Assembly: GCA_020444325.1 (NCBI GenBank)
Contig: JAHLLD010000003.1
Location: 209,572-273,571, forward strand
Length of the DNA: 64,000 bases
Direction: 5' to 3'
DNA from: a bacterium
GTDB lineage: Bacteria; Bacteroidota; Ignavibacteria; SZUA-365
Shown here: positions 1 to 64,000 of the stretch, one piece after another
Position numbering within the stretch: position 1 is the stretch's first letter
How the letters are laid out: the number at the start of each line of letters is the position of its first letter
Program-made: the position numbers and the translations under genes
Notes under the pieces: generated by a model
What the model was told of the DNA's origin: nothing
What the model saw: the letters and a program-made list of their open reading frames with translations, nothing else
Database searches by the model: none

Positions 1-143
1 TACTGTGCGGGACGCAGTGTGTTGTCCGCCAGTGGCTGACTCATGCCTTCGGCCGAGCGCAGCACCGCGAAACACTCGTCGGCGTCTTTCGCCTGCACAG
101 CGAGGCCAAGCAATTCCTGGGCTTTGGATCTTGTCATACTCAT
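1..143 (-). CDS. TldD/PmbA-family protein, N-terminal fragment (cut by window start)
   Basis: Only the first 47 or so codons are inside the window; the gene continues past position 1. It reads MSMTRSKAQELLGLAVQAKD, then a segment with ECFAVL and a downstream Leu-Ala-Asp-Asn. This resembles the amphipathic start of TldD/PmbA (TldE) proteins, which work in pairs as peptide-processing proteases. Its ATG overlaps the stop of the preceding TldD-like gene by 4 bases (ATGA), so the two are probably translationally coupled. The pairing supports the call more than the short sequence does. A second in-frame ATG lies two codons downstream. Confidence 0.55.
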   Translation of the reverse strand, partial: MSMTRSKAQELLGLAVQAKDADECFAVLRSAEGMSQPLADNTLRPAQ

Positions 144-1699
144 GACTGCTCCCTCGCTGCGTAGACGGGCACATCCGCGAAAAGCGTGGGGGGAACGGAA
201 ACGGAGAAGGGAGCCGACCACAGTGGATTCGCCCGCGAGGGGAAGAGATCTCCCGCCGTCATGGTTTCCTTGCCGCTGCCTATCGCGACGATGGCGTTCC
301 AGAACTGTTCCACCGAGGTTTCGATTTCCACGCCGCGCACCATGTCCCCGGTTTTACCGCCTTTGATCATCCAGGCCGCCTGGGGTTTGAGACGGAACAG
401 CGTGCGCTGGGGATTGGTGACGATGCTGCCGCGTCCCTTGACATAGAGTCCATCATCGACACCTGAAATCAGGTCGTTGAGATCGCCGTCCGTTCCTTCC
501 TGCATGATGATGTTGGGCATGGAAGGACCCGCGGGTTCGCTCCAGTGCGCGGTGCGGGTGCAGGGAAAGCCGATGCCTGCAGGGAGAGCGGGAAGGGTGT
601 CATCCCACGGCAGATGACTGAACACGCCGTCGGTGAGCAGCGGCATGCGCAGGGCAGGACGACCGCTGTCGTCCCATCCGCCGGTGGCGAGTCCGTCCGC
701 CAGCGTCATATCCGCCTCGAGCTGAAGGGATGCGGGACCGATGCGTTTGTTGCCGATATCCGCAACGCGGAGCCATGCGTCTCCCGGACGCCGTCCGTCA
801 ATCTCCATCACGCTGCGCGGATCGAAATGCGGAAGCAGCGTCTCGAACAGTACATCCCACAGCACGCTGGGATGCAGCACCACCTGGTATTTGCCTTCCT
901 TCACCGGTTCCGCGGTCTGCGTGCGCAGTACTTCCTGCATCGCGGTTTCGAGATCGCTTTTGAAATTCCGTTTCGTGATTTCCCAGCCGCCGGACTGCGC
1001 TTCGAAGCTGCTGCTTCTGCTGTCCATGCGCCGCAGCTTCTGATGAAACGCCGTCACCGCGAAGTTCGGGTAGGTCATCACATGCTTCTGCCGCAGGCGG
1101 GATCCGGCAGAATTCACGAGCAGCCGCGTGCTCTCCTGCATGAAGAGATTCGCGACCGAGTACGGTATCTGCTGAATCTTGAGGGGGTAGGTTGTCAGCT
1201 CTCGAAGGAAGGCGATTTTCTCTTCGACCGGAACTTTGAAAGGATCGATTTCCACCGGTGTTTCCCAGCTTTGTTCGCCCAGATCACCTCGCGTGGAGGC
1301 AGGATCGTTGTCCAGACGCTGCTGCGCCGCAACCGCATCCGCCGCGCTGCAGGCATGCATCGCCAGGTCCTTCGCGCGTCCCGCTTCCCAGGCCGCGGTA
1401 ACCGCCGTGCCCCAGGCGCCATCCTTGAACACGCGGAGACAGTAGCCGCTTTCGCTGCTGTCGCTGAGCGTGTGCACATCCTCTTTCCGAAGCTGTATGC
1501 TTTCGCGATGCTCGTGCATCGAAAGGACTTCGGCGTAGGATGCGCCCTGCGATGTTGCGGCATCCACTGCGTCCTGTATCCAGTCCGCATTCGCCGCGAT
1601 ATCCCCATCGTCCTTCACGCCGCGTGCCTGTATTCCCGCGGGAAGTGTGGCGAGTGTTCCCACGACTGCGCTGCTCTTGAGAAAATCTCTTCTGTCCAT
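140..1699 (-). CDS. Tat-exported TldD/PmbA-family protein
   Basis: 519 residues starting MDRRDFLKSSAVVG, a twin-arginine (Tat) signal with a cleavage-like AGIQARG about residue 25. I chose this ATG because the open frame upstream has no signal peptide and would overlap the acylphosphatase gene on the other strand. The body looks like the TldD/PmbA fold: an N-terminal segment with SYAEVLSMHEHRESIQLR and a C-terminal domain with YVKGRGS and WMIKGGK. TldD proteases carry HExxxH; here the comparable stretch reads LFETLLPH, so the first His is missing. The protein may therefore be a PmbA-like partner rather than the catalytic subunit. It is followed by a second family member with a 4-base overlap. 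Inference: an exported peptide or protein processing pair. Confidence 0.8.
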   Translation of the reverse strand: MDRRDFLKSSAVVGTLATLPAGIQARGVKDDGDIAANADWIQDAVDAATSQGASYAEVLSMHEHRESIQLRKEDVHTLSDSSESGYCLRVFKDGAWGTAVTAAWEAGRAKDLAMHACSAADAVAAQQRLDNDPASTRGDLGEQSWETPVEIDPFKVPVEEKIAFLRELTTYPLKIQQIPYSVANLFMQESTRLLVNSAGSRLRQKHVMTYPNFAVTAFHQKLRRMDSRSSSFEAQSGGWEITKRNFKSDLETAMQEVLRTQTAEPVKEGKYQVVLHPSVLWDVLFETLLPHFDPRSVMEIDGRRPGDAWLRVADIGNKRIGPASLQLEADMTLADGLATGGWDDSGRPALRMPLLTDGVFSHLPWDDTLPALPAGIGFPCTRTAHWSEPAGPSMPNIIMQEGTDGDLNDLISGVDDGLYVKGRGSIVTNPQRTLFRLKPQAAWMIKGGKTGDMVRGVEIETSVEQFWNAIVAIGSGKETMTAGDLFPSRANPLWSAPFSVSVPPTLFADVPVYAAREQS

Positions 1700-1858
1700 A
1701 CCCTGATGTACTGTTGCCTGTACCAAAAAGTTCATTGCCTGCTGCAATGCGGAAGATACGACATGCGCGGGAAGTTCTGAAAATCGAAGGTTTTGCCTTT
1801 CATATTCCACTGAGAAGGAATGCTTCCGGCCTATGCTTTTTTTCGTATTTTTCCCCTT

Positions 1859-2131
1859 ATGAAAACCATGCATTGCCGCATATCGGGACTGGTACAGGGC
1901 GTGGGTTTCCGCTACTTCGTCCTTCAGCATGCCCGCACACTCGGAGTGCGCGGATACGTGGAAAACGAGTACAGCGGCGACGTCATTGTCGTTGCGCAGG
2001 GGGAGGCGGGACAGCTCGACGACCTCGTGCGTGAGCTGCGTGTGGGACCCCGCTCCGCCCATGTGCGAAACCTTCGGGTGGACTGGCTCGACGAGGACGA
2101 AATGTATAACAGCTTCGAGATTCGCGTATGA
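1859..2131 (+). CDS. acyP: Acylphosphatase
   Basis: 90 residues, the usual size of the family. It hydrolyses acyl phosphates in the cytoplasm. The signature LVQGVGFRYF near residues 10-20 holds the phosphate-binding Arg, and GYVENEYSGDV near residue 40 supplies the catalytic Asn. The ATG at 1859 (MKTMHC) is preferred over one 13 codons upstream because family members start close to the CRISG strand. It lies divergent from the TldD-like gene and begins a dense plus-strand series ending in the thioesterase near 7.2 kb. Confidence 0.93.
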   Translation: MKTMHCRISGLVQGVGFRYFVLQHARTLGVRGYVENEYSGDVIVVAQGEAGQLDDLVRELRVGPRSAHVRNLRVDWLDEDEMYNSFEIRV

Positions 2132-2168
2132 GCAGGACGACAGCAGCCATCGTTCAGGAGGTATGCAT

Positions 2169-2660
2169 ATGAGCAGCATGGATTTTCGCGTCGGTCAGGG
2201 CTATGACGTGCACCGTCTTGCCGAAGGTGAATCGCTTGTACTCGGTGGCGTCACCATTCCTTCTCCGCGCGGCACCGTGGCGCATTCCGATGGCGACGTG
2301 CTGCTGCACGCACTCTGCGACGCACTGCTCGGCGCGCTGGCGCTGGGCGATATCGGCGAACATTTTCCTGACACCGACGAGCGTTTCCGCGGTGCCTCCA
2401 GTCTCGAACTGCTGCGCGCTACCATGGATCTCATCACTGAACGCGGCTGGCAGGTCGTGAACATAGACGCCACGCTCATCCTGCAATCGCCGAAAATACT
2501 CCCGTATAAGGAGTCCATGCGCGAGAACATCGCCGGAGTGCTCGGCACGGGGAAGGACCGGGTCTCCCTCAAAGCAACGACCGGAGAGCGCATTGGCTTC
2601 GTCGGAAGGGAAGAGGGCACCGAAGCCATGGCCACGGTTCTGCTCACGAAGGAGCACTGA
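2169..2660 (+). CDS. ispF: 2-C-methyl-D-erythritol 2,4-cyclodiphosphate synthase
   Basis: 163 residues, normal for IspF. The enzyme makes the cyclic diphosphate intermediate of the MEP (non-mevalonate) isoprenoid pathway in the cytoplasm. Visible family motifs are GQGYDVHRL (metal ligands Asp and His), AHSDGDVLLHA (metal-binding His), HFPDTDERFRGASS and the C-terminal KATTGERIGFVGREEG. An AGGAG at 2156-2160 sits 8 bases before the ATG at 2169, which decides against the ATG at 2163. IspF normally works after IspD; ispD is not in this window. Confidence 0.97.
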   Translation: MSSMDFRVGQGYDVHRLAEGESLVLGGVTIPSPRGTVAHSDGDVLLHALCDALLGALALGDIGEHFPDTDERFRGASSLELLRATMDLITERGWQVVNIDATLILQSPKILPYKESMRENIAGVLGTGKDRVSLKATTGERIGFVGREEGTEAMATVLLTKEH

Positions 2661-2667
2661 GGCGCAG

Positions 2668-3303
2668 ATGGAAGAAATCGTTGCCGAACTCTCCCGCCTT
2701 GATGTCATCTGGATTTACGCCGCGGTCTTCGGCATTGCCTACATCGAAAATATTTTCCCGCCATTCCCGAGCGACATCATCGTCGTTTTCGCCGGTTCCC
2801 TCGTCGCCATAGGAACCGGCAGTGCCGTGATCACCGCAATTCTGGCCACGGCGGGCAGCACCCTCGGCTTCATGTCCATGTACTGGATTGGCGACAAGTT
2901 CGGCGACCGCTGGTTGGAAACGGGACGCATTCCTTTCATCTCCGTGGAATCCGTGCATAAGGTACAGGAGTGGTTCTGGCGCTACGGCTACTGGGTTGTG
3001 GTCGGCAACCGCTTCCTCGCAGGCACGCGGGCCGTCATCAGTTTCTGCACGGGTGTGGCGGAAATGGATATCACGAAAACCACGCTGCTCTCGGCGGTGA
3101 GCGCACTGGCGTGGAACTGCATACTTCTGTATTTAGGATATGTGGTGGGGGACAACTGGCGTGTGATCGGCGACTATCTCGGGACGTACAGTAAAATTGT
3201 CACCGCCGTGGTTGTCGTCGCTTTCCTGGGCTGGCTGCTCGTCAAGTGGCTGCGTGCGCGGCGCAACGGCGTGACGGACAACACTCCGGATGAAACGGCT
3301 TGA
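2668..3303 (+). CDS. DedA-family (SNARE-associated) inner-membrane protein
   Basis: 211 residues with several hydrophobic segments. The N-terminal re-entrant region carries the DedA signature ENIFPPFPSDIIVVFAGSL. A conserved GNRFLAGTRAVISF follows near residue 115. DedA proteins are polytopic transporters, and some members recycle undecaprenyl phosphate or phospholipids across the inner membrane (established for particular homologues, not tested for this one). It starts 7 bases after ispF and is followed by a PAP2 phosphatase, consistent with a lipid-carrier recycling role. The charged tail (residues ~200-211) is cytoplasmic-like. Confidence 0.9.
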   Translation: MEEIVAELSRLDVIWIYAAVFGIAYIENIFPPFPSDIIVVFAGSLVAIGTGSAVITAILATAGSTLGFMSMYWIGDKFGDRWLETGRIPFISVESVHKVQEWFWRYGYWVVVGNRFLAGTRAVISFCTGVAEMDITKTTLLSAVSALAWNCILLYLGYVVGDNWRVIGDYLGTYSKIVTAVVVVAFLGWLLVKWLRARRNGVTDNTPDETA

Positions 3304-3321
3304 GAGGCTCAAAACGATCCC

Positions 3322-3936
3322 ATGATTGACTGGCTCTACAGCATCGATGTCTCGCTTTTCCGCTTTGGCAATGAAACCATCGCCAATCCGGCGGGGGACT
3401 GGTTTTTTCCCTTCATCACCGATCTCCGGAATTTTATCGTTCCGTATATCCTGGTCCTGCTGGCGCTGATCGTGTTCGGCAAGAAGCGCGGTGCGATAAC
3501 CGTACTGCTCATTCTTATCACCGTCGCCTTTGCCGACCAGATCAGCAGTTTCGTGGTCAAGCCGCTGGTGGGAAGATTGCGTCCCTGTCACGTACTCGAT
3601 CACGTGCGGCTTCTCGTAGGCTGCGGATCGGGAAAGTCCTTCACCTCGTCGCATGCCACGAACAACTTCGCCATCGCGGTGATTGTGCAATACATGTGGC
3701 CGAAGGCCCGATGGTACATACTGACCTGGGCGGCGCTCGTTGCGTTTTCCCGCGTGTATGTCGGCGTCCATTATCCCTCCGACATCATCGGCGGCGCCGT
3801 ACTCGGCAGTCTCATTGCATTTGCAGTCATTTTCCTGTATGAACAGACCCTCAAGGGAATACAATTCGTGAAAGCGCGTCGCAGCGCAGGTGCAGTCAGC
3901 ACCGGCGCACGGGGCGATGGAAAGGAACAGGCATGA
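3322..3936 (+). CDS. PAP2-family membrane phosphatase
   Basis: 204 residues with about five hydrophobic segments. The three-part phosphatase signature is complete: KPLVGRLRP (Lys-x6-Arg-Pro), SFTSSHATN (Ser-x-His core) and SRVYVGVHYPSDIIGG (Ser-Arg-x5-His-x3-Asp). PAP2 enzymes dephosphorylate lipid phosphates such as phosphatidic acid, phosphatidylglycerophosphate or undecaprenyl pyrophosphate; the substrate cannot be read from the motifs. Its place directly after a DedA gene fits undecaprenyl-carrier recycling. It overlaps lnt by 4 bases (ATGA). Confidence 0.93.
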   Translation: MIDWLYSIDVSLFRFGNETIANPAGDWFFPFITDLRNFIVPYILVLLALIVFGKKRGAITVLLILITVAFADQISSFVVKPLVGRLRPCHVLDHVRLLVGCGSGKSFTSSHATNNFAIAVIVQYMWPKARWYILTWAALVAFSRVYVGVHYPSDIIGGAVLGSLIAFAVIFLYEQTLKGIQFVKARRSAGAVSTGARGDGKEQA

Positions 3937-5600
3937 GTACCGATCTCACCGAACAGATAACGCAAATGGCTTCCGTCCCGGCCCCGCAGTCGCGTCCCAG
4001 GCGCATGCGCATCATTCTCGCCGTGACGTCCGGACTGCTTTTTGCCGCGGCGTTTCCCCCGGTGCCGATCGGACTCTCTGCGCTGGTGGCCCTGCTGCCC
4101 TTCCTTTTCCTTCTCGACGATTTGCGTTCATGGAGGGAAGTGTTCCGCTGGTCGTATCTGACCTTTCTCGTCGGCAACGCCGGTGCGATCTGGTGGATCA
4201 GCGGATGGTGGGGAGAGGATCCCTGGCTGAAAGCGGCCGGGGTCGCCGTGAACCTTATTTACCCGCTGTGGTTCATCGTTCCTGCCCTGCTGTATCATTT
4301 CGTGCGCCGCAGGCTGGGCACACTCGCGGCCGCGGGCGCATTCCCCGTATTGTGGACGGCCTGGGAATGGCTGGCGCATCTGCCGGAGTTGTCCTTCCCC
4401 TGGCTGCTGCTGGCGAATACGCAGACCTACGACATCGAGAACATCCAATTCATTTCATGGACAGGAGCGTTCGGACTCAGTTTCTGGGTGGCGATGATCA
4501 ACGCCATACTCTTCGTCATCACGCGGCAGCTGCTGGCGGGGTCATGGACCATGAAATCCCCGCGCATGATCTTCTCTGTTGTTCTGCTACTCCTCTGCAT
4601 CGTACTGCCGAAGCTGCATTCCAGCCTCGTACTTGATGACACGGTTACTCCCGTAGGCGAACTGCGTGTGGGCATCGTGCAGCCGGATGTCAATCCCTAC
4701 GACAAGTGGAGTGACGGCGCAACGCCGTTCGGGAAGCTGAAGGGGCTCGTGCACATTTACGATTCGCTGTCCGTTTTCAAACCCGACCTCGTCCTTATGC
4801 CCGAAACCGCCATCCCGTTCCTCGTATTGCAGCCGAGCTATGAGCGTGAATGGCAGTGGCTGCGTCAGCACGTCGACAGCATCGGCGTGCCGCTGCTTTC
4901 CGGTTTCCCGCACACCGAGTTTTTCAACGATCCGGAAAACACGCCGCGCAGTGCGCGTCCCATACCGGAATCAACGCTGCACTATCTCAACTACAATTCC
5001 GCGTTGCTGCTGGAGCCGGGGGATGTCAATCCCCAGATATATCACAAATCCCGTCTCACACCGCTGAGTGAGCGCATCCCGTATCTCGACATGCTGCCGT
5101 TTCTGCAGGACGCGCTGACCTGGGGCGTGGGCATCAGCAACTGGGGACAGGGGAATGACACCACGGTGTTTCACATGCGGCATGAGAGAGAGGACATCGG
5201 CGTCTGGGCCATGATCTGTTACGAGACGCTGTATCCCTCTTTCGTCGCGGGCTTTGCCGAGCGCGGTGCCGAGGCGTTCTGCGTGATTACGAACGACGGC
5301 TGGTTCGGTCCTTCATCCGGTCCCTACCAACTCATGCAGTACACCGTCCTTCGTGCCGTCGAAAACCGCCGCGCCGTAGCGCGCTGCGCAAACAACGGCG
5401 TTTCCTGCTTCATCGATCCTTACGGCAGGGTATCGCAGCCGACACCGCTGTATACGCGACTGGGTATCGTCGGGACAATACCGCTCATCCGTGAGCAAAC
5501 ATTCTACACCAGGCATGGCGACTGGTTTCCCTTCGGGATCAGCGTCATCGCCGGCTTCATCATCCTTTTCACCATTACCGCCGGGTATTACAAGAAATGA
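3933..5600 (+). CDS. lnt: Apolipoprotein N-acyltransferase
   Basis: 555 residues, slightly longer than typical Lnt. Six or so N-terminal membrane helices are followed by a periplasmic nitrilase domain from about residue 245. The catalytic triad is visible: Glu291 in MPETAIPF, Lys372 in [14 protein letters not shown] and Cys429 in [11 protein letters not shown] last hydrophobic helix precedes the C-terminus. Lnt adds the third acyl chain to lipoproteins, so it serves the lipoproteins encoded elsewhere in this window. The start overlaps the PAP2 stop, and its own stop overlaps the threonine aldolase start, both by ATGA. Confidence 0.96.
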
Positions 5601-6631
5601 GCACGCAGATGATCGACTTACGCAGCGACACCGTCACCATTCCCACCCCCGAAATGAAAACCGCCATGATCGCGGCTCCGCTGGGGGATGATGTGTACGG
5701 CGAGGATCCGACAGTGAATCGTCTGCAGAAAAGCATGGCGGCATTGTTCGGCATGGAAGCCGGACTCTTCGTTCCCACCGGAGTGATGAGCAATCAGATC
5801 GGCATCAAGGCATGGACGCAGTCCGGCGACGAGGTCATCGTCGAGCGCGAGTCGCATATTTTCAACTATGAGACCGCGGCACCCTCGATGATGTCCGCCG
5901 TTCAGCTGCACACCGTCGGCAGCGATCTTGGTGTGTTCGCGCTGGAGGATGTTGAGGCCGCCATTCGTCCGGGTGAGTATTACTATCCCCGTACCTCGCT
6001 GGTGTGCATCGAGAACACACACAACCGGTATGGCGGAACGCTGTATCCCATCGAGGACATGCGTGCACTGTCGCAATTCTGTGCTGATCGCGACCTGCGT
6101 CTGCATCTCGATGGCGCGCGCATCTGGAATGCCCACGCCGCCACCGGCACGCCGCTGAGCGCGTACGGTGAGGTAGTGGATTCGGTGTCCATCTGTTTCT
6201 CGAAAGGACTCGGCGCCCCCGTGGGATCCATGCTGCTGGGTCCCGCCGACTTCATCGCCCGCGCCCACAAATACCGCAAGATTTTCGGAGGCGGCATGCG
6301 TCAGTCCGGCATGCTCGCCGCCGCGGCGCAGTACGCCATCGAGCATCATCTTCCGCTGCTCGCGCGCGATCACGCGCGGGCAAGGACGCTGGCTGAAGGA
6401 CTGGCAGATATCGATGCCTTCACCGTCGACATCGAACGTGTGCAAAGCAACATGGTGCTGCTCGACTTCACCGGCGCCGCGATGCGGGCAGGGGAGGCAC
6501 AGGCCAAGCTCGCCGAAGAAGGCATCCGCATCGGCATGGGCATGGGCGACATGCTGCGCGCCGTCGTGCACATCGACCTCAACGACGACGACATCACCCG
6601 CGCCCTCGAAATCTTCCACCGCGTATTCTGA
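5597..6631 (+). CDS. ltaE: Low-specificity L-threonine aldolase
   Basis: 344 residues. This PLP enzyme cleaves L-threonine or allo-threonine to glycine and acetaldehyde. Family features are the N-terminal [52 protein letters not shown] (PLP-binding Asp) and [13 protein letters not shown], with Lys203 as the likely Schiff-base lysine. A short Ser-Thr-Gln leads into the conserved MIDLRSDT. It is coupled to lnt by a 4-base overlap. About 90 bases without an evident gene separate it from the thioesterase. Confidence 0.95.
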
Positions 6632-6721
6632 TTCGCGCATACAGGTCATGAAGCGGGCGACGCAAACTGATCTGCACAAAAGCATTCTGAACGAAGCAAA
6701 CGTATCCTGAACGGAGCATAG

Positions 6722-7189
6722 ATGGCATCGAACAGTAAATCCCTTCCTGACATCGCGAAATTCCGCCACAGCATGACCAAGCGCGTCCTCTCGTACCACG
6801 TCGACCGCCAGAACGTCGTGCACAACATCTGGTACTTCTATTATTTCGAGGAAGCGCGCGTCGAATACATCCGCGCGCTCGGTCTGCCGATGGACGAAGG
6901 CACCTTCGTCACGCACAACAAATTCTTCGTCGTGCGCAACAGCTGTGACTACTACGCTCCCGCACTGTTCGATGAGCAGGTGCAGCTCCTCACCCGCATC
7001 ACCACCGTCGGCAACAGCTCCATCGGCTTCGAACACCTCGCCGTCAAAGCCGACGGTACCCCCGTCGCAAGGGGCGAGCACGTGTTCGTCCACGTCGACG
7101 AAAACACCAACACACCCACACGCGTACCCGAATCCCTCCGTGAGCTCATCCGTGCGTTCGAAGGGGATAATGTTGTATTCGAGGGGTAG
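6722..7189 (+). CDS. Acyl-CoA thioesterase, hotdog fold (YbgC/4HBT type)
   Basis: 155 residues. The N-terminal part VDRQNVVHNIWYFYYFEEAR matches the hotdog thioesterase pattern in which an Asp precedes Val-Val and a Tyr/Phe-Phe-Glu-x-Ala-Arg helix. The rest (CDYYAPALFDEQVQLLTRI, GEHVFVHVD) fits the beta-strands of the 4-hydroxybenzoyl-CoA thioesterase family. It probably hydrolyses acyl-CoA in the cytoplasm; the substrate is unknown. The C-terminal 20 residues extend beyond the core fold. It is the last gene of the run that starts with acylphosphatase. Confidence 0.85.
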   Translation: MASNSKSLPDIAKFRHSMTKRVLSYHVDRQNVVHNIWYFYYFEEARVEYIRALGLPMDEGTFVTHNKFFVVRNSCDYYAPALFDEQVQLLTRITTVGNSSIGFEHLAVKADGTPVARGEHVFVHVDENTNTPTRVPESLRELIRAFEGDNVVFEG

Positions 7190-7294
7190 AGAATAATCAA
7201 CGAGAACGCGGATCTTCACGGATCGTACGGATTCTCGCTGAGGAGGGGGAGGAGGCCGGGTTTGTTGACTGCATGGATTGATTAATTCGATCAT

Positions 7295-7336
7295 GCCTGT
7301 CACGGCGTAGTTGAGCGGAGCGAAACAAAGCCGGAA
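7295..7336 (+). repeat. Dispersed 42-bp repeat, copy A
   Basis: Begins GCCTGTCACGGCGTAG and ends AAAGCCGGAA. It lies 10 bases upstream of copy B in the same orientation and matches copy C near 21.57 kb on the opposite strand with about five differences. The core is GTTGAGCG-AGCGAAAC. It is not inside a gene. Confidence 0.8.
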
Positions 7337-7346
7337 CTTCGATTTT

Positions 7347-7387
7347 GCCTGTCCGCCGTGGTTGAGCGAAGTGAAACGAAGGTGGAA
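7347..7387 (+). repeat. Dispersed 42-bp repeat, copy B
   Basis: Begins GCCTGTCCGCCGTGG and ends AAGGTGGAA, with the same GTTGAGCGAAGTGAAACG core as copy A. It is more diverged than copies A and C. The two copies form a short tandem pair separated by a stretch containing CTTCGATTTT. Confidence 0.75.
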
Positions 7388-7535
7388 GAGCGATGTACTC
7401 TGGGAGCCTTGCATTTTCAGATTTATTTCACCTTTTTTTGTCCACCACGGGCATTCGAGAGGTATATAGATACAGAGGCAGCCGGTGCTGCGTCTGGAAA
7501 ATGGTGTCACAAGTGTTCTGAAAGCGGAGCGGGGT

Positions 7536-10500
7536 ATGCGATTTACAACATTGATCCTTCTACTGGTGATTCTGCCGTCGTTTATGAGAGTAGGAGGGGG
7601 TGAGCCAGAACCATACGACATACCATGCATGGTTATTCGGAATGCAGGTCAGTGGGACAATTCCGTACGCTTTGCGATTCCCGGAGAGAATGGATCGCTC
7701 TGGTTTCTGAAGGACGGCCTGGCCATCACGCGTCCGAGATCGGGAAAAACGCTACCGGGAGAACTCAGCCTGAATGGCGCAGATGATGGAACTGTCGAGA
7801 TGGAGATCATCCGCCTGCGCTTTAAGAATCACTCAGACGCCATGCGACTTATGGCAATGGACACCGCAGATGCTGTATCTCATTTTTATCTCTGCGCTGA
7901 CAGCACGAAGTGGCGTGAGGACGTATCAAATCATGGGAGAGTGCGGTATGCGAATGTATGGGATGGAGTGGACATTGAGATTGATGCACTCGGAAGGTCT
8001 GCGGAGCCAGGTTGGAAAGAGATCACAGCAGCTGGAAATGGCCGTCCTGCTATAAGAATTCGGAGTCGTAATGAAATTACGCGTGAAAAGATGAAGTTCG
8101 AGCTCCAGCAAGGAAATGAAGTACAACAATTCCCATATGATCCTGCCGTCGCCGCAACGTTCATGAATTTTGTCAGACTGGGGGCAGACAGAGTTGTGAA
8201 GACGGAAGGAAACATGCTGGTTATATCAGGTTTAACACTAGATGCTGACTTTCCACAGGTCAATTCAACCCGTAGCTTCTACGCTGGGACTTGGAACAGT
8301 ACTTTTGTGAAATATAATACAAGTATTAAGGAGGTAGTTTACAGCACTTACTTCGGTCCTACACCGTTGGGGCAAGGCGCCCGCGGATGGACAGGAAGTG
8401 AATCTATTGATGTCCATGAAGGCAAGGTGTCTGCTCTTACGAGAGGCGGAGCAAATTTCCCGATTAATCGAGCGATCCCGGGATCAGAGCCACCAAGCGC
8501 TAGTGTTGATGACTATCAGAGTGTAATTCTCGTGCTAGATGAATATGGACATTATGAACTAGCAAGTTACGTTGGTGGACCAGGTAAAATAGAGCCCGTA
8601 TCAATACATCAAAGAAATGAAGAGTACTATATTTATGGTCTTGTGTCGGTCAATGCTGGGGATAGTGTTGCAGCGATTACACATGACGCCATCGAACCAT
8701 ACGCAGAATTTCGTCAACCACATGGCAGCGATACTTACACGTCGGTTTTTGGCATTGTTTCCACTCAGCTCGATTCATTGTCCTACATGACATACATTTA
8801 TCCTTCAACGGTTCTAAATGCATTAATAGCTCCAGAAAATGACCATTTCCACATGCATGTCGATGATACAGACGGTAGCGTTGTCTTTGTCATGGGAAAT
8901 CGATTCGCTGGTATCGACGATGTTCCGTTACGTAATACTTTAATATCCAAGGAACAAATATCGGGACAAGTAGGAGCGTATGTCGCGAAGTATTCGAGGG
9001 TGAAAAATGATTATGAGTATGCGACCTGGTATGGTTTTGCTGATCGTTCGTTCTGGTATGAAACCTCCCTCCTACAGGCAGATGGAGATTTAATCCTATA
9101 TGGAAGAACATACCCGCGTTCTGGTACCTATTCGCTGCCTGGCATATGGACAACGTATGGCAACAATATCCCTGAGCGAATAGTGTCGACAGCCCGGACG
9201 ATTGGCTGTATAGATGCTACAGGTAAGAGTATCGGCGGTGTTAATATCAATACAGGACTTGCATCGAATGAGAACATATCAAATATTATAGAAGGCCCTT
9301 GTAATTTAATACTGTGCACAGGAAACTTATATTATCCTAGTCAAGGGGCATTGGAGTCGGATGAAGTAATGCCGCTGATTAATGCATTTGATACTATGAG
9401 TATTGCCGCTCCGTCCCCATATAATATTGATGATCTTTTTCTGATCGCACTGGACGCCAACACTCTGGATGTTGTTTTTTCATCTTTTTGGAACCACCCA
9501 TACAAAGCTGTACCAGCTCAACCTAATATCAGCTCAAGACCAAATGGATATCTACTGTATAGTGATTCCTACCTCCCTGATAGGATCTCAAGATTGCCAG
9601 ATTGGCGGATCCTGGGTAGTAGTCTGACAGAAGGGAGATACTATGTGGATTTACGCATTCCCACGCCTTGCCGGCAGTTCAGTTGTGCAATATCGAGCAT
9701 TGATACAATCAAGGTAGAGAAGACGCGTGGGTATGGTGAGCCACGAACATTCGATGTGCACTATACTCTTTCCAACCTCAGTGATGCCAAAGGTGCACGC
9801 GTCCTTCAGGCCACAATCGATGTTCCGCCAGGACTGGAAGTTGTCGCACCCTCAAGCGCACAGCCCATGCTTCCTGCGGAGATTGGCCCCGGAGAATCAG
9901 CAAGTTGCACATGGACGCTGCGTGTGAAGGATGCGTCTCTGATAGGTGATACACTGGAGGTGTTATGCAAAGCGTTCTTTGTTGATCCGGAATCCGGCGC
10001 GGAATGGCCTGCAGCCGAGGAATGGTGTACGTACGATATTGTCGTCAAACGTTTCGATGAGGATGATCCGCGACTTTCCTGCCTGATTGAGGGACCTGAC
10101 CGCGTGTACTGGAAGGGTAATGGTTACGCAGAGACTCCGGACGGCGAAGTCGGTTTGCTCCACTATATGGTGACATACACGAACGTTACGTCCGCACCAG
10201 TCCCTGTCGCGTCCTTCCAACAATCCGCCATTCCGAACTGCCGCATTTTCCGCAATCCGTTCTGGCCGGGAGAGACCATTGCGCCAGGGGCTTCCGTCAG
10301 TTTCCCGGTCGAAGTCCGTATCGATGCACTTCGCTTCGATCGTGACATTATTGTGCGTACCAGCGCCATGGATGAGTACGGTTTGCCTTGGAGTGACTGC
10401 GAGATCCACACCAACATTCCCGGTGTGCCGGAGCTTCCCTGCGAGGTAGAAGGACCAGAGAAGATCGTATGGAATACCGCACTGAGTACAGCTGATCCTG

Positions 10501-12491
10501 CAGCGCCGCAATACACTCTGACGCTCAATAACCCGCTGGACACCGTTCGCGTTGATGTTCGTGTCCGTCTGGACTTGATTTCCGCTCCGCATCTGGGTCC
10601 TGCTGCAGGGGATTCCCTCGTACGCGATTCCTTCAACGTAGAGGCGAAATCTGATCAGAGCCTGCAATTCAACATGGTGCTGCAGAATCCACCAGCCGTG
10701 CCAACCGATGACACATTGCTGTTTGCGATCACGGTGGATGGATTCACGTACTACTGCAGCAGAATTGTGCATATCGATGTCATCGATAAAACAGTGGTGT
10801 GCACGCTGAACGCTCCAGATCAGATCGATGAGTCCACCGTGCTTTCCCGAGCTCTCGTTCCATTGCAATACAATCTGACGAACTCCGGGACTGTGCAGGT
10901 TGAAGTCGACCGAATCGAGCTTGAGATCGCACCCGGGAGTGGTGTGATGACAGAAGACGCACTGATTCGCAGTGGGGGAACGCTCACACCAGGTAACAGT
11001 ATTCCGCTGGACTGGAATCTGCGGATTCTTGCTCTACGATCTGCACGGACAGCCCATTTTAGCGTTACCGCATACGGCAGAGACGATGAGGTTATTGCAG
11101 CATGCACAAAAGAAATTGAGATTGAAGCTGTGGAGAGTCCCAAATGCAGACTGAATGCAGTAGATACGGTGCGCTTTGACCGGGATCATGTTCGATATGA
11201 ACCTTATCCTGTTCCTTTGACAGTTATGCTGGACAATCTCCTCGATGAGGAAGAAACGAATGTCGTAGCTGAAATCGCGCTCGATCTTGCCCCGAGGTTT
11301 GAGCTGAATGCCACCGAAGTCGCACAGAAGAACATGCCGGTGCTCGATACGCATTCAACTTCGGTGTTGGGCTGGCTTCTCATTCCGCAGAGAGCTTCTA
11401 TTGCCGAAGATCAGGAAATCATCGTGCGCTACCGTTCCGACGAGCAGACGGAGTGGAAACAGTGCAGCATGATTATTCACATCGAAGCCTGGCCGGAGGA
11501 GACAGGTATTGCCTGTTCAACGGGTGGACACGATTCCCTGTACGCCGATCCCTACTACGAACGCTTCATCCCTGATCCGCTTTTCGTGTCGTACACCGTA
11601 ACGAATACCGGGACGATAGCACTCACGGGCTGTGAGGCTTCGATTGTGTTGCCGAAAGAGTTCGTCCTTGCCGGATCGGACAGTACGCAGCTCTTCACAT
11701 CGCCGGAGTTTGCAAATCAGCAAGGTGGACCCGTTTCTCCCGGCACACTTCTCCCGAACGCAACCTGCACGCGGTGGTGGATGATCACGCCGTCCAATCA
11801 GCTGACGGCAGCAGGACCCGTTGACATCACATGGCAATGGCGTTCCGATCAGCAGGGAAGTGGTGATGGATGCAGTTCCTCGATTGAAGTCGTTTTCGAT
11901 TCCCCGGCCGGTATCGTCCTCTCCCCGAAGCACCTGTACTTCGAAGCCGAGCGCGGCGGACCGCTTCCCGCAGCGCAGAACGTGCAGCTGTGGACGGGTG
12001 GAGGATTGACCATGCCCTGGAGCATGCAGCCCACTGAAACCTGGCTGAATGCAAATCCACTCTCCGGCAGCCAGGAAGCCACGGTCGCCGTGCAGCCGAA
12101 TAGCACGATGCTTGATGTTGGTGGACACGCAGCCGCACTGAACGTATCCGCGGCTCCATCGAATCGCAGCATCGCAGTGACATACGTGATTCGGAAGAGC
12201 ACCAGTGTTGGCGACCCATCGATGCCTGCCGCGTTAACGCTCGAAGCATGGCCGCAACCGGTCACGATCGGTGGTATGCTGCAGGTGGCCATTGCAGGTG
12301 CGGGAGATGAGAGCTATCGGTTGTCCCTGTACGATATGCTCGGACGCGAACGCCTCTCCCGCACACTCGAAGCCGGTGAACAGTGGAGTATCAATGTGTC
12401 CGCCACACAGTTCACTCCGGGAAGCTACATCCTTCGCGTCACGGCGGTGGATGGCACCCAAGTATCACGATTACTCTCAGTAATCAGGTAA
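7536..12491 (+). CDS. Giant secreted T9SS protein with N-terminal DUF7948-like region and repeated Ig-like domains
   Basis: 1651 residues from the ATG at 7536, chosen because MRFTTLILLLVILPSF is a signal peptide and GGAG at 7526-7529 is well spaced. After the signal, residues ~30-250 include IRNAGQWDNSVRFAI and WDGVDIEID, the pattern of the DUF7948 region found before SBBP beta-propellers. A propeller-like part follows to about 700. Residues ~720-1460 hold about six Ig-like repeats, each with the theme C-x-(I/V)-x-G-P/S-D, a conserved hydrophobic core and paired cysteines. Residues ~1470-1555 resemble a BACON-type domain. The end (YDMLGRERLSRTLEAG, then PGSYILRV) is a T9SS type A sorting domain. 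It is likely exported by Sec, then moved to the surface by T9SS. The function is unknown. The first half is more AT-rich than the second. Confidence 0.88.
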   Translation: MRFTTLILLLVILPSFMRVGGGEPEPYDIPCMVIRNAGQWDNSVRFAIPGENGSLWFLKDGLAITRPRSGKTLPGELSLNGADDGTVEMEIIRLRFKNHSDAMRLMAMDTADAVSHFYLCADSTKWREDVSNHGRVRYANVWDGVDIEIDALGRSAEPGWKEITAAGNGRPAIRIRSRNEITREKMKFELQQGNEVQQFPYDPAVAATFMNFVRLGADRVVKTEGNMLVISGLTLDADFPQVNSTRSFYAGTWNSTFVKYNTSIKEVVYSTYFGPTPLGQGARGWTGSESIDVHEGKVSALTRGGANFPINRAIPGSEPPSASVDDYQSVILVLDEYGHYELASYVGGPGKIEPVSIHQRNEEYYIYGLVSVNAGDSVAAITHDAIEPYAEFRQPHGSDTYTSVFGIVSTQLDSLSYMTYIYPSTVLNALIAPENDHFHMHVDDTDGSVVFVMGNRFAGIDDVPLRNTLISKEQISGQVGAYVAKYSRVKNDYEYATWYGFADRSFWYETSLLQADGDLILYGRTYPRSGTYSLPGIWTTYGNNIPERIVSTARTIGCIDATGKSIGGVNINTGLASNENISNIIEGPCNLILCTGNLYYPSQGALESDEVMPLINAFDTMSIAAPSPYNIDDLFLIALDANTLDVVFSSFWNHPYKAVPAQPNISSRPNGYLLYSDSYLPDRISRLPDWRILGSSLTEGRYYVDLRIPTPCRQFSCAISSIDTIKVEKTRGYGEPRTFDVHYTLSNLSDAKGARVLQATIDVPPGLEVVAPSSAQPMLPAEIGPGESASCTWTLRVKDASLIGDTLEVLCKAFFVDPESGAEWPAAEEWCTYDIVVKRFDEDDPRLSCLIEGPDRVYWKGNGYAETPDGEVGLLHYMVTYTNVTSAPVPVASFQQSAIPNCRIFRNPFWPGETIAPGASVSFPVEVRIDALRFDRDIIVRTSAMDEYGLPWSDCEIHTNIPGVPELPCEVEGPEKIVWNTALSTADPAAPQYTLTLNNPLDTVRVDVRVRLDLISAPHLGPAAGDSLVRDSFNVEAKSDQSLQFNMVLQNPPAVPTDDTLLFAITVDGFTYYCSRIVHIDVIDKTVVCTLNAPDQIDESTVLSRALVPLQYNLTNSGTVQVEVDRIELEIAPGSGVMTEDALIRSGGTLTPGNSIPLDWNLRILALRSARTAHFSVTAYGRDDEVIAACTKEIEIEAVESPKCRLNAVDTVRFDRDHVRYEPYPVPLTVMLDNLLDEEETNVVAEIALDLAPRFELNATEVAQKNMPVLDTHSTSVLGWLLIPQRASIAEDQEIIVRYRSDEQTEWKQCSMIIHIEAWPEETGIACSTGGHDSLYADPYYERFIPDPLFVSYTVTNTGTIALTGCEASIVLPKEFVLAGSDSTQLFTSPEFANQQGGPVSPGTLLPNATCTRWWMITPSNQLTAAGPVDITWQWRSDQQGSGDGCSSSIEVVFDSPAGIVLSPKHLYFEAERGGPLPAAQNVQLWTGGGLTMPWSMQPTETWLNANPLSGSQEATVAVQPNSTMLDVGGHAAALNVSAAPSNRSIAVTYVIRKSTSVGDPSMPAALTLEAWPQPVTIGGMLQVAIAGAGDESYRLSLYDMLGRERLSRTLEAGEQWSINVSATQFTPGSYILRVTAVDGTQVSRLLSVIR

Positions 12492-12504
12492 CGGCCATGA
12501 TCGG

Positions 12505-12524
12505 AAATATGCAGATTCTGCATA
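12505..12524 (-). repeat. 20-bp near-palindrome TATGCAGAWWCTGCATATTT, copy 1
   Basis: Read on the minus strand this is TATGCAGAATCTGCATATTT; its inner 17 bases form a perfect palindrome around one central base. It lies between the stop of the T9SS giant gene and the lipoprotein gene. It is the only copy not read as Tyr-Ala-x-x-Ala-Tyr in a gene. Confidence 0.75.
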
Positions 12525-12547
12525 AAAGTGGTTCACCATGCAGCAAT

Positions 12548-13126
12548 ATGACGCTCAGCTTGGTGCGATTATTCTCGTTGGTCACTGCCATGGCAATATT
12601 GCTGGCAGGCTGTTCTGGATATGAGACGCTGTCGCTGGCTGAATTTGAGCAGTCTGTGCGTACGAATGCAGGGGACGGTTTCGATGTCGACAGCGTGCGG
12701 CTTAATGGTGATGTGGTTGCTGGGGCACTACGGTATCAGGATCTGGGGATATTCGTTAAGGAGGACAGGGTATACCGCGCCGTTGTCATCGAGGATGATA
12801 CCTTGCTGTTGGGACAGGATGATACGGTCGAGATATGCGGCTCGGATACATACGCGGTTGGATACACTGATGGCGGGGAAGTGAAGGAGTCCAGGGGCAG
12901 GATTTGCATTGAGTACTGCGTTGAAGGGGCCACGGTCATTACCGGGTTCGATGATTCGGATCGAGGTGGTGTCGGTGACGAAGGACATGCTCTCCGTTTA
13001 TCAGAGATCGAGCAGGTAGGCCGTCTGCGAAGCGCGAACGAGTATCTTCTGTACATCTTTGTTGGAGTGGGTGTCGCCGCGGTGCTGACGACATTGTACC
13101 TCCTGAGTCAGCTGCGGACAGGATGA
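12548..13126 (+). CDS. Lipoprotein with C-terminal membrane segment, unknown function
   Basis: 192 residues from the ATG at 12548. This start gives a compact lipoprotein signal ending in LLAGC (Cys22); in-frame ATGs at 12497 and 12509 would give longer leaders, and no strong ribosome-binding site settles it. The mature part is acidic and contains four cysteines around residues 97-120 (EICGSD and RICIEYC). A hydrophobic helix near the end (YLLYIFVGVGVAAVLTTLYLL) suggests a second membrane contact. I do not recognise the family. It lies between two T9SS cargo genes and ends in LRTG, a sequence whose DNA is repeated at 16.39 kb. Confidence 0.75.
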   Translation: MTLSLVRLFSLVTAMAILLAGCSGYETLSLAEFEQSVRTNAGDGFDVDSVRLNGDVVAGALRYQDLGIFVKEDRVYRAVVIEDDTLLLGQDDTVEICGSDTYAVGYTDGGEVKESRGRICIEYCVEGATVITGFDDSDRGGVGDEGHALRLSEIEQVGRLRSANEYLLYIFVGVGVAAVLTTLYLLSQLRTG

Positions 13127-13163
13127 TTCAGTTAAGTCCAGCGAAATATCAAGCTGCTAGAAG

Positions 13164-15560
13164 GTGAGAGATTTGAGAATCAAATTGCATGTTCTTTATG
13201 CCATGGGAGTACTCATCATTCAGATGTGTGTTTTTTCCATGCAACCTGCTGTGTCGCAGGTCCCGTACCCGGTTGCTTCCAGGTGGACGTCGTTGGGACC
13301 GAACGGTGGGGACTGGGCTCTCCGCGTAGAGATTCCTACCTCATCATCTGCGCATATATATGCCTGCGGAATCAATGAAGTGTTTCGAAGCGACAACTTC
13401 GGCGCGCAATGGATCAATATCTCAAACAACATTGGTGGACCGGACTGCCTGAACGAGAATCCCAGACTCATTCTATCTGCCACTAATAACAGAGAACTGT
13501 TCATAATAAACTCGAGTGAGATAATCTACCACACGATGGATGCGGGTGAAACCTGGGAACGGATGTATTCGGACTCCGTCAATTTTCTGCTGCATGTTGA
13601 TCCCAGGAATCCCGACCTCATGATCGCGCGGAAGTATTTATCCACCCCATACCTCAACTCTTTTGTGGCGTCAACGGATGGGGGACAGACGTGGCAAGAC
13701 CGGTCCTCTGGAATCGACACCACCATGGGGCGGCTGCTTCTGAATCCAAATCCCTTCTTTCACGATCACTTGCTGGCTTTTCAACCAGCTGGTCATGGTT
13801 CGGATGTCATCAGTGGTCACCTGCTTTATGCCAGTTCCGATTTCGGTTTGCACTGGCGAAAAATCTCATCGTTGGACAGCACACAGACGGAAACCGTTGT
13901 CACCTTCGATTCACAGAATCCTTCAATCTTCTATGTCCGCAGTTTCGCTTCCGCCTCAGGTGTTCTTAAAACTACCGATGCCGGCACCACGTGGGAGGCG
14001 GTTGGAAATGGACTGCCAGCACCTCCGTCGTTTGGCTACAGACTGACCGTCGATCCATCGCGTTCGAATGTCGTGTATGCACACGATGGAACAGATATCT
14101 ATCGCAGCACTAATGGTGGTAACGACTTCAGTGTTCTTTCGGCAGCACCGTCCCTCGGACGCATCAATACGATTACTATCGATCCCATTGATTCCATGCG
14201 ACTGTATGTGGGAGCTGTCCCAACGGGCGTCTGGTTCAGTAATGATGGAGGTATTTCATGGGAGGCGCAATCGAACGGACTGACCATCAGCGATGTTGCA
14301 GCCTTCTCATGCCTTTCGAAGGATTCGATTTTCGCACTTGTTCACGGCAAGGGTCTGCTCCGCACAACCAATGGCGGCGGTGATTGGGAGACTCTGTTAC
14401 CCGATCCTTCGAGTTCTGAGGCTTCGATGATTCTCGTTCAATCGGACGGTGAGCATGCGATCTATTCCACGCGTGTTCCGTCATCCTGGTATGGGAGCAC
14501 CACCGCATTTGACACGACAATCATAGCTAGGAGCACTGACGCAGGAACCATATGGGAGCAACTTCATATTCCGCACAGGTCGGTCTCGCATGTTGGCGTC
14601 TCCTCTGATCGGCAGGTGATGTATGCAGATTTCTCTGCTGGTGTTGATTCAACTGGATCATTATTGGATGGGCTGATTAGAAGCTCGGACGCCGGAAACA
14701 CATGGGAAATTCTTCAGCTTCCGGGATACCGGATCAATTCCGTGCGAAACATCATTGTTGATCCAGTGAATAGTGACCGGGTGTACGCAACAGTAATTGC
14801 GCTGCCTTCGGCCTCGCTTCCCAACCGTGGCAGCCTCGTGATCCGGAGCGATGATGGAGGAAAATCGTGGACTACCATTGCAGATACCATATACGGCTTT
14901 GTAGTGCGTCCCAGGCAGCCTCACATACTGTTTCATCTATCCAGCGATGAACATCACCGCAGGATCCTGAACAGGAGCAGCGATTATGGGGCAACCTGGG
15001 AGCGGATAGCTGTCGGCTACAAAGTCCGGGATATAGTCCCGCATCCATTGCATGTGGATATGCTTTATGGTGTAACAGATCCGGGACGCATCACCTACAG
15101 TACGGATGGAGGTGCGAGCTGGAGGGAAGTTGAGTCCAGTGGTTCCTGCAAAGGGCTCCTACAGGTCGCGCCAGTACAGGTTGATTCTTCCAGTTTTGTT
15201 CTTTTTGGTTCTACTTCGTATGGGGGACTCAAGGTCTATCAAGGCGATGTCGTTTCTTCGATCACTGTGGAAAATCAGCCGTTGGATATTCATCTTGGTC
15301 AGTCGTACCCGAATCCAACGCACTCCGGTAGTACCGGGATGAAAACGACAATCCCATTCTCCCTTGATCAGGATGGGTATGTCCGTCTTGTCATTCATGA
15401 CATCATGGGCCGCCGTGTTCGCACGATTGTGAACCATACGTTGTCCGCCGGGGTTCACCACGCTGAAATCGATATCAAGGGACTGCGTCCAGGAATTTAT
15501 TATTACACGCTGACAGCCAATTCGCAGACTGCTACAAAAACACTCGTTGTGGTTCGCTGA
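13164..15560 (+). CDS. T9SS-exported beta-propeller protein with Asp-box (BNR/VPS10-like) repeats
   Basis: About 798 residues. The signal peptide is hydrophobic (VLYAMGVLIIQMCVFSM) and cleavage after AVSQ is plausible. At least ten Asp-box motifs of the form S/T-x-D-x-G-x-T-W are seen, such as STDGGQTW, TTDAGTTW, SNDGGISW, SSDAGNTW, SDDGGKSW and STDGGASW. These mark beta-propeller blades as in sialidase-like, sortilin-like and photosystem-assembly-like proteins. The C-terminus is a clear T9SS type A sorting domain: LGQSYPNPTHSG, YDIMGRRVR-like IHDIMGRRVR, and PGIYYYTL. The listed start is a GTG; TTG at 13173 behind AAGGTGAG or an ATG 13 codons on are alternatives. The role is probably extracellular binding or adhesion; catalytic residues were not identified. 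Confidence 0.88.
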   Translation: MRDLRIKLHVLYAMGVLIIQMCVFSMQPAVSQVPYPVASRWTSLGPNGGDWALRVEIPTSSSAHIYACGINEVFRSDNFGAQWINISNNIGGPDCLNENPRLILSATNNRELFIINSSEIIYHTMDAGETWERMYSDSVNFLLHVDPRNPDLMIARKYLSTPYLNSFVASTDGGQTWQDRSSGIDTTMGRLLLNPNPFFHDHLLAFQPAGHGSDVISGHLLYASSDFGLHWRKISSLDSTQTETVVTFDSQNPSIFYVRSFASASGVLKTTDAGTTWEAVGNGLPAPPSFGYRLTVDPSRSNVVYAHDGTDIYRSTNGGNDFSVLSAAPSLGRINTITIDPIDSMRLYVGAVPTGVWFSNDGGISWEAQSNGLTISDVAAFSCLSKDSIFALVHGKGLLRTTNGGGDWETLLPDPSSSEASMILVQSDGEHAIYSTRVPSSWYGSTTAFDTTIIARSTDAGTIWEQLHIPHRSVSHVGVSSDRQVMYADFSAGVDSTGSLLDGLIRSSDAGNTWEILQLPGYRINSVRNIIVDPVNSDRVYATVIALPSASLPNRGSLVIRSDDGGKSWTTIADTIYGFVVRPRQPHILFHLSSDEHHRRILNRSSDYGATWERIAVGYKVRDIVPHPLHVDMLYGVTDPGRITYSTDGGASWREVESSGSCKGLLQVAPVQVDSSSFVLFGSTSYGGLKVYQGDVVSSITVENQPLDIHLGQSYPNPTHSGSTGMKTTIPFSLDQDGYVRLVIHDIMGRRVRTIVNHTLSAGVHHAEIDIKGLRPGIYYYTLTANSQTATKTLVVVR

Positions 15561-15589
15561 TTGACAATCCACGCCCGAGTTGCTATTCT
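15561..15589 (+). promoter_or_regulatory. Candidate sigma-70-type promoter for the GIN-domain lipoprotein gene
   Basis: TTGACA at 15561-15566 and TATTCT at 15584-15589 are separated by exactly 17 bases. It begins directly after the stop of the Asp-box protein and lies 36 bases upstream of the next ATG. The match to the general -35/-10 consensus is good, but many Bacteroidota use a different housekeeping consensus, so activity is uncertain. Confidence 0.45.
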
Positions 15590-15624
15590 GGAGCATTCAG
15601 CGTATTGAGTGAAAAACTGACGAG

Positions 15625-16371
15625 ATGCGGATGACTCGGATATTGATGTTGCTGGGAATTGTCCTGCTGATTGTTTCTGCAGGTTGTGATGATGACCACG
15701 GAGCATCATCACCTGATGGACCAAAAGAAGTGGTTTACGGCAATGGCGTCTTGGTTACAGATACTGTGACGATCGGCGATGTGAAACGACTTCGGGTATG
15801 GGGTGAAGTCGATGCAAGGATCGAAATGGGGGATACTGCGAGAGCAATCCTTACGACTGACAGTAATATTCGCCCGCACCTTTCTGCATCTAACTGGGAA
15901 GACCTATTCTGGCTAAAGCTAGATTATGAAGGTGTTGACGCAAGGCCCACAAAATGTGAGGTCATAGTTAACGTCCCCAGCATCCATACCATAACATCAC
16001 AGTACTTGTCCAATTGCGAGATATCCGGCTTTGACATGCAGGATAGTGTTTGGATTCATGGAGTATATGGATCGGATTATAGCGGTGAACTCTCATCCAA
16101 GTACATATCGATTGATCTGTCAGGTTCAAGAATATCCATGGCAGGTGAAGCGGGTGAATGTGACCTTGTCGTGACAGGTACTCTTGCGGAGTTGGATGGT
16201 TTCGTCTGTAAGAATCTGCAGCTGAGATGCGAAAATGGTTCTACGGCATCGGTGTATTGCACTGATACACTGGAGATAATCAATAGAGGTAGAGTCACTG
16301 TCGAGTATTATGGCAATCCGAAGCACGTCGAGTTGTACGTGGATAGTCTGTGTACAGTCATAGCACATTAA
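15625..16371 (+). CDS. Lipoprotein with GIN (DUF2807) domain
   Basis: 248 residues. The signal MRMTRILMLLGIVLLIVSAGC ends in a lipobox with Cys21, followed by DDD, which may matter for sorting. The mature protein is a beta-rich repeat domain: KRLRVWGEVDARIEMGDTA, then strands around NCEISGF, KYISIDLSGSR and GTLAELDGF. This is the pattern of the GIN domain, a right-handed beta-helix often called putative auto-transporter adhesin head. Four or so cysteines in the last third are unusual. Function unknown; likely cell-envelope attached. It has a candidate promoter of its own. Confidence 0.82.
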   Translation: MRMTRILMLLGIVLLIVSAGCDDDHGASSPDGPKEVVYGNGVLVTDTVTIGDVKRLRVWGEVDARIEMGDTARAILTTDSNIRPHLSASNWEDLFWLKLDYEGVDARPTKCEVIVNVPSIHTITSQYLSNCEISGFDMQDSVWIHGVYGSDYSGELSSKYISIDLSGSRISMAGEAGECDLVVTGTLAELDGFVCKNLQLRCENGSTASVYCTDTLEIINRGRVTVEYYGNPKHVELYVDSLCTVIAH

Positions 16372-16447
16372 AGCTGTGAGAAGCAACGTGCGGACAGGAT
16401 GATTCAGATAACACGATCGCACGGAGCGTAATAATCTGGAGGTGGTA

Positions 16448-16672
16448 ATGAGATGGGTGATGTTATGTTCTGTGCTGTCGGGAATGCTGCTCATCGGTAT
16501 TGCATTTTCGTGTGGAGTGCTGGCCGATGTGGGAATTGCGTTACAATCAAATTATCGCCCTGCTCTTTCCGGGCATTGTCCTTATCGTGCTTCCGTTCCT
16601 TCTTGCGTCCCGACGAAAGAAGACCGTACGGGATACGAAAACATGACCCAGGTCGGAATTCTGCAACGCTGA
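16448..16672 (+). pseudogene. Small two-helix membrane gene, probably frameshifted
   Basis: A strong ribosome-binding site (GGAGGT, 16439-16444) precedes ATG 16448, which encodes MRWVMLCSVLSGMLLIGIAF, a hydrophobic helix, then a polar tail of low quality to 16672. In another frame, ATG 16527 to stop 16646 encodes 39 residues with a second hydrophobic helix, QIIALLFPGIVLIVLPFLLA, followed by a basic tail RRKK. The two halves together look like one small two-helix protein disrupted by a frameshift around 16525-16535. Two overlapping small genes, or a sequencing error, are alternatives. No family is recognised. Confidence 0.45.
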
Positions 16673-16758
16673 ATGGTCTTCGCCTATTAGCGTTCAGAGA
16701 CGAACAAGCCGTCGAAACGGACTGGATCAAGAGCTTGATTTGATCGGGAGATCAGGTT

Positions 16759-19692
16759 GTGGGAGAGGCAGAGGGAGGGGGAATCCGGTTTGTGATACAG
16801 CGATGTGAAATGCACTTTATGCGCATGAGCGAAGACCATCTGCACAACATGCTCGACGAGCGCGCGCTCTCGATGAACCTTCGGCCGTACCAGGCTGAAG
16901 CGCTGGATGTGTTGACGCGAAAGCACGCAGAAGGCAAGCGTCGTTTCCACATCGTCGCACCGCCGGGATCGGGAAAGACCATTATCGGCATCGCATTTCT
17001 GCAGCGCCTGGGTGTGAATTCCGTGATTCTCTCGCCCAACGCGGCCATTCAGGCACAGTGGATCGACAAGTACGGTCGCGCCACCGCCGATCTGGTGGAT
17101 ACGCTGGGTGAGGTCTGGGGAGATGATGTGCGGCATCTCATCGGACACGATCCCGCGCAGCAGACACCGATCCTGTCGCTGACCTACCAGAGAATTGCCG
17201 TACGCAATGCCGTGGACGGCAGCATGCATGAAAACGTCGAACACCTGGTGGAGATTCTGCGCAGACAGGATTACCAGCTCCTCATCCTGGACGAGTGCCA
17301 CCACCTGCTCGCGTTCTGGGCGGATGTATTGAAGGAAGTGCTCGCCCTGCATCCGATGATGGTGCTGGGACTCACGGCCACACCGCCGGTTGACCGTGCC
17401 GCGCACGAACAGTCAATGTATCTCGACCTTGTGGGACCCGTGGATTACCAGATCCCGCTCCCCGCCGTCGTCAAGGACGGCAACCTGGCGCCGTTCCAGG
17501 ACCTCGTCTGCCTGGTCCACCCCGATCCGCAGGAACTCGCCTTCATCCGTGCGCGGCACCAGGAATTTCACGCGCTGTTCGAAGACCTGAACAGCGCGCA
17601 GGCAGATGTCACACCCCTGCATCTGTACGTGCAGGACGTCATGGACCATTGCGCATTTCGAGGCAGGAAATACGATGCATGGAACTCCTTTCTGAAAAAC
17701 AATACTTCCGCCGCCATCGCCCTCGGACGCTATGCCCATCGATACGGCATTCCTCTACCCGCGCATGTGCCGATGCTCGATGAAATGGAAGAAGCGCTCA
17801 CGCTCGATGATGTCTCCGGTATCCTGCAAGGCTATCTCGACGATGTCTGCAGCGGCGAGCACGCTCCGGAAATCGCGTCGCGTATCGGCAGGGTGACGCG
17901 TGCCCTAAGGCAGCTCGGGTATGAACAGCGCGGAGGGGGGTTCGTACGGCGGCGGAGCGTCATCGACCGCGTACTCGCGCTGTCGCATGCCAAACACGGG
18001 ATGCTTCGTCGTATCCTCGCGCAGGAAATCCGGAATCTCGGTGATCACGTGCGTGCGCTGGTGCTGACAGATTTCGAAACAGCACAGGCGGGCGGAATGA
18101 AAGCGCTCGAAGGCATTCTCGATCCGGAGGCCGGGGGCGCGGTGGCCGTCATGCGTACCATCACTTCCGATCCGGAGACCGACGTTCTCGATCCCGTCAT
18201 GCTCACGGGTTCTTCAGTGCTGTGCGACGACGACCTCGCGCAGCGTTTCTGCGCGGACATGCGCGCAATCGCGGCGGCGCGGCAGTGGGAGATACAGCTC
18301 GAAGCTGTCTTCATTGGTGAGGGCGAATACACGCCGGGGGATATGGCCGGCGAATCCGACGCTACACGAGGGATGTTTGAAATTCGTGGTTCAGGAAGCG
18401 ACTGGAACACGCGCACCTACGTGCTGATGATCACCGAACTGTTTGACCGGGGCGTCACCCGCTGTCTGATCGGCACGCGCGGACTCCTGGGCGAAGGTTG
18501 GGACAGCGCGGCAGTAAATGTGCTGATCGACATGACCGCGGTGGCGAGTTACGTGAGCGTCAATCAGATGCACGGTCGCAGCCTGCGTCTCGATCCGTCA
18601 CGGCCCGAGAAAGTGTCCAACAACTGGGATATCGTCGCCGTCCTGCCCGAGTTCGAGCGCGGCTTCGCCGACTGGGATCGCTTCCTGCGAAAACACCAGC
18701 ATTTCTACGGGCTGAGCGATGATGGCGAACTCGAACGCGGTATCGGCCACGTACACCCGCTGCTGACGCATCTGCGTCCCGATGAGCTGACCGGGGCCAT
18801 CGATCACATCAACGAAGACATGCTGGCACGATCAGCCCGTCGCGATGAGGTCCTCCGTGCATGGCGCATCGGACTCGAGTATCGCGGCGTTGAACTTCCC
18901 TGCCTCGAATACCTTCCCGACGCCGATGCCCCCACGCGTCTCCCGGCCACAGCGCGAAGCACGGCGAAGCTCGAGAAGGTGATCGAGGAATTCCGCTTGC
19001 AATCGCGCCGCCTGGGTGGTATCGCCGCTGTCGTTCCTGCTCTCACTGCCGCCGCGGTGAGCGTCGCAGTGAACACCTTCGCCCCGGCACTCACGGCCGG
19101 TGCGGGCTTGTCGACATTTGGCCTGCTGACCGTCGGTCTTCTTTGGTATCGCTCTCGGCGTCTGAATCGCGTTGTCACCGAGGAGCAGCACGTATCGAGC
19201 ACCGAGCATGTCATGTCACTGGCGAACGTCGTACGCGACAGCATCGTCGCCCTGCGGGAGGAAACGTGTGACGCCGTTCCGCCCATTCGGAGCAGTCACC
19301 GTGACGACGGCGGGTTGCGCATATGGATTGAGTCCGAACTGGAAGAGGAGAACACATGCTTCACATCCTCGATGAACGAACTGTTTCGCCCGGTGCAGGA
19401 CCAGCGCTACATTCTCCAGACCTACAGACTGATCAATGGACGGCGGGTCGGTGAACTCCTCCGAAAGCGCGATCCAGCCGATGCCTACGTCAAGGTGGGG
19501 GTTGTCCCCGTACCCTCGGACTTCGCCCGCAAACGCGAACGCGCCGATGTCTTTCACCGCTTCTGGGAAGAGCACCTGGGCAAAGCTGACCTGCTCTACA
19601 CGCGGAAGGGTGAGGGCGCGAACCTGCTGAAGACGCAGCTGCGCACACGCTTCATGCAGGGTCGCCGCTTCGTGAAGGTCCTGTGGAAATAG
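16759..19692 (+). CDS. Large SF2 (DEAD/DEAH-like) helicase with C-terminal membrane hairpin
   Basis: 977 residues if started at GTG 16759. GTG 16792 (behind AGGGAGGGGGA) or ATG 16810/16825 are also possible. Helicase motifs are complete: LRPYQAEAL (Q-like), Walker A APPGSGKT (67-74), DECH (178-181), GLTATPP (motif III), GTRGLLGEGWDS (motif V) and QMHGRSLR (motif VI). A ~250-residue insert without recognised motifs separates the two RecA-like lobes. Residues ~752-797 form two hydrophobic stretches (AAVVPALTAAAVSVAV and LSTFGLLTVGLLW), unusual for a helicase. The last ~170 residues are soluble and contain no motif I know. It stands alone between surface-protein genes. It could be a defence or DNA-processing enzyme; the substrate is unknown. 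Confidence 0.85.
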   Translation: MGEAEGGGIRFVIQRCEMHFMRMSEDHLHNMLDERALSMNLRPYQAEALDVLTRKHAEGKRRFHIVAPPGSGKTIIGIAFLQRLGVNSVILSPNAAIQAQWIDKYGRATADLVDTLGEVWGDDVRHLIGHDPAQQTPILSLTYQRIAVRNAVDGSMHENVEHLVEILRRQDYQLLILDECHHLLAFWADVLKEVLALHPMMVLGLTATPPVDRAAHEQSMYLDLVGPVDYQIPLPAVVKDGNLAPFQDLVCLVHPDPQELAFIRARHQEFHALFEDLNSAQADVTPLHLYVQDVMDHCAFRGRKYDAWNSFLKNNTSAAIALGRYAHRYGIPLPAHVPMLDEMEEALTLDDVSGILQGYLDDVCSGEHAPEIASRIGRVTRALRQLGYEQRGGGFVRRRSVIDRVLALSHAKHGMLRRILAQEIRNLGDHVRALVLTDFETAQAGGMKALEGILDPEAGGAVAVMRTITSDPETDVLDPVMLTGSSVLCDDDLAQRFCADMRAIAAARQWEIQLEAVFIGEGEYTPGDMAGESDATRGMFEIRGSGSDWNTRTYVLMITELFDRGVTRCLIGTRGLLGEGWDSAAVNVLIDMTAVASYVSVNQMHGRSLRLDPSRPEKVSNNWDIVAVLPEFERGFADWDRFLRKHQHFYGLSDDGELERGIGHVHPLLTHLRPDELTGAIDHINEDMLARSARRDEVLRAWRIGLEYRGVELPCLEYLPDADAPTRLPATARSTAKLEKVIEEFRLQSRRLGGIAAVVPALTAAAVSVAVNTFAPALTAGAGLSTFGLLTVGLLWYRSRRLNRVVTEEQHVSSTEHVMSLANVVRDSIVALREETCDAVPPIRSSHRDDGGLRIWIESELEEENTCFTSSMNELFRPVQDQRYILQTYRLINGRRVGELLRKRDPADAYVKVGVVPVPSDFARKRERADVFHRFWEEHLGKADLLYTRKGEGANLLKTQLRTRFMQGRRFVKVLWK

Positions 19693-19709
19693 CGAATTGA
19701 TCTCGCCGA

Positions 19710-21344
19710 TCAGCGCACCAACAGCTTGCTATGCAGCACTGTCGTGTTCTGAGTTACTGTCACAAAGTAAAGTCCCGGGGTGAGCTGGGGAATGTTCATC
19801 GAGTGGTGAAGTCTGGAGCCGGGTGAGTCGAGGCGCTTCATGATTACAGCACGACCAAGCATGTCAGACACGAGAATCCGGGCTGTGCCCGGACGCAGAC
19901 CTGTCGCATGGATGGTGAGATATTGGTCTGATTGAGAAATTGGATTGGGTGAGAGGTGAATGGAAGGGGATTCCGGATGGGGGGACTGCCCAACGGATGT
20001 TGCCAATTGCTTCGCACCGACCCAGATCTGAAAGCGACAACTTAGTCCATGCTTGGATCCCGAGCCGAGAGTTATCACATCGTCATATCCATCACCATTT
20101 ACGTCTCCGGCTGGATACACTCCTGGATCCACATAATCGACATTCGGAGAGGTTCCGAAAAACCCCAATGGAGTGCGGAACTCTGCACCACCAGGATAGA
20201 AATAATATCTGGTTGCCTGCCAGAAAATACCGTTCGACCAGCCCATTATCAGGTCTGGTTTGCCATCACCATTCATATCACCCACTGGAGCAATTACGGT
20301 CGGGCTAATATCAGCGTATGGTCCAGGTGTTGCATTCGGTATCGAGTCGTTTGGTAGAATCGTCAATGGCAGCTCTGCCTTACCACGAAACATCAGTGCG
20401 TCACCGAATTCCCTATGAATTGCGATATCGAGTATGTCCTGGTAGCCGTCGTTGTCGATATCCATCATTCTTGCCCGACCGTATTTTGGTGCCCATCCGT
20501 CTTTTTGCCGGATCACCCTGGTGGGTATTCCTGCTGCAGCTTGACTATTCCCCAGATAGAGATTCCAGTACACATTACCTGTGGTGTCAGCGCCGGCAAT
20601 CAGGATTTCGTCGTAGCCGTCTCCATTGATGTCCCCTGTCAGAATATCGAGTGCAAATGTCAGAGTGGCCGCTAAGGGTGGCGTGACCAGGAACTCGACA
20701 TCATATTCCGCATCCATCTCCGGACCGCCGAGATACAGAACCGCCTTGTATCTAACGGACTCCCGGAGGTCATTCGCCATCACGAGAAGATCCGGCCAGC
20801 CGTCACCATTGAAATCCGGGGCAAACACTGAGTTCCGGTAACCATACTCCAAGGTCTTACCGACACGTTCTTGCGGCTTTCCTTCGATCAGCAGGTCAGG
20901 CTCCCAGTCATACTTCACCGCGCCTTCTTTCTGGTAATAGACACGGACTTTACCCGTGAAATCCGGGGGATATTCTCCAGGGGGCCAATTATGGATAGCG
21001 GTGACAATATCCATGCGTCCATCACGATTGAAGTCCGCTGCACACACACCCGAACTGCCCCCCTGAAGTCGATAAGCCGGTACATGGCTGAGCGTATCAC
21101 CACCGAAAAAGATATATGTGGTGTCGGATTTCGATGTGACGGCAAAGTCGTCGTATCCGTCTCCGTTGATATCCCCGAGTGGAGCCGAGTACCGGGCGAA
21201 ATACGTCAAATCCGGCCGGTACACCTCCGCCCATTTCTTGATATGCCAATCCGGCAGCTCGGTCGTCTTCGGCACCTGCGCGTGCAGCAGTCCAGGAAAG
21301 CCGATGAGAATGAAGCACAAGATCGAAAAAAGAATACGCCGCAT
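19710..21344 (-). CDS. T9SS-exported FG-GAP/VCBS-repeat protein
   Basis: 544 residues from the ATG at 21344, where MRRILFSILCFILIGF begins a signal peptide cleaved near LLHAQ. At least seven calcium-binding-type repeats are visible: DINGDGYDDF, DFNRDGRMDI, DFNGDGWPDL, DINGDGYDEI, DIDNDGYQDI, DMNGDGKPDL and DVNGDGYDDV. They form an integrin-alpha-like beta-propeller. The C-terminus (IHLSPNPIS, VSDMLGRAV, PGLYFVTV) is a T9SS type A sorting domain. Predicted to be a surface or secreted Ca-binding adhesion or scaffold protein; no catalytic domain is seen. It converges with the helicase gene, with only 17 bases between the stops. Confidence 0.9.
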   Translation of the reverse strand: MRRILFSILCFILIGFPGLLHAQVPKTTELPDWHIKKWAEVYRPDLTYFARYSAPLGDINGDGYDDFAVTSKSDTTYIFFGGDTLSHVPAYRLQGGSSGVCAADFNRDGRMDIVTAIHNWPPGEYPPDFTGKVRVYYQKEGAVKYDWEPDLLIEGKPQERVGKTLEYGYRNSVFAPDFNGDGWPDLLVMANDLRESVRYKAVLYLGGPEMDAEYDVEFLVTPPLAATLTFALDILTGDINGDGYDEILIAGADTTGNVYWNLYLGNSQAAAGIPTRVIRQKDGWAPKYGRARMMDIDNDGYQDILDIAIHREFGDALMFRGKAELPLTILPNDSIPNATPGPYADISPTVIAPVGDMNGDGKPDLIMGWSNGIFWQATRYYFYPGGAEFRTPLGFFGTSPNVDYVDPGVYPAGDVNGDGYDDVITLGSGSKHGLSCRFQIWVGAKQLATSVGQSPHPESPSIHLSPNPISQSDQYLTIHATGLRPGTARILVSDMLGRAVIMKRLDSPGSRLHHSMNIPQLTPGLYFVTVTQNTTVLHSKLLVR

Positions 21345-21441
21345 ACAGCAAACCCCCAGTGGAATAAACGACGATCTATGGTACGGAAATACGAGGAGGG
21401 AATAAAGAGAGGAGATCACCCTCCATGATCACCTGGAAAAT

Positions 21442-21550
21442 CGATAGCGATAACGATTTCGATATCGTATACGATTTCGATTTCGAATTCGATTTCGTGT
21501 GCGATATCGATTTCGATTTCGGTTTCGACTGCGATTTCGATTTCGATTTT
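21442..21550. repeat. Imperfect GATTTC hexanucleotide array
   Basis: About 109 bases made almost entirely of GATTTC, GATATC, GATAAC, GAATTC and similar variants in a period of six. It ends directly at the 42-bp dispersed repeat copy C. The degenerate period suggests an old simple-sequence expansion. Confidence 0.85.
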
Positions 21551-21590
21551 CCGGCTTCGTTTCGCTTCACTCAACTACGCCGCGACAGGC
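21549..21590 (-). repeat. Dispersed 42-bp repeat, copy C
   Basis: On the minus strand it reads GCCTGTCGCGGCGTAG at the start and AACGAAGCCGGAA at the end, matching copy A at 7295-7336 at all but about five positions. It abuts the GATTTC array. Confidence 0.8.
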
Positions 21591-21653
21591 GAAGTCAGTG
21601 GTACTTGGTTGATGTTGGGAAATCAGAGGGTGCGTGCCGACAACGCCGAACCG

Positions 21654-21719
21654 CAGGTGAGGCAAAAACGACTCCGCGCAGCGGAGGCAACACCGCCACG
21701 CGAAGCGGGGCAACACCTG
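21654..21719. other. Foldable multi-branch element
   Basis: CAGGTG (21654-21659) pairs with CACCTG (21714-21719) to close a domain. Inside it are CTCCGC/GCGGAG (21672-21677 with 21681-21686, loop GCA) and CCGC/GCGG (21693-21696 with 21705-21708). Short GGCAACACC-like repeats link the arms. It could be a structured RNA, the 3' untranslated part of pdaD, or a palindromic repeat. Confidence 0.4.
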
Positions 21720-21723
21720 TGAG

Positions 21724-21759
21724 TAAAAACGAAAAGGGCAGACCAAAACGCCTGCCCTT
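21724..21759 (-). terminator. Rho-independent terminator of pdaD
   Basis: On the minus strand AAGGGCAG and CTGCCCTT form an 8-bp stem with a 10-base loop, followed by TTCGTTTTT. It lies 25 bases past the pdaD stop. Confidence 0.85.
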
Positions 21760-21784
21760 AACAAACAACGATGAACCCAGCCAA

Positions 21785-22330
21785 CTACTCCGGCAGCAGC
21801 ACTGCGCAGGAAATGACGGTGGTCCACAGGCCGAGTCGGCCTTCGGCGGATTGTGTGACGTTGAAGGATTTGAAAATCTTGCCACTGGTTTTGTATACCT
21901 GCTCGCGTTCGTCCCAGGCGGAGTCGGGATCGAAATCCACGCCCAGGGTCGTTGCCAGCATGGTTGCGGCGAGGTCTTCGGCGTAGTCGCCGGCCACTTT
22001 CTGCGTTTCGCCAAAGGGATGATGCTCTGAGAGGTAGCCGTAGGTGGTGCCGTCGGCCGGCATGGCGCCGCCGATGGAGGATGCGATCAGGCGATTGGCC
22101 TCGTTGGTGGCGTTGCGCGCCATGACCACAAAAGTGATTTCACCCGGATGCAGACGCTCGAGGCCGATTTTTTTGCTGATGCGCTTGCATCCCGGTGGAT
22201 AAATACTCGAAACCGTCACGAGGTTCTGCTGTTCGAGATCCGCATCACGCAGCGCGAGCTCGAAAGACTGCAGATAATCCTTGTGTCGTCCGACGCCCTT
22301 GGTGAAAAAGATTCTTTTGGGAACGAACAC
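21785..22330 (-). CDS. pdaD: Pyruvoyl-dependent arginine decarboxylase
   Basis: 181 residues. The enzyme decarboxylates arginine to agmatine for polyamine synthesis, using a pyruvoyl group made by self-cleavage. The cleavage site is visible as [12 protein letters not shown] with Ser41-Ser42, in the position expected from archaeal and bacterial relatives. [25 protein letters not shown] and [15 protein letters not shown] also fit the family. The start is a GTG with GGAGGA 7 bases upstream. It follows tyrS after 39 bases, so it is probably the third gene of smpB-tyrS-pdaD, and a terminator follows it. Agmatine-converting enzymes are not in the window. Confidence 0.94.
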
Positions 22331-22369
22331 GTGAGTATCCTCCGAAACTGGAAATGAGAAATGGGCTTT

Positions 22370-23593
22370 TCAGCCGCGAACTATCTTGATAAAACGCCGC
22401 TTGCCGACCTTGACGATGCTCTCCGCATCCGGCGGCACGGGTGCGGTGGGATCGGTGATGCGCTCGTCGCCGATGCTGACAGCGGACTGCTGCATCAGGC
22501 GGCGGCCTTCACCCTTGGACTTCACAAGTCCGGCTTCAAAAATAACTTCAAGTAACAACTTATCACTACCAGCCGGAAGCGCAAATTCTTCAATCTCCTC
22601 CGGCGCCATCTTGTTCTTGATCACGCGGTCGAAATGCTCTTCCGCCTGTACTGCTGCCGCGTCGTCGTAGTACATGGCCACGACGCTGCGGGCGAGTTCG
22701 CGCTTGAAATCGCGCGGATTCTCGCCTTTTTCCATGGCCGACTCGATGGCTGCCACACGCTCGCCGTCGACATCCGTCACGAGACGGAACCACTGCAGAA
22801 TCTGCGGATCGGTAATCGACAGCGTCTTGCCGTACATGTCCTCAGGCGTGTCATTGAAGGCCACGTAATTATTCAGCGATTTGCTCATTTTTTCCACGCC
22901 GTCAGTGCCCTCCAGCAGCGGCATGGTGAGAATGATCTGCGGCGCCTGTCCGTATTCCCGCTGGATTTCCCTTCCCACAAGAAGATTGAATTTCTGATCG
23001 CTGCCGCCCAGCTCGACGTCAGACCGCACCGCGACGGAATCGTAAGCCTGCGCGAGGGGATAGAGGAATTCATGCACGCTGATGGCTTCCTGGCTGCGGT
23101 AGCGCTTTTCGAAATCGTCGCGCTCAAGCATGCGCGCCACGGTGTATTTCGCGCTGAGCTTGATGACTTCTTCGAAACTCATGGGTGCGAGCCAGTCCGA
23201 GTTGTAGCGAATCTGCACGGTGTCGATGTCGAGCACCTTGGCCGCCTGTTCGAAATACGACTGTCCATTCACCCGGGTTTCTTCCAGGGTGAGTGATGGA
23301 CGTGTTTTACTCTTGCCCGTCGGATCGCCGATCATGCCGGTGAAGTCGCCGACGATAAGGATGGCCTGATGTCCGAGATCCTGAAACTGCCGCAGCTTGC
23401 GCAGCACGACCGAGTGTCCCAGATGTAGGTCAGGACGGCTCGGATCGCAGCCCAGCTTGATGTTCAGCGGCGTGCCCGTGGAAATCGATTTTTCCAGCTT
23501 GCGCACGAGTTCGTCCTCCGGCAGCAGCTCGGAAATGCCGCGGCGGATATGGTCCATTTGTTCGTTGACGGTGGGGAAGTGGGTGTTGGTCAC
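22370..23593 (-). CDS. tyrS: Tyrosyl-tRNA synthetase
   Basis: 407 residues, the usual length. It charges tRNA-Tyr. The class I HIGH motif appears as HLGH (57-60), and KMSKS is at 235-239 followed by LNNY. The C-terminal ~60 residues (KGEGRRLMQQSAVSIGDERI, then VGKRRFIKI) form the S4 RNA-binding domain. The GTG start overlaps the smpB stop by 4 bases (GTGA), indicating coupled translation. The 39-base gap to pdaD contains that gene's ribosome-binding site. Confidence 0.97.
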   Translation of the reverse strand: MTNTHFPTVNEQMDHIRRGISELLPEDELVRKLEKSISTGTPLNIKLGCDPSRPDLHLGHSVVLRKLRQFQDLGHQAILIVGDFTGMIGDPTGKSKTRPSLTLEETRVNGQSYFEQAAKVLDIDTVQIRYNSDWLAPMSFEEVIKLSAKYTVARMLERDDFEKRYRSQEAISVHEFLYPLAQAYDSVAVRSDVELGGSDQKFNLLVGREIQREYGQAPQIILTMPLLEGTDGVEKMSKSLNNYVAFNDTPEDMYGKTLSITDPQILQWFRLVTDVDGERVAAIESAMEKGENPRDFKRELARSVVAMYYDDAAAVQAEEHFDRVIKNKMAPEEIEEFALPAGSDKLLLEVIFEAGLVKSKGEGRRLMQQSAVSIGDERITDPTAPVPPDAESIVKVGKRRFIKIVRG

Positions 23594-24045
23594 AGCTGCC
23601 GTTCCATGTCTCGTTGAATTTCACGTTTTTTCAGCGCCTGCCGCTTGTCGTAAGTCTTCTTGCCCTTGCAGATTCCGAGTTCGATTTTCAGATGTCTGCC
23701 CGAGAAATAAATTTCCAGCGGAATCAGGGTCAGTCCTTTTTCATGCACCTTCTGTGCCAGCTTGCGGATTTCCTTGCGTTTCGCCAGCAGTTTCCGCACA
23801 CGAATGGGATCGTGGTTGTGGATATTTCCCTTTTCGAAGGGACTGATGTGCATGTTGTGGAGGAAAAGTTCGCCGTTTTCGACCGTGGCGTAGGCATCCT
23901 GCACGTTGATTTTTCCGGCACGGACGGACTTCACCTCCGTGCCGCGGAGCACGATGCCGACCTCCAGGCTTTCCAGCACGTGGTACTCGTGCCGGGCGCG
24001 GCGGTTGTTGAGAATAAGATTGATATGTTCGGGGTCGTTTGCCAT
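23590..24045 (-). CDS. smpB: SsrA-binding protein SmpB
   Basis: 151 residues from the ATG at 24045 (MANDPEHINLILNNRRARHEY). SmpB binds tmRNA and brings it to stalled ribosomes in trans-translation. The core LESLEVGIVLRGTEVKSVR, NVQDAYATVENGELFL and the basic GKKTYDKRQALKKREIQRD tail are all present. An upstream extension of the reading frame lacks similarity and was not used. Divergent from rimP; the shared 149-base region includes a promoter for rimP. The tmRNA gene itself is not in the window. Confidence 0.97.
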   Translation of the reverse strand: MANDPEHINLILNNRRARHEYHVLESLEVGIVLRGTEVKSVRAGKINVQDAYATVENGELFLHNMHISPFEKGNIHNHDPIRVRKLLAKRKEIRKLAQKVHEKGLTLIPLEIYFSGRHLKIELGICKGKKTYDKRQALKKREIQRDMERQL

Positions 24046-24111
24046 TCGAGTAATATGCGAAATGATCGCCTGCAATAATAAGAGAATTAATGAAAAAAGA
24101 CCTGCCGTCAA

Positions 24112-24140
24112 TTGCAAGTGAGACGGCAATCGGCTATATT
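24112..24140 (+). promoter_or_regulatory. Candidate promoter of the rimP-nusA-infB operon
   Basis: TTGCAA (24112-24117) and TATATT (24135-24140) are spaced by 17 bases, 55 bases before the rimP ATG. A TTGACG on the opposite strand around 24104-24109 may serve smpB, so the region could hold divergent promoters. Confidence 0.5.
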
Positions 24141-24194
24141 AGGATGTTCTGAATGTGGGGCTACCCCGCATTTTTTATTATCGGTACGTTAACA

Positions 24195-24638
24195 ATGAAG
24201 GCAGAGCTCAGAAACGCATTTTCACCCCTGATTTCCGATGCCGGAGCGCATCTCGTGGACGTTGAAGTCCGCCAGAAGGGGAAGAAGCGTCTGGTCGAAG
24301 TTTTCGTCGATACCGATAAGGGCATCACCGCCGACGAACTGGCGCAGATCAGCCGTTCGCTCGCAGATGCCGTCGAGAAGGGAGATCTCGTGCAGGATGC
24401 GTATACGCTGATCGTATCTTCACCTGGTCTCGAACGCCCGCTTGAGCATCCCTGGCAGTTCCGCAGGCACACGGGCCGCAATGTCCGCGTCCGCTGGAAA
24501 GACGGAGATGCCGAAAGCGAGTTCTGTGGAGAAGTCGCCGAGGTCACTGATGAGCAGCTTCTGCTGCGTGACGGCGAAGGTTTCCGCACCATTCCGCATG
24601 AAGACATTCTTCATGCGGTTGTTGAAATAACCCTGTAA
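24195..24638 (+). CDS. rimP: Ribosome maturation factor RimP
   Basis: 147 residues from the ATG at 24195 (MKAELRNAFSPLISDAG). RimP helps assemble the 30S subunit. Family features are HLVDVEVRQKGKKRLVEVFVD, the central ITADELAQISRSLADAVE and the SSPGLERPL signature. An upstream extension of 14 codons (MWGYPAFF) is disfavoured because it would include sequence close to the promoter. It is the first gene of the rimP-nusA-infB block, the standard bacterial order. Confidence 0.95.
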   Translation: MKAELRNAFSPLISDAGAHLVDVEVRQKGKKRLVEVFVDTDKGITADELAQISRSLADAVEKGDLVQDAYTLIVSSPGLERPLEHPWQFRRHTGRNVRVRWKDGDAESEFCGEVAEVTDEQLLLRDGEGFRTIPHEDILHAVVEITL

Positions 24639-24681
24639 ACAACGTGTACAGCATATACTCTGCTGGAGGTAGAAGGTCACC

Positions 24682-25950
24682 ATGATCCGCAGCATGAACT
24701 CAGAAATCGTAGAATCATTCGGCCAGATGGTCCGCGAAAAGGGCATCGACCGCGATCGCCTGATTTCGGTGATCGAGGACATCTTTGGCATGATGGTCAA
24801 GAAGAAATACGGCCTGGAGGCCAACTACGAGATCGTTGTCAACATGGACAAGGGCGATATCGAGATCTTCCTGATCCGTGAAGTGGTTGAAGAGGTTGAA
24901 GATCCTACCACGGAAATCGAAATCAACGCTGCACGCGACAAATCGGGTGAAGAGCTGGAAGTCGGCGAAGAGTATGTCGAGATCATCAATCTCGCGGAAT
25001 TCGGCCGCCGCCTGGTTTCCACCGCCAAGCAGAATCTGAATCAGCGCATCAAGGAAATCGAAAAAGACCTCATCTACGACGAGTACTCCGACAAGGTAGG
25101 CGACATCGTGGTGGGCGACGTTTACCAGGTGCGCCGCAACGACGTGCTGATCAATCACAACCGCACCGAGCTGATCCTTCCGAAGCAGGAACAGATTGGC
25201 AAGGAACGCTACCGCAAGGGCGACGTCATCCGCTGCGTGATCAAGGATGTCGTGCGCAAGGGCAGCGGCATGCCGATGGTGATCGTATCGAGGGCGGACG
25301 TTCTCTTCCTGCAGAAACTTTTCGAGCAGGAGATTCCCGAGATTTACGACGGTGTCATTTCCATTCGCAAGATTGCCCGCGAGCCGGGTGAGCGCGCGAA
25401 AGTCGCCGTTGAATCCCATGACGACCGCATCGACGCCGTCGGCGCCTGCGTCGGCATGAAGGGCGTGCGCATTCACGCCATCGTGCGTGAGCTGAACAAC
25501 GAGAATATTGACGTCATCAACTGGACCGATGATTCTCACCTGTTCATCCAGCGCGCACTGGCACCGGCAAAACTGCTGGATGTCAAGCTCGACCGCGAGA
25601 CGCGCACTGCGCAGGTGCATGTGGACAGCGACCAGGCCTCGCTGGCTATCGGACGTAACGGACAGAATATCCGTCTCGCATCGGAGTTGACGGCATTCAA
25701 GATCGAAATCGTCAAGGAAGGCGAGGAGATCACGAAGACCATGGCCGAATACGAAATCGATCTGAACGAATTTATTCCCGACTTCGGCGAAGAGCTGATC
25801 AACAGCCTCGTCAATGCGGGATACCGGACGGCGAACGATATCATTCTCGCCCCGGTCTCCGACCTGCTCTCGAAGGTTCCAGGGCTCTCCATCGAACAGG
25901 TCAACGACATCGTCGTTGAAATGAAGAAGGCCTTTGCCGAAGAAGACTGA
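24682..25950 (+). CDS. nusA: Transcription termination/antitermination factor NusA
   Basis: 422 residues. Order of domains: N-terminal RNA-polymerase-binding domain (~1-130), S1 domain (~135-200, GDIVVGDVYQVRRND), two KH domains (~205-345, with VGACVGMKGVRIHAIVREL and AIGRNGQNIRLASELT) and a short helix-hairpin-helix-like end (INSLVNAGYRTANDIIL). NusA controls pausing, Rho-dependent termination and antitermination. GAAGGT 5 bases upstream supports the ATG at 24682. The acidic repeats at the C-terminus of enterobacterial NusA are absent, as usual outside that group. Confidence 0.97.
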   Translation: MIRSMNSEIVESFGQMVREKGIDRDRLISVIEDIFGMMVKKKYGLEANYEIVVNMDKGDIEIFLIREVVEEVEDPTTEIEINAARDKSGEELEVGEEYVEIINLAEFGRRLVSTAKQNLNQRIKEIEKDLIYDEYSDKVGDIVVGDVYQVRRNDVLINHNRTELILPKQEQIGKERYRKGDVIRCVIKDVVRKGSGMPMVIVSRADVLFLQKLFEQEIPEIYDGVISIRKIAREPGERAKVAVESHDDRIDAVGACVGMKGVRIHAIVRELNNENIDVINWTDDSHLFIQRALAPAKLLDVKLDRETRTAQVHVDSDQASLAIGRNGQNIRLASELTAFKIEIVKEGEEITKTMAEYEIDLNEFIPDFGEELINSLVNAGYRTANDIILAPVSDLLSKVPGLSIEQVNDIVVEMKKAFAEED

Positions 25951-25977
25951 TCCCGGCACGAAACATTTTTTTCATGC

Positions 25978-28881
25978 ATGACTGGCGACATGGCTGTTAC
26001 GGAAAAGAAGAAAAAAACACGTCTGTATAAAGTCGCGAAAGAGTTCAACCTCTCCCACGACACGTTGACGGAGTTCCTGACCAAGAAAGGTTATCAGGTC
26101 AAGAACCATATGTCCATCATCGATGAGGAGATGCTTGACCTTATCGAGAAACATTACAAGAAAGAAAAGACTGACGCCGAGCGCCACGCCCGGAAGCGCC
26201 GCGAATTCGACGAGATCGATCGCAAGCGCCGTGGTGATGATGAGACCGATGAGGACGTCGAGTCCACGGAGACGACGGAAGAGCCTGCAAAGGTCGAAAA
26301 GGAAGAAGCTCCGGCTGAGAAGGTAGAGGAGATTACTGCCGAAGCGGATGAGGAAGAAGAGGAAGCTCCCGCCGCTGAGGAAGAGGAGGATGCCGCCGAA
26401 GCCGAGGCCGAGGAGGAAGAGGTTGAGACGGAAGAAGAAGAGGCTGACGAGGACGTAGAGGAAGAGGCTCCGGAACAGGAGGAAGAAGAGGAAGCGCCGG
26501 CAGCTGAAGAAACTGAGTCCGTCGAAACGGAAGAAGCGGAGGCCGAGGAGGTCATCGCCGAGGAAGCCAGCGAAGAAGAACCGGCAGCCACGGAAGTGCA
26601 GGAAGAAACGCCCGCCGCGGAAGCGGAAGAGAAGGCGGAAGATGCTCCTGCGAAGAAGGCAGCAGAGAAGAAAGATAAGCCTCGCAAGAAGTCCAAAGAG
26701 GAAATCGACGTCTCGCTCGAAGCCAGCGTTCCGAAAATGCGCGGACTCACGGTCAAGGGCAAGATCGATCTCGAATCCACCATGGAAGCCGACCGCAAGG
26801 GCGGTGAAGAAGGCGCGGAAGGAGACGACAGCGGTGCTCCACGCCGGAAGAAGAAAAAGAAGAAGAAAGTTACCCGTACGGAAGGTACCGCCGAGCCCCT
26901 GGATGCAGAAGCGCTCAAGAAGAAAATGTTCAAGCGCAGCAAGAAGGGAAAGGCGCGCGAGGTGGACCAGGCGGAAGTCGACAGTGCCATCAAGAAGACC
27001 ATCGCGTCGATGTCGGACTTTGGTCCCGTCACCGGACGCGCGGCCATGCGCAAGAAAAAACGCGCCCGTCGCGAAGAAGAGCATATCCGTGAGCAGGAGC
27101 AGCAGGAACGCGAGAAGCAGACACTGCAGATCTACGAGTACGCAACCGTAAGCGAACTCGCAGGCTTCATGAACGTCGGTGTGCCCGCGGTCATTCAGTC
27201 GCTGATCGGACTCGGTGTCATGGCTTCGATCAACCAGCGTCTTGACATGGAAACCATCGAACTGGTCGCGGCGGAATTCGGCTTCGATGTCGTGCAGCAC
27301 GAAGAATTCACCGAAGACCTGCTCGTCGACGAGGGAGATGACGAAGACAGCCTCGAACCGCGTCCGCCGATCGTTACCATCATGGGTCATGTCGATCACG
27401 GTAAGACGAAGCTGCTCGATTTCATTCGCAAGACGAATGTCGTGGCAGGTGAAAGCGGCGGTATCACGCAGCATATCGGTGCCTACACCGTGACGCTCGA
27501 AAACCAGCGTAAAATCACCTTCCTCGATACCCCGGGTCACGAGGCCTTTACCGCCATGCGCGCCCGCGGTGCGCAGGTCACCGATATTGTCGTCCTCGTC
27601 GTCGCGGCCGATGACAGTGTCATGCCGCAGACCATCGAGGCAATCAGTCACGCGCAGGCAGCCAAGGTGCCCATCGTCGTGGCCATCAACAAAATTGACA
27701 AGCCTGAAGCCAATCCCGAGCGCATCAAGCAGCAGCTGGCCGACCGCAATATTCTCGTCGAGAGCTGGGGCGGTAAGTACGGCTGCGTTGAGTTGTCCGC
27801 CAAGGAAGGACTCAATGTCGAAGAGCTGCTCGAGCGTCTTGTGCTGGAAGCGGATATCCTCGAACTCAGAGCTGATCCCAACCGCGAAGCGCGTGGCGCC
27901 GTGATCGAATCCGAGCTCGACAAGGGCAAGGGTATCATTGCCACGGTGCTCGTGCAGAAGGGTACGCTGCTCGTTGGCGATACCTTCGTAGCTGGAAATG
28001 AGTACGGACGCGTTCGTGCGCTGCTCGACGAGCGCGGGAACCGGGTGGACGAAGCAACGCCGGCAACGCCGGTGCAGGTGCTCGGTTTCAACGGCTCGCC
28101 ACAGGCGGGTGACGCCTTCGTCGTCGTCGAAACCGAACGCAAGGCACGTGAAATCGCATCCACCCGTCAGCAGATCAAGCGCGAAAGCGACTTCCGTCGC
28201 GTGCATCGCACGACGCTCGATGACATTTCCGAGCAGATCAAGCTGGGCGGCGTGCAGGATCTCCCGATCGTGGTCAAGGGCGATGTCGACGGCTCGGTCG
28301 AAGCTCTGTCCGATTCGCTGCTCAAGCTTTCGAACGAGGAAGTGCGCATCAGTGTCATTCACAAGAATGTCGGCGCCATTTCCGAATCCGACGTCCTTCT
28401 GGCCAGCGCCTCCAACGCGATCATTATCGGGTTCCGCGTCCGTCCCAACCTCAACGCCCGCAAGCTTGCGGAAACCGAGGATGTGGATATTCGCAACTAC
28501 GAAATCATCTACGACGCCATTGAAGACGTCAAGAGCGCCCTCGAAGGCATGCTGCGTCCCGACATCAGCGAAAAGGTCACCTCCACCGTGCTCGTGCGTG
28601 AGGTGTTCAAGATTTCCAAGGTCGGCGTCATTGCGGGTTGTTACGTGCAGGACGGCAAGATCCATCGCAACAGCCGCGTGCGTCTGCTTCGCGATGGCAT
28701 CGTGCAGTTCACCGGCGGTATCGATTCGCTCAAGCGTTTCAAGGACGATGTCCGTGAAGTCGACAGTGGCTTTGAGTGCGGTATCAGTCTTGCCGGCTAT
28801 AACGATATCAAGGTAGGGGACGTCATCGAGTCGTTCGAAGAAGTTGAAATCAAACGTTCCCTGGATCAGGCGCAGAAATAA
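25978..28881 (+). CDS. infB: Translation initiation factor IF-2
   Basis: 967 residues. IF-2 is the GTPase that places initiator tRNA on the ribosome. The G domain starts at GHVDHGKT (470-477), with DTPGH (517-521), NKID (571-574) and a later SAKEG. An IF2-N module is at the N-terminus ([19 protein letters not shown]). Between ~60 and ~230 lies a linker dominated by Glu and Ala, far more acidic than most IF-2 linkers; a Lys-rich stretch ([10 protein letters not shown]) follows near 290. C-terminal domains II-IV are complete. Two candidate ATGs (25978 and 25990) precede VTEKKKK. A 1081-codon open frame on the opposite strand is a shadow. Confidence 0.97.
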
Positions 28882-28884
28882 GTA

Positions 28885-29238
28885 ATGTCCATTCGCACCG
28901 AACGTGTCGCGCAGCTGATAAAGCAGCAGATCAGCGATACCCTCATGCGGGATATCGAGACGGGAGGCTTTGGCCTGCTCACGGTCACCGAAGTGATGGT
29001 GACACCCGATCTCCGCATCGCGAAAGTCTATGTCAGCCATTATCAGTCCGGCAAAAGCGACGACGAAGTACTCGCCTTCCTCGAAGAGCATGCGAAGGAA
29101 ATTCGCATGGCCGTGGGGAAGAGCGTGCGGCTGAAATTCACGCCGGAACTGCGCTTTTACATCGATCAGACACTTGATCGGGTGGAGCGGCTGGAAGAAC
29201 TCATACGTAAAATCCACGAGGACGAAGATCAGCGTTGA
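28885..29238 (+). CDS. rbfA: Ribosome-binding factor A
   Basis: 117 residues. RbfA is a KH-like protein that binds the 30S subunit and helps 16S rRNA maturation. Features: RTERVAQLIKQQISDTL at the start, VTEVMVTPDLRIAKVYVSHY in the core and LKFTPELRFYIDQTLDRVERLEELI at the end. It begins 3 bases after the infB stop and overlaps the truB TTG start by 4 bases. The order infB-rbfA-truB-ribF-rpsO-pnp is the common bacterial one. Confidence 0.96.
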   Translation: MSIRTERVAQLIKQQISDTLMRDIETGGFGLLTVTEVMVTPDLRIAKVYVSHYQSGKSDDEVLAFLEEHAKEIRMAVGKSVRLKFTPELRFYIDQTLDRVERLEELIRKIHEDEDQR

Positions 29239-29987
29239 CCGCCTCGCAGGGACTCAATACCATCGAGCAGTTTTGCGCTCCTGCTGGGGGCGTCCTTCTG
29301 GTGGATAAACCCCGCGGCTGGACTTCCTTCGACGTCGTGAAGAAAGTGCGCGGCACATTGCGCGTCAAGAAAGTGGGGCACGCAGGGACACTCGATCCGA
29401 TGGCAACCGGATTGCTCATTCTCTGCTCGGGTCCCATGACCCGCAGTATTGAAACCTTCCAGGCACTGGGAAAACGCTATGAAGGCAGTATGCGTCTTGG
29501 CGCGGTGACTGCCAGTTATGACGCAGAAACCCCGGAAGAGCAGCATCGTCCCGTTGGCGATATCGCTGACGATGCTATTCGTGAGGCCACACGTAAATAC
29601 ATCGGCGACATCCAACAGTTGCCCCCGATGTACAGCGCGGTCAAGGTTGATGGCAAACGTCTCTACAGTCTCGCGCGAAAGGGAAAGGAAGTGGAGAGGA
29701 AACCGCGTCCCGTGCATGTCAGTCGCTTCGATATTACCGCAGTGACACTGCCGGACCTCGCGTTCAGCGTTGACTGCTCGAAAGGGACATATGTGCGGAC
29801 GCTCGCACATGACCTGGGACAGGATCTTGGCTGCGGTGCGTACCTGACGGCGCTGCGCAGGACGGCGATCGGAAATTTCCTGGCGGATGAAGCGTGGACA
29901 ATCGACCAGATCGTCGACGCCGCTGTGCAGAACGGCATCTCTTTGCCGAGAAAGGAGCACAAGGATGCTGATCGCAAGGAGCCTTGA
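29235..29987 (+). CDS. truB: tRNA pseudouridine-55 synthase
   Basis: 250 residues from a TTG start that overlaps rbfA by TTGA. TruB converts U55 of the tRNA T-loop to pseudouridine. The catalytic Asp is Asp54 in GHAGTLDPMATGLL; LLVDKPRGWTSFDVV and KRYEGSMRLGAVTASYDAE are also diagnostic. Later motifs YSAVKVDGKRLYSLARKG and DCSKGTYVRTLAHDLG complete the domain. It lacks the long C-terminal PUA domain of some homologues. Its end overlaps ribF by 23 bases. Confidence 0.95.
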   Translation: MTASQGLNTIEQFCAPAGGVLLVDKPRGWTSFDVVKKVRGTLRVKKVGHAGTLDPMATGLLILCSGPMTRSIETFQALGKRYEGSMRLGAVTASYDAETPEEQHRPVGDIADDAIREATRKYIGDIQQLPPMYSAVKVDGKRLYSLARKGKEVERKPRPVHVSRFDITAVTLPDLAFSVDCSKGTYVRTLAHDLGQDLGCGAYLTALRRTAIGNFLADEAWTIDQIVDAAVQNGISLPRKEHKDADRKEP

Positions 29988-30942
29988 CGAACTGTCGCAC
30001 GGCAGTGCCACCGCGCTCACGCTCGGTACTTTTGACGGCGTGCATCGCGGACATCGCAAAATCATTCAGCGGACAGTGGACGAGGCGCGCGAACATGGAT
30101 TACGTTCCATGCTGCTGACCTTCGATCCGCATCCCCGCGAAGTGATCGGACGGCGGGGCACGCCGACATACCTGCTGTCGACAATTGATGAGCGCATCGC
30201 GCTGCTCGAGGATACCGGACTCGATGTCTGCCTCGTGCTCCCGTTCACACGTGATCTGTCCATTCTCGACGCAGCAACGTTTTTTGAAGAGTATATCGTC
30301 CGCCGCCTCCATTCAAGCAGGGTTGTGGTTGGTGTTGATCACGCGTTCGGACGGGGGAGAAGCGGTACCGCTCCGGAACTGCAGCGGCTTGGTGCCGAGC
30401 ATGGAGTGGACGTCACGGTTGTCGGCGAAATGATGCTCGACGGTGTAAAAGTGTCGAGTACAGCCATTCGCCATGCTCTGACAGAAGGCAACGTGCGCCG
30501 CGCGAACCGTTTCCTCGGTCGTCCTTATACCCTCAGCGGGGTTGTGATGCGCGGCGAGGGCATCGGCCGGTCACTGGGCTTCCCGACGGCGAATTTGCAG
30601 CTGTCGGGCAACAATAAACTTCTGCCGAAAAACGGCGTGTACATCGCCATGGTACAGGTAGACGGCGAAATGCATGAAGGCATCGTCAACATCGGACGCA
30701 GGCCAACGGTATCAAAACAGATGCATATTTCCGTGGAAGTTCATATTTTTATTACTTCGGGCGATTTATACGGACGCAGGCTGCATGTTGGACTGCTTGA
30801 CCGCCTCCGTGATGAAATCCGCTTCGAAAGCCGTGAGCAGTTGTCCGCGCAGATTCGCACGGACATCGCCTATGCCAAGGAACTGCTGACTAAGAACAAC
30901 GAAGAATACAACAAGGAACAATTCAATTTTCCCAAGGAGTAA
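29965..30942 (+). CDS. ribF: Bifunctional riboflavin kinase / FAD synthetase
   Basis: 325 residues from the ATG at 29965, preceded by AAAGGAG 7 bases upstream. RibF phosphorylates riboflavin to FMN and adenylates FMN to FAD. The N-terminal nucleotidyltransferase domain shows [14 protein letters not shown] and [12 protein letters not shown]; the C-terminal kinase domain starts around [10 protein letters not shown], with [11 protein letters not shown] (flavin and phosphate binding) and [25 protein letters not shown]. Placing ribF between truB and rpsO is common in bacteria. Confidence 0.96.
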
Positions 30943-30947
30943 TTCCC

Positions 30948-31217
30948 ATGCCTCTGACAAAGGAACGCAAAAACGAACTCGTCAAAAAATTTGGTGACCA
31001 CGAGAAAGACAGCGGCAAGGCTGAAGTGCAGATCGCCATTCTCACCGAAACGATCAACCAGCTTTCCTCGCACTTCAGTGTGAACAAGAAAGACCATCAC
31101 AGCCGTCGCGGACTGCTGAAGATGGTTGGCAAGCGCCGCCGTCTGCTGGCCTACCTGCAGAAGGTCGATATCACGCGCTACCGTACCATCGTGAAAGAAC
31201 TTGAGCTCCGCAAGTAA
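30948..31217 (+). CDS. rpsO: Small ribosomal subunit protein S15
   Basis: 89 residues, exactly the normal size. S15 binds 16S rRNA directly in the central domain. [21 protein letters not shown], the helix [13 protein letters not shown] and [23 protein letters not shown] are canonical. AAGGAG at 30935-30940 precedes the ATG. It sits just upstream of pnp, as in many bacteria, where S15 autoregulation and PNPase decay of the shared message are known. Confidence 0.98.
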
Positions 31218-31262
31218 GAGCGGACAGAATTTGACAGGGAAATTATCAGAGATAAGAAGGAT

Positions 31263-33500
31263 ATGATGACGAAGAAACATCTGGATCTGGGCGGTAAGAC
31301 GCTCACCATGGAAACCGGCCGTTTCGCCCGCCAGGCGAGTGGTTCGGTGATGATTACCTACGGTGAGACTATGGTCCTTGCGACCGTCGTGCTCGCTGAT
31401 TCACCGCGTGAAGGGATCGACTTTTTCCCCCTGAGCTGCGAATACCGTGAAAAAACCTCAGCTGCAGGGAAGATTCCCGGCGGCTTTTTCAAGCGTGAGG
31501 GCAAACCTTCCGAAAAGGAAGTGCTCTCCGCCCGCCTCATAGACCGCCCGATACGTCCGATGTTCGCGGATAACTACCGCAATGAAGTGCAGATCGTCGC
31601 CTCCGTGTATTCAAGTGACCAGGAGCATGACGGCGATGTTCTCGCCGCCACGGCCGCCTCGGCCGCGCTTATGATTGCAGGTGCACCGTTTGAAGGACCC
31701 ATCGCGGAAGTACGTGTCGCGCGTGTCGACGGTTCGTTCGTCATCAATCCGACGTTTGAGCAGGTTCGTGCCGCCGACCTCGAAGTTGTTCTTGCAGGTA
31801 CCGTCGATTCCATCCTCATGGTGGAAGGCGAGTCCGACGAGATTTCAGAAGCCGACATGCTGGCCGCGCTGCAGTTCGGTCACGAACATATCGTGAATAT
31901 CTGCAACGCCATCTCGGAGTTTGCGGCGGAAGCCGGCAAGCCCCGCATGGAAGTGGAAGTAGCCGAGAAGCCGGAAGGACTCGAAGATCGCATCCACGGC
32001 ATGTGCTGGGATCGTCTGGTTGAAATGGCGCAGACTGTCATGGCAAAAGAAGAGCGGGCAACCGCAACGAAAGCCGTGTACGAAGAAATCCAGGAAGCCC
32101 TGGCCGAAGATTACCCCGAGCAGGAAAAGCTCATCAAGGAAATCATTCACGACTACGAGAAAGTCGCCATGCGGCAGACCATTCTCGAGAAGGGCCAGCG
32201 CCTCGACGGTCGTACACTGACGGACGTTCGTCCCATCAGCTGCGAAGTCAGCATACTGCCCCGTGTCCACGGTTCAGCCCTGTTCACGCGCGGCGAAACG
32301 CAGGCGCTGATGAGTTGCACGCTCGGAACGAAATCCGACGAACAGATCATTGACGGACTGCAGGACGAATACCGCAAGCGCTTCCTGCTCCATTACAACT
32401 TCCCGCCGTTCTCCGTCGGCGAAGTCGGGCGCTTCGGTTTCACCAGCCGCCGCGAAATCGGTCACGGAAACCTGGCCGAACGCGCGCTGAAGAACATGAT
32501 TCCTTCAGATGAGGATTTCCCCTACACGATTCGCCTCCTCTGCGACATCCTCGAATCCAACGGATCTTCGTCCATGGCGACGGTCTGCAGCGGTTCGATG
32601 GCGCTGATGGATGCCGGCGTGCCGATCAAGAAGCCCGTCGCCGGTGTGGCCATGGGTCTGATCAAGGAAGGGGAGAAGGTCGCCGTGCTGACCGATATCC
32701 TGGGCAACGAGGATCACCTCGGTGACATGGATTTCAAGGTGGCCGGTACCCGCGACGGAATCAATTCCTACCAGATGGATATCAAGATCAAGGGTATCAG
32801 CTTCGAGATCATGGAGCGCGCCCTTGAACAGGCGAGGGAAGCGCGTATGCACATCCTCGACAAGATGGAAGAAGCCATCGGTGGCGCACGCGAGGATCTC
32901 TCGAAATACGCTCCGCGTCTGACCACGATTTATGTGCCGGTTGACATGATCGGTGCGGTGATTGGTCCGGGTGGAAAGAACATCAAGAGCATCGTTGCCG
33001 AAAGCGGCGCCGAAGTCAATATCGAAGATGACGGACGCGTGATTATCGCCGCGATCAACCAGGAAAACAGCGACACCGCTGTGGAGATGATCAAGCGTAT
33101 TACGGCTGTTCCGGAACCCGGTGAGACCTACACCGGTCCCGTCAAGCGCATTGCGGAATTCGGCGCTTTCGTGGAAATCCTCCCCGGCAAGGAAGGACTG
33201 CTGCACATTTCGCAGATCGACTTCCGTCGCATCAATTCGGTTGACGAAGTGCTGAAGGTTGGTGATATGGTCACCGTTAAACTCCTTCGCCTCGAAGACA
33301 ACGGGAAAATGGTTCTCAGCCGCAAGGCGCTCATGGAACCGCCCGAAGGATACGAGGAGAAAGAAGAAGAGCATCGCAGTCGTGGTGGCGACCGTCGCGG
33401 TGGAGATCGCCGTGGAGGCGGGGATCGTCGCGGTGGACGCAGTGGTGGTGACCGCCGTGGAGGTGGAGACCGCAGCGGTGGCGATCGTCACAGATCCTGA
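31263..33500 (+). CDS. pnp: Polyribonucleotide nucleotidyltransferase (PNPase) with RGG tail
   Basis: 745 residues. PNPase is a 3'-5' phosphorolytic exoribonuclease of the RNA degradosome. Two RNase PH-like domains (~10-215 and ~310-540) flank the helical domain. Motifs include FFPLSCEYREKTSAAGKIPGGF, RPLFADNYR-like RPMFADNYR, and the catalytic Asp of DILGNEDHLGDMDFKVAGT. A KH domain (DMIGAVIGPGGKNIK) and an S1 domain (TYTGPVKRIAEFGAFVEIL) follow. The last ~40 residues are Arg-Gly-rich (GGDRRGG-type repeats), an RGG-box-like tail not present in most PNPases. ATG 31263 and 31266 are both possible. Confidence 0.97.
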   Translation: MMTKKHLDLGGKTLTMETGRFARQASGSVMITYGETMVLATVVLADSPREGIDFFPLSCEYREKTSAAGKIPGGFFKREGKPSEKEVLSARLIDRPIRPMFADNYRNEVQIVASVYSSDQEHDGDVLAATAASAALMIAGAPFEGPIAEVRVARVDGSFVINPTFEQVRAADLEVVLAGTVDSILMVEGESDEISEADMLAALQFGHEHIVNICNAISEFAAEAGKPRMEVEVAEKPEGLEDRIHGMCWDRLVEMAQTVMAKEERATATKAVYEEIQEALAEDYPEQEKLIKEIIHDYEKVAMRQTILEKGQRLDGRTLTDVRPISCEVSILPRVHGSALFTRGETQALMSCTLGTKSDEQIIDGLQDEYRKRFLLHYNFPPFSVGEVGRFGFTSRREIGHGNLAERALKNMIPSDEDFPYTIRLLCDILESNGSSSMATVCSGSMALMDAGVPIKKPVAGVAMGLIKEGEKVAVLTDILGNEDHLGDMDFKVAGTRDGINSYQMDIKIKGISFEIMERALEQAREARMHILDKMEEAIGGAREDLSKYAPRLTTIYVPVDMIGAVIGPGGKNIKSIVAESGAEVNIEDDGRVIIAAINQENSDTAVEMIKRITAVPEPGETYTGPVKRIAEFGAFVEILPGKEGLLHISQIDFRRINSVDEVLKVGDMVTVKLLRLEDNGKMVLSRKALMEPPEGYEEKEEEHRSRGGDRRGGDRRGGGDRRGGRSGGDRRGGGDRSGGDRHRS

Positions 33501-33510
33501 TCGATTTGAA

Positions 33511-33570
33511 GGAGCATGCTTCCGAGAGGGAGCATGCTTCCCCCTTAGAGGGGTTCTCGCTTACGAGAAC
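33511..33570 (+). other. Three consecutive hairpins after pnp
   Basis: Hairpin 1: GGAGCATGCTTCC (33511-33523) pairs with GGGAGCATGCTTC (33528-33540), 13 pairs with two G-U, closed by a GAGA (GNRA) tetraloop. Hairpin 2: CCCCT (33541-33545) with AGGGG (33549-33553). Hairpin 3: GTTCTCG (33553-33559) with CGAGAAC (33564-33570), loop CTTA. No U-run follows, so this is not a classic terminator. It may stabilise or process the pnp 3' end. Confidence 0.6.
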
Positions 33571-33647
33571 AGTGCATTCCCTGAAATGCGCCCCCCATCC
33601 ACGGGTGATGTAAAACAGCTTTTCACCATCGACAGCATGGAGTAATC

Positions 33648-33950
33648 ATGCCGAAAGTCATCTTTTCGATATCCTATCCCATCATCGAGGAAAAACGGGA
33701 CGATTACCTCGAGACCGTACAGGAACTCAAGAATTACCTGGTCAACGAACGCGGAAAGAATTACTCGGTGTTCGAGAGCAAGACGCGTCCGAATACCTTC
33801 AGCGAAGTCTATTTCTGCAATAGCATGGATGAATACGACGCGCTGGAAGACGACTCTGACGAGATCACGGAGCAGCTCATCAACCGCATCGTCGACGAGT
33901 TCATCAAGGATGGGAAAACCGAATACAAGACGCTGATCGAAACAGCGTAG
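33648..33950 (+). CDS. Small conserved-looking protein, unknown function
   Basis: 100 residues starting MPKVIFSISYPIIEEKRDDY, with GGAG 5 bases upstream of the ATG. The pattern of beta strand, helix with YLETVQELKNYLVNE, strand YSVFESKTRP and strand SEVYFCNSMDEYDALE, then a helix with Glu/Asp-rich residues, resembles a dimeric alpha-beta barrel fold such as those of ABM-like or EthD-like proteins. No active-site motif is recognised. It follows the pnp hairpins and ends 3 bases from the stop of the convergent dacB gene. Confidence 0.8.
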   Translation: MPKVIFSISYPIIEEKRDDYLETVQELKNYLVNERGKNYSVFESKTRPNTFSEVYFCNSMDEYDALEDDSDEITEQLINRIVDEFIKDGKTEYKTLIETA

Positions 33951-33953
33951 CAC

Positions 33954-35423
33954 TTACTTCGTGGCGGCACTGTAAGTGATACAGTGCTCCACGATCGCAT
34001 CCTGCACCTCGCGGTATGGCCGGGGCCTGCCGTTGAAATTCTGCATGAGTATGACAACCGCCAGCAGACGTCCCCCGGGAGCCTGCGCGTAACCAGAAAG
34101 GGCGCTGACACCGCTGACCGTTCCGGTCTTTCCGCGGAAGAAGGCGCCCTTCCGCATATGACGCATCCGGCGCGCAAGCGTCCCGTCACTTCCGGCTTCA
34201 GCGAGCGTGGAGGCGTAGCGATCGAAATATCGTCCCAGCGCCATCTGCCGCAGCAGTCCCGACAACGCTCGCGGCGTAATTAAATTGTAAAACGAGATTC
34301 CCGATCCGTCACGCAGCGCAATCCCCTCGGTAGATATCCCGGCATGGCGCAGGATACGATCGATTTCCTTCAGTCCATCCTCCGCCGAAATTTCCCGGCT
34401 CTGCCGACGCAGGGCGAGTGCGCGCAGCAGCGCTTCCGCGCAGAGATTGTCGCTGTCTTTATTTGCTTCTTCGAGGACGGCTTCGAGTGGATGCGAGACC
34501 TCGGCGAGTTGCCGTACGGGTTCGTCCACGGAAGAGAACGCTATGACGGTGCTGTCGGCATCTACTCCCAGACCGCGGAAGGCATTCAACAGCAGATCTG
34601 CAAAAACATCTTCCGGACGCCAGAGGCTGAGTTTCTTGGCCGTTCGTCGCCCGGCGCGCAGACTTCCCTCGATAATGATATGATTGCTGCGTGGCAGCTT
34701 GCGGATGGAAAGCCGGTCATGCCGCCCGCTCGCCGCATGATTCTCCACATGCAGCAGGCTGCTTGAGGGAAAGACCTCAACTTCAATGGATTTCCCGTAT
34801 TGCGCCGGTGCTTTCATGCGGAGTAGAACGGTATTGCCATCCACAGCGAAGCTGCCGAGATAGGGCATGAAGGGGTCGGACTCATCGTCCCACATCCACC
34901 CGGCACCGTAAAACTGTTCATCCAGTAACGAGGTGTCGAGCAGCAGGGTATCAATATGGCGCACGCCATTCTGTTGTGCGATTTCCGCAAGTTTTTGAAT
35001 ATCTTGGGAAGTCAGCAGAGGATCGGCAGCACCGGGACAGAGCAGTGTGCGAGCGCTGCTGTCTACGGCGAAGAGGCGCGTGCGAAAACGGAAATGCTCG
35101 TTCATTCCAAGTACAGCGGCAGCTGTCGTCACCAGTTTGGCGTTTGAAGCCGGCCGGAGGAGAAGATCGGCATGACGCGAGTACAGTTCCTTGCCACTGC
35201 GGATGTCAACGATATGCACAGCGGCAAGCGTCTTGTCGAAGAGCGGTGACTGCAGGGTTTTATCGATTGAAGAAACCAGTGCTTCCCGTGCAAGCTTTTC
35301 GGCGACACCGGGAGGATCATGCGATCCTTTCGCAACGATGCCGGACTGCGCCGATAGTCCGGGCGTGCAGAACATAAAAAGAGAGAAGAAATAAATCGCG
35401 ATGCGCATTCTCATAGCACCCAT
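33954..35423 (-). CDS. dacB: D-alanyl-D-alanine carboxypeptidase/endopeptidase (PBP4 type, S13)
   Basis: About 489 residues; the start could be 35423, 35414 or 35408, and the last gives MRIAIYFFSLFMFCTPGLSAQ, a good signal peptide. The periplasmic enzyme trims peptidoglycan peptides. The penicillin-binding motifs are S-x-x-K in RPASNAKLV, S-D-N in NKDSDNLCAE and K-T-G in FFRGKTGTVSGV. The length fits S13 enzymes, which carry an inserted domain between SxxK and SxN. It is transcribed away from the secreted-protein gene, and the two 5' ends overlap by up to 23 bases. Confidence 0.93.
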   Translation of the reverse strand: MGAMRMRIAIYFFSLFMFCTPGLSAQSGIVAKGSHDPPGVAEKLAREALVSSIDKTLQSPLFDKTLAAVHIVDIRSGKELYSRHADLLLRPASNAKLVTTAAAVLGMNEHFRFRTRLFAVDSSARTLLCPGAADPLLTSQDIQKLAEIAQQNGVRHIDTLLLDTSLLDEQFYGAGWMWDDESDPFMPYLGSFAVDGNTVLLRMKAPAQYGKSIEVEVFPSSSLLHVENHAASGRHDRLSIRKLPRSNHIIIEGSLRAGRRTAKKLSLWRPEDVFADLLLNAFRGLGVDADSTVIAFSSVDEPVRQLAEVSHPLEAVLEEANKDSDNLCAEALLRALALRRQSREISAEDGLKEIDRILRHAGISTEGIALRDGSGISFYNLITPRALSGLLRQMALGRYFDRYASTLAEAGSDGTLARRMRHMRKGAFFRGKTGTVSGVSALSGYAQAPGGRLLAVVILMQNFNGRPRPYREVQDAIVEHCITYSAATK

Positions 35424-36834
35424 ATTTCTGACTGTGGTACTGACCGCAATTCCTGATTATGCAGAAACTGCATATTTTTCGGCCCCGGAATATGCAGAAA
35501 CTGCATATTTGGTCGTGAATTCCTCGTTTTCAGATGAGAATCCATCGTTTCGGGAAGCTATCGCGACGCCCCGGGGACCAGCGGAGGGCGACAGCCTTGA
35601 ATTCGCGGGTTTTTCCGAGGAACTGCAGAAAATTTTTTCCCGCGAAAAAATTCAGTCCATCATATCAAAACTCCCGCCGAACTGCAAAATCTACGGCTTT
35701 GACGTTGGCGACTATTCAGGCGACGATGGGATGGATGTTGTTGTTTCCACGAGGGATGCAGATGCGCGATCACGTGAAATGCGTGTACATTTCTTTATCA
35801 ATGAAGGAGCGGAATTCCGCGTCGTCAACACATTGACGCGGCGCTTCGTGCTTGAACCCATTGAAGTAGGATTCTCCATTGAACGGGGACGCGTGCTGGT
35901 CACCGAAAAAACAGGGGATTTCGGGTGGCGCATGACAGGGTATGCCATTCGTGATCGCGTATTTCGACGAGTGTACGAGTGGCGTACGGGACGCGTACCG
36001 TACAGGGGAAGAGAAACCGCGGTCGCCTGGGAGCGCGCACGCGATTACATGGAGAATCTGGAGGACGAACACTACTTCGGCAGCAACACCAAGCGCAGTT
36101 TCCTTCGACAGAAATACTATGCGCTGCCGTTGTTCGCTGCGGGCTCCGAGCCACCGAAAGACATCAGGCAGTCCATCGGAGATTCCACCGCACTAATGAT
36201 CGTGCAGGGGGGAAGCAGCTGGCATGGACCGGAAGACTGCAGTCTTTCCGTCTCCGGCCGTTATGACAGCAGCAACGTGTATTTCGATTTCCAGGTACGT
36301 GACGACCGGCTGCTGTACAACACGGACAGCGATTCAAGCGATTTCGCCGCCCTGTATTTCGATCTCAGCCGCAAACCGAGAATTCGTCCGGGCGGAGATG
36401 CGCAGGTGTATTCACCCAACACGCAGTTCGGCGTGGTTGTCCTCATGGGTGACGGCGAAGCACGGGGACCCGTGGTCGAACTTCGCGGCGCGAAACTGGC
36501 CAGGGCACACGCCTCCTCCATCAGTGTCAACATGCAGAAGCACGTCGACCCCTTCGCTCCGTGGCATTTCGAGGTCACACTCCCACGCGCGCTGTTTGCT
36601 GATGAATCCTCGCTGCCGCCCGCAGGATTTGTAGCTGTCTATCACGATGTCGACTATCCCGCCAATCTGCACTGGGTGTCGCTGGCTTCCACCTCGCGCG
36701 GTTATGTCGCGGATGCCCCGGAAACGTATGGACGCATGCATTTCGTACGTGACGTGCGCAGGGAGTGGGAATGGGAAAACCTGGCGACTCGCGACCTGTC
36801 GCGTGAGCTGCGCCGGGCGGGCGTTCTGCCCTGA
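35401..36834 (+). CDS. Secreted protein with CBM9-like C-terminal domain
   Basis: 477 residues from the ATG at 35401. The N-terminus MRILIAPIFLTVVLTAIP is a signal peptide. Immediately after it two in-frame copies of a 20-bp near-palindrome encode YAETAYF and YAETAYL, which look like an insertion. The middle (~90-250) has strands with GFDVGDYSGDDGMDVVVS. The end (~275-440) resembles the CBM9-like carbohydrate-binding fold: SVSGRYDSSNVYFDFQVRDD, then LYFDLSRKPR and HFEVTLPRALF. Family members bind sugars or act as c-type cytochrome-associated domains; no heme motif is seen. Function is unknown. Divergent from dacB. Confidence 0.75.
   Translation: MRILIAPIFLTVVLTAIPDYAETAYFSAPEYAETAYLVVNSSFSDENPSFREAIATPRGPAEGDSLEFAGFSEELQKIFSREKIQSIISKLPPNCKIYGFDVGDYSGDDGMDVVVSTRDADARSREMRVHFFINEGAEFRVVNTLTRRFVLEPIEVGFSIERGRVLVTEKTGDFGWRMTGYAIRDRVFRRVYEWRTGRVPYRGRETAVAWERARDYMENLEDEHYFGSNTKRSFLRQKYYALPLFAAGSEPPKDIRQSIGDSTALMIVQGGSSWHGPEDCSLSVSGRYDSSNVYFDFQVRDDRLLYNTDSDSSDFAALYFDLSRKPRIRPGGDAQVYSPNTQFGVVVLMGDGEARGPVVELRGAKLARAHASSISVNMQKHVDPFAPWHFEVTLPRALFADESSLPPAGFVAVYHDVDYPANLHWVSLASTSRGYVADAPETYGRMHFVRDVRREWEWENLATRDLSRELRRAGVLP
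35458..35477 (+). repeat. 20-bp near-palindrome, copy 2
   Basis: TATGCAGAAACTGCATATTT, encoding YAETAYF in frame. The start lies 33 bases (11 codons) before copy 3, so the pair is a phased tandem. Confidence 0.8.
35491..35510 (+). repeat. 20-bp near-palindrome, copy 3
   Basis: TATGCAGAAACTGCATATTT, encoding YAETAYL in frame. The core is identical to copy 2. Confidence 0.8.
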
Positions 36835-36901
36835 GCGATTCTTGCTTCCCCAAATGAAATCCTGTAATTTGAATGATTGTGTAACGCGCAACCCGTAGGG
36901 T

Positions 36902-37201
36902 ATGACTGGCTTTGTTTTCACATTTTCGCTTCTCTGTACTGCCGCGCTGCAGGCGGATCCCGCCGTGCTTCAGCGTCCGGAAGCGGCCATTCTGCGTCCC
37001 CTGCTCGAAGCTGCACTTCCCGCTGCCCACCTGACAAGTGCGCGGGGCAGCGAACTGCGCGTCCATCCCGTCTGTACCCGTCGATCCACTTCGGAAGAGG
37101 GGATCGACACCTACCGCACAACCTTCCTGTGCAGGGAATACCGGGCACCGGTGCCGCCGCTGCGGCGTCATCGTCCCATTCGCGCACCGACCTGCTGTTG
37201 A
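36902..37201 (+). CDS. Small secreted Cys-containing protein (uncertain)
   Basis: 99 residues from ATG 36902. MTGFVFTFSLLCTAALQA resembles a signal peptide. The rest is Arg/Pro-rich with four cysteines (VCTRR, FLCRE, TCC at the end) and GC-rich third codon positions, which favours real coding. No family recognised. It lies in the leader of secA; a secM-like regulatory leader peptide is an alternative, but no arrest motif was seen. Overlapping open frames in the other two phases are less convincing. Confidence 0.45.
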   Translation: MTGFVFTFSLLCTAALQADPAVLQRPEAAILRPLLEAALPAAHLTSARGSELRVHPVCTRRSTSEEGIDTYRTTFLCREYRAPVPPLRRHRPIRAPTCC

Positions 37202-37253
37202 GTCATCAACCGTCTCCCAGGTATTCCCACACTACGAATTTACAAGAGGAAGC

Positions 37254-40316
<3,063 letters not shown>

Positions 40317-40385
40317 GAATATCTGTGCGCGTGTACGCCAGAACACGCAAGAGGAATACCTGATCACGCAGCAGGAGGTGACACC

Positions 40386-41111
40386 GTGACGATTCGCGGT
40401 GACGTAATGCTCTGCAGATCCTGCGGGGCGGAAAACTCCGCGCTGGATCTTCGCTGCCGGGAATGCGGAGCGTATATCCGCGACCGCGTGCCTGCGATGG
40501 ACCTTTTTTCCTCCCTCTGGGGAATGATTGAGCGTCCTTCGTCCACGCTGCTCCGCTTTGCACGCAGTGAGCAGAAAAACTACGTGCATCTGCTGTTCGC
40601 GTTCACCGGTCCGCTCTGTATCACCGTGCTGTTCTCCGTGCTGCAGCTCGGAGACAGGGGAGTGGCATTCAGCTATCTCCTGCTCGGGATCGCGGGTGGT
40701 GGCCCCGTTGCCGGTCTGTTGCTTTTCCCGCTTCTCGCATTGCTGCTCATGCGCCTCCAGCCGATGTTCGGCGTCCGTCTCGGGTATCGATTGACTGCCG
40801 GTTACCTGGCCTACAGTATGTCGCCATTGATGTGGGCGTCGGTTCTGCTGGTCCCTCTGCAGCTCGGGATTTTCGGATTGACGCTGTTTTCCGTCAATCC
40901 TCCGGCATGGAGCATGCAGCCTGTTCCTTTCTGGTTGCTGTTCGGGCTCCAGGGCATCGCAATGATCTGGAGTATGCTGCTGCTGCCGCTTTCCCTGAAA
41001 GTGCATGGTGTCGCGTACGGACGCGGATTGCTGTACACTATGATCTGTTACCTTCTGCTCGCCGCGTTGCTCACGGTCTGCGGCCTGATAATAATGACGA
41101 TTTTCCCCTGA
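40386..41111 (+). CDS. Zinc-ribbon plus Yip1-type membrane protein
   Basis: 241 residues from a GTG start with a textbook AGGAGGT 5 bases before it. The N-terminal zinc ribbon is CRSCGAENSALDLRCRECGAY, with four cysteines. After ~40 residues come five hydrophobic segments from about residue 70, the layout of YIP1-family (Pfam Yip1) membrane proteins. Function in bacteria is unknown. It lies between secA and nanE, with 18 bases to the next start. Confidence 0.75.
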   Translation: MTIRGDVMLCRSCGAENSALDLRCRECGAYIRDRVPAMDLFSSLWGMIERPSSTLLRFARSEQKNYVHLLFAFTGPLCITVLFSVLQLGDRGVAFSYLLLGIAGGGPVAGLLLFPLLALLLMRLQPMFGVRLGYRLTAGYLAYSMSPLMWASVLLVPLQLGIFGLTLFSVNPPAWSMQPVPFWLLFGLQGIAMIWSMLLLPLSLKVHGVAYGRGLLYTMICYLLLAALLTVCGLIIMTIFP

Positions 41112-41129
41112 CCAATACCCGGATACCCC

Positions 41130-41870
41130 ATGGCCGATGCCCGCATGACTCCTGACGCAATTCTCTCCGCATTCAATGACGGACTCATTGTTTCCTGCCA
41201 TGTCGAAGAAGAGGCAGGGGAGAAGCTCGGACTCGATGCGCTACGGTATTTCGTGCATGCGGCCGTCGAGGGCGGGGCTGCCGGGCTGCGTATCGAAGGT
41301 GTCGAGCGCATGCGTACAGTTCGTGAGCTCACGAAACTGCCACTTATCGGCTTCATCGAAGGAAGCTATGCTGACGGGTCCGCGCTGATCACGCCCACAC
41401 TCGACGATATCGACAGTCTGCTGTCCGCCGGCGCTGATATCGTGGCCATCGACGCGACAAAGCGGAAGCGTCCCGGAGACATCGACGGATTTATCTTCTT
41501 CGAACAGGCGCGGAAGCGCTTCAAAGCCCCGCTCTGGGCCGATGTCGCGACTTTCCGCGAGGGCGTACGCGCTGCCGAAATGGGTGCGGATATCGTCGCG
41601 ACGACGCTGGCAGGCTATACTGCGGGCACCGCTGTGCAGGATTATCGTACACCCGATTTCGTCCTCATCCGCGAACTGGCATCCGCTCTTACCACACCGG
41701 TCATTGCCGAGGGTCGTATCTGGACACCCGAAGATGCCCGGCATTGCACCGCACTGGGAGCCCATGCCGTGGTCGTTGGCTCCGCCATCACCCGTCCCCA
41801 GCTCATCACGCGCATGTATGTCGATTCCCTGCAGGGACCGATTCCCCCCGCGCTGCAGCGTCCGCATTAA
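41130..41870 (+). CDS. nanE: Putative N-acetylmannosamine-6-phosphate 2-epimerase
   Basis: 246 residues with the TIM-barrel pattern of NanE, which converts ManNAc-6-P to GlcNAc-6-P. Diagnostic stretches are GLIVSCHVEEEAGE (N-terminal strand), GAAGLRIEGVE, ADIVAIDATKRKRPGD, ADVATFREGVRAAEMGADIVATTLAGYT and PVIAEGRIWTPEDARHCTALGAHAVVVGSAITRP. The active-site Lys is probably the second Lys of DATKRKRP. No other sialic-acid gene lies nearby, so the function in cell-wall or amino-sugar recycling is inferred. Confidence 0.85.
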   Translation: MADARMTPDAILSAFNDGLIVSCHVEEEAGEKLGLDALRYFVHAAVEGGAAGLRIEGVERMRTVRELTKLPLIGFIEGSYADGSALITPTLDDIDSLLSAGADIVAIDATKRKRPGDIDGFIFFEQARKRFKAPLWADVATFREGVRAAEMGADIVATTLAGYTAGTAVQDYRTPDFVLIRELASALTTPVIAEGRIWTPEDARHCTALGAHAVVVGSAITRPQLITRMYVDSLQGPIPPALQRPH

Positions 41871-42101
41871 GGAGAAAAGGGGACGGATATTTCTCGCAAT
41901 ATTCTCATCGTTTTGTTGTACTTTAGAACCTATGCTTCCTTGAGTTTCGGTGCAGGGAGGCGTATTTTAGTGCTTATGCGACCGACCGGGAAGCCGGTCA
42001 ACCACTCTTACCGGACAGCAGGGGCAGCGGCCCAGCCGTTCAGGTACCAACAGAGCTACGACGTGAACAACCACTAATCTCTATAATGGAGGCATATTAA
42101 A
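41871..42101 (+). other. Leader region before the proton-channel genes
   Basis: 231 bases without an evident gene. GACCGG (41984-41989) pairs with CCGGTC (41994-41999) around a GAAG loop. A GGAGG near 42089-42093 serves the next ATG. No promoter could be assigned with confidence. Confidence 0.4.
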
Positions 42102-42800
42102 ATGCAGCATGTTCTTGGAACCTTTTTACTGCTCCTTCAGGAAGCCGGGGACAACTCGGGCATCGTCAACTTCCTCGTTGAGAAATTCAACCAGGGTGGC
42201 GGTTTCATGTGGCCGATCCTTGCCTGCCTGGTGCTGGGTCTCGCCTTCGTGATCTTCAAGTTTATTTCCCTCGCTCGCGCGTCGGTGAACACCAAGAAGT
42301 TCATCGTTGAAGTCAAGAAAGCCCTCGATAACGGTGGCGTCGACAAGGCCATTGAAGTCTGTTCGACCAGCAGCGGTTCCGTTGCCAGCGTCTTCCAGGC
42401 CGGTCTGATGCGTGCCGACGAAGGTATCGATGCAGCAGAGAAGGCCATCATCAGCTACGGTTCCATCGAGATGTCCTTCCTCGAGCGCGGAATGATCTGG
42501 ATCTCGACGTTCATCTCCATCGCACCGCTGCTCGGTTTCGCCGGTACGGTCGCAGGTATGATCCAGGCATTCGACAGTATCGCAGCCGCAAAGAACATCT
42601 CCCCGGAAATCGTCGCAAGCGGTATTTCCGTCGCACTGCTCACCACGCTGTTCGGTCTGATCGTTGCAATGATTCTGCAGGTGTTCTATAACTACTTCAT
42701 CTCCCGTATCGACAAGCTCGTTGTCGACATGGAAGAGAGCTCCATCGAGCTCGTGGACTCACTTGTCATGCTGGAACGTGGAAAGAAGGTCGCCAACTAA
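42102..42800 (+). CDS. exbB: MotA/TolQ/ExbB proton-channel protein
   Basis: 232 residues. It forms the proton channel of a Ton- or Tol-like energy transducer in the inner membrane. Helix 1 is FMWPILACLVLGLAFVIF; the cytoplasmic domain includes SMERG-like SFLERGMIW, and the C-terminal helices are SIAPLLGFAGTVAGMI and ASGISVALLTTLFGLIVAMI, with the family GLLGTV-type pattern as GFAGTVAGM. Two exbD-type genes follow directly, so this is the channel of the exbB-exbD-exbD unit. No tonB gene is adjacent. TolQ is a possible alternative. Confidence 0.9.
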   Translation: MQHVLGTFLLLLQEAGDNSGIVNFLVEKFNQGGGFMWPILACLVLGLAFVIFKFISLARASVNTKKFIVEVKKALDNGGVDKAIEVCSTSSGSVASVFQAGLMRADEGIDAAEKAIISYGSIEMSFLERGMIWISTFISIAPLLGFAGTVAGMIQAFDSIAAAKNISPEIVASGISVALLTTLFGLIVAMILQVFYNYFISRIDKLVVDMEESSIELVDSLVMLERGKKVAN

Positions 42801-42838
42801 CCATCTCTTCCGTATCCAATCATCACTAGGAGTCACCC

Positions 42839-43348
42839 ATGTTTCGTAAGAAAAAGAGACCGGGCGCGGAGATCAGCTCGAGTGGCATGGCGGATATCTC
42901 CTTTCTGCTGCTGCTGTTCTTCCTGGTGACCACGACGATCGACGTGGACACCGGTATTGATCTCGTTCTTCCGCCCTGGGTCGAAAATGCTGAGCAGGTT
43001 GCCGTCAAGTCGGACAACATTGCAAACCTCCTGGTCAATGAGGTCGGCGATGTGCTTCTCAATGAGAAGATCATCGGCGTGCCGCAGATCAGGGCGGAAA
43101 TGATTTCCCGCATCAAGGCGAATCCCAAGCTCATCATTTCCTACAAAACAGTGCGCGATACACCCTACAAGATTTATATCGACGTCATGGATCAGCTGAA
43201 ACTGGCATACACCGATCTCCGTGAGGAATACAGCCGTGAGAAATTCGGCAAGCCCCTCGACGAGCTCAACGAAGAACAGATTCAGGAAATCCGCAAGGCC
43301 ATACCCCAGCGTATCTCCCTTGCAGAGCCGACCCAGGCGGAAGGGTAA
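42839..43348 (+). CDS. exbD: ExbD/TolR-type biopolymer transport protein, first copy
   Basis: 169 residues. A short basic cytoplasmic start (MFRKKKRPG) leads to one helix, MADISFLLLLFFLVTTTID, with the Asp expected in the proton path, then a periplasmic domain. The tail is longer than in typical ExbD (~135) and ends in a mobile acidic helix (DELNEEQIQEIRKAIPQRI). An AGGAG lies 7 bases before the ATG. Paired with exbB and the second ExbD. Confidence 0.9.
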   Translation: MFRKKKRPGAEISSSGMADISFLLLLFFLVTTTIDVDTGIDLVLPPWVENAEQVAVKSDNIANLLVNEVGDVLLNEKIIGVPQIRAEMISRIKANPKLIISYKTVRDTPYKIYIDVMDQLKLAYTDLREEYSREKFGKPLDELNEEQIQEIRKAIPQRISLAEPTQAEG

Positions 43349-43361
43349 GGAGTAACGCACC

Positions 43362-43775
43362 ATGAAATTTCAGAAAAAAATCTCAACCTCTGACCAGGGC
43401 ATTCCCACATCGTCACTGCCGGATATCATCTTCATGCTGCTGATTTTCTTCATGGTTTCGACCGTGTTGCGTGAAGTCGACATCCAGGTGCAGTACTCGC
43501 TGCCGGAAGCCATCTCGGTCGAGAAAATTGACAACAAGCGCCTGCTGTCCTACATCTGGATCGGCAACGACGAGCGCATTCAGATCGATGACAGCATCGT
43601 GCCTGTCAGCTCGATCAGCAACATTGCATATCAGAAACGCATGAACAATCCCAACGTGATCATGTCCCTTCGCATCGACAAGGGCTCGCGCATGGGTATT
43701 GTCAGCGATGTGCAGCAGGAACTGCGCCGCGCAGACGCTTTACGTATCAACTATTCGGCGCTGGTCAAACTCTGA
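43362..43775 (+). CDS. exbD: ExbD/TolR-type biopolymer transport protein, second copy
   Basis: 137 residues. Helix LPDIIFMLLIFFMVSTVL contains the conserved Asp. The periplasmic part is short, with VIMSLRIDKGSRMGIVSDVQQELRRADALRINYSAL, the usual ExbD end. It differs clearly from the first copy, so the pair probably forms a hetero-oligomer. AAGGAG 9 bases upstream. The three-gene unit ends in a strong terminator. Confidence 0.9.
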   Translation: MKFQKKISTSDQGIPTSSLPDIIFMLLIFFMVSTVLREVDIQVQYSLPEAISVEKIDNKRLLSYIWIGNDERIQIDDSIVPVSSISNIAYQKRMNNPNVIMSLRIDKGSRMGIVSDVQQELRRADALRINYSALVKL

Positions 43776-43794
43776 CCCGCCGTACCGAACGCGG

Positions 43795-43832
43795 AAAAGG
43801 GCAGACGTCTTCCGGCGTTTGCCTTTTTCTTT
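43795..43832 (+). terminator. Rho-independent terminator after exbD
   Basis: AAAAGGGCAGACGTC (43795-43809) pairs with GGCGTTTGCCTTTTT (43814-43828) around a TTCC loop, 15 pairs with three G-U, and the T-run continues to 43828 before CTTTAT. Confidence 0.9.
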
Positions 43833-43868
43833 ATACATGACTTTCCCTGTGAACCTGGAGGTACAGGA

Positions 43869-46331
43869 TTGAACGAAACAGCAGTACCGGGGGACCATGA
43901 TACGGCGCAGGACGCCGATGTGAACCCCATGTCTGAGGAGTCCGGTCAGCTTCCCGCGGATCCATATCAGGATGCAGCGCGAACGCTGGACTTCCCGCGT
44001 ATCATCAATCACGTAGCCGGCTATTGCATCACCGGCTACGGAAAGGAACGCGTGCATGCGCTCGCGCCATCTGATGTCTTTGCCCTGGTACGCGATGAAC
44101 TGAATCGTGTCGACGAGATGCGGGGGCTTATCGACGGTGAGGATTCCCCGCCGATTGAAGGACTCGAGGATACGCGTCCCGCGTTGCACCGCGCGGCAAA
44201 AGCCGGCAGTATGGTCGCAGCGGAAGACTTCCGAGACATTCTTCGCACCCTGATCACGTCGCGCAAGCTCAGGACGTTCTTCCTCAAGCGCAGAGAGCGC
44301 TGCGGCATGCTCGCCAACATGGCAGAGGAACTGCATGAAGACAAGATGCTGGAATACCACATCGACCGCGTGGTTGACGAGGAGGGAGGCGTCAAAGACG
44401 GAGCGAGCAAGGAATTGCGCGCCATACGCCGGGAAATCATTGAAAAATCCGGCCAGCTGCGCCGGCGCATGGAGAATATTCTCAAGCGGGTTTCCGAAGA
44501 TGAAATTGTCATGGAGGAACTGGTCACCATGCGAGACGGACGCCTGGTGCTGCCGGTCAAAGTCGAGTACAAGCGCCAGATCGAAGGTTTCATTCACTCG
44601 ACCTCGGCAACCGGACAGACGGTATACATCGAACCGACCGAAACCCTGGATCTCAACAACGAGATTCGCGACCTGCAGTTCGCCGAGATCCGTGAAGTCA
44701 ACGCCATTCTCACCGAACTCACGGGACGACTGCGATCTGCGGTGGAAGCGCTGCTCCGCAGTATCGGCATGATTGCGGAGTTCGACAGCCTCTACGCCCG
44801 CGCACGGTATGGACGCGAGCATCTTGCGTCATCTCCCGTCGTGAAACTGGAGGGTCCTCTCGTCCTGCATCACGCGCGGCATCCGCAGCTGCTTCTGCAC
44901 AGGCAGCGTAAGGACGTTGTGCCGCTCGATCTGACACTCGGCGATGAGGCAACGACGATTATCATTACCGGTCCGAACGCGGGCGGGAAAAGCGTCACAA
45001 TGAAAACCGTCGGACTCTCCGCTCTTATGGTACAGAGTGGCATTCCCGTGCCCTGTGATCCTACCAGCGAATTCCCCGTGTACAAGAGTGTTCATGTAGA
45101 CATCGGGGATGAGCAATCCGTCGAGAATGACCTCAGCACCTTCAGCTCGCATATCAGCCGCCTCAAGCGCATTGTCGAGCTGGCTGACCGCCACGCCCTC
45201 GTCCTCATCGACGAAATCGGCACCGGAACGGATCCCGCGGAAGGCAGCGCGCTCGGTGCTGCCATACTCGAGCATTTGACGCACACCAGGGCGCATGTCA
45301 TTTCCACCACGCATCACGGCATGCTCAAGGCATTCGCGCATGCGCAGGAAGGAATGAGCAATGCCGCGATGGAATTCGATCTGCACACGCTGCAGCCCAC
45401 ATACGTGTTCCGTGCGGGACTCCCCGGAAGCAGCTACGCGTTTGAGATCACGCGCCGGCATGGCATGGCGAGGAATATCATTGATCGTGCGCGGGAGATA
45501 CTCGGGACGCAATCGGACGCACTTGAACAGCTGCTGGCGGAGGTTGAACGGCAGTCGCAGGATCTCGGGATACGCCTGCGCAAGGCCGAGCAGCAGGAGG
45601 AGCAGTATCGGGCCCTGCTTGCGGAATACACAGCGAAGCAGAAGGGACTCAAGCAGGAGGCGCGGCAGATCAAGCGCCAGGCCCTCGAGGAAGCGGAGAA
45701 CATCGTTCAGCAATCCAATGCCGTCCTCGAAGAAGCGATTCGTTCCATCCGCGAGCAGCAGGCGTCGAAAGAGGCCATCCGTGAAGCGCGTGATCGCATG
45801 CATGCACAGAGGCAGCAGGTCGAAAAGGCCGTCGAGGAAAACAGGCCGCAGGAAACACGCGGAGAAGACACCGGCGACGCCCAGCTGCAGCAGGGAGACC
45901 AGGTGGCCATGCGTGATACGCCATCGACCCAGGGTGTCGTACTTGAAGAACCATCAGGGGGAAAAGTGGCGGTCGCGTTCGGAAGCATCCGCATGCAGGT
46001 TGACGTTGACAGCGTTCGCGTTCTCCGGAAGCAGAAGCCGAAAGAAACCGTGTCCACCACCCAGCACCTTCCCGAACCCGTGAGCGGAAATGAAGTGGAT
46101 GTGCGCGGGATGTACGGAGACGATGCGATTCGCGAAGTCGATCGTTTTCTCACGCAGGCATGGTCGAGCGGACTCAAGCGGGTGGACATCATTCACGGCA
46201 AGGGAACGGGCGCATTGCGCAAGCGTGTGCATAGTTACCTCAAGGATGTGCATTTTGTGCGTGAATTTGCCCTTGGCGAGTGGAATGAAGGCGGTTCCGG
46301 GATGACAAAGGTCTATTTTCGCGAGGATTAG
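43869..46331 (+). CDS. mutS2: Endonuclease MutS2
   Basis: 820 residues from a TTG start with GGAGG 7 bases upstream. MutS2 is a MutS-like ATPase that suppresses recombination or rescues stalled ribosomes. Walker A is ITGPNAGGKSVTMKT, with the later LVLIDEIGTGTDPAEGSALG (Walker B) and STTHHGMLK. A coiled-coil region with many Gln/Glu residues follows. The C-terminal Smr nuclease domain begins at VDVRGMYGDDAIREVDRFL and holds the HGKGTGALR signature. The N-terminal ~30 residues before the first conserved helix are extra. Confidence 0.95.
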   Translation: MNETAVPGDHDTAQDADVNPMSEESGQLPADPYQDAARTLDFPRIINHVAGYCITGYGKERVHALAPSDVFALVRDELNRVDEMRGLIDGEDSPPIEGLEDTRPALHRAAKAGSMVAAEDFRDILRTLITSRKLRTFFLKRRERCGMLANMAEELHEDKMLEYHIDRVVDEEGGVKDGASKELRAIRREIIEKSGQLRRRMENILKRVSEDEIVMEELVTMRDGRLVLPVKVEYKRQIEGFIHSTSATGQTVYIEPTETLDLNNEIRDLQFAEIREVNAILTELTGRLRSAVEALLRSIGMIAEFDSLYARARYGREHLASSPVVKLEGPLVLHHARHPQLLLHRQRKDVVPLDLTLGDEATTIIITGPNAGGKSVTMKTVGLSALMVQSGIPVPCDPTSEFPVYKSVHVDIGDEQSVENDLSTFSSHISRLKRIVELADRHALVLIDEIGTGTDPAEGSALGAAILEHLTHTRAHVISTTHHGMLKAFAHAQEGMSNAAMEFDLHTLQPTYVFRAGLPGSSYAFEITRRHGMARNIIDRAREILGTQSDALEQLLAEVERQSQDLGIRLRKAEQQEEQYRALLAEYTAKQKGLKQEARQIKRQALEEAENIVQQSNAVLEEAIRSIREQQASKEAIREARDRMHAQRQQVEKAVEENRPQETRGEDTGDAQLQQGDQVAMRDTPSTQGVVLEEPSGGKVAVAFGSIRMQVDVDSVRVLRKQKPKETVSTTQHLPEPVSGNEVDVRGMYGDDAIREVDRFLTQAWSSGLKRVDIIHGKGTGALRKRVHSYLKDVHFVREFALGEWNEGGSGMTKVYFRED

Positions 46332-46422
46332 CGCGCTTCGGGCGCTGCGCCTCTTCTTGGAATTGGGGGCTCTATTCCGTATTATGGGCGCGGAATAACC
46401 TGCCACAAATACGCAACAGAGC

Positions 46423-47934
46423 GTGATTCAGTCCATTCGTTCCATCCTCGTAGCGAATCGGGGAGAAATAGCAGTACGCATCATCCGTGCATGCCGTGAA
46501 ATGGGTATACACACGGTGGCCGTGTACTCTGAACCCGATGCCGCAGCACTTCATGTACGTATCGCCGATGAGGCCTGGTGTATTGGTCCGGCCGAATCAG
46601 CCAAAAGCTATCTCCTGCAGGACACCATCATCGAGGTGGCGAAAAAGACAGGCTGTGACGCCATCCATCCCGGCTATGGCTTCCTGTCGGAGCGCGCCCC
46701 CTTTGCGCGTGCCGTACGCGAAGCAGGGCTTCTGTTCATTGGTCCCGATGCCTCGGCAATCGAAACCATGGGCGACAAGACCTCGGCACGAAAACTGATG
46801 ATCGAACGCGGCGTTCCGGTCGTTCCCGGTACGGAGAGCGCAGTCACTTCGCCCGATGAGGCGGAACGCATCGCAGCTGAGGTCGGCTATCCCATTCTTC
46901 TCAAGGCAGCTGCCGGCGGCGGCGGAAAGGGGATGCGCGTAGTCGAGCAGCCGGATACCCTGCGCAAATCCCTCGAATCCGCACAGAACGAGGCGAGGGC
47001 AGCGTTTGGTGATGACAGGGTCTACATCGAGAAGTTCGTCGTCGAACCACGGCATATAGAAATCCAGGTGCTCGCTGATGCGCACGGGAATACCGTGCAC
47101 CTCGGTGAACGCGAATGTTCGATACAGCGCAGGCATCAGAAAGTCGTTGAGGAATCGCCCTCCGCCATTGTGGACGAGGACTTGCGTCAGCGGATGGGCC
47201 AGGCGGCAGTGGAAGCTGCACAGGCCTGTGGCTATGTCAATGCCGGTACGATTGAATTCCTGGTAGACAGTGACCGGAATTTCTATTTCCTCGAAATGAA
47301 CACGCGCCTGCAGGTTGAGCATCCCGTCACGGAGATGGTGACTGGGCTCGATCTCGTCAAGCTCCAGATCCGTGTCGCGGAAGGACACCCGCTGCCCTTC
47401 GAGCAGAAGGATATCAGCTTCCGCGGGCATGCCATCGAGTGCCGGCTGTGCGCTGAAGACGTACGGAATAACTTTCTACCCGATACCGGCATTATCACCA
47501 CCTATCGTCCCTCCCAGGGCTTTGGGTTCCGTGACGATTCCGGCGTCACTTCAGGCAGCGAGATATCGATTCACTACGACCCCATGTTTGCGAAGCTCGT
47601 CGTGTGGGGAATGGACAGGGAAGACGCCATACTGAAAATGCGCCGGGCGCTCGATGAATTTGTCATCGAGGGAGTGGAGACCACCATTCCATTCTGTCGT
47701 TTCGTGATGGATCACCCGAACTTCATCAGTGGCGATTTCCAGATCGATTTCGTCCAGAAGCATTACAAACCTGAGAAGCTCGCGCTCCCCGATGAAGATG
47801 TCGAGATTGCCGCAGCCATCGCTGCAATCGAAGCCCTGGAAGTTCGCGTGCCCATGCCGGTCAACGGCAGCAATGGAGCGAAAAAACGCTGCTCCACCTG
47901 GGCACTCAAACATCGCGCGGGAGGGATGTTATGA
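46423..47934 (+). CDS. accC: Biotin carboxylase subunit
   Basis: 503 residues, about 50 longer than typical AccC, from a GTG start. It makes carboxybiotin using ATP and bicarbonate. Motifs: ILVANRGEIAVRIIRACREMG, the ATP-grasp glycine loop AAAGGGGKGM, ERECSIQRRHQKVVEESPS, and EMNTRLQVEHPVTEMVTGLDLV. The last ~60 residues are less conserved. The stop overlaps the biotin-carrier gene by ATGA. No carboxyltransferase gene is adjacent, so it could serve acetyl-CoA, propionyl-CoA or another carboxylase. Confidence 0.93.
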   Translation: MIQSIRSILVANRGEIAVRIIRACREMGIHTVAVYSEPDAAALHVRIADEAWCIGPAESAKSYLLQDTIIEVAKKTGCDAIHPGYGFLSERAPFARAVREAGLLFIGPDASAIETMGDKTSARKLMIERGVPVVPGTESAVTSPDEAERIAAEVGYPILLKAAAGGGGKGMRVVEQPDTLRKSLESAQNEARAAFGDDRVYIEKFVVEPRHIEIQVLADAHGNTVHLGERECSIQRRHQKVVEESPSAIVDEDLRQRMGQAAVEAAQACGYVNAGTIEFLVDSDRNFYFLEMNTRLQVEHPVTEMVTGLDLVKLQIRVAEGHPLPFEQKDISFRGHAIECRLCAEDVRNNFLPDTGIITTYRPSQGFGFRDDSGVTSGSEISIHYDPMFAKLVVWGMDREDAILKMRRALDEFVIEGVETTIPFCRFVMDHPNFISGDFQIDFVQKHYKPEKLALPDEDVEIAAAIAAIEALEVRVPMPVNGSNGAKKRCSTWALKHRAGGML

Positions 47935-48434
47935 GTCAGTGGACAGTACGTATCGGTGACAACGAATACCACATCGAACGAAGCGATGACGGCGGCTACA
48001 TTGTCAATGACACCCCGTACGAAGTCGAAATGCATGCGCTGGCGGAAGGGAAGCTGCTGCGGTTTCAGCAGCGCAGTTATGAAACGAGTGTCCGCGTTGA
48101 GGATGCCGATACCGGTCACTGCCAGGTGATGGTCAATGGACGTCCCCTTCGTGTTGAAATAGAAGACGAACGCGCAGCACTCATGCGCGCCTACCAGTCC
48201 GACAAGGCGGCACAGTTGCAGTCCGCAACCGTACGTTCGCCCATGCCGGGAAAAATCACCCGCATTCTCGTCACAGAAGGCGAGCTGATCGAAGCGGGAC
48301 AGGGATTGATTCTCCTTGAAGCCATGAAAATGGAGAACGAAATCAAAGCACCTACGGCCGGTATCGTCAAGGCGATACGAATTCAGGAGGCCGATGCAGT
48401 CGAGAAGAATGCCATTCTTATAGAGATCTCCTGA
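47931..48434 (+). CDS. Biotin carboxyl carrier protein (biotinyl domain)
   Basis: 167 residues. The C-terminal biotinyl domain (~95-167) has the biotin site EAMKMENEIKAP with Lys133 as the biotin attachment residue. The N-terminal ~90 residues are an acidic beta-rich region unlike the Pro/Ala-rich linker of AccB, closer to BCCP domains of propionyl- or methylcrotonyl-CoA or pyruvate carboxylases. It overlaps accC by 4 bases. The partner carboxyltransferase is not in the window. Confidence 0.9.
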   Translation: MSQWTVRIGDNEYHIERSDDGGYIVNDTPYEVEMHALAEGKLLRFQQRSYETSVRVEDADTGHCQVMVNGRPLRVEIEDERAALMRAYQSDKAAQLQSATVRSPMPGKITRILVTEGELIEAGQGLILLEAMKMENEIKAPTAGIVKAIRIQEADAVEKNAILIEIS

Positions 48435-48458
48435 TTCGCACACCTAACGGAGGATACC

Positions 48459-49733
48459 GTGAACAGATTCGTACTGTTTTCGGCGTTGCTGAGTTTCAGC
48501 ATCGCCTGTACCTCTTTGGCATCAGCCGGAGGCTTCCAGCTCAATGAACATGGCGCCCGCGCCATGGCCCAGGCAGGAGCCTTCGCAGCTCGTGCCAACG
48601 ATCCATCCGCAATTTTCTTTAATCCCGCCGGACTCTCGCAGCTTCGCGGCACAAACCTGATGATCGGTGCCACGCTCATCGCTCCCTCGTACACGTATTA
48701 CGGTCCCAGCAACCTGAACAGCAACCAGGAATGGGAAATGAACAGCAACATGTTCTATCCGCCCAATGCCTACCTGACGCATACATGGACGGATGGCGTG
48801 CTCAAGGGACTTGCTGCGGGTATCGGTGTAACAACGCCGTACGGACTCGGAACCGAATGGCCTGATGACTGGGTGGGACGCGCTGTTACCCGTGAAATCG
48901 AGTTGCAGACCTTCTATGTCATGCCTACGGTCAGCTACGCCATAAACGACTGGGTGTCGGTCGGTGTCGGCGCCAACATCGTTTTTTCCTCCGTCATGCT
49001 CCGGCGAGCGGTCACCAATTTCGATCCCGTGATGGATCTCGAACTCGATGGTACCGGTAATGTCGCGTTCAGCTTCAACGCCGGCGTTCTGTTGCGTCCC
49101 ACCGAAGACGTTTCCTTCGGCTTTACCTACCGCGCGGAAACACAGGTCGATTTCGAAGGCACGGCCGATTTTCATCCTTCTGCCGGACTCGCTTCGATGT
49201 TTCCCGGAGGTGACGTGACGACAGCCATCGCATTGCCCGAGACCTGGTTCGCAGGTGTTGCCTGGTCGCCGTCCGAAAACTTTGACGTCGAATTCGACTA
49301 TCAGTTCATCGGATGGGAAAGCTACAATGAACTCGCCATCGATTTCGCAACCGATGCCACGACGAATCCGAATGTCGTGCAGGCGGATGTCGCTTCTCCG
49401 AAAGATTACGAGAACAGCTTCATCGCCCGCCTCGGAGCGGAGTATCGTCTCCCGGCCCTCGGACTCGCCCTGCGATGCGGGTATCTGTATGACAGTAATC
49501 CCGTACCCGATAAAAGTCTGGAGCCCCTGCTTCCGGATTCCGACAGGCATGGACTCAATATCGGCGTCGGCGTGAACCTGCTGCCATATATCACACTGGA
49601 CGTTGCCTATCTGCACCTGTTCTTCATGGACAGGGTGACGGAGGAGACCTCCTATCCAGGAGGCGTGTACCTTGACGGCAAGTACCAGGGCAGCGGCGAT
49701 CTCCTGGCTCTCAACATCAGTTATGCGTTTTAA
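48459..49733 (+). CDS. FadL/OmpP1/TodX-family outer-membrane channel
   Basis: 424 residues from GTG 48459 with GGAGG upstream. The signal peptide ends near SLASA, giving mature GGFQLNEHGARAMAQAG and the family signature ANDPSAIFFNPAGLSQL. A 14-strand barrel of hydrophobic compounds and fatty acids is known for FadL; the C-terminus ends ...LALNISYAF with a terminal Phe, as in outer-membrane proteins. It is followed 10 bases later by an SGNH hydrolase lipoprotein, suggesting uptake linked to ester hydrolysis. Confidence 0.92.
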   Translation: MNRFVLFSALLSFSIACTSLASAGGFQLNEHGARAMAQAGAFAARANDPSAIFFNPAGLSQLRGTNLMIGATLIAPSYTYYGPSNLNSNQEWEMNSNMFYPPNAYLTHTWTDGVLKGLAAGIGVTTPYGLGTEWPDDWVGRAVTREIELQTFYVMPTVSYAINDWVSVGVGANIVFSSVMLRRAVTNFDPVMDLELDGTGNVAFSFNAGVLLRPTEDVSFGFTYRAETQVDFEGTADFHPSAGLASMFPGGDVTTAIALPETWFAGVAWSPSENFDVEFDYQFIGWESYNELAIDFATDATTNPNVVQADVASPKDYENSFIARLGAEYRLPALGLALRCGYLYDSNPVPDKSLEPLLPDSDRHGLNIGVGVNLLPYITLDVAYLHLFFMDRVTEETSYPGGVYLDGKYQGSGDLLALNISYAF

Positions 49734-49743
49734 GGAGGAACAC

Positions 49744-51078
49744 ATGAAGAACAAAACCTTTCTGCCTGTTCTCCTCGCCGCATTGCTCATGTTCGCGTGC
49801 TCGGAGGACGCTCCCATAGCCGATCCATCAATCGGCGATATCAATCCTGAAGTCTATGTGGCGATCGGCAACAGTCTTACCGCCGGTTACCAGTCCGGCG
49901 CCCTGTTCGCTTCCGCGCAGCAGTACAGCTATCCCAATCTGCTGGCGAAGGCGCTCGGCACGCCGACGTTCATACAGCCGCAGTTCGATGATCCGGGCGT
50001 CGGTGCACTCATGGTGCTGCGCCAGATTCTTCCTTCGCCAATCATCACATCAAATGATTCGACCTTTGCTCCACCGTCGAATTTCATGCAGCTCGCACCG
50101 TATCACAATCTGGGTATTCCCGGTGCGATCATGTACGATGCCATTGACAAGAGCAGTGTGCAGCAGCGCTACGAGCAACGCGGCAATCCGTTCTATTACC
50201 TGATCATGCGTGACCAGGAGAACCTGGGCGAGTCGCTGCTCGAGCAGGCTTTCAAGCTCAATCCCACTGTACTCACGTTCTGGCTCGGCAGCAACGATGT
50301 GCTCGGCTATGCCGCCAGCGGCGGTACGCGCGGCAGCAATCCCACGGGAACGGGTCCCACGGACGTCACTGCGTTCCAGACCATCGTGCGCAGTGCATTT
50401 GCGCTGATCAAGAACAATCTGCCTGATACGAAAGTCCTCATCGGGAACGTCCCTGATCCCACCGTGGCGCCGTTCTTCACGACCGTGCCGCGTGCGCTGC
50501 CCAATCCGACTGACCCCGAAAATCCCATCAGCCTGTGGTACCGCACGGCAGACAACACCGTCAAAACGGTAGGGGAAGGGGATTACGTCCTTCTCACCGC
50601 ACAGGCCATGATTGCACAGGGGTACGGTCCCAATCCACAGCAGCCGCTGCCATCCATGTTCGTGCTCGATGCGGCTGAACTGAAGACTGCGCAGGACGCC
50701 GTACAGGCGTTCAACGATATCCTCGAAGCCGAAGCAGCCGCATCCGGGTTTACACTTGTGGATCTTCATCAGCTGCTGAACGATCTTCGGGACAACGGAT
50801 ACAATGTGGCCGGTGAGAGTTATGGCACGAGCTATATTTCGGGCGGACTCTTCAGTCTTGACGGACTGCATCTGATGCCGCGCGGCAACGCCATTGTCGC
50901 CAACGAATTCATCAAAGCAATGAATCGCGACTTCGGCGCGAACATTCGTTACATCCCGCTGTACGACCTTCCCGGGTTCCCTGCACCGACAGGCTTGCAT
51001 CCGAAAGCGGCTTCGGATTGGTCGCCAGAGATGCGATACGAGCAGCCGGATATGCCATGGCTGTTCGGTTCCCGCTGA
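49744..51078 (+). CDS. SGNH/GDSL-family hydrolase lipoprotein
   Basis: 444 residues from the ATG at 49744 (MKNKTFLPVLLAALLMFACS), with AAGGAGG upstream. The lipobox is LMFAC. Catalytic blocks: AIGNSLTAGY (Ser nucleophile), HNLGIPGA, WLGSNDVLG (Gly/Asn) and SLDGLHLMPRGN (Asp-His). It hydrolyses ester bonds in lipids or carbohydrates; the substrate is unknown. It is co-transcribed with the FadL channel and followed by a terminator. Probably exposed at the outer membrane or periplasm. Confidence 0.93.
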   Translation: MKNKTFLPVLLAALLMFACSEDAPIADPSIGDINPEVYVAIGNSLTAGYQSGALFASAQQYSYPNLLAKALGTPTFIQPQFDDPGVGALMVLRQILPSPIITSNDSTFAPPSNFMQLAPYHNLGIPGAIMYDAIDKSSVQQRYEQRGNPFYYLIMRDQENLGESLLEQAFKLNPTVLTFWLGSNDVLGYAASGGTRGSNPTGTGPTDVTAFQTIVRSAFALIKNNLPDTKVLIGNVPDPTVAPFFTTVPRALPNPTDPENPISLWYRTADNTVKTVGEGDYVLLTAQAMIAQGYGPNPQQPLPSMFVLDAAELKTAQDAVQAFNDILEAEAAASGFTLVDLHQLLNDLRDNGYNVAGESYGTSYISGGLFSLDGLHLMPRGNAIVANEFIKAMNRDFGANIRYIPLYDLPGFPAPTGLHPKAASDWSPEMRYEQPDMPWLFGSR

Positions 51079-51137
51079 CTCTGTGTGTCTGCCCCTGCAG
51101 GCACCAGCCAACACGAATAATCTGAGCCTGTTCGTGT

Positions 51138-51172
51138 ATCCCGTCCCACACTCCGTGGGACGGGATTTTTTT
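51138..51172 (+). terminator. Rho-independent terminator after the SGNH lipoprotein
   Basis: ATCCCGTCCCAC (51138-51149) pairs with GTGGGACGGGAT (51155-51166) around ACTCC, followed by seven T residues. Confidence 0.92.
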
Positions 51173-51264
51173 CAGGGATTGTCGCCCCTGCTTCGTATTT
51201 TTGGTATTGGACACATTGATGTCCCTCCCGTGACATTTCTCATTACTCTTCCCGGAGCCTCTCC

Positions 51265-53493
51265 ATGCAGCAAGAACCCGTGGTCACACTCGATATCGCC
51301 AGGGAACTCGGTCTCACCGACGATGAATACCAGATGGTGCTCGATTACCTTGGCCGTACACCGACCTATACCGAACTCGGCATGTACAGTGTGATGTGGA
51401 GTGAGCATTGCTCATACAAGAATTCCATCGCGCAGATCAAGACACTGCCGCGCAGCGGGGGACGTCTGCTGGTTGGAGCCGGGGAAGAGAATGCGGGACT
51501 CGTTGACATCGGTGACGGACTCGCGGTCGCGTTTAAAATCGAAAGCCACAATCATCCTTCAGCGATTGAGCCGTTTCAGGGTGCGGCGACAGGCGTCGGC
51601 GGAATTCTCCGCGACATCTTCACGATGGGAGCGCGTCCGATCGCTGCCTGTGATTCCCTGCGTTTCGGTGATCCGTCCAATCCCCGTGTCCAGTACCTGG
51701 TCAAAGGCGTGGTCAGCGGAATCGGTCATTACGGCAACTGCTTCGGCGTCCCCACGGTGGCGGGAGAGATTTACTTCGACAGTTCGTATCAGGGCAATCC
51801 GCTCGTGAACGCCATGGCCGTCGGCATCGTCAAGCACGATCAGACCGCCTCGGCGACTGCGGAAGGTGCAGGCAATCCTGTCATGATCGTCGGGTCGAGC
51901 ACCGGGCGCGACGGCATTCACGGTGCCACATTCGCTTCCGTCGACCTGAGCGAAGACAGCGAGTCCAAGCGTCCCAGCGTGCAGGTCGGGGATCCCTTCA
52001 CCGAGAAACTGCTGCTCGAAGCAACGCTGGAAATTATCCGCGAAGATCTCATTGTCGGCATTCAGGACATGGGCGCCGCTGGCATCACCTGCTCCTCCTG
52101 CGAAATGTCGGCAAAAGGAGAGAGCGGCATGAACATTGACCTCGATCTTGTCCCTGTGCGTGAGGAAGGCATGAGCGCCTATGAAATCCTTCTCTCCGAA
52201 TCACAGGAGCGCATGCTTGTCGTGGTGAAGAAGGGGAATGAAGGACGGGTTCGCGAAATCTTTTCAAAATGGGATCTCCACGCTGTCACCATCGGAGAAG
52301 TCACCGATGACGGCATGGTGACCGTTGCACGCGGTGGGGAGACCAAGGCTGTCGTTCCTGCACACAGTCTCGTGCTCGGCGGCGGAGCCCCGGTGTACCA
52401 GCGTGAGACGCGCAGGCCGGAGTATCTCGATACGACGCAGGCCTTCCGTATGGAATCCATACCCATTCCTCCCGACAGCAACGCCGTTCTCCTCGAACTG
52501 CTCGCATCCCCGAATATCGCGAGCAAGCGATGGGCCTACGAGCAGTATGACACCTCCGTACGCACGAATACCGCGGCGGGACCCGGAGGCGACGCTGCGG
52601 TGATTCGTGTGAAAGACACGAGAAAAGCGCTGTCTGTCAAAACCGACTGCAACGGACGCTACGTGTACCTGAATCCCCGTCGTGGCGGATCCATCGCGGT
52701 AGCGGAAGCTGCACGAAATGTCGCCTGTACAGGCGCACAGCCGCTGGCCATCACGAACTGCCTCAACTTCGGAAACCCGTACAAGCCGGAAGTGTACTAT
52801 CAGTTCGCCGAGGCTATTGCGGGAATGGGTGAGGCCTGTCGCGTTTTCGACACGCCGGTGACGGGTGGCAATGTCAGCTTCTACAATGAGAATCCCACCG
52901 GTGCGGTGTATCCTACACCGGTCATCGGTATGCTCGGACTGATCGAGGATCTCGATCACATCACCGGAAGTGTGTTCACGGCAGAAGGGGATGCCGTCAT
53001 CCTTCTTGGCACGACGCGCAACGAAATTTGCGGCAGTGAGTATCTGGCGCAGCGACATGGCATCGTTGCCGGTGATGCGCCTTCGCTTGATCTGGAGGAA
53101 GAGAAGCGGCTGCAGAACGTTCTTCTCGCCGAGATTCGCGCGGGACACATTCGCAGTGCGCATGACGTTTCAGACGGCGGACTCGCAGTCACCCTGGCAG
53201 AAAGCTGCTTCCTCGGAACGAAGTCCATCGGTGCAACCGTTACGATAGAAGCCGGCGATCTTCGACGCGATGCGCTGTACTTCGGTGAGTCACAGTCACG
53301 CATCGTCATCAGCTGCAACCCGGATCACTCTGACGCCATTCTCGCGGCCGCAGCGGCGGCACAGATAGGAGCCACTGTCATCGGCAGCACCGGTGGCGAC
53401 AGACTGCGTATCAACGACGATATCGACTGCAGCGTCGAGGACCTCGAACAGGCACATACACAGACACTCGACAGAATTCTCGAAAGCATGTGA
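51265..53493 (+). CDS. purL: Phosphoribosylformylglycinamidine synthase subunit PurL
   Basis: 742 residues, the small (PurL-S partnered) type of FGAM synthase. It converts FGAR and glutamine-derived ammonia to FGAM in purine synthesis. The early GMYSVMWSEHCSYKNS, KIESHNHPSAIEPFQGAATGVGGI, GIQDMGAAGITCSS and FYNENPTGAVYPTPVIGMLG are canonical. PurS and PurQ are expected elsewhere, since glutaminase residues are not in this chain. The stop overlaps the yihY start by GTGA. Confidence 0.96.
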   Translation: MQQEPVVTLDIARELGLTDDEYQMVLDYLGRTPTYTELGMYSVMWSEHCSYKNSIAQIKTLPRSGGRLLVGAGEENAGLVDIGDGLAVAFKIESHNHPSAIEPFQGAATGVGGILRDIFTMGARPIAACDSLRFGDPSNPRVQYLVKGVVSGIGHYGNCFGVPTVAGEIYFDSSYQGNPLVNAMAVGIVKHDQTASATAEGAGNPVMIVGSSTGRDGIHGATFASVDLSEDSESKRPSVQVGDPFTEKLLLEATLEIIREDLIVGIQDMGAAGITCSSCEMSAKGESGMNIDLDLVPVREEGMSAYEILLSESQERMLVVVKKGNEGRVREIFSKWDLHAVTIGEVTDDGMVTVARGGETKAVVPAHSLVLGGGAPVYQRETRRPEYLDTTQAFRMESIPIPPDSNAVLLELLASPNIASKRWAYEQYDTSVRTNTAAGPGGDAAVIRVKDTRKALSVKTDCNGRYVYLNPRRGGSIAVAEAARNVACTGAQPLAITNCLNFGNPYKPEVYYQFAEAIAGMGEACRVFDTPVTGGNVSFYNENPTGAVYPTPVIGMLGLIEDLDHITGSVFTAEGDAVILLGTTRNEICGSEYLAQRHGIVAGDAPSLDLEEEKRLQNVLLAEIRAGHIRSAHDVSDGGLAVTLAESCFLGTKSIGATVTIEAGDLRRDALYFGESQSRIVISCNPDHSDAILAAAAAAQIGATVIGSTGGDRLRINDDIDCSVEDLEQAHTQTLDRILESM

Positions 53494-54518
53494 AACACAC
53501 GTACATTCAGCGGGTCTGGCAGGGATATCTCCGAAGGCTGCGATACTTCGTGTCCCTTCGCAGCGTGAGAGACGCCTGGATGTACACCCTGCGTATTTTC
53601 GACCGGCTGGAGGACAATCACCTGTTCCTCTCAGCCGCGGGTATCAGTTTCAATGCGCTGCTCTGTTTCATCCCCCTCGTACTATTGATTTTCTACGTCC
53701 TGGGTTTCTATCTCGAGACCAATACCGCTATTGCCACGGTTGACACCTGGCTGCAGAAACTCGAACTCTTTCCATACCAGCGCGAGCAACTGCGGGATCT
53801 CGTGATTCAGCTGATACAGGATTTTGTCAGCGGTTCACAACTGGCCGGTGTGCTTGGTGCGATTGGTCTGATATGGACCTCGAGCGCATTGTTTGCTGCC
53901 CTGCGTACCGTGCTGAACCGTATTTTCAGCATCCGCGACATGAAAAACATCGTGGTCTCAAAACTGAAAGATTTCGCCATGCTTTCCATTGTAGGCATGG
54001 CGCTGATTATCGTAACCGTATTCCTGTATACGATCAGTTTGATCAAGGGACTGGGGCATGATGTTTTCGGTCTGGAATTGAATTCCTGGATATTCAACGA
54101 CGCACTGAATATCCTGTCTCCCTTTGTGCTCAGCTTCCTGCTCTTTTTCCTTGTATTCACCCTGGTCCCGGACAAACGCCTTCCCCTCCGACTGGTATTT
54201 ACCAGCAGCGGCATTGCTGCGCTGCTCTGGGGCGTTGCGAAATTTGTATTCGCCTACTACCTCGAGCATCTCTGGAAATTCGGTTCGATATACGGTCCCT
54301 ACGCCATTATCGTCGCCACGGCGATATGGGTGTATTATTCAAGCATCACCGTCCTGCTCGCGGCGGAAGTGGGTGAAATGAACGAAGAGCGGCGAGAACT
54401 CAAGAAGCTGTTCTCGCAGAATAATCTGCGTGGTGTTGTGGAACAGAGCCAGAACATCAATCTCGAATTCCCGCGTACTCACCCTGCAGACAGTAATGTC
54501 AGAGGGGACGACGACTGA
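53490..54518 (+). CDS. YihY/BrkB-family membrane protein
   Basis: 342 residues from a GTG start overlapping purL. Six or so helices begin around residue 45 (LFLSAAGISFNALLCFIPLVLL). The family features RDAWMYTLRIFDRLEDNHLFLSA, IWTSSALFAALRTVLNRIFSI and PDKRLPLRLVFTSSGIAALLWGV are visible. Members were once called ribonuclease BN, but they are membrane proteins of unclear function. The 3' end overlaps the convergent thermonuclease gene by 20 bases. Confidence 0.9.
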   Translation: MKHTYIQRVWQGYLRRLRYFVSLRSVRDAWMYTLRIFDRLEDNHLFLSAAGISFNALLCFIPLVLLIFYVLGFYLETNTAIATVDTWLQKLELFPYQREQLRDLVIQLIQDFVSGSQLAGVLGAIGLIWTSSALFAALRTVLNRIFSIRDMKNIVVSKLKDFAMLSIVGMALIIVTVFLYTISLIKGLGHDVFGLELNSWIFNDALNILSPFVLSFLLFFLVFTLVPDKRLPLRLVFTSSGIAALLWGVAKFVFAYYLEHLWKFGSIYGPYAIIVATAIWVYYSSITVLLAAEVGEMNEERRELKKLFSQNNLRGVVEQSQNINLEFPRTHPADSNVRGDDD

Positions 54519-55596
54519 TATCGAGCAGATCGCTCACCTCGAGATACATGTGTCCGTCAGTCCCACTCAGCCTGCCTTTCACATAAACATACTGCTGCTC
54601 CATCTGCTCAACCCATTCCGCTGAAGGAGTGGAGGGGAGACGTACTTCGAGCGACTGATCTTCCTTGTGGGGAAGGCGAATACTGCGAACCTCGCTGTCA
54701 TCGTCTATCCAGTCTACCGCGCCGAATACCACAACATCTTTCCCGTTTTGCAGCATGAGGCGTTCCCATTCGCCATCGCGTCCGAGGAAATAATGCGACG
54801 CATCGTCACTGTATTTCGAGAGATAATCCATGATGGCGTTTCCGCGCGCATCCCACCAGCGCATGCGTTCGTCGTAATCGGGATAGTGCTGGGTAGAGGG
54901 ACTCCATATCCCGCGCTGCGCCTTACGCGCTTCTTCCTGGGCTCGTACGAAATCGTCATGGAAGCGTTCGCTGAATCCATACTTGCCGTAGTACGGCGAC
55001 TGCCCTTCACGCACACATGCGAGGTTGTAGAGCTGCCACCTTCCGGCTTTCTTCGCGAATACGAGGGCGAGCCACCTTCCGAAATACCCGTACACATTGT
55101 CGTCGCTGTCACGCTCAAGGCGAATACTGTCCACATCCGAAAACCACGCACGTGCCCATGCGGCGGATTCCCATCCCATGGGAGAGGACATCTTGATGGG
55201 AAACGTCTTATCGCCGCGCCTGTCGTAATACGGCTGAGGCCAGGTCGCGCGCAGATCGGAAATCTCTTTTTCAGCCATGTTGCCGTGGGGAATTTCTTCC
55301 GTGTCGATGAACAGGAATCGCACGCCACGCTTGAGTCCTTCAATACGAAACGTATCTCCATCGACAACGCGAAACTGACCGTAGACACCGATAACAAAGT
55401 GCCCATCGTCCGTCTCCGAAGCGCTATGCATCGCGGAATGCGTATCAGCCGGATCATCATGATCAGCCGGATCATCATGATCAGCCGGATCATCATGATC
55501 CGCAGCGCAGGAAATGAATACAAACATTATCAGAAACGCGGCCGCGAAAACGTGCAGCCGGCCGTGGTTGGAAGGGACGGTGAATGTATGGATCAC
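54499..55596 (-). CDS. Thermonuclease (SNase-like) lipoprotein
   Basis: 365 residues from a GTG start that overlaps the slipin stop (GTGA). The signal ends in LIMFVFISC (lipobox ISC), then three DHDDPA repeats. The nuclease domain (~75-250) has [14 protein letters not shown], the catalytic [13 protein letters not shown] (Arg, Asp and Glu positions of staphylococcal nuclease) and [14 protein letters not shown], with the second Arg. It probably degrades nucleic acid outside the cytoplasm. A C-terminal ~90-residue beta region ([21 protein letters not shown]) is an OB-like or unknown domain. Confidence 0.87.
55444..55497 (-). repeat. Tandem 18-bp repeat
   Basis: Three exact 18-bp units, ATCAGCCGGATCATCATG on the plus strand, directly adjacent and in frame in the thermonuclease lipoprotein. 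They encode the acidic hexamer DHDDPA and place it right after the lipidated cysteine. Confidence 0.9.
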
Positions 55597-56351
55597 TTCG
55601 ACAATTTCTCCATGAATGGTTTGAGAAGATCGATGGGAATGGGGAAGAGGGTGGTGGAGTTGTTCTCCGCGGCAACGATGGTCAGCGTCTGCAGGTAACG
55701 CAACTGCAGCGCGGCGGGGTCGGTACTGAGAATTTTCGCTGCGTCGGCCAGTTTCTGCGAGGCCTGGAACTCCCCTTCCGCGGCGATGACTTTGGCGCGT
55801 CGCTCGCGTTCCGCCTCCGCCTGCTTGGCCATGGCGCGCTGCATCTCCTGCGGAAGATCGATGTGCTTGACCTCGACGAGGCTGACTTTGATGCCCCAGG
55901 GCTCGGTCTGCATGTCGATGATTTCCTGCAGCTGCTTGTTGATCTTGTCGCGTTCGGCGAGCAGTTCGTCAAGCTCAGACTGTCCGAGAATGCTCCGCAG
56001 TGTTGTCTGCGAGAGCTGGCTTGTTGCGAAGAGGAAATTCTCCACCTCCACGATAGCCTTGGACGAGTCGAGGACGCGGAAATACACGACCGCGCTGACC
56101 TTCACCGACACGTTGTCACGCGTAATCACGTCCTGCGCAGGTACGTCGAGCACGATGGTCCGAAGACTGACCTTGACCATGCGGTCTACGAGGGGAATGA
56201 GTAGGATGAGTCCTGGTCCCTTCGACCCGACGAGACGTCCGAGACGGAAGATGACACCACGCTCATACTCGCGCAGAACGCGAATCGCGCTGGCGAGAAT
56301 AAGAAGGACAAAGATAATGATAATGCCGAAAATACTGCTTGCGGGATCCAT
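55593..56351 (-). CDS. Slipin (SPFH/stomatin-type) membrane protein
   Basis: 252 residues from ATG 56351, supported by AGGAG 5 bases upstream. The N-terminal helix [17 protein letters not shown] is followed by the SPFH domain ([26 protein letters not shown]), and a coiled coil with [23 protein letters not shown]. Slipins pair with NfeD proteins and are thought to organise membrane domains or help the NfeD protease. It sits between nfeD and the nuclease gene and overlaps the latter's start. Confidence 0.93.
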
Positions 56352-56401
56352 GACAGCTCCTGCATAAAATGGATAATGCATTGATTTGCGTTCAAATTGC
56401 G

Positions 56402-57700
56402 CTAGGACGCGGGTATTTCCTCCACGACCAGCGTCAGGTTCTCTATGGCGACGACGCGCACAGTGGCGTCTGACGGAATGCGTTCACCGCGGCTGCGTGC
56501 CTTCCATATTTCACCGTGCACACTGATGCTGCCGACGGGATCGATGGTTTCGCGTGTTTTACCCAGTTCACTGAGCAGTCCTTCAATTCCGGTGGTCGGC
56601 TTGCGACGCATGATGGCGATTCCCTTGCCCACGACAAAGAGGAAAAACGCCGCGGTACAGGCGGTGACCGTAATGATTACGGAGAGCGAGACTTCCATGA
56701 ATTCTACACCCGGTGGTGATTCGATAAGCATGAGAGAGCCGAAGAAAAGGGAGATAATTCCACCGACGGATAGCAATCCATGACTGACGATTTTTATTTC
56801 CAGTAAAAACAGGATGACACCGAAGATGATCAGCGCGAGTCCTGCATAATTGACCGGCAGTGTATTCATTGAATAGAACGCCAGGATGAGACAGATACCG
56901 CCGACAACACCCGGGAAAATCGCCCCGGGATTGTAAAGCTCGAAGAAGAGTCCGTACATGCCGAGCATCAGGAGAATATATGCGATGTTCGGATCAGACA
57001 GAATATCCAGGATTTCCTGCTGGAAGTTCATGGCGCGCCATTCGACCTCTGCGTCGGCGGTCCGCAGCGTCACCACGCCCGACGCGGTCTGCACTTTGCG
57101 TCCGTCAATACTGCGCAGCAGCTCCCTTTCATTCTCCGCGATAATATCAATTACGGAATCACGCAGCGCCTCCGTTTCGGTGATGGAGGAGGAACCACGC
57201 ACCGCACGTTCTGCCCATGCGACGTTACGTCCCCGCTTTTCGGCTATGGTACGCGCAAAGGCTGCCGCGTCATTCGTGGCTTTTGTGAGAGGAATGTTTG
57301 TGGAGTCGGCAATATTTTGCCCCTCGCCCATTGTGATGGGATGCGCGGCGCCGATATTCGTCCCCGGTGCCATGGCCGCGATATGTCCCGCCATCGTAAT
57401 AAACGCGCCCGCGGAGGCAGCCTGTGCGCCGCCGGGAGCGACGTACACGATGACGGGGACGGGAGAGGAGAGAAAGGCGGAAACCATATCCCGCGTGGCT
57501 TTGAGGAGTCCACCTGGCGTATTCAGCTGCAGCAGCACGGCATGATATCCTTCACCATCGGCATCGCGCACGGCATCACACACGTACTTCGCGGATGCAG
57601 GATTGATACTGCCGTTGATTTCGATCCGCAGGATGTGTTCCTGGCTTTGCAGTGCCGCGGGGAGCAGCATAAGGACGAGAAGGAGCAGTATGGGGCGCAT
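56402..57700 (-). CDS. nfeD: NfeD-type membrane-bound serine protease
   Basis: 432 residues from ATG 57700, preceded by GAGGGAA. A signal peptide ([17 protein letters not shown]) leads to a ClpP-class protease domain with Ser96 in [12 protein letters not shown] and the NTPGG oxyanion region. Several helices follow, then the C-terminal NfeD OB-like domain (~375-432, [14 protein letters not shown]). Homologues cleave hydrophobic substrates such as stomatin. The position where many homologues have Lys reads [14 protein letters not shown], with Arg; the dyad Lys may be absent. The slipin gene is next, 50 bases downstream. Confidence 0.92.
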
Positions 57701-57928
57701 GACGTTCCCTCGCTGAAAATGTCTGTATATAGCGATACTACTGATACCCTCTCTGAGACGCAAGTGCCGGTCAGGCGGGGGAAAACACTCCCGCTTTCAT
57801 GCCGGAGGCACACCCATTGTGGATATATTATATCTGCGATGCATTGAGACCACGCATCGGCCTGTATTAATGCGCAGAAATCCGTATTTTCTGTATTCAT
57901 ATGAACGTGTTTTTGAATTGTCTGATGG

Positions 57929-59752
57929 ATGTGCGTAGTCACATGCATCATCAATGCAGAAATGCGGCAATGGCAAGCAAGGAAAAGACGATTGCACGAT
58001 ACGGTACATAATACCGGGGCGGAAGCACGCGGGGACGGGATTGATCCCGAACTCCTCGAGGCGTTGCGTGATGGCCGTCTGACGCTGGAAGAAGTTCTGG
58101 CGCGGGAGCGCACAAGGCTGGAAAAGGAATTCAGCCTGGTCCCACGCAACGGACACTGGCATCGTCCTGCCGAACATGCGTTCACCCGCACGCAGCGTGA
58201 GCACACCACCGTCCTTTTCGGCGGCCTGACCTGGAAGCATGAACGGCTCATCCAGGCAAACCTGCATCGACTCGGCTATCGGGCGGAATACCTGGAGGCA
58301 CCGGATACCCGCGCATTCGAAACCGGGAAGGAATTCAGCAACAACGGTCTCTGCAATCCCACCTATTTCACCGTTGGCAATCTCATCCTTTACCTGCAGC
58401 AGCTCGAAGCGCAGGGGATGTCGCGCAAACACATCATCGATCACTACGTATTCTTTACCGCGGGTGCATGCGGACCCTGTCGCTTCGGCATGTACGAAGC
58501 GGAGTACCGCCTGGCCCTGCGCAACGCCGGCTTTGAAGGCTTCCGCGTGCTCATCCTGCAGCAGGAAGGCGGGCTCGATCAGTCCGTTTCCGATGCCGGA
58601 CTCGAGATGAACCTGGATTTTACACTCGGTATCATCAATGCCTTCATGATTGCCGACCTTCTCAATGACATGGCCTATAAGCTGCGGCCATACGAGATCG
58701 AGGCAGGCAGCACCAATCGTGCGCTGGAAGAGTGTATGGAGCACGTCGCCGGGGCGATTGAACGTATGCCGGTTTATGCACTTTCTGCATATTTGCAGCG
58801 GGTGGGATGGCTGCGCCGACACCACCGGGGCGCGGAGAATATCGTGAAATTCATGCGCCAGCTGTTCGGCAGGGAACTCCCGACGCTGATGGACGAATGC
58901 CGCGAAATCTACGCGAAAGTGAAGGTCGACCGCAGCCGCGTGTGTCCCGTCGTAAAAATCACCGGAGAATTCTGGGCGCAGACCACGGAGGGAGACGGCA
59001 ACTTCCGCATGTTCGATTTCCTCGAGAAGGAGGGAGCGGAGGTCATGATCGAACCCATCACACCGTGGCTGATGTACCTGCTGCACCAGGAGAAACAATC
59101 ACGTCGTGATCGCCGCTGTCTCGACATACCGGATGACCTTACAGGATGGCGCCGACTTCGTGCGCGCTTGTCCTCACGCCGACGGTATCTGCGCGGTTGG
59201 CTGCTGCTGACCCTTTCAGAGCATCTCTATGCGCGCGCCTATCGAAAGCTGCGCGCACGTTTCGATGATGTACCGCAGGACATGCAGGACCAGGAACATC
59301 TGCAGCATATTGCCCATCCGTATTACCATTCCCGTATCGAAGGTGGGGAAGGACACCTGGAGGTGGCCAAGAATATTTATTACGCGCGGGAAAAACTCAG
59401 CCACATGGTGCTTTCGCTCAAGCCATTCGGCTGCCTTCCCAGCACCCAGTCAGACGGCGTACAGACCGCCGTCGTCGCACATTTCGACGACATCATTTAT
59501 CTCCCCGTGGAGACCTCCGGTGAAGGTGAAATCAACGCGCAGAGCAGGGTGCAGATGACGCTGAACGACGCGAGGGAGCGGGCCAGAGAGGAGTTCGCCT
59601 CCACGCTGGAGGAATGCGGCCTCACCGAAGAACAGCTGCGGGCAGCTGCGTCCGAACCGAAGCATGGACATGCCTTCCTTAAACTTCCGGGTGGAAAGGC
59701 TGGTACCGCCGCACGGCTCGCGCTTCATGTAGCGAAACGGGGAGAGATGTGA
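57929..59752 (+). CDS. 2-hydroxyacyl-CoA dehydratase-like (HgdB/DUF2229-type) protein
   Basis: About 607 residues; the start is ATG 57929 or ATG 57962 (MRQWQARKRR). It resembles the iron-sulfur dehydratase subunits: LFGGLTWKHERL, TAGACGPCRFGMYEAEYRLALRN and FGCLPSTQSDGVQTAV hold the likely Fe-S cysteines. An in-frame 20-bp near-palindrome gives VYALSAYLQ around residue 285. The partner is the giant activase that overlaps its end. Relatives include double-cubane proteins whose substrate is unknown; fermentative acyl-CoA dehydration is not proved. Confidence 0.8.
   Translation: MCVVTCIINAEMRQWQARKRRLHDTVHNTGAEARGDGIDPELLEALRDGRLTLEEVLARERTRLEKEFSLVPRNGHWHRPAEHAFTRTQREHTTVLFGGLTWKHERLIQANLHRLGYRAEYLEAPDTRAFETGKEFSNNGLCNPTYFTVGNLILYLQQLEAQGMSRKHIIDHYVFFTAGACGPCRFGMYEAEYRLALRNAGFEGFRVLILQQEGGLDQSVSDAGLEMNLDFTLGIINAFMIADLLNDMAYKLRPYEIEAGSTNRALEECMEHVAGAIERMPVYALSAYLQRVGWLRRHHRGAENIVKFMRQLFGRELPTLMDECREIYAKVKVDRSRVCPVVKITGEFWAQTTEGDGNFRMFDFLEKEGAEVMIEPITPWLMYLLHQEKQSRRDRRCLDIPDDLTGWRRLRARLSSRRRYLRGWLLLTLSEHLYARAYRKLRARFDDVPQDMQDQEHLQHIAHPYYHSRIEGGEGHLEVAKNIYYAREKLSHMVLSLKPFGCLPSTQSDGVQTAVVAHFDDIIYLPVETSGEGEINAQSRVQMTLNDARERAREEFASTLEECGLTEEQLRAAASEPKHGHAFLKLPGGKAGTAARLALHVAKRGEM
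58775..58794 (+). repeat. 20-bp near-palindrome, copy 4 (diverged)
   Basis: TATGCACTTTCTGCATATTT, encoding YALSAYL in frame inside the dehydratase-like gene. Four of the central bases differ from the consensus. Confidence 0.6.
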
Positions 59753-62700
59753 TGAAGGGACAACAGCCGCGGTACATCATCGGACTCGATGTCGGCAGCA
59801 CGACAGTCAAGGCCGTGGTACAGCGAAGAGGGGATGAGGAAATTCTATGGAAAGACTACCGCAGGCATGAAACCAGGCAGGCGGAAACTGTACTGGATTT
59901 CCTGCGCCGTATTCTGTCGCATCTCGGTGCCTCCCCGGAGGCCTGTCAGCTGCTCGTCACCGGTTCCGGCGGCAAGAATATCGCGCCGACCATAGGCGCG
60001 AGATTCGTGCAGGAAGTCAACGCCGTTGCTCTCGCTGTGGAGCACCGGCATCCCTCCGCAGGATCTGCGGTAGAGCTCGGGGGACAGGATGCGAAGATTC
60101 TCATTTTCCAGCGTGATCCGGTGACAGGGAGGAGCAAGAAATTCACATCGATGAATGACAAGTGCGCCGGTGGAACCGGGGCCATCATCGATAAGATCAA
60201 TGCCAAGCTTCGCATCCCATCCGAGCGTCTGGCACAGCTCGGCTACGACGGCGTTCGACTGCACCAGGTTGCAGGGAAATGCGGTGTGTTCGCCGAAACC
60301 GATATCAACAGCCTGCAGAAACAGGGCGTCCCACCGGACGAACTCATGGCGTCGCTGTTTGAGTCCATCATCCAGCAGAACCTCTCCGTGCTTACCCGCG
60401 GCAACACGCTGCGTCCTGAAGTCCTTCTGCTCGGAGGACCCAACACCTATATCCGCGGAATGGTCGAATGCTGGCGGCACAATATCCCTCTGATCTGGCA
60501 GGAGCGCGGTCTGCGTCTCGATGATGGGCGAAGCAACGAGCAGCGCATTTATGTGCCGGAGAACGCGCAATATTTCGCGGCGCTCGGCTGCGTCGTCTAT
60601 GCAGAGCGGAATGAAGTGAGCGAGCGCTTCCGGGGGCTTGACGGACTCATCGATTACATCGAGCATGGACGCAGCGCACAGAGGAAAAGCAAAGTCGGAA
60701 AGGGATTGGTGGAAAGTGCCTCCGAGTTGGAGGAATTCCGCCGTCGCTACAGCGTCCCTGTGTTTACTCCCCGCAGGCTCCAGCCTGGAACAACGTTCGA
60801 GGCATATCTTGGCATCGACGGAGGTTCCACCTCAACGAAAGGTGTTTTGATCGACCGCGATCTCAATGTCGCGTTCAAATCCTACCGCCTCTCTGACGGC
60901 AATCCCATCGACGATACCAGGCGTATCATCGCGGACCTGCACGCGCAGGTTCGTGATCAGGGCGCTGAACTGCGCATCCTTGGAGCGGGCACCACGGGCT
61001 ATGCGAAGGATGTACTGCGTGACACGATTGGCGCCGATGTAGCGCTGGTGGAAACCGTCGCCCACACGCAGGCCGCGCAGCGCTTTTATGAAAGTGTGGA
61101 CGTGATATGCGACGTCGGAGGTCAGGACATCAAACTCATTCTGTTGCACCAGAATAGAGTGGTCGACTTCAAGCTTAATACGCAATGTTCTGCCGGCAAC
61201 GGGTATTTCCTGCAGAGTACGGCTGAAGGATTCGGATACAGCGTCGAACAGTATGCGGATATCGCCTTCGAGGCAAAGCAGGTGCCGGAGTTCGGCTATG
61301 GCTGCGCGGTGTTTCTGCAATCGGATATCGTCGATTTTCAGCGACAGGGCTGGAATGCAGCGGAAATCATGGCGGGCCTCGCCCGCGTGCTGCCAAAGAA
61401 TATCTGGCTGTATGTCTCACAAATCAGCAACCTGGAGATGCTCGGCAGTACCTTCGTCCTTCAAGGCGGAACGCAGCGCAATCTGGCGGCGGTGAAAGCG
61501 CAGGTGGACTTCATCGAGAACAAGTTTCGAGACCTCAAACCACGCATTCATGTGCACGAGCACACCGGGGAGGCAGGAGCGATCGGGGCAGCTGTCGAGG
61601 CGGCGCGTCTGCACGGCAACGGCCGGGAGACGACATTCATTGGACTCGAGTCCGCAGAACATATCCGCTTTGTCTCACGCCGGGATGAGAGCACACGCTG
61701 CAGCTTCTGCAAAAACCGCTGTCTGCGCACGTTCATCGACGTCGAGACTTCCGCAGGTGAAGCTGCCACGGACGATACCCGCCGCCTGATCATTGCAACC
61801 TGCGAGAAAGGCTGTGTCGAAGAGGTTTCGGAAATGCGGGATATCGCGAAAGACCTCGCCCGTGTGAGAAAACAGTATCCGAACTACGCCGAGATTGCAG
61901 GACGTGAAGTTTTCCGTCCCTTCACCGAGACGCACGAAGAGCGTGCACAGCATGCGCTGCAATGGCAGGGTCAGCGGCGTACACGCGGGGAACTCCGTAT
62001 TGGAATCCCGCGCGCCTTGAATCACTATGCGCATGCACCGCTGCTCACTGCGTATTTACAGACGCTGGGCTTCCGTTTCGAAAACCTCGTGTTTTCAGAG
62101 TCCACCACCGATACACTGTACCGTGAAGGCAGCAAGCGGGGCAGTATCGATCCCTGCTTCCCAAGCAAGCTGGCGCTGGCACATGTGCACAATCTGCTGT
62201 ATCGCAAACATGCGGAGAAAGCGCTCGACTGCATATTCTTCCCGATGATCGATGATATGCCCACGGATCTTGTCGGCACACAGGCTGCGAAAGCATGTCC
62301 CACCATTGTCGGCAGCGTGGAATCCGTCGAAGCCGCGTACACGAAGGAAGGCAACGTCTTCGCCCAGCTCAACATTCCTTACGTACACCCCTTCATCAAC
62401 CTTGCGGATCCAGCCCTCGCATCGAGGCAGCTCTTCGAAGAAATGCATGTGCGTTTCGGTATCGGCCTCGAAGAGCATGCGGAGGCGCTCGCGAAGGGAT
62501 ACGCCGCGTTGCAGCAATTCCACACCGCGCTTCGTGAACGCGCTGCGGTGACCCTGCGTGAACTCGAAGAGGAGCGGCGCCTCGGCATCGTCCTGCTCGC
62601 GCGTCCCTACCACAACGACGAAGGTGTCAACCACGGGATTCTCGCCGAGTTCCAGAAGCTGGGCTACCCCGTGTTCACGCAGGACAGTCTGCCAACGGAT

Positions 62701-63204
62701 GAGAAGTCGTTGCAGCGCGTATTCGGCCCGGATCTGCGCGAAGGCAGCATTGCACATCCGATGGAAATCTCCGACGTGTGGAAGAATTCGTACAGTGAGA
62801 ATACCAATCGTAAGGTGTGGGCAGCAAAATACGTCGCGCGCCATCCGAATCTGGTGGCCCTTGAACTATCAAGTTTCAAGTGCGGCCACGACGGTCCGAT
62901 CTACGCCATCGTGCAGGAAATCGTCGAGTGCTCAAACACACCGTATTTCAGCTTCAAAGACATCGACGAGAACCGTCCCACCGGCAGTATCAGAATTCGC
63001 GTGGAAACTATCGCCTATTTCCTGCGCCGGTATCGCGAAACCCTGGATACCCGTGCGATGATGGAATCCGCCGTCGATGCCAAGCTTCGTGAATACGAGG
63101 CAAAACTGCTCAAGGCACTGCACGAACAGCAACAGCAGCCGCATTTCTCAGGCACGGTGGACGCTCCTGTACCCATCGATCTTCCCGGACGACATTCTCA
63201 TTGA
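59752..63204 (+). CDS. Giant acyl-CoA dehydratase activase (two ATPase domains plus DUF2229)
   Basis: 1150 residues from ATG 59752, chosen over the GTG at 59749 because GGGGAGAG is better spaced; the overlap is TGATG. Domain 1 (~8-270) and domain 2 (~330-600) are both BadF/BadG/BcrA/BcrD ATPases: YIIGLDVGSTTVKAV and AYLGIDGGSTSTKGV. Each keeps the Cys pair that binds [4Fe-4S] in HgdC (KCAGGTGA with KCGVFAETD; QCSAGNGY with YGCAVFLQ). A Cys-rich segment (CSFCKNRC) precedes the C-terminal DUF2229 half (IGIPRALNHYAHAPLLTAYLQ). It should use ATP to drive electron transfer to its partner. Confidence 0.9.
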   Translation: MKGQQPRYIIGLDVGSTTVKAVVQRRGDEEILWKDYRRHETRQAETVLDFLRRILSHLGASPEACQLLVTGSGGKNIAPTIGARFVQEVNAVALAVEHRHPSAGSAVELGGQDAKILIFQRDPVTGRSKKFTSMNDKCAGGTGAIIDKINAKLRIPSERLAQLGYDGVRLHQVAGKCGVFAETDINSLQKQGVPPDELMASLFESIIQQNLSVLTRGNTLRPEVLLLGGPNTYIRGMVECWRHNIPLIWQERGLRLDDGRSNEQRIYVPENAQYFAALGCVVYAERNEVSERFRGLDGLIDYIEHGRSAQRKSKVGKGLVESASELEEFRRRYSVPVFTPRRLQPGTTFEAYLGIDGGSTSTKGVLIDRDLNVAFKSYRLSDGNPIDDTRRIIADLHAQVRDQGAELRILGAGTTGYAKDVLRDTIGADVALVETVAHTQAAQRFYESVDVICDVGGQDIKLILLHQNRVVDFKLNTQCSAGNGYFLQSTAEGFGYSVEQYADIAFEAKQVPEFGYGCAVFLQSDIVDFQRQGWNAAEIMAGLARVLPKNIWLYVSQISNLEMLGSTFVLQGGTQRNLAAVKAQVDFIENKFRDLKPRIHVHEHTGEAGAIGAAVEAARLHGNGRETTFIGLESAEHIRFVSRRDESTRCSFCKNRCLRTFIDVETSAGEAATDDTRRLIIATCEKGCVEEVSEMRDIAKDLARVRKQYPNYAEIAGREVFRPFTETHEERAQHALQWQGQRRTRGELRIGIPRALNHYAHAPLLTAYLQTLGFRFENLVFSESTTDTLYREGSKRGSIDPCFPSKLALAHVHNLLYRKHAEKALDCIFFPMIDDMPTDLVGTQAAKACPTIVGSVESVEAAYTKEGNVFAQLNIPYVHPFINLADPALASRQLFEEMHVRFGIGLEEHAEALAKGYAALQQFHTALRERAAVTLRELEEERRLGIVLLARPYHNDEGVNHGILAEFQKLGYPVFTQDSLPTDEKSLQRVFGPDLREGSIAHPMEISDVWKNSYSENTNRKVWAAKYVARHPNLVALELSSFKCGHDGPIYAIVQEIVECSNTPYFSFKDIDENRPTGSIRIRVETIAYFLRRYRETLDTRAMMESAVDAKLREYEAKLLKALHEQQQQPHFSGTVDAPVPIDLPGRHSH

Positions 63205-63206
63205 CC

Positions 63207-64000
63207 ATGCGGATTCAGTCCCTCATCGGCGGCTTCTGCGTGTTTGTTTTCCTTCTGACCGCCGGGGCCCTCGCACAGCAGCGGCTCTGCTGTTTCGGTG
63301 ATTCCATTGCGGAAGGATGGATCGACGCCGAGCGCAATCCGTCTGCCGCCTGGCCAGCGCTGCTCGATTCGATGCTGCGAACACAGGGACGGCAGGTGAT
63401 GCTCTCGCGCGTCGCGCACGGGGGAGAGACCACGGGCGATGCGCTCCGCCGCGTTGAGCACGAAGTACTTCCGCTTGCGCCGGACTGCTGCATCCTCGCC
63501 TTTGGAAGCAACGACATGTTTATCTGGGGAGATCCACCGGCGGTACGTGTACCCCTTCAGCAGTTCAGGGAACAGCTGCGTCTCGTCGTGCGAAAGCTGC
63601 AGGGAAGTGGCTGCCGTGTCCTGCTTCTCGGCATGCCGCCGATGCTCGAACATCGCTTTTATCATTATGCAGATTCTGCATATTTCGCTCCGTACGGGGG
63701 CGCCCGTCAGCTGCAGCAAAAGTATGAGCAGGTGATGATGGATGTGGCTGCAGCAGAACAGGCCGGATATGTTTCCCTCAACGACGCATTCATGAATCCT
63801 GAAACACTGCTCGGTTTTGATGGTGTGCATCCTTCGAAAGAGGGACACCGGTCCATCGCCTCAGCCTTGCTCACAGACACCGGACATCAGCTTGACGCCG
63901 ACGCACGAACATTCGCCGATGCGGCGCTGTCCGTTTTTCCTTCCCCATACATGCGCAAGAGCGAGGCATACCTGACACTGCAGGTTCGCGCAGCCGCAGG
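63207..64000 (+). CDS. SGNH/GDSL hydrolase, probably T9SS-sorted (cut by window end)
   Basis: The reading frame is open to the window edge, so only 264 residues are seen. MRIQSLIGGFCVFVFLLTAGALAQ is a signal peptide. SGNH blocks are CFGDSIAEGW (Ser), VAHGGETTGD, LAFGSNDMFI and FDGVHPSKEGHRSI (Asp-His). The near-palindrome copy 5 encodes HYADSAYFAPYGG in the loop before the second half. The last visible residues, LSVFPSPYMRKSEAYLTLQV, look like the start of a T9SS type A sorting domain. It begins 3 bases after the activase stop. Confidence 0.85.
   Translation, partial: MRIQSLIGGFCVFVFLLTAGALAQQRLCCFGDSIAEGWIDAERNPSAAWPALLDSMLRTQGRQVMLSRVAHGGETTGDALRRVEHEVLPLAPDCCILAFGSNDMFIWGDPPAVRVPLQQFREQLRLVVRKLQGSGCRVLLLGMPPMLEHRFYHYADSAYFAPYGGARQLQQKYEQVMMDVAAAEQAGYVSLNDAFMNPETLLGFDGVHPSKEGHRSIASALLTDTGHQLDADARTFADAALSVFPSPYMRKSEAYLTLQVRAAA
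63665..63684 (+). repeat. 20-bp near-palindrome, copy 5
   Basis: TATGCAGATTCTGCATATTT, inner 17 bases a perfect palindrome around one base. It encodes YADSAYF in frame in the SGNH hydrolase. Confidence 0.8.

Follow-up and report, generated by a model that had tools for sequence, protein, structure and literature searches.

The gene and its surroundings

The window, by which we mean the whole 64,000-nucleotide stretch of DNA that was analysed, carries on its forward strand a helicase gene that is read as one open frame (16759-19692, 977 codons from a GTG). The true start is probably the ATG at 16825, which would give a protein of 955 aa, and not the GTG at 16759, which adds 22 residues, because DNA homology with the copy in a congeneric genome (G354) begins at 16823 (it covers 16823-19690 only) and the start codons align, the relative opening ATGGGCGAACATCATCTG opposite ATGAGCGAAGACCATCTG in the window. 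Motif residues are numbered below in the 977-aa frame from the GTG. The features discussed in this report are the following, all on the + strand.

16825..19692, +: helicase gene, most likely extent, 955 aa (G354 DNA homology, aligned starts)
16957..16980, +: motif I / Walker A, APPGSGKT, residues 67-74 (sequence; at least 90% conserved in the family)
17290..17304, +: motif II, DECHH, residues 178-182 (sequence; family alignment)
17374..17388, +: motif III, TATPP, residues 206-210 (sequence; family alignment)
17446..17958, +: family-specific inter-lobe region, residues ~230-400, between the two RecA-like lobes (conserved within the family)
18472..18504, +: motif V region, GTRGLLGEGWD, residues 572-582 (nearly invariant)
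18562..18588, +: motif VI, NQMHGRSLR, residues 602-610, with the arginine finger (nearly invariant)
19015..19071, +: hydrophobic segment 1, residues 753-771 (Kyte-Doolittle 2.0; stronger in most relatives)
19087..19152, +: hydrophobic segment 2, residues 777-798, a predicted membrane segment (estimate of about -0.2 kcal/mol; helix in a low-confidence model)
19165..19689, +: conserved C-terminal domain, residues 803-977 (35-member alignment)

An earlier description of this DNA, made from its letters only (the sequence-only reading), had the gene standing alone, and so it does: by Pfam, its neighbours encode secreted BNR/FG-GAP proteins, a DUF2807 protein, an arginine decarboxylase and a TyrRS-like protein. 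No defence gene and no methylase or specificity partner was recognised by Pfam among the adjacent genes, and a classical defence island at this position was rejected on that ground. The G+C content of the helicase gene is 61%, against 50% upstream and 54% downstream. There is no attC-type site at its 3' end, where the stop codon and the convergent FG-GAP gene are only about 18 bp apart, and an empty-site comparison found no relative that keeps both flanks. The secreted-protein genes on either side (13164-15560 and 19710-21419), of BNR/sortilin and FG-GAP type, carry the Por secretion-system C-terminal sorting domain. Low-complexity CGATTTCGATTTCGATATCG-type repeats (21440-21592) lie in the interval that separates the FG-GAP gene from the arginine decarboxylase gene, and similar stretches occur on several contigs of the same genome.

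The helicase motor

The protein has motifs I, II, III, V and VI in order, as expected of the SF2 superfamily and as the sequence-only reading had noted, and their columns are at least 90% conserved across 35 relatives; motif II is DEAHH in most of these and DECHH in the window protein. Pfam recognises ResIII (7.5e-21) and DEAD (2e-10) domains, and no nuclease or toxin domain was recognised. The nearest curated family is XPB, but the score against NF045503 is 78 bits where full-model membership of the XPB/Rad25 repair helicases requires 610, and residues 34-249 alone are matched. XPB is also the nearest solved structure, with RadD matched more weakly. Compared with XPB/Rad25 (NF045503, TIGR00603; PDB 6p4f, 5tnu, 2fwr), the closest solved relatives by sequence, the window protein shares the RecA1 lobe and the motifs, whereas no counterpart was found for its inter-lobe region, membrane hairpin or C-terminal domain. 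The inter-lobe region (residues ~230-400) had no PDB match below E 0.5.

We infer that the substrate is DNA rather than RNA. SF2 motifs alone cannot tell RNA from DNA helicases, and one weak match to a Dicer-related helicase (9t99, 1.3e-5) would suit a membrane-located protein that unwinds or senses RNA; however, the closest solved relatives, XPB and RadD, are double-stranded DNA translocases, and we consider an RNA-directed role distinctly improbable.

A hydrophobic hairpin at a conserved position

Two hydrophobic stretches had been described at about residues 752-797, and they are found at 753-771 and 777-795, with a Kyte-Doolittle value of 1.62 for the latter. The prediction that they form a transmembrane hairpin fared unevenly in the window protein: on a biological-scale estimate, which is approximate, the second segment alone is supported (-0.23 for residues 773-798) and the first is not. 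The window stretch is rich in Ala, Gly and Val, marginal, and among the weakest in the family, while many relatives are clearly transmembrane-like, with maxima of 2.9 on the Kyte-Doolittle scale and insertion estimates near -3. A full-length AlphaFold model, with a mean pLDDT of 45 and five sequences aligned, was unusable.

The family as a whole is more informative about position. At the same aligned point, the junction of motor and C-terminal domain, a hydrophobic stretch is found in 32 of the 35 distinct members, in most cases as two segments with a short loop. By the biological-scale estimate, 29 of the 35 fall below 0 at this place, three are borderline and three have no segment, and no member has a segment below 0 elsewhere in the protein; the placement is therefore conserved beyond chance. 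Sequence conservation within the hairpin is low, and it is position and hydrophobicity that are kept across the family. In 20 control ORFs taken from weaker helicase hits, Kyte-Doolittle peaks ranged from 1.1 to 1.9 and none had two segments of at least 1.6, although some family members exceed 1.6 elsewhere too and this scale alone is insufficient. Predicted insertion and a conserved position in homologues, the two marks of an integral-membrane segment, are thus both found at the level of prediction, and we infer that the hairpin inserts into the membrane. The mean number of Lys and Arg residues is 3.3 in the 15 residues before the hairpin, 1.3 in its loop and 3.7 in the 15 residues after it, a distribution that suggests that both ends are cytoplasmic.

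In two archaeal-type proteins (L002, L003) and the Tritonibacter protein (L045) the hairpin is replaced by a short linker. Because these three members do without it, the hairpin is best described as an optional, putative membrane-anchor module, and the buried soluble hairpin that the sequence-only reading had held up against itself becomes unlikely. Whichever function holds, the stretch could still be a buried helical pair in a soluble protein, as the Ala/Gly/Val-rich and marginal window copy might suggest, but the strength of the segments in relatives, the members with a linker instead and the basic flanks all count against this, and we regard it as rather improbable.

A private C-terminal domain

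The hairpin is followed by a soluble domain of about 165-170 aa, previously seen as some 170 residues with no recognised motif. Searches agree with that description: in none of the 35 members was there a Pfam match below 0.0037, and comparison with PDB sequences gave no match below 0.3. The domain is conserved nonetheless, with RY, VP, F, W, TR and G positions kept in the 35-member alignment, and its predicted layout is helix-strand-strand-helix, then mixed. A model of moderate quality (mean pLDDT 65, pTM 0.69), used as a query against PDB folds, returned no match with E below 0.03. Seven matches to the domain were found in 198 genomes, and all seven lie in this helicase. The domain is previously undescribed and, among the sequences searched, private to this helicase family.

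Distribution of the family

The family comprises proteins of about 880-990 aa, found at 35 distinct loci: in Bacteroidota broadly defined, in Paenibacillus and Tritonibacter, on gut contigs and in a marine archaeon; the archaeal relatives are Thalassarchaeaceae, and others lie on Paenibacillus and Rhodobacterales replicons. It is patchy and single-copy. A full-length member occurs in 10 of 296 genomes of the phylum, and a member in four of 294 genomes of the window's class, in two of the five searched in its genus, and in 20 of 149 genomes of a family (f29) that by gene content looks like Flavobacteriaceae, one of these being a broken fragment. This patchiness rules out a housekeeping helicase, and the homologues are accessory, not the uniformly housekeeping set that the sequence-only reading had named as counting against its proposal. 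On the Rhodovulum plasmid pRSMBA (L046), a relative without the hairpin is split into two frames annotated as separate proteins and is, to judge from this, a decaying copy.

Carriage by phages was considered and rejected. Scans of IMG/VR found no full relative, and two human-stool hits filed as phage are short, unverified contigs that are probably bacterial, one of them with ABC-transporter-like ORFs.

Transfer as a single gene and integron-type cassettes

One clade of a 34-row tree, the second, crosses families. The copies in the genomes G530, G565 and G013 share 73-90% DNA identity across the gene plus a few adjoining bases, and the homology between the window and its relative of the same genus likewise ends at the gene borders. 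Because homology stops there and the flanks are unrelated, the helicase is taken to move as one gene. Just upstream of the G565 copy (L099, upstream of 8457) are repeats of about 110 bp that recur in many copies in that genome and show no recognisable cassette ends.

Two relatives are integron-type cassettes. In G530, a Bacteroidota genome, the helicase is one of about 38 cassettes of the same orientation in a 79.5-kb array (L154-L157, contig 1, 2714000-2793500), in which one strand carries 64 of the 67 ORFs, with about 38 imperfect palindromes, also of one orientation, between them. The ends of the helicase cassette are complementary at 10 of 10 positions (GTTAGGCGTA/TACGCCTAAC). The ends of the G013 copy are also complementary at 10 of 10 positions, in a different sequence (GTTGGGCGTA/TACGCCCAAC): one end reads GTTGGGC against GTTAGGC in G530, and the partner end is altered to match, a change that we take as a strong sign of an integron-type cassette. 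Across the G530 array, 48% of cassettes have own ends that are complementary at 9-10 of 10 bases, compared with 4% when the ends are mismatched. A scan for agreement between the R boxes inside individual attC sites showed no excess, but it is the wrong test, as each site draws its two boxes from adjoining cassettes. The G530 and G013 relatives thus have the palindromic attC-type sites and complementary ends of integron cassettes, with a single orientation in the G530 array; the window copy, with no such site at its 3' end, does not.

A tyrosine recombinase at the end of the G530 array (L152:1156-2328, - strand) scores 197 bits on the integron-integrase model, for which the cut-off is 265, with model positions 179-238 unmatched. 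A canonical IntI, passing the cut-off, was found in G231 alone. The array may represent an integron type whose integrase is non-canonical. It also holds a second, different large helicase-like ORF (L155:6888-9779, - strand; 963 aa, MPTGSGKT), about 3.5 kb from the membrane-hairpin helicase.

The joining of a probable membrane anchor and an SF2 motor in one polypeptide would also fit a DNA-uptake or DNA-entry motor, working at the membrane as ComFA does and pulling incoming DNA into the cell. We consider this highly improbable: the ComFA family is absent among the NCBIfam matches, competence genes are absent among the annotated neighbours, some members lack the hairpin, and uptake genes are not usual cassette cargo.

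Defence genes beside the cassette copies

PADLOC recognised several defence genes in the G530 array, assigned to single ORFs by length and motifs: HerA (3e-245) and SIR2 (2e-128), PtuA (3e-122) and PtuB (2e-63) of Septu, SoFic (9e-50), and PDC-S59. The G013 helicase has a restriction-modification pair beside it, made up of a C5 cytosine methylase and an endonuclease of Eco47II type. Other loci gave few PADLOC hits among their neighbours. As to whether homologues lie among defence genes, the picture is mixed: the G530 and G013 copies do, and the window copy and the haem-locus copies described below do not. Similarly, the suggestion of a single-gene phage-defence enzyme gains indirect support from the defence genes beside two cassette copies, but the window gene has no defence neighbours and PADLOC has no model for its product, matching only the helicase lobe of other systems; known defence families were rejected on the latter ground. 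Cassettes carry many functions besides defence, so the association between cassette and defence genes is weak evidence.

The best PADLOC match of the window protein is to PbeA of PbeABCD, an HKD endonuclease fused to an SF2 helicase (PMC10853773). The match (1.9e-10) covers the helicase lobe only, beginning at model position 246-252 and leaving the N-terminal part of PbeA unmatched, whereas the window protein has no nuclease domain by Pfam and has a membrane hairpin and C-terminal domain; with unrelated genes adjacent, it does not belong to PbeABCD. With the helicase subunits of type I/III restriction systems (ResIII, EcoAI R) it shares the ResIII domain (7.5e-21), but it has neither a Pfam nuclease domain nor an adjacent methylase or specificity gene, and so falls outside these systems too. 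Finally, integrons are reported to store anti-phage systems (Darracq et al., doi 10.1126/science.ads0768, as cited in PMC13092281). As far as that citation describes them, the defence cassettes of chromosomal integrons resemble the G530 and G013 helicase cassettes with their self-complementary ends, and the G530 array likewise holds known defence genes; they differ in that the G530 recombinase is below the IntI cut-off and the window copy lies outside any cassette.

Long residence at a haem locus

A different history is seen in f29, where 16 of 22 copies adjoin hemF and 14 of those occupy the interval from hemF to hemB, on the other strand from these genes. In f29 genomes that lack the helicase, the hemF-hemB interval is mostly empty or holds other genes. 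All 16 haem-locus copies fall inside one 19-member clade of the 34-row tree and, because they form most of that clade, a mostly vertical and long residence is implied.

Such residence suits an accessory DNA-repair or recombination helicase, acting at membrane-proximal chromosome sites and useful in some lineages without being directed at phage, as does a core closest to the XPB and RadD repair helicases in a protein with no recognised nuclease or toxin domain. However, the gene is patchy even inside one genus (two of five), and is transferred singly and as a cassette beside defence genes, and its product scores 78 bits, far under the 610 that the curated XPB family requires. We give this reading a real but lesser chance, and it stays the main rival because of the haem-locus residence and because function is here read from sequence.

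Proposed function and its implications

The reading that we prefer, at a probability of roughly 45%, is that the gene encodes a single-gene accessory factor, a membrane-tethered, XPB-like SF2 DNA translocase directed against incoming phage or foreign DNA. It is the best supported because of the intact motor, the probable anchor, the private C-terminal domain, the single-gene mobility and the two defence neighbourhoods; a core nearest to the XPB/Rad25 double-stranded DNA helicases, the patchy presence and the offset G+C content of the gene point the same way. Against it stand the residence at the haem locus, the marginal hairpin of the window protein, the lack of a nuclease or toxin domain, and a window without a defence neighbour or cassette site. 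In the mechanism that we envisage, the two-segment hairpin would anchor the helicase on the inner side of the cytoplasmic membrane, with motor and C-terminal domain both in the cytoplasm; the motor would engage incoming DNA at the membrane or close to it, and the C-terminal domain might recognise the target or act as an effector. The defence role, the engagement at the point of entry and the role of the C-terminal domain are offered as hypotheses only. It is doubtful that the family amounts to a single-gene defence of a new type, a DNA translocase anchored in the membrane, with a new-fold C-terminal effector or sensor, that would intercept DNA at entry and spread as an integron-type cassette.

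Phrase searches of 5.4 million open-access papers, a set that takes in few subscription journals, found no description of a bacterial membrane-bound, transmembrane or membrane-anchored helicase family. If the anti-foreign-DNA reading is true, a membrane-anchored SF2 helicase would join the list of stand-alone factors acting against foreign DNA, and a new C-terminal domain would become available for characterization. Furthermore, the cassette context in one genome can hint at the function of an orphan gene that sits in unrelated surroundings, and the question of whether bacteria station DNA motors at the membrane against incoming genomes is directly testable with one gene.
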